Source: Bacteroidaceae bacterium
Lineage (GTDB): Bacteria; Bacteroidota; Bacteroidia; Bacteroidales; Bacteroidaceae
Assembly: GCA_017551845.1 (NCBI GenBank)
Contig: JAFZKR010000124.1
Location: forward strand, 1-8,150
Direction of reading: 5' to 3'
DNA length: 8,150 nt
The notes below the pieces were generated by a model, which saw nothing but the letters and a program-made list of their open reading frames with translations, was not told where the DNA came from and did not search any database. How positions within the stretch are numbered: the first letter of the stretch is position 1; the number at the start of each line of letters is the position of its first letter. Of the stretch, positions 1 through 8,150 are shown one piece after another. The position numbers and the translations under genes are program-made.

Positions 1-711
1 CTCAGCACTGGTGGGGACCCTCCAGCTACCTCCCCACTTGACATGAGCCACATCATCCTCCTGGTCCAATACAGTCTTACTATCCTTATCGGAATACTTG
101 GTATAATTGCCCCTGACTCCATCCACACTGAATTTATAGGTTGCATAACTGTATTCCGTCTTAGTATCAGTCTCACCCCAAGCGTATAGTCCGCCAACAT
201 CTTCGGGCTTATTGGCCCCCACATTACATGTAGCCCACTTTACACTCAGGCCCAGGTCAACGCATTCATGCTGAACATTATCCTGAACTGACTCATTTAC
301 CACTTTTTCTGTCGGGAACGGGCCTTGAAGCACATAATCATAGATGGTTTCTTCCAAACCGTCAAACTCTGATAAATCAACTGCCTGCGGTTGTGCTTGC
401 AGTTTGATTTCATGATAAGTGTTGGTTATGGGTAGTATCACCTTTTCAAAACCTTCCTTGTGAATACACAGCCTGTCGCCTGGTTTTACCAGACGGAAAG
501 AAAATCGACCTGTTGAATCAGTTCTGGTGTCTGTTACAAAATAATCGTTCACAGAATCCAGTTCCATAATATGGACCTTTGCAATAGGAACATCACTATC
601 TGTAACAACACCAGTTATTATATCACCAGTATTGGGCATATGCTGAGCTAACACGGAAACAGCAACTGCTTGAAACAGCAATACTGACAATATGACTATA
701 TGCTTTTTCAT
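1..711 (-). CDS. Secreted FISUMP-like protein with carboxypeptidase-regulatory-like domain (3' end outside window)
   Basis: Reading from the ATG at 711, the frame is open for 237 codons and leaves the window at base 1, so the C-terminus is missing. Residues 1-22 form a signal peptide (MKKHIVILSVLLFQAVAVSV, then LAQ). Residues about 30-105 resemble the CarboxypepD_reg-like beta-sandwich (GVVTDSDVPIAKV, then DSTGRFSFRL and a late KEGFEKV), a common surface-protein module in Bacteroidetes. From residue 151 a FISUMP-like domain begins with VDLGLSVKWATCNVGA, continues YAWGE and EDDVAHVKWGGSWRVPT, and is cut by the window edge. The start is supported by a TAnnTTTG promoter about 20 bases upstream. 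A paralogue of the FISUMP part lies at 1951-2703 and is nearly identical over 21 residues. The product is probably envelope-associated or secreted. Its substrate or partner cannot be told from sequence. Confidence 0.85.
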   Translation of the reverse strand, partial: MKKHIVILSVLLFQAVAVSVLAQHMPNTGDIITGVVTDSDVPIAKVHIMELDSVNDYFVTDTRTDSTGRFSFRLVKPGDRLCIHKEGFEKVILPITNTYHEIKLQAQPQAVDLSEFDGLEETIYDYVLQGPFPTEKVVNESVQDNVQHECVDLGLSVKWATCNVGANKPEDVGGLYAWGETDTKTEYSYATYKFSVDGVRGNYTKYSDKDSKTVLDQEDDVAHVKWGGSWRVPTSAE

Positions 712-736
712 ATTCAATGATATGTCGTTTCTGGGA

Positions 737-771
737 CAAATGTAAGTATAGATAGTGTATCATAACAACAA
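737..771 (-). promoter_or_regulatory. Bacteroidetes-type promoter for the secreted protein at 1-711
   Basis: On the minus strand, TACATTTG (744 to 737) matches the Bacteroidetes -7 consensus TAnnTTTG exactly. A TTG at 768-766 lies 21 bases upstream, and a second TTG at 771-769 is three bases further. Both are reasonable for the -33 element. The predicted transcription start is near 730-733, which leaves a leader of about 20 bases before the ATG at 711. No GGAGG-like ribosome binding site is seen, which is normal for this phylum. Confidence 0.7.
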
Positions 772-777
772 ATAGGC

Positions 778-795
778 GTTGCAAAACTGTTGCAA
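778..795 (-). promoter_or_regulatory. Direct pair of TTGCAAC heptamers upstream of the promoter
   Basis: The plus strand reads GTTGCAA at 778-784 and again at 789-795; on the minus strand this is TTGCAAC twice, 11 bases apart. One helical turn between two identical heptamers, at about -47 to -64 from the predicted start of the 1-711 gene, is a plausible position for an activator binding as a dimer. The regulator is unknown and the match could be chance. Confidence 0.3.
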
Positions 796-890
796 TCACT
801 TTACACCCTTATACTTCACTGCCAGCCTGCACAGTATATCCAGTTCCTCTATGAGTCTGGTTCGAAAACTGGTATCCTTCGGGGTACAAG
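796..890 (-). pseudogene. Possible remnant: C-terminal end of an unidentified gene
   Basis: On the minus strand one frame ends at TGA (798-796) and reads RTRLIEELDILCRLAVKYKG then VK. This is a plausible amphipathic, charged helix and looks like a real protein C-terminus. Going upstream, the frame runs straight into the palindrome at 891-930 and then into antisense-like sequence near the transporter's stop, so no believable 5' part remains. The frame's only nearby start (a GTG inside the palindrome) would give about 42 residues. I do not recognise the family. It may be the tail of a gene truncated when the palindrome and transporter segment came to lie here, or a chance open frame of about 30 codons. 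The rest of 712-890 holds only the promoter and heptamer pair. Confidence 0.3.
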
Positions 891-930
891 AAAATGTGAA
901 ATTGGGGACAGTCCCCTTTTTCACATTTTT
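891..930. repeat. Palindromic intergenic element, copy 1 (GGGGAC-A-GTCCCC core)
   Basis: The left arm is AAAATGTGAAATTGGGGAC (891-909), the centre is A910, and the right arm runs 911-930 (GTCCCC, TTTTT, CACATTTTT). The arms pair over 19 bases except for two T-T mismatches next to the G-run (ATTGGGG against CCCCTTT). On the minus strand the element starts at the last bases of the transporter's TAA stop (932-930) and ends in a T-tract, so it could also serve as that gene's intrinsic terminator. It is nearly identical to copy 2 and in the same orientation. Confidence 0.85.
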
Positions 931-1898
931 TATTTTTGGCGGGCAAAGATGTTAGCCAGGATGGTGCCGCTAATGCTGTGCCAAGCACATGATATGGCGC
1001 AGGGGACTACGGCCATCGGATTAGTGGTCACAAAGAAAGTCATTGCCAGGTTGGTGCCTAGGCCGGCGTTCTGCATGCCCACCTCTATAGATAGGGTACG
1101 TTTTTTGGCCGTATTGAACCTGAACATTCTGCCCACCCAATAGCCCAGCACGTAACCTATTGTATTGTGGCAGAACACCATACCGAAAGTGAGCAGGAAC
1201 AGTATCAGGCCGTTCTCCACCAGCGGATCATGAACGGTAGTTATAACACCGCCCACAATGCACGCCAAACAAATTACCGATACGCCCGGCATGCAACCCT
1301 GAATCTTGCGGAACACATCCTTGTGCCCCAGCCATACGTTCAGCAGGAAGCCGATAGCTATTGGAATGATAGTCACTATGAGTATCTGGCGGAACATGCC
1401 CCATGCATCAACATCAACCCTCTCGCCTGCAAGCATAAGCACAAGCAGCGGCGTGAGTACTGGAGCCAGCAGGGTCGATACGCAGGTCATACCCACCGAG
1501 TAAGCCACATCGGCCTTACAAAGAAATGACATGATATTGCTCGATACTCCTCCCGGACAGCAACCCACAAGGATTATGCCGATGGCCATAGCTGTGCTGT
1601 ACGGTGCAAAGGCGGGCACCCGGCTGAACAGCCATGAGAGCGAGAAAGCCACCAGAGGCATTATTGTAAACTGGGCAACAGCACCTATCAGTATGTCAAA
1701 CGGCCGCTTCGCCAGAAGCTTGAAATCATTAGGCGTAAGCGTGAGTCCCATGGTGAGCATGATAATACCCAGAATGATGGTCTGCATATTTCCCTTAACC
1801 CATGCAAAGATCCCCGGGAAAAAGAATGTCACCACAGCAGTCAGTATTATAAACAGACTGGCCTGGGCGCTTAGAATATCACTTAATCTTTTGAACAT
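930..1898 (-). CDS. Bile acid:sodium symporter family (BASS/YocS-PanS-like) transporter
   Basis: This is a 322-residue integral membrane protein, nearly all hydrophobic helices with short loops, matching bacterial BASS proteins in length. Two family signatures are visible: GCCPGGVSSNIMSFLCKADV (residues 112-131, first core crossover region) and EVGMQNAGLGTNLA (residues 272-285, second crossover). Such proteins import organic anions with sodium. Bacterial members include transporters of ketopantoate-type substrates and possibly bile acids, and the substrate here cannot be decided. I chose ATG 1898 (MFKRLSDILS). The frame stays open to an ATG at 1985, but those 29 extra codons read through the palindrome at 1915-1952 and the end of the neighbouring gene and are not transporter-like. 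Only 52 bases separate it from the upstream gene and I see no promoter, so it is probably co-transcribed. It is bracketed by two near-identical palindromes. Confidence 0.92.
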   Translation of the reverse strand: MFKRLSDILSAQASLFIILTAVVTFFFPGIFAWVKGNMQTIILGIIMLTMGLTLTPNDFKLLAKRPFDILIGAVAQFTIMPLVAFSLSWLFSRVPAFAPYSTAMAIGIILVGCCPGGVSSNIMSFLCKADVAYSVGMTCVSTLLAPVLTPLLVLMLAGERVDVDAWGMFRQILIVTIIPIAIGFLLNVWLGHKDVFRKIQGCMPGVSVICLACIVGGVITTVHDPLVENGLILFLLTFGMVFCHNTIGYVLGYWVGRMFRFNTAKKRTLSIEVGMQNAGLGTNLAMTFFVTTNPMAVVPCAISCAWHSISGTILANIFARQK

Positions 1899-1914
1899 GA
1901 TTGACAAAAAAAGC

Positions 1915-1952
1915 AAAATGTGAAATTGGGGACTGTCCCCTTTTTCACATTT
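1915..1952. repeat. Palindromic intergenic element, copy 2 (GGGGAC-T-GTCCCC core)
   Basis: The left arm AAAATGTGAAATTGGGGAC (1915-1933) is identical to copy 1. The centre is T1934 instead of A. The right arm is GTCCCCTTTTTCACATTT (1935-1952). The same two T-T mismatches lie beside the G-run. On the minus strand it overlaps the TAA stop (1953-1951) of the 250-residue secreted protein and ends 16 bases before the transporter's start codon, so it fills most of this intergenic space. Confidence 0.85.
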
Positions 1953-2703
1953 AAGGGAAGACGGGACGGACGGCAAAGCCGTCAAAACGTAAGGATATAT
2001 CTACACTTAGTTTGTCTTGCCCCATCATAATATCGCATGAGTTGTTAGTGTTATCAGGGCTGATGGAACTTGACCAATAGTAACCGATGGAATCAACATG
2101 GAAAAGAGCCGTACCGTCACGACCTCCGGTAGCCGGAAGGAAAATGGAGCGTTCCTCATAGCCCGGTTTGTTTCCCCTCACCGCGTAACCTTTCACGTTA
2201 TTGAGGGTAGTCCAGGTCCAGGTACAGCTGTCTATGAGTTCCCGGAATTCATCCAAGGTGGGCATACGCCAACCATCGCCCCACAACACATGCGCCACGT
2301 CATCCTCAAGGTCAAGTATCCTCTTGTTATCTGTAAAGCCGTTATAGCCCTGTTCAGCGTCGTAACAATATTTGGTAAGCTGCCGATATGATTCTCTGTA
2401 GAATCTGTAGCCTGATACATTATAACCATCCTCATAACTTGGCTCCAACTCGCCCCAGGCATAGTAGTCACCATAATCCTCCGGTTTATCGGCCCCCACA
2501 TTACAAGTGGCCCACTTTACGCTCAAGCCCAGGTCAACGTATCCATGAACCTTTTCAATGCGCTCCACCTTGACACCAGGCAACTTACTGAGCTCCTCTT
2601 GAAGACGCAGCAACAGTGAATCCATGTATTTCTGCTGGGCATTTGCAGGAATGCAGAAAAACAACAGGACACAAAGAGGTTTCACCCTACTGAGTAATTT
2701 CAT
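1951..2703 (-). CDS. Secreted FISUMP-like domain protein, 250 residues
   Basis: An N-terminal signal peptide (MKLLSRVKPLCVLLFFCIPA, then NAQ, residues 1-23) is followed by a short helical, charged stretch (residues 27-50) and one FISUMP-like domain reaching the C-terminus. The domain opens with VDLGLSVKWATCNVGA (56-71) and YAWGE (81-85), continues EDDVAHVLWGDGWRMPTLDE (133-152) and FLPATGG (188-194), and closes with GYYWSSS (207-213) and FAVRPV (243-248). This order matches the domain found in many paralogous secreted proteins of Bacteroidales and Fibrobacter; its biochemical role is not established. ATG 2703 is chosen because the signal peptide starts there. Upstream there is no promoter, only the compound palindrome at 2711-2763, which ends 7 bases before the ATG. 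The stop codon overlaps palindrome copy 2. It is a paralogue of the gene at 1-711. Confidence 0.88.
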   Translation of the reverse strand: MKLLSRVKPLCVLLFFCIPANAQQKYMDSLLLRLQEELSKLPGVKVERIEKVHGYVDLGLSVKWATCNVGADKPEDYGDYYAWGELEPSYEDGYNVSGYRFYRESYRQLTKYCYDAEQGYNGFTDNKRILDLEDDVAHVLWGDGWRMPTLDEFRELIDSCTWTWTTLNNVKGYAVRGNKPGYEERSIFLPATGGRDGTALFHVDSIGYYWSSSISPDNTNNSCDIMMGQDKLSVDISLRFDGFAVRPVFP

Positions 2704-2710
2704 AACTCAC

Positions 2711-2763
2711 GTGCAAAAGGGGACAGTCCCCAATTGCACCCCCAATTGCACCTTTTTGCATTT
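2711..2763. repeat. Palindromic intergenic element, copy 3, compound with a duplicated half-arm
   Basis: The core hairpin is GTGCAAAAGGGGAC (2711-2724), A2725, GTCCCCAATTGCAC (2726-2739). It pairs fully except for two A-A mismatches beside the G-run. The half-arm CCCCAATTGCAC (2728-2739) is repeated exactly at 2740-2751, and a third, degenerate half-arm CTTTTTGCATTT follows (2752-2763). The step tag (AAA on the left, ATT on the right) is reversed relative to copies 1 and 2, so this copy is inverted. It occupies the whole gap between the stop of the 561-residue protein (TAA 2764-2762) and the start of the 250-residue protein (2703). Confidence 0.82.
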
Positions 2764-4447
2764 ACTTGATCAGGACCTTGCGGCCATCAATGATATATGG
2801 ACCTTTATCAATCGTGTTGACGCCCTGGCCATTCAGATTGTAGATTTCTCCCTTGCCCTGGATTTCGTTGTGTACTTGTCCTATTTTGGTTTGGTCAGGT
2901 ACGTACGGGCCGAAGACAATCTCAAACGCCATCTCCTCCGAGTACACATTCTTAGCTTCCTGTGTCAGCCACAAATAGCCGCATAAGCCGTTGATACCGG
3001 CAGGCATTTCAGGATAATAGGGGTGCGGGGGATAGAAAAGCACATAAGGCGGCTCGGTGGTAATGGAAGCAGGTCCATACAGGAAGAGTACCGTTAAAGG
3101 ATCATCCGAGATAGTGCCCTGGCTCAGCGTAGGTATGAAATCGGCATATTTCGAGCTCACCGTCTGCACGGTTTTTTTGACCGTGACATTCTGGAACGGA
3201 TAGTTAAAGAGGTCCTTTGCCATCTCAGCTTTGACCAAGTATGGCTTACCGGCCTCGAGATCGGTCACATCGTCAAAATAGAGCTTCAAAGTGGGACCGA
3301 AGGCCGCACTGGTTCCACCCTCGTATGACGAGCCTACGAATGCCTTTGCGCTCAAGCCCAGTTTGGAATCAAAACCGCCCGGGAGGTCGAACGGAAGCGT
3401 CAGGATGTTCCAACCCTGCTGCAGTTTGGCGCTGATGATCACATCAGTCGTAGCTCCGTCCAATGCTTCGAGCTTGGCACTATTGTCCTCATTATCGGCT
3501 ATGATGTTATAGGATTCATCATATTCTATCACAACCTCGTCATCATATTCGGGCATCGTTACCCACCAATCGTATCTGCGCAAATAAAAAGAATGAGGAG
3601 AATAGCCTTCAGCCCCTGATTTTGCCAACGTGACGCTCTTGACAACCTTATTGCCCGAGTATGTCAGTACGGTAACCTTATTTTCCGGAGCGGGGTTAGG
3701 ATCGATAGTCCAGAATTCGGCATCCTCCGTACCCTCCTTGATAGTCAGGTTGTGAGCGTTGACGTATGCGGTGAATTCGATACATGGACGGACAAGACCT
3801 TTAACCTCCATGTCGAATGCACTGTAAGTACTGTTTGAAGTAGTAGTAAGCAGGGAAAAGAAGAATGCCCACCTTATGTCTCCACCCACAGTTATCGGTG
3901 TAGTGGTGGTCCAATAGCCAAATCCATTGGTCTCATGGACAAAATCAGTTCCTCCGGCTGCAACAATCATTGTACGTATATCGCCATAGGAAAATTCATA
4001 ATCGTCCATTTCATAACTTGAAGCGCTATCGGGCAGAGGGTCTATAAATGTAGATGTACTTCCACAACCTATGAACATATTCTCCCAGTCGGCAACCGAA
4101 GGCAGACGCCACGTTCCCCATTCAACAGCATGTGTTGTATTATAGGTCTGCGCCAGCTCGATAGCAGGAGGGCAATGATTGATCACCTCCGCCGATGCAT
4201 CCTCCAATGCGATGGCGAGTCCCTTCTGTTTATCCTGATTAATGTAGGCAATCATAGCTACGGCGGTCTTACCGTCGGCCGTTGCCTCCGATACTGTGGC
4301 ATAAATGCTGCCGTCAACGCACACTACCTTGCCGATATCATCGGGCGATAAATAAACACCTTTAGCAACGATGCTCTGTGGAAGCATTGTCATTGTCAAT
4401 AGCAGAATGGCTGCCAACGGGCCAAATGAGAAAAGTCTTGTCTTCAT
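2762..4447 (-). CDS. Secreted protein with WRLP/FISUMP-like domain and Bacteroidales C-terminal tail, 561 residues
   Basis: A signal peptide spans residues 1-29 (hydrophobic core LAAILLLTMTML, likely cleaved after IVAK or nearby). Residues about 36-225 resemble the DUF1566/FISUMP fold: GTWRLPSVADWENMF (111-125), GFGYWTTTTP (175-184) and VRPCIEF (219-225) are the landmark positions. Residues about 335-410 carry GWNILTLPFDLPGG and AGKPYLVKAEM, a beta-rich module common in large Bacteroidales surface proteins. The C-terminus, GEIYNLNGQGVNTIDKGPYI then IDGRKVLIK (533-561), is the short tail found on many secreted Bacteroidales proteins, often assumed to act in sorting or anchoring. It shows no lipobox, so it is probably periplasmic, surface-exposed or released. 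Only 13 bases separate it from the HIT gene upstream, so the two may share a transcript. Its function is unknown. The stop codon abuts palindrome copy 3. Confidence 0.85.
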   Translation of the reverse strand: MKTRLFSFGPLAAILLLTMTMLPQSIVAKGVYLSPDDIGKVVCVDGSIYATVSEATADGKTAVAMIAYINQDKQKGLAIALEDASAEVINHCPPAIELAQTYNTTHAVEWGTWRLPSVADWENMFIGCGSTSTFIDPLPDSASSYEMDDYEFSYGDIRTMIVAAGGTDFVHETNGFGYWTTTTPITVGGDIRWAFFFSLLTTTSNSTYSAFDMEVKGLVRPCIEFTAYVNAHNLTIKEGTEDAEFWTIDPNPAPENKVTVLTYSGNKVVKSVTLAKSGAEGYSPHSFYLRRYDWWVTMPEYDDEVVIEYDESYNIIADNEDNSAKLEALDGATTDVIISAKLQQGWNILTLPFDLPGGFDSKLGLSAKAFVGSSYEGGTSAAFGPTLKLYFDDVTDLEAGKPYLVKAEMAKDLFNYPFQNVTVKKTVQTVSSKYADFIPTLSQGTISDDPLTVLFLYGPASITTEPPYVLFYPPHPYYPEMPAGINGLCGYLWLTQEAKNVYSEEMAFEIVFGPYVPDQTKIGQVHNEIQGKGEIYNLNGQGVNTIDKGPYIIDGRKVLIK

Positions 4448-4460
4448 ATTAATAATGTAT

Positions 4461-4850
4461 TCAAAGGGCAGCGCGGATATCGGCTGCTATTTTCTCGAAT
4501 TCCTCGGGAGTGAGCTTGAGTTTGGGATTGCTGAAGAGCATGTCCTTTTCGGACTGCATGGGGATGAGATGGATATGTGCATGCGGCACCTCAAGGCCCA
4601 GCACGGCCTCGCCCACCTTGATGCAGTTAAACACTTTCTTCTGGGCTGCTGCTATCTTTTTGGCAAAGAGCTGCAAGTCACAGAGCTCCTTATCGGTAAG
4701 GTCGAACAGATAATCCACCTCACGCTTGGGAATGCAAAGCACATGCCCCTTCACCAGCGGGTTGATATCAAGGAAAGCGAAACAGTTCTCCGTCTCCGCA
4801 ATCTTGTAGCAGGGAATCTCACCTGCAATTATTCTTGAAAAAATAGTCAT
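4461..4850 (-). CDS. HIT family (histidine triad) nucleotide-binding hydrolase
   Basis: The product has 129 residues, typical of the Hint branch of the HIT superfamily, whose members hydrolyse the bond to the phosphorus in adenosine phosphoramidates and related nucleotides. The signature is PHAHIHLIP (89-97) with the triad His90, His92 and His94. Other family landmarks are IFSRIIAGEIP near the N-terminus, LDINPLVKGHVLCIPKRE (27-44) with His36, and N75 plus G80 before the triad. The N-terminal CxxC zinc pair of some relatives is absent (IFSRI). ATG 4850 gives the usual MxIF start; a longer frame to 4880 would begin inside palindrome copy 4. It lies between greA and a secreted protein gene, both on the same strand, with the palindrome separating it from greA. 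It is probably cytoplasmic housekeeping. Confidence 0.93.
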   Translation of the reverse strand: MTIFSRIIAGEIPCYKIAETENCFAFLDINPLVKGHVLCIPKREVDYLFDLTDKELCDLQLFAKKIAAAQKKVFNCIKVGEAVLGLEVPHAHIHLIPMQSEKDMLFSNPKLKLTPEEFEKIAADIRAAL

Positions 4851-4868
4851 AGATTTTCGGCTTTTATA

Positions 4869-4909
4869 AAAATAGTACAAAAGGGGACAGACCCCTTTTG
4901 TACTATTTT
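4869..4909. repeat. Palindromic intergenic element, copy 4; likely also a bidirectional terminator
   Basis: AAAATAGTACAAAAGGGG (4869-4886), loop ACAGA (4887-4891) and CCCCTTTTGTACTATTTT (4892-4909) form a perfect 18-base stem with a five-base loop. This copy lacks the AAA/ATT mismatch of the others; its core is GGGGACAGACCCC. On the minus strand it begins 5 bases after the greA stop codon and is followed by a run of T, as expected of an intrinsic terminator for greA. The plus strand also has T after the stem. It ends 18 bases before the HIT start codon. Confidence 0.88.
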
Positions 4910-4914
4910 AGATT

Positions 4915-5379
4915 TTAGAGGGAAATTTCAAGGATCTCGAACCCTATCTTGCCGCTGGGTATCGAAATCTCCACGGTCTCACCCGCCTTGTGGCCCAGCA
5001 GGCCCTTGGCAATCGGGGTGTTGCTCGATATCTTGCCGGACTTGAGATCGGCCTCACTCTCCGGAACGATGGAGTAAGTCACCACCGCATTGTTCCTGGT
5101 GTTGCGGAGCTTCACCTTGGTAAGAATCTGTACTACCGATGTGTCAATCTTGCTCTCGTCAATGAGCTTGGCGTCGGCAATCTGAGCCTTCAGGGTAGCT
5201 ATCTTGGCCTCAAGCATCCCCTGAGCCTCCTTGGCTGCATCGTACTCGGCATTCTCGGACAAGTCACCCTTGTCACGTGCCTCAGCAATCTGCTGAATGA
5301 CCTCCGGACGGCGCACGCCCTCCAGATACTGTAACTCGGCTACCAGCTTCTTGTAGCCCTCCTCTGACATATATGCCAT
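4915..5379 (-). CDS. greA: Transcription elongation factor GreA
   Basis: The protein has 154 residues, close to the 158 of E. coli GreA. The N-terminal half is the coiled-coil finger that enters the RNA polymerase secondary channel and stimulates cleavage of backtracked transcripts; its tip, RDKGDLSENAEYDAAKEAQG (35-54), carries the two acidic catalytic residues D39 and E42 (equivalent to E. coli D41 and E44). The C-terminal FKBP-like domain follows, with SIVPESEADLKSGKISSNTP (103-122) and KGLLGHKAGETVEI. The start MAYMSEEGYKKL is the form usual in Bacteroidetes; Met4 (5370) is an alternative. The gene has its own promoter (5489-5519) and a leader of about 100 bases with a terminator-like hairpin, suggesting control by early termination. 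Palindrome copy 4 follows 5 bases after the stop. Confidence 0.97.
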   Translation of the reverse strand: MAYMSEEGYKKLVAELQYLEGVRRPEVIQQIAEARDKGDLSENAEYDAAKEAQGMLEAKIATLKAQIADAKLIDESKIDTSVVQILTKVKLRNTRNNAVVTYSIVPESEADLKSGKISSNTPIAKGLLGHKAGETVEISIPSGKIGFEILEISL

Positions 5380-5424
5380 AATAACAATATTTTATCTTCT
5401 CAAAAAAACAGTTTCGACATGAGC

Positions 5425-5462
5425 AAAAAAGAATTCCAACATATCACTGAGGGATGTTGGAA
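5425..5462 (-). terminator. Intrinsic terminator-like hairpin in the greA leader
   Basis: On the minus strand TTCCAACAT (5462-5454), an 11-base loop, and ATGTTGGAA (5442-5434) form a perfect 9-base stem followed at once by TTCTTTTTT (5433-5425). An AAAAGA tract just before the stem can extend pairing into the T-run. It lies downstream of the lipoprotein gene's stop (5558) and also downstream of the greA promoter, so it could end lipoprotein transcripts and attenuate greA. The rest of 5380-5557 shows no gene. Confidence 0.65.
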
Positions 5463-5488
5463 CGCTCTTTTCCACTATGTCTTCACTG

Positions 5489-5522
5489 CAAAGATAGGAT
5501 TATTTGATTACCTACCCAACAA
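5489..5522 (-). promoter_or_regulatory. greA: Bacteroidetes-type promoter for greA
   Basis: The minus strand carries TATCTTTG (5496-5489), an exact match to the -7 consensus TAnnTTTG. A TTG at 5519-5517 lies 20 bases upstream, with a second TTG at 5522-5520, giving a normal -33 element. The predicted start is near 5482-5485, about 100 bases before the greA ATG and about 20 bases before the leader hairpin. Confidence 0.7.
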
Positions 5523-5557
5523 TTGACACTTTTTTTTATCCGATATCCGAAATTGAA

Positions 5558-6733
5558 TCACTCGGCCACCAGCTGTGCAATCTTCCCGTCCAGACTCTTC
5601 TGGTCATCGGGCCGCTCCACGATATTGCCTTCGCGGTCAATGAGGAAGGCGGTAGGAATCGTGCTCACGTTATAAGACCTGAGATACTGCGATCCAAGGC
5701 TGTTCTCGTCATGCACGCACACCCACGGCAGGTTCACGGCCGCATTCACCCAGAAACTCTCGTCGCTGTCCACTGACACCTGATAAATCTCGAAGCCCTT
5801 GCTGCTGTACTTGTTATATAATTCACGCATGGCCAGGTTGTAGTTCGATGACCACTCCGTCTTGTACGCGGTGAAATCCAGCAGCACCACACTCCCCTTC
5901 AGGCTGCTCAGGCTGCGTATCTTCCCCTTCACGTCGGGCAGCTCGATATCTATCAGCCCCGTCTCATTCACCACGATACTGTTGAACAGCTCCATAGTCT
6001 CTTCCGATGCCGGTTTCGTCCGGGGCTGCGTCCTGGACATACCCTTCATGGCCACATTATGCAGATGCGCCGTCCTAACGGCATCCGGATAATACATATC
6101 CATCTGAGTGGCCACAGCTGCAAAACAGCGGGCATCCTGACGGTCAACCTGCGGATTGAACAGCATCTGCCCGTTGGCGCTTATGAACAGCACGTAATAG
6201 GCGTATGGCGTACTCGGGTCAGGATAAATGTAACCGTTCATCAGGTCGCTCTTGAACACATCCACCAGCTCCTGCACACGCCCCTGCAGCACGCCCGTCT
6301 CAATACCTGAAAACTCATCGTACGTGCGGCGCAGGTCACGCATGAACTGCATCTGCCGGAGCATAATCTCCTTCAGCTTCACACAGTTCTCCGAGCCCTC
6401 CACCGTATAGCCTGTCTGCATAGTGGGCAGGTCGGCCTTCACGGTCACAGTCTCCGTTGAGTCAATCACCAGATTCACATACTGGTTCCCTATCCTGAGG
6501 CGGTAGAAATCGAAGCACTCCTCCGGAGCCGGTTCGCCGAAGCTGAAAGCGCCGTCGGCACCCAGTTTCACGGAATCCAACGTCTCAATCCTGTCAATGG
6601 CCACATGGTCCAGATAGAGCGTCTTGCCCTCGGCTCCGGTTATACCGCCATTTACAGCAAACCTGTCAACTGCTGGTTGACAGGCTGCACTCAATATAGA
6701 TATTGCCAGTAAGGCAATGTCAATTCTCCTCAT
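5558..6733 (-). CDS. Putative lipoprotein: DUF4369-like domain plus TlpA/thioredoxin-like domain lacking the CxxC
   Basis: The product has 391 residues. The N-terminus [18 protein letters not shown] is a lipoprotein signal with the acceptor Cys18 (L-S-A-A-C, a slightly relaxed lipobox). No acidic export tag follows the Cys, so it may face the periplasm. Residues about 25-115 resemble DUF4369 ([43 protein letters not shown]), and residues 120-255 are helical. Residues 265-391 are a thioredoxin-like fold: [33 protein letters not shown], then [16 protein letters not shown] with the cis-proline P360. Where TlpA and ResA have W-C-x-x-C, this protein reads AYKTEWSS with no cysteine, so ordinary disulfide chemistry is not expected. 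ATG 6733 is supported by the signal peptide; its start overlaps the end of pnp by 14 bases, which suggests translational coupling. A longer frame upstream is antiphase pnp sequence. Confidence 0.88.
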
Positions 6734-8150
6734 TATTGTTACGGTCTTCGTTGTTCCGTCTGAACCTTCTGTCACCGCCGAAGGGACGATGTCCGCGCTC
6801 ACCACGCTCGCCACGTTCACCACGTTCGCCGCGGTCACTGTGCTCCTGACGCTCCTGACGCGGAGGTCTGGCCGGACGCTCCTCGTAACCCTCGGGCTTC
6901 TCGAACAGCACCCTGCGTGACAGCTTGAACTTACCGGTTTTGGCGTCGATGTCAATCAGCTTGACCTGGATCTTGTCGCCCTCCTTGATGCCGGTCTCCT
7001 CGATGGTCTCGTAGCGCTTCCAGTCAATCTCACTGATGTGCAGCAGACCGTCCTTACCGGGCAGGAACTCCACGAACAGGCCGTAAGGCATTACTGAACG
7101 GACAGTACCGTCATAAACCTCACCTACCTCAGGAATGGCAACGATAGCGCGTATCTTGGCCAGAGCAGCCTCGATGCTGTCGCGGTTGGAAGCAGCAACC
7201 TCAATCTTGCCTACGCCGTCCACCTCATCAATGCTGATGGTAGCGCCGGTCTCCTCCTGCATACCCTGTATGATCTTTCCGCCCGGGCCAATGACTGCAC
7301 CGATGAACTCCTTGGGAATGGTAAGGGTCTCAATGCGGGGTGCATGGGGCTTGAGGTCGGCACGAGGCTCAGCGATAGTCTCGGTTATCTTGCTCAGTAT
7401 ATACTCACGTCCTGCCTTGGCCTGAGCCAGAGCCTTCTCCAGAATCTCGTATGAAAGTCCGTCGCACTTGATATCCATCTGTGTGGCGGTAAGACCCTTC
7501 ACGGTACCGGTGGTCTTGAAGTCCATATCACCCAGATGATCCTCATCACCAAGGATATCGGAAAGAACAGCATACTTGTCCTCGCCCGGGTTCTTGATAA
7601 GACCCATTGCTATACCTGATACGGGGTTCTTTATCTTTACGCCGGCATCCATAAGAGCAAGTGTACCTGCGCACACGGTAGCCATTGATGAAGAACCGTT
7701 TGACTCAAGGATATCGGATACTACGCGTACGCAGTAAGGATAATCCTCGGGAATCTGACCTTTCAGTGCGCGCCAAGCCAGATGGCCGTGACCAATCTCG
7801 CGACGTCCGGTGCTGCGCTGAGCCTTAGCCTCGCCTGTGCAGAAAGGCGGGAAGTTGTAGTGGAGCAGGAAACGCTCGTCGTGCTGGTCCAGCACATCAT
7901 CCACCATCTTCTCATCCTCCTTGGTACCCAGTGTAACAGAGCACAGAGCCTGTGTCTCACCACGGGTGAATATCGATGATCCGTGAGGTCCGGGCAGATA
8001 ACCCACCTCGCACCAGATAGGACGGATATCGGTTGTCTTACGGCCGTCCAGACGCTTGCCCTCATCGAGCACGCAGCGACGCATTGCATCGCGCTCCACA
8101 TCGTGGTAGTAACGGTCTATCAGGGCGTCCTTCTCGGCCAGCTCATCCTC
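6720..8150 (-). CDS. pnp: Polynucleotide phosphorylase (5' part outside window)
   Basis: The last 476 residues are present; the frame is open to base 8150 ([17 protein letters not shown] leads in) and roughly the first third of the protein lies outside. PNPase degrades RNA 3'-5' by phosphorolysis as a ring-shaped trimer in the degradosome. In order, counting from the window edge: the end of the helical linker; the second RNase PH domain with [14 protein letters not shown] (about 63-76) and the catalytic [13 protein letters not shown], whose aspartates 204 and 210 and Lys212 correspond to E. coli D486, D492 and K494; a KH domain with the GxxG loop IGPGGKIIQ (287-295); an S1 domain (about 342-417, [32 protein letters not shown]); and an Arg/Gly/Glu/Asn-rich tail that ends NNNEEN. 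The GTG at 8099 is internal, not the start. The TGA stop overlaps the next gene. Confidence 0.97.
6797..6832 (-). repeat. Four 9-base repeats encoding Gly-Glu-Arg units in the PNPase tail
   Basis: On the plus strand the units are GCTCACCAC, GCTCGCCAC, GTTCACCAC and GTTCGCCGC, encoding [14 protein letters not shown] in the C-terminal extension after the S1 domain. Most differences between units are synonymous. Nine-base in-frame repeats can gain or lose units by slippage without breaking the frame. The tail is low-complexity and cationic/acidic mixed; RG-rich tails often bind RNA or partner proteins. Confidence 0.75.

Follow-up and report, generated by a model that had tools for sequence, protein, structure and literature searches.

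The closest published kind of system to the one considered here is that of TIRYT, or RAYT group 1, as judged by the motifs of the enzymes concerned, their helix-turn-helix (HTH) domain and the repeats that flank their genes. TIRtrons and TIRYTs were described by Di Nocera et al. in 2013 (PMC3733652); a later survey identifies them with subclass 2.1 and RAYT group 1 (PMC6006769). This group is among the largest of the RAYTs. The account of subclass 2.1 in that 2018 survey gives no REP-like secondary structures near its genes (PMC6006769). For other REPs, a location near the 3' ends of genes has been reported (PMC3733652).

The window analysed here, a stretch of 8,150 nucleotides, belongs to a gut-type Bacteroidales genome. 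An earlier note had described four palindromes with a shared core in it, and all four are present, interspersed with the following genes:

891-929, plus strand: REP copy 1, with arms of the type GTGAA/TTCAC and core GGGGACAGTCCCC, immediately past the SBF/BASS transporter stop codon
930-1898, minus strand: SBF/BASS sodium-dependent transporter gene (PF01758, E = 5.7e-41), separating copies 1 and 2
1915-1952, plus strand: REP copy 2, with GTGAA/TTCAC arms and core GGGGACTGTCCCC, its last 2 nt shared with the stop codon of the minus-strand gene at 1951-2703
2711-2739, minus strand: REP copy 3, with GTGCA/TGCAC arms and reversed polarity (AAAA..AATT), about 21 nt past the stop codon of the minus-strand gene at 2762-4447
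2740-2751, minus strand: half-element duplication CCCCAATTGCAC, read from the sequence, abutting copy 3
4461-4847, minus strand: HIT-domain protein gene (PF01230, E = 1e-20), the second border of the copy 4 site
4869-4909, no strand assigned: REP copy 4, with GTACA/TGTAC arms and core GGGGACAGACCCC, in the intergenic space between greA and the HIT gene, 5 nt past the greA stop codon
4915-5379, minus strand: greA, a neighbor gene and the anchor for comparing copy 4 with orthologous sites

We regard these palindromes, with high confidence, as REP elements, that is, short non-autonomous hairpin DNAs of a TIRYT-like (RAYT group 1) RAYT/TnpA_REP system of one Bacteroidales genus; this reading draws on several observations: many copies with covarying arms, pairs in inverted orientation, RAYT genes flanked by the palindromes, agreement of the core with one RAYT clade, palindrome-free sites and a position bias. 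When the whole elements are folded as single-stranded DNA, both strands give z-scores from -4.05 to -11.62, and in seven of the eight folds none of 200 shuffles equalled the element, the remaining fold being equalled once in 200. The shoulders of copies 1-3, AATT/TTTT or AAAA/AATT, form a 2x2 internal loop of T.T or A.A mismatches that separates the GC stem from the outer one; copy 4 is the only window copy in which the shoulder region is fully paired. The short core by itself is just moderately unexpected: the core pattern, allowing up to two mismatches, has eight strand-matches in the window (seven exact and one with a single mismatch), as against a mean of 2.38 in 200 dinucleotide shuffles, of which only two reached eight. 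A search of the window against Rfam yielded no known structured RNA at gathering scores.

The elements recur across the nearest genus. The 29-mer of copy 1 is identical to one in a related genome (G305:C17:81-109) and that of copy 4 to one in another (G300:C44:22598-22626), while the 29-mer of copy 3 is also found at three loci of G002 (L158:1212, L161:1212 and L172:819). The closest relative of copy 2 (L080:3011, G246) differs from it at 3 positions in 41 nt, and copy 4 shows 2 differences in 41 nt from each of two palindromes (L079:3380 and 7294) in a stretch of G179 that bears a RAYT gene at 4545-5342. Half copies resembling CCCCAATTGCAC likewise adjoin palindromes of G002 in L159, L162 and L165. 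Of the 37 genomes from the nearest genus, 24 carry the element, against none in the control, with tens of copies in many of them and as many as 92 sites on one strand. With the reversed-pattern control, the 21-base patterns gave zero matches in the relatives, and a shorter 13-base pattern gave 0-1 per strand against 73-100 matches of the pattern itself. Under a stricter pattern, 11 of 301 genomes of the family are positive, and all 11 lie within the nearest genus.

The earlier note had further proposed that the arms vary by compensating changes around a constant core. The window does contain three arm types, as claimed, but copies 1 and 2 are of the same type, so that the case for covariation needed the relatives, and there it is borne out. 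Among 167 copies, the inner four arm pairs are complete in 139, as against a mean of 48 and a maximum of 68 in 5000 shuffles; over 135 distinct 41-mers, the Watson-Crick fraction is 0.826 compared to 0.772 in shuffles (maximum 0.798 of 1000), both sets of shuffles ignoring kinship among copies. The outermost arm position, considered as a further covarying pair, instead displays free purine-pyrimidine pairing (GC 59, AC 39, GT 34 and AT 31 of 167) and no covariation. Palindromes with shorter arms, which are outside these counts, likewise look mostly complementary on inspection. Near-perfect symmetry and a fixed core would also be expected of operator sites for a DNA-binding regulator, in which case selection would act on the double-stranded sequence. 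We consider this highly improbable: arm changes are matched by their complement, pair by pair, in many copies; the 2x2 mismatch, which a dyad-symmetric operator would not favor, occurs in 99 of the 167 copies; and 2 of 28 classified clusters (24 from G002 plus the window's 4) lie between divergent genes, the others falling between tandem (20) or convergent (6) genes.

The position of the elements relative to genes is strongly biased. With gene positions taken from a crude longest-ORF calling, as also in the classification of the 28 clusters above, 27 of 37 clusters of G002 lie within 30 nt of a stop codon, as do 35 of the 52 from other genomes and all 4 in the window; random positions do so in 9-10% of cases. 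Beyond the 28 classified clusters, 12 of G002 were scored inside an open frame, of which 10 sit at or near its 3' end by eye, the exceptions being L156 and L186, and 4 lay too close to a contig edge. Location behind stop codons is also what one would see if the palindromes were intrinsic, mostly bidirectional transcription terminators, alike through selection for a hairpin and a trailing run of T where genes end, and covarying as RNA structure. This alternative finds further backing in terminator-like calls at 904 and 1928 (plus strand) and at 4880-4899 (both strands), and in an ordinary terminator-like hairpin that occupies the orthologous position of copy 1 in G314 and G233. Against it, copies 1 and 2 are called on the plus strand only, whereas the genes ahead of them are on the minus strand, and the sequence held in common, with identical 29-mers in other genomes, exceeds what termination needs. 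Terminators would also fail to account for the confinement of the stricter pattern to one genus, for spaced inverted pairs or for palindromes on both flanks of transposase genes of one clade; altogether we judge this reading improbable, though the palindromes may have a secondary role as terminators.

The spaced pairs are a regular feature of the family. Among 36 close pairs, 30 are spaced 42-48 or 62-69 nt apart, and where polarity is readable for both members the orientation is inverted in 18 of 23, which is the REPIN-type arrangement; all four window copies, on the other hand, are singletons, with no inverted pair. Orthologous sites that lack the element also exist: there is no palindrome at 26 of 28 readable greA-HIT junctions, a count made partly by eye, as 12 of the 28 loci have a HIT frame overlapping the greA stop and were judged palindrome-free in this way.

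A Y1/RAYT gene flanked by the same palindromes, which the earlier note had suggested looking for, does occur: in the relatives' loci, Y1/HUH RAYT genes of the nearest genus sit between such palindromes, the window itself being without a transposase. The Y1_Tnp domain is found in 21 of 21 of these proteins, and the HxH and Y-x3-NP motifs are invariant (H69, H71, Y128, N132 and P133). With a threshold of E <= 10, their C-terminal HTH is recovered as HTH_23 in 10 and as HTH_28 in 8 of the 21, the best E-value being 6.8e-5, and Bac_DnaA_C is not among the 24 families listed for the 21 proteins. An AlphaFold2 model (mean pLDDT 85.7) is predicted to have helices in residues 205 to 264, and its top PDB match is TnpA_REP 4er8 (E = 7e-7).

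The core GGGGWCNGNCCCC lies within 220 nt of the gene on both sides for 8 of 31 distinct RAYT proteins, on one side for 3 and on neither for 20. All eight of the former, together with the one-sided L090, form a nine-member clade with support of 100/100, and the distribution of core versus no core on the RAYT tree takes 3 changes, a number as low being reached in 0 of 500 shuffles. By eye, the flanks divide into 9 symmetric, 13 with other palindromes and 9 with none; our claim uses the mechanical labels, which add the one-sided single cores of L084 and L128, both outside the nine-member clade, and the clade is the same under both labellings. With forward and reverse matches summed, genomes of the nine-member clade all (9 of 9) have at least 30 matches, while 7 of the other 28 have at least 20 (Mann-Whitney p = 8e-5). 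In the 37 genus genomes, simply having a RAYT is no predictor of the palindromes (16 of 24 versus 6 of 13, p = 0.30): the link between RAYT and palindrome holds for the matching RAYT clade only.

It is possible, if doubtful, that the family is in part a relic, spread by a RAYT since lost and then inherited, with the window elements now immobile—a scenario compatible with a REP origin. Four copy-rich assemblies (G002, G207, G313 and G316, each with at least 67 matches, both strands summed) have no detected full-length RAYT, and GTGAA, the arm that copies 1 and 2 carry, is absent from the 220 nt to either side of the 31 RAYTs examined. The GTGCA arm occurs within that distance only in a mixed set at L119. 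We also considered the RAYT of G246 as the owner of GTGRA arms, in which that genome is rich, and rejected it: its flanks bear another palindrome and not the core GGGGWCNGNCCCC. The assemblies are drafts, however, and a contig of G003 terminates within a palindrome, so that repeat-flanked RAYT loci may be lost in assembly; moreover, palindromes that match the window's GTACA type lie near a RAYT gene that is intact.

The proposal that these are REP-like elements tied to Y1/RAYT transposases is thus supported by the genus-wide copies, their covariation and the RAYT flanking. On this REP reading, one strand would fold back on itself when the DNA is single-stranded, pairing in a constant GC core and in an outer stem, usually with a 2x2 A.A/T.T internal loop between the two. 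This hairpin would be bound by the HUH-Y1 enzyme, which would cut beside it and join single or inverted-pair copies elsewhere, chiefly right behind stop codons. Recognition, cleavage and transposition would accordingly be the work of the RAYT, and the window's genome probably has or had such an enzyme. The outer stem could diverge by compensatory substitution, giving rise to arm types such as the three in the window, with the core type tracking the enzyme lineage. More speculatively, and with considerable doubt, this may be a RAYT group 1 type enzyme with true hairpin REPs and an ATGAT/ATAGT foot in place of GTAG, inserting behind stops and able to replace native terminators; the element would then be at once mobile DNA, stop-codon supplier and terminator, its arms changing under enzyme recognition. 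The nearest genus plainly pairs RAYT group 1-type enzymes with hairpin REPs, and has several arm types and enzyme lineages together. It is natural material on the coevolution of Y1 enzymes with their hairpins and on the substitute for the GTAG guide.

Several other known repeats share features with these elements. The CGTC REPs are likewise short dispersed palindromes, with Bacteroidetes among the reported hosts, but reportedly have no dedicated transposase (PMC3733652), and a CGTC foot is seen at 0 of 334 hairpin feet in our set. CGTC does stand farther out beside window copy 2. RAYT subclass 2.6, mostly from Bacteroidetes, shares the phylum and has atypical flanking secondary structures with genomic copies elsewhere; the genus RAYTs are set apart from it by description, as they bear the C-terminal HTH described for subclass 2.1 (PMC6006769). 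With the E. coli REP/REPIN and TnpA_REP system our elements share short extragenic hairpins, inverted pairs, a flanking Y1 RAYT and in-stem mismatches (PMC8266576, PMC6006769), but the genus RAYT is longer than E. coli TnpA_REP, with an HTH extension. Unlike in canonical REPs, the GT[AG]G guide tetranucleotide is rare at the foot of the palindromes: the 334 feet include GTAG twice and GTGG 16 times, so that the canonical GTAG foot is not a feature of the family, and in the GTGGA arm type GTGG falls within the paired arm.

The likeness to the TIRYT/RAYT group 1 system is closer. It comprises a Y1/HUH protein with a C-terminal HTH as in subclass 2.1 (PMC3733652, PMC6006769), flanking repeats with a common GGGGWSAS, some of them self-complementary, and moderately abundant families with many members in dimers or clusters (PMC3733652). 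GGGGWSAS is found on at least one strand in 167 of 167 copies, a figure largely built into the pattern used to collect them, and GGGGWCAG is seen beside the RAYT genes of the nine-member clade. The present system differs from TIRYT in its host, a Bacteroidales genus, and from subclass 2.1 as described in that its repeats form clear hairpins whose arms covary, number in the tens per genome and have a core type that tracks the enzyme clade.

The window holds all four palindromes that an earlier note had claimed, each with complementary outer arms:

891-929: copy 1, arm GTGAA with its exact complement
1915-1952: copy 2, arm GTGAA with its exact complement
2711-2739: copy 3, arm GTGCA with its exact complement
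4869-4909: copy 4, arm GTACA with its exact complement

Folded as single-stranded DNA, these elements give -10 to -18.5 kcal/mol (z-scores -4.05 to -11.62), with a 2x2 internal loop (T.T or A.A) present in copies 1-3 and absent from copy 4. An Rfam search of the window returned no match. By itself, the core pattern is only moderately in excess over shuffles in the window: with up to 2 mismatches there are 8 matches against a shuffle mean of 2.38, and 2 of 200 shuffles reach 8. Half-element duplications (e.g. CCCCAATTGCAC) directly adjoin whole copies at 2740-2751 of the window and at three loci of the relative G002 (L159, L162 and L165), and are possibly scars of cut-and-rejoin.

The thioredoxin-like protein of the window has four relatives, at 86%, 83%, 61% and 39% identity, the top three of which come from Bacteroidaceae or Bacteroidales metagenome-assembled genomes and belong to the nearest genus, represented here by 37 genomes. 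The pattern AAWWGGGGACNGNCCCCWWTT is matched in 11 of 301 family genomes, all 11 from this genus; as 21 of the 37 genus genomes fell in the family draw, the split is 11/21 in the genus versus 0/280 in the other genomes. The search for further copies proposed in the earlier note, carried out in these relatives with AAWWGGGGWCNGNCCCCWWTT, found 24 of the 37 genus genomes positive, with a maximum of 92 sites on one strand and zero matches in all 37 for the reversed-pattern control. A shorter 13-base pattern was less clean (73-100 hits in two genomes versus 0-1 control matches per strand). The 29-mers of copies 1, 3 and 4 are identical to sites in G305, G002 and G300, respectively, and over 41 nt copy 4 shows 2 differences from palindromes in a G179 stretch that holds a REP-associated tyrosine transposase (RAYT). 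Same-core palindromes with arms one base closer to the core (ACACA, ACCCA, GCCCA and others) occur in G028, G151, G305 and G313; their arms, judged by eye, are mostly complementary too, and they lie outside the present counts.

The arms complement each other across copies, as had been expected from the window. From 180 distinct sites in the loci collected, 13 lacking three A/T bases flanking the core on both sides were dropped; of the 167 kept, 139 show Watson-Crick pairing throughout the inner four arm positions, against a mean of 48 and a maximum of 68 in 5000 right-arm shuffles that ignore kinship. The exact complement accompanies left arm TACA in 61/70 copies, TGCA in 45/50, TACC in 21/21, TGGA in 5/8, TGAA in 4/7, TGTA in 1/2 and GCCA in 2/2, and was not found for four rare left-arm types (7 copies of the 167). 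A second test used 135 distinct 41-mers, the A/T filter having been passed by 142 of the 154 copies collected by then. With kinship again ignored, the Watson-Crick fraction was 0.826 versus 0.772 in 1000 shuffles (maximum 0.798), further pair types numbered 10 versus 5.6 (maximum 9), and doubly changed cells 154 versus 115 (maximum 136); with one arm shifted by 1-3 bases, the Watson-Crick fraction fell to 0.185-0.457. Several arm types can coexist in one genome, with at least GTACA, GTACC, GTGCA, GTGAA and GAGCA among the places listed for G305. In 99 of the 167 copies the two bases adjoining the core are mismatched, AA/AA or TT/TT, recalling the stem mismatches of substrates of the E. coli transposase TnpA_REP, which, according to the consulted part of PMC8266576, requires mismatches in the hairpin stem.

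The RAYT of the relatives is a Y1/HUH enzyme. PF01797 matched in one of the first four relatives (G003) and in 100 of the 301 family genomes, and a profile built from a 21-row alignment of the ~265-residue class matched in 24 of the 37 genus genomes at E <= 1e-5; in 22 of these genomes E is below 1e-60, and some of these stronger matches are fragments. The Y1_Tnp domain is found in all 21 proteins and HTH matches in about half, while the NCBIfam REP-associated tyrosine transposase model gives 4.4e-14 to 6.7e-17 in the three scanned, under its cut-off. The TnpA_REP structure 4er8 is both the single match of the profile in a PDB search with E up to 0.01 (E = 0.003) and the top match of the predicted RAYT structure (E = 7e-7). 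Among 31 distinct RAYTs with readable flanks, the core GGGGWCNGNCCCC lies within 220 nt on both sides in 8, on one side in 3 and on neither in 20; a Y1/RAYT gene between the same palindromes, for which the earlier note had suggested looking, thus exists in relatives. These eight and the one-sided L090 form a nine-member clade (support 100/100), and the RAYTs of L084 and L128, each with a single core on one side, fall outside it. On the RAYT tree, core versus no core takes 3 changes, and none of 500 shuffles is as low. Pattern hits, summed over both strands, number 30 to 176 in the genomes of the clade and 0 to 136 in the other 28 genus genomes, 13 of which have zero. By eye, several RAYTs outside the clade are flanked by palindromes of another, mostly asymmetric core. 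No palindromes of the present core occur within 220 nt of a near-identical RAYT of four genomes (L087, L089, L094 and L121). The GTGAA arm of copies 1 and 2 was not found within the same distance of any of the 31 RAYTs, and GTGCA occurs there only in a mixed set at L119 (G305). At its C-terminus (KGTVLFG), the G246 RAYT frame (L080, 1424-2281) appears to read through the remnant of a palindrome. The contig end near 12210-12225 of L003 falls within a palindrome, which suggests that the repeats break assemblies of these relatives; such breaks may hide RAYT loci.

The window's genes are as follows:

1951-2703, minus strand: weakly FISUMP-like protein (E = 1.2e-4, under the model's cut-off)
minus strand: SBF/BASS transporter
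minus strand: 561-residue protein without a family match
minus strand: HIT protein
minus strand: GreA
minus strand: thioredoxin-like protein
6720-8099: frame that we take to be polynucleotide phosphorylase

An incomplete frame from 1 to ~700 includes a 99-nt stretch (172-270) that is 79% identical to 2449-2547 of the FISUMP-like gene. All four copies lie 0 to ~21 nt downstream of a stop codon. A called stop codon is found within 30 nt of 4/4 clusters in the window (10% of random positions), 27/37 in G002 (9%) and 35/52 in other genomes (9%). Near start codons the corresponding values are 3/4 (13%), 12/37 (8%) and 12/52 (10%), an enrichment above random, yet weaker than that at stop codons. Several G002 genes terminate inside a palindrome. 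The 36 close palindrome pairs in the loci collected are spaced by 42-48 or 62-69 nt in 30 cases, and 18 of the 23 with polarity readable in both members are inverted. A terminator scan fits copy 4 on both strands, and copies 1 and 2 on the plus strand only; the genes around copies 1, 2 and 4 lie on the minus strand, against the plus-strand calls of copies 1 and 2. A terminator role of the palindromes is possible as a side effect. A further inverted repeat at 5425-5471 (18 nt arms, 83%), between the thioredoxin-like gene and greA, is probably an ordinary terminator.

At the greA-HIT junction, the site of copy 4, 30 of 32 matching genomes were taken as loci and greA was readable in 28; 26 of these 28 have no palindrome, with 12 of the loci assessed by eye. 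G002 (L195) and G316 (L201) have palindromes of a different, asymmetric core there, which suggests repeated filling of this site. Copies 1 and 2 are absent from the printed flanks of four transporter orthologues (94-95%). As the window's 3' flank is common to G314 and G233 only, and all four have other 5' neighbours than the window, the comparison is truly orthologous for copy 1 only. In these two genomes (L220 and L221) the position of copy 1 is occupied by a terminator-like hairpin, after which comes the same CTTGTACCC that the window has; copy 1 may have replaced a native terminator. Presence and absence differ between orthologous sites, which may reflect either loss or gain.

We take the palindromes as REP elements, which the RAYT would handle as single-stranded hairpins; their recognition, cutting and joining would follow what is described for the RAYT family in the consulted parts of PMC8266576 and PMC6006769. 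No paper on such a REP family in Bacteroidetes or Prevotella appears among the open-licence literature matches listed. The family differs from both canonical GTAG and CGTC REPs, having failed the foot test for each; its commonest feet are ATGAT (96/334) and ATAGT (44/334). In the consulted part of Di Nocera et al. 2013 (PMC3733652), TIRYT genes lie between repeats, a portion of which carry GGGGWSAS; some of the repeats are self-complementary and some form families. The consulted part of PMC6006769 assigns HTH extensions to subclass 2.1, which is probably equivalent to TIRYT and RAYT group 1; no REP-like structures are reported there in the vicinity of the genes of this subclass. The present family resembles TIRYT/RAYT group 1 in its Y1 and HTH domains and in GGGGWSAS, the last largely by construction of the search pattern.
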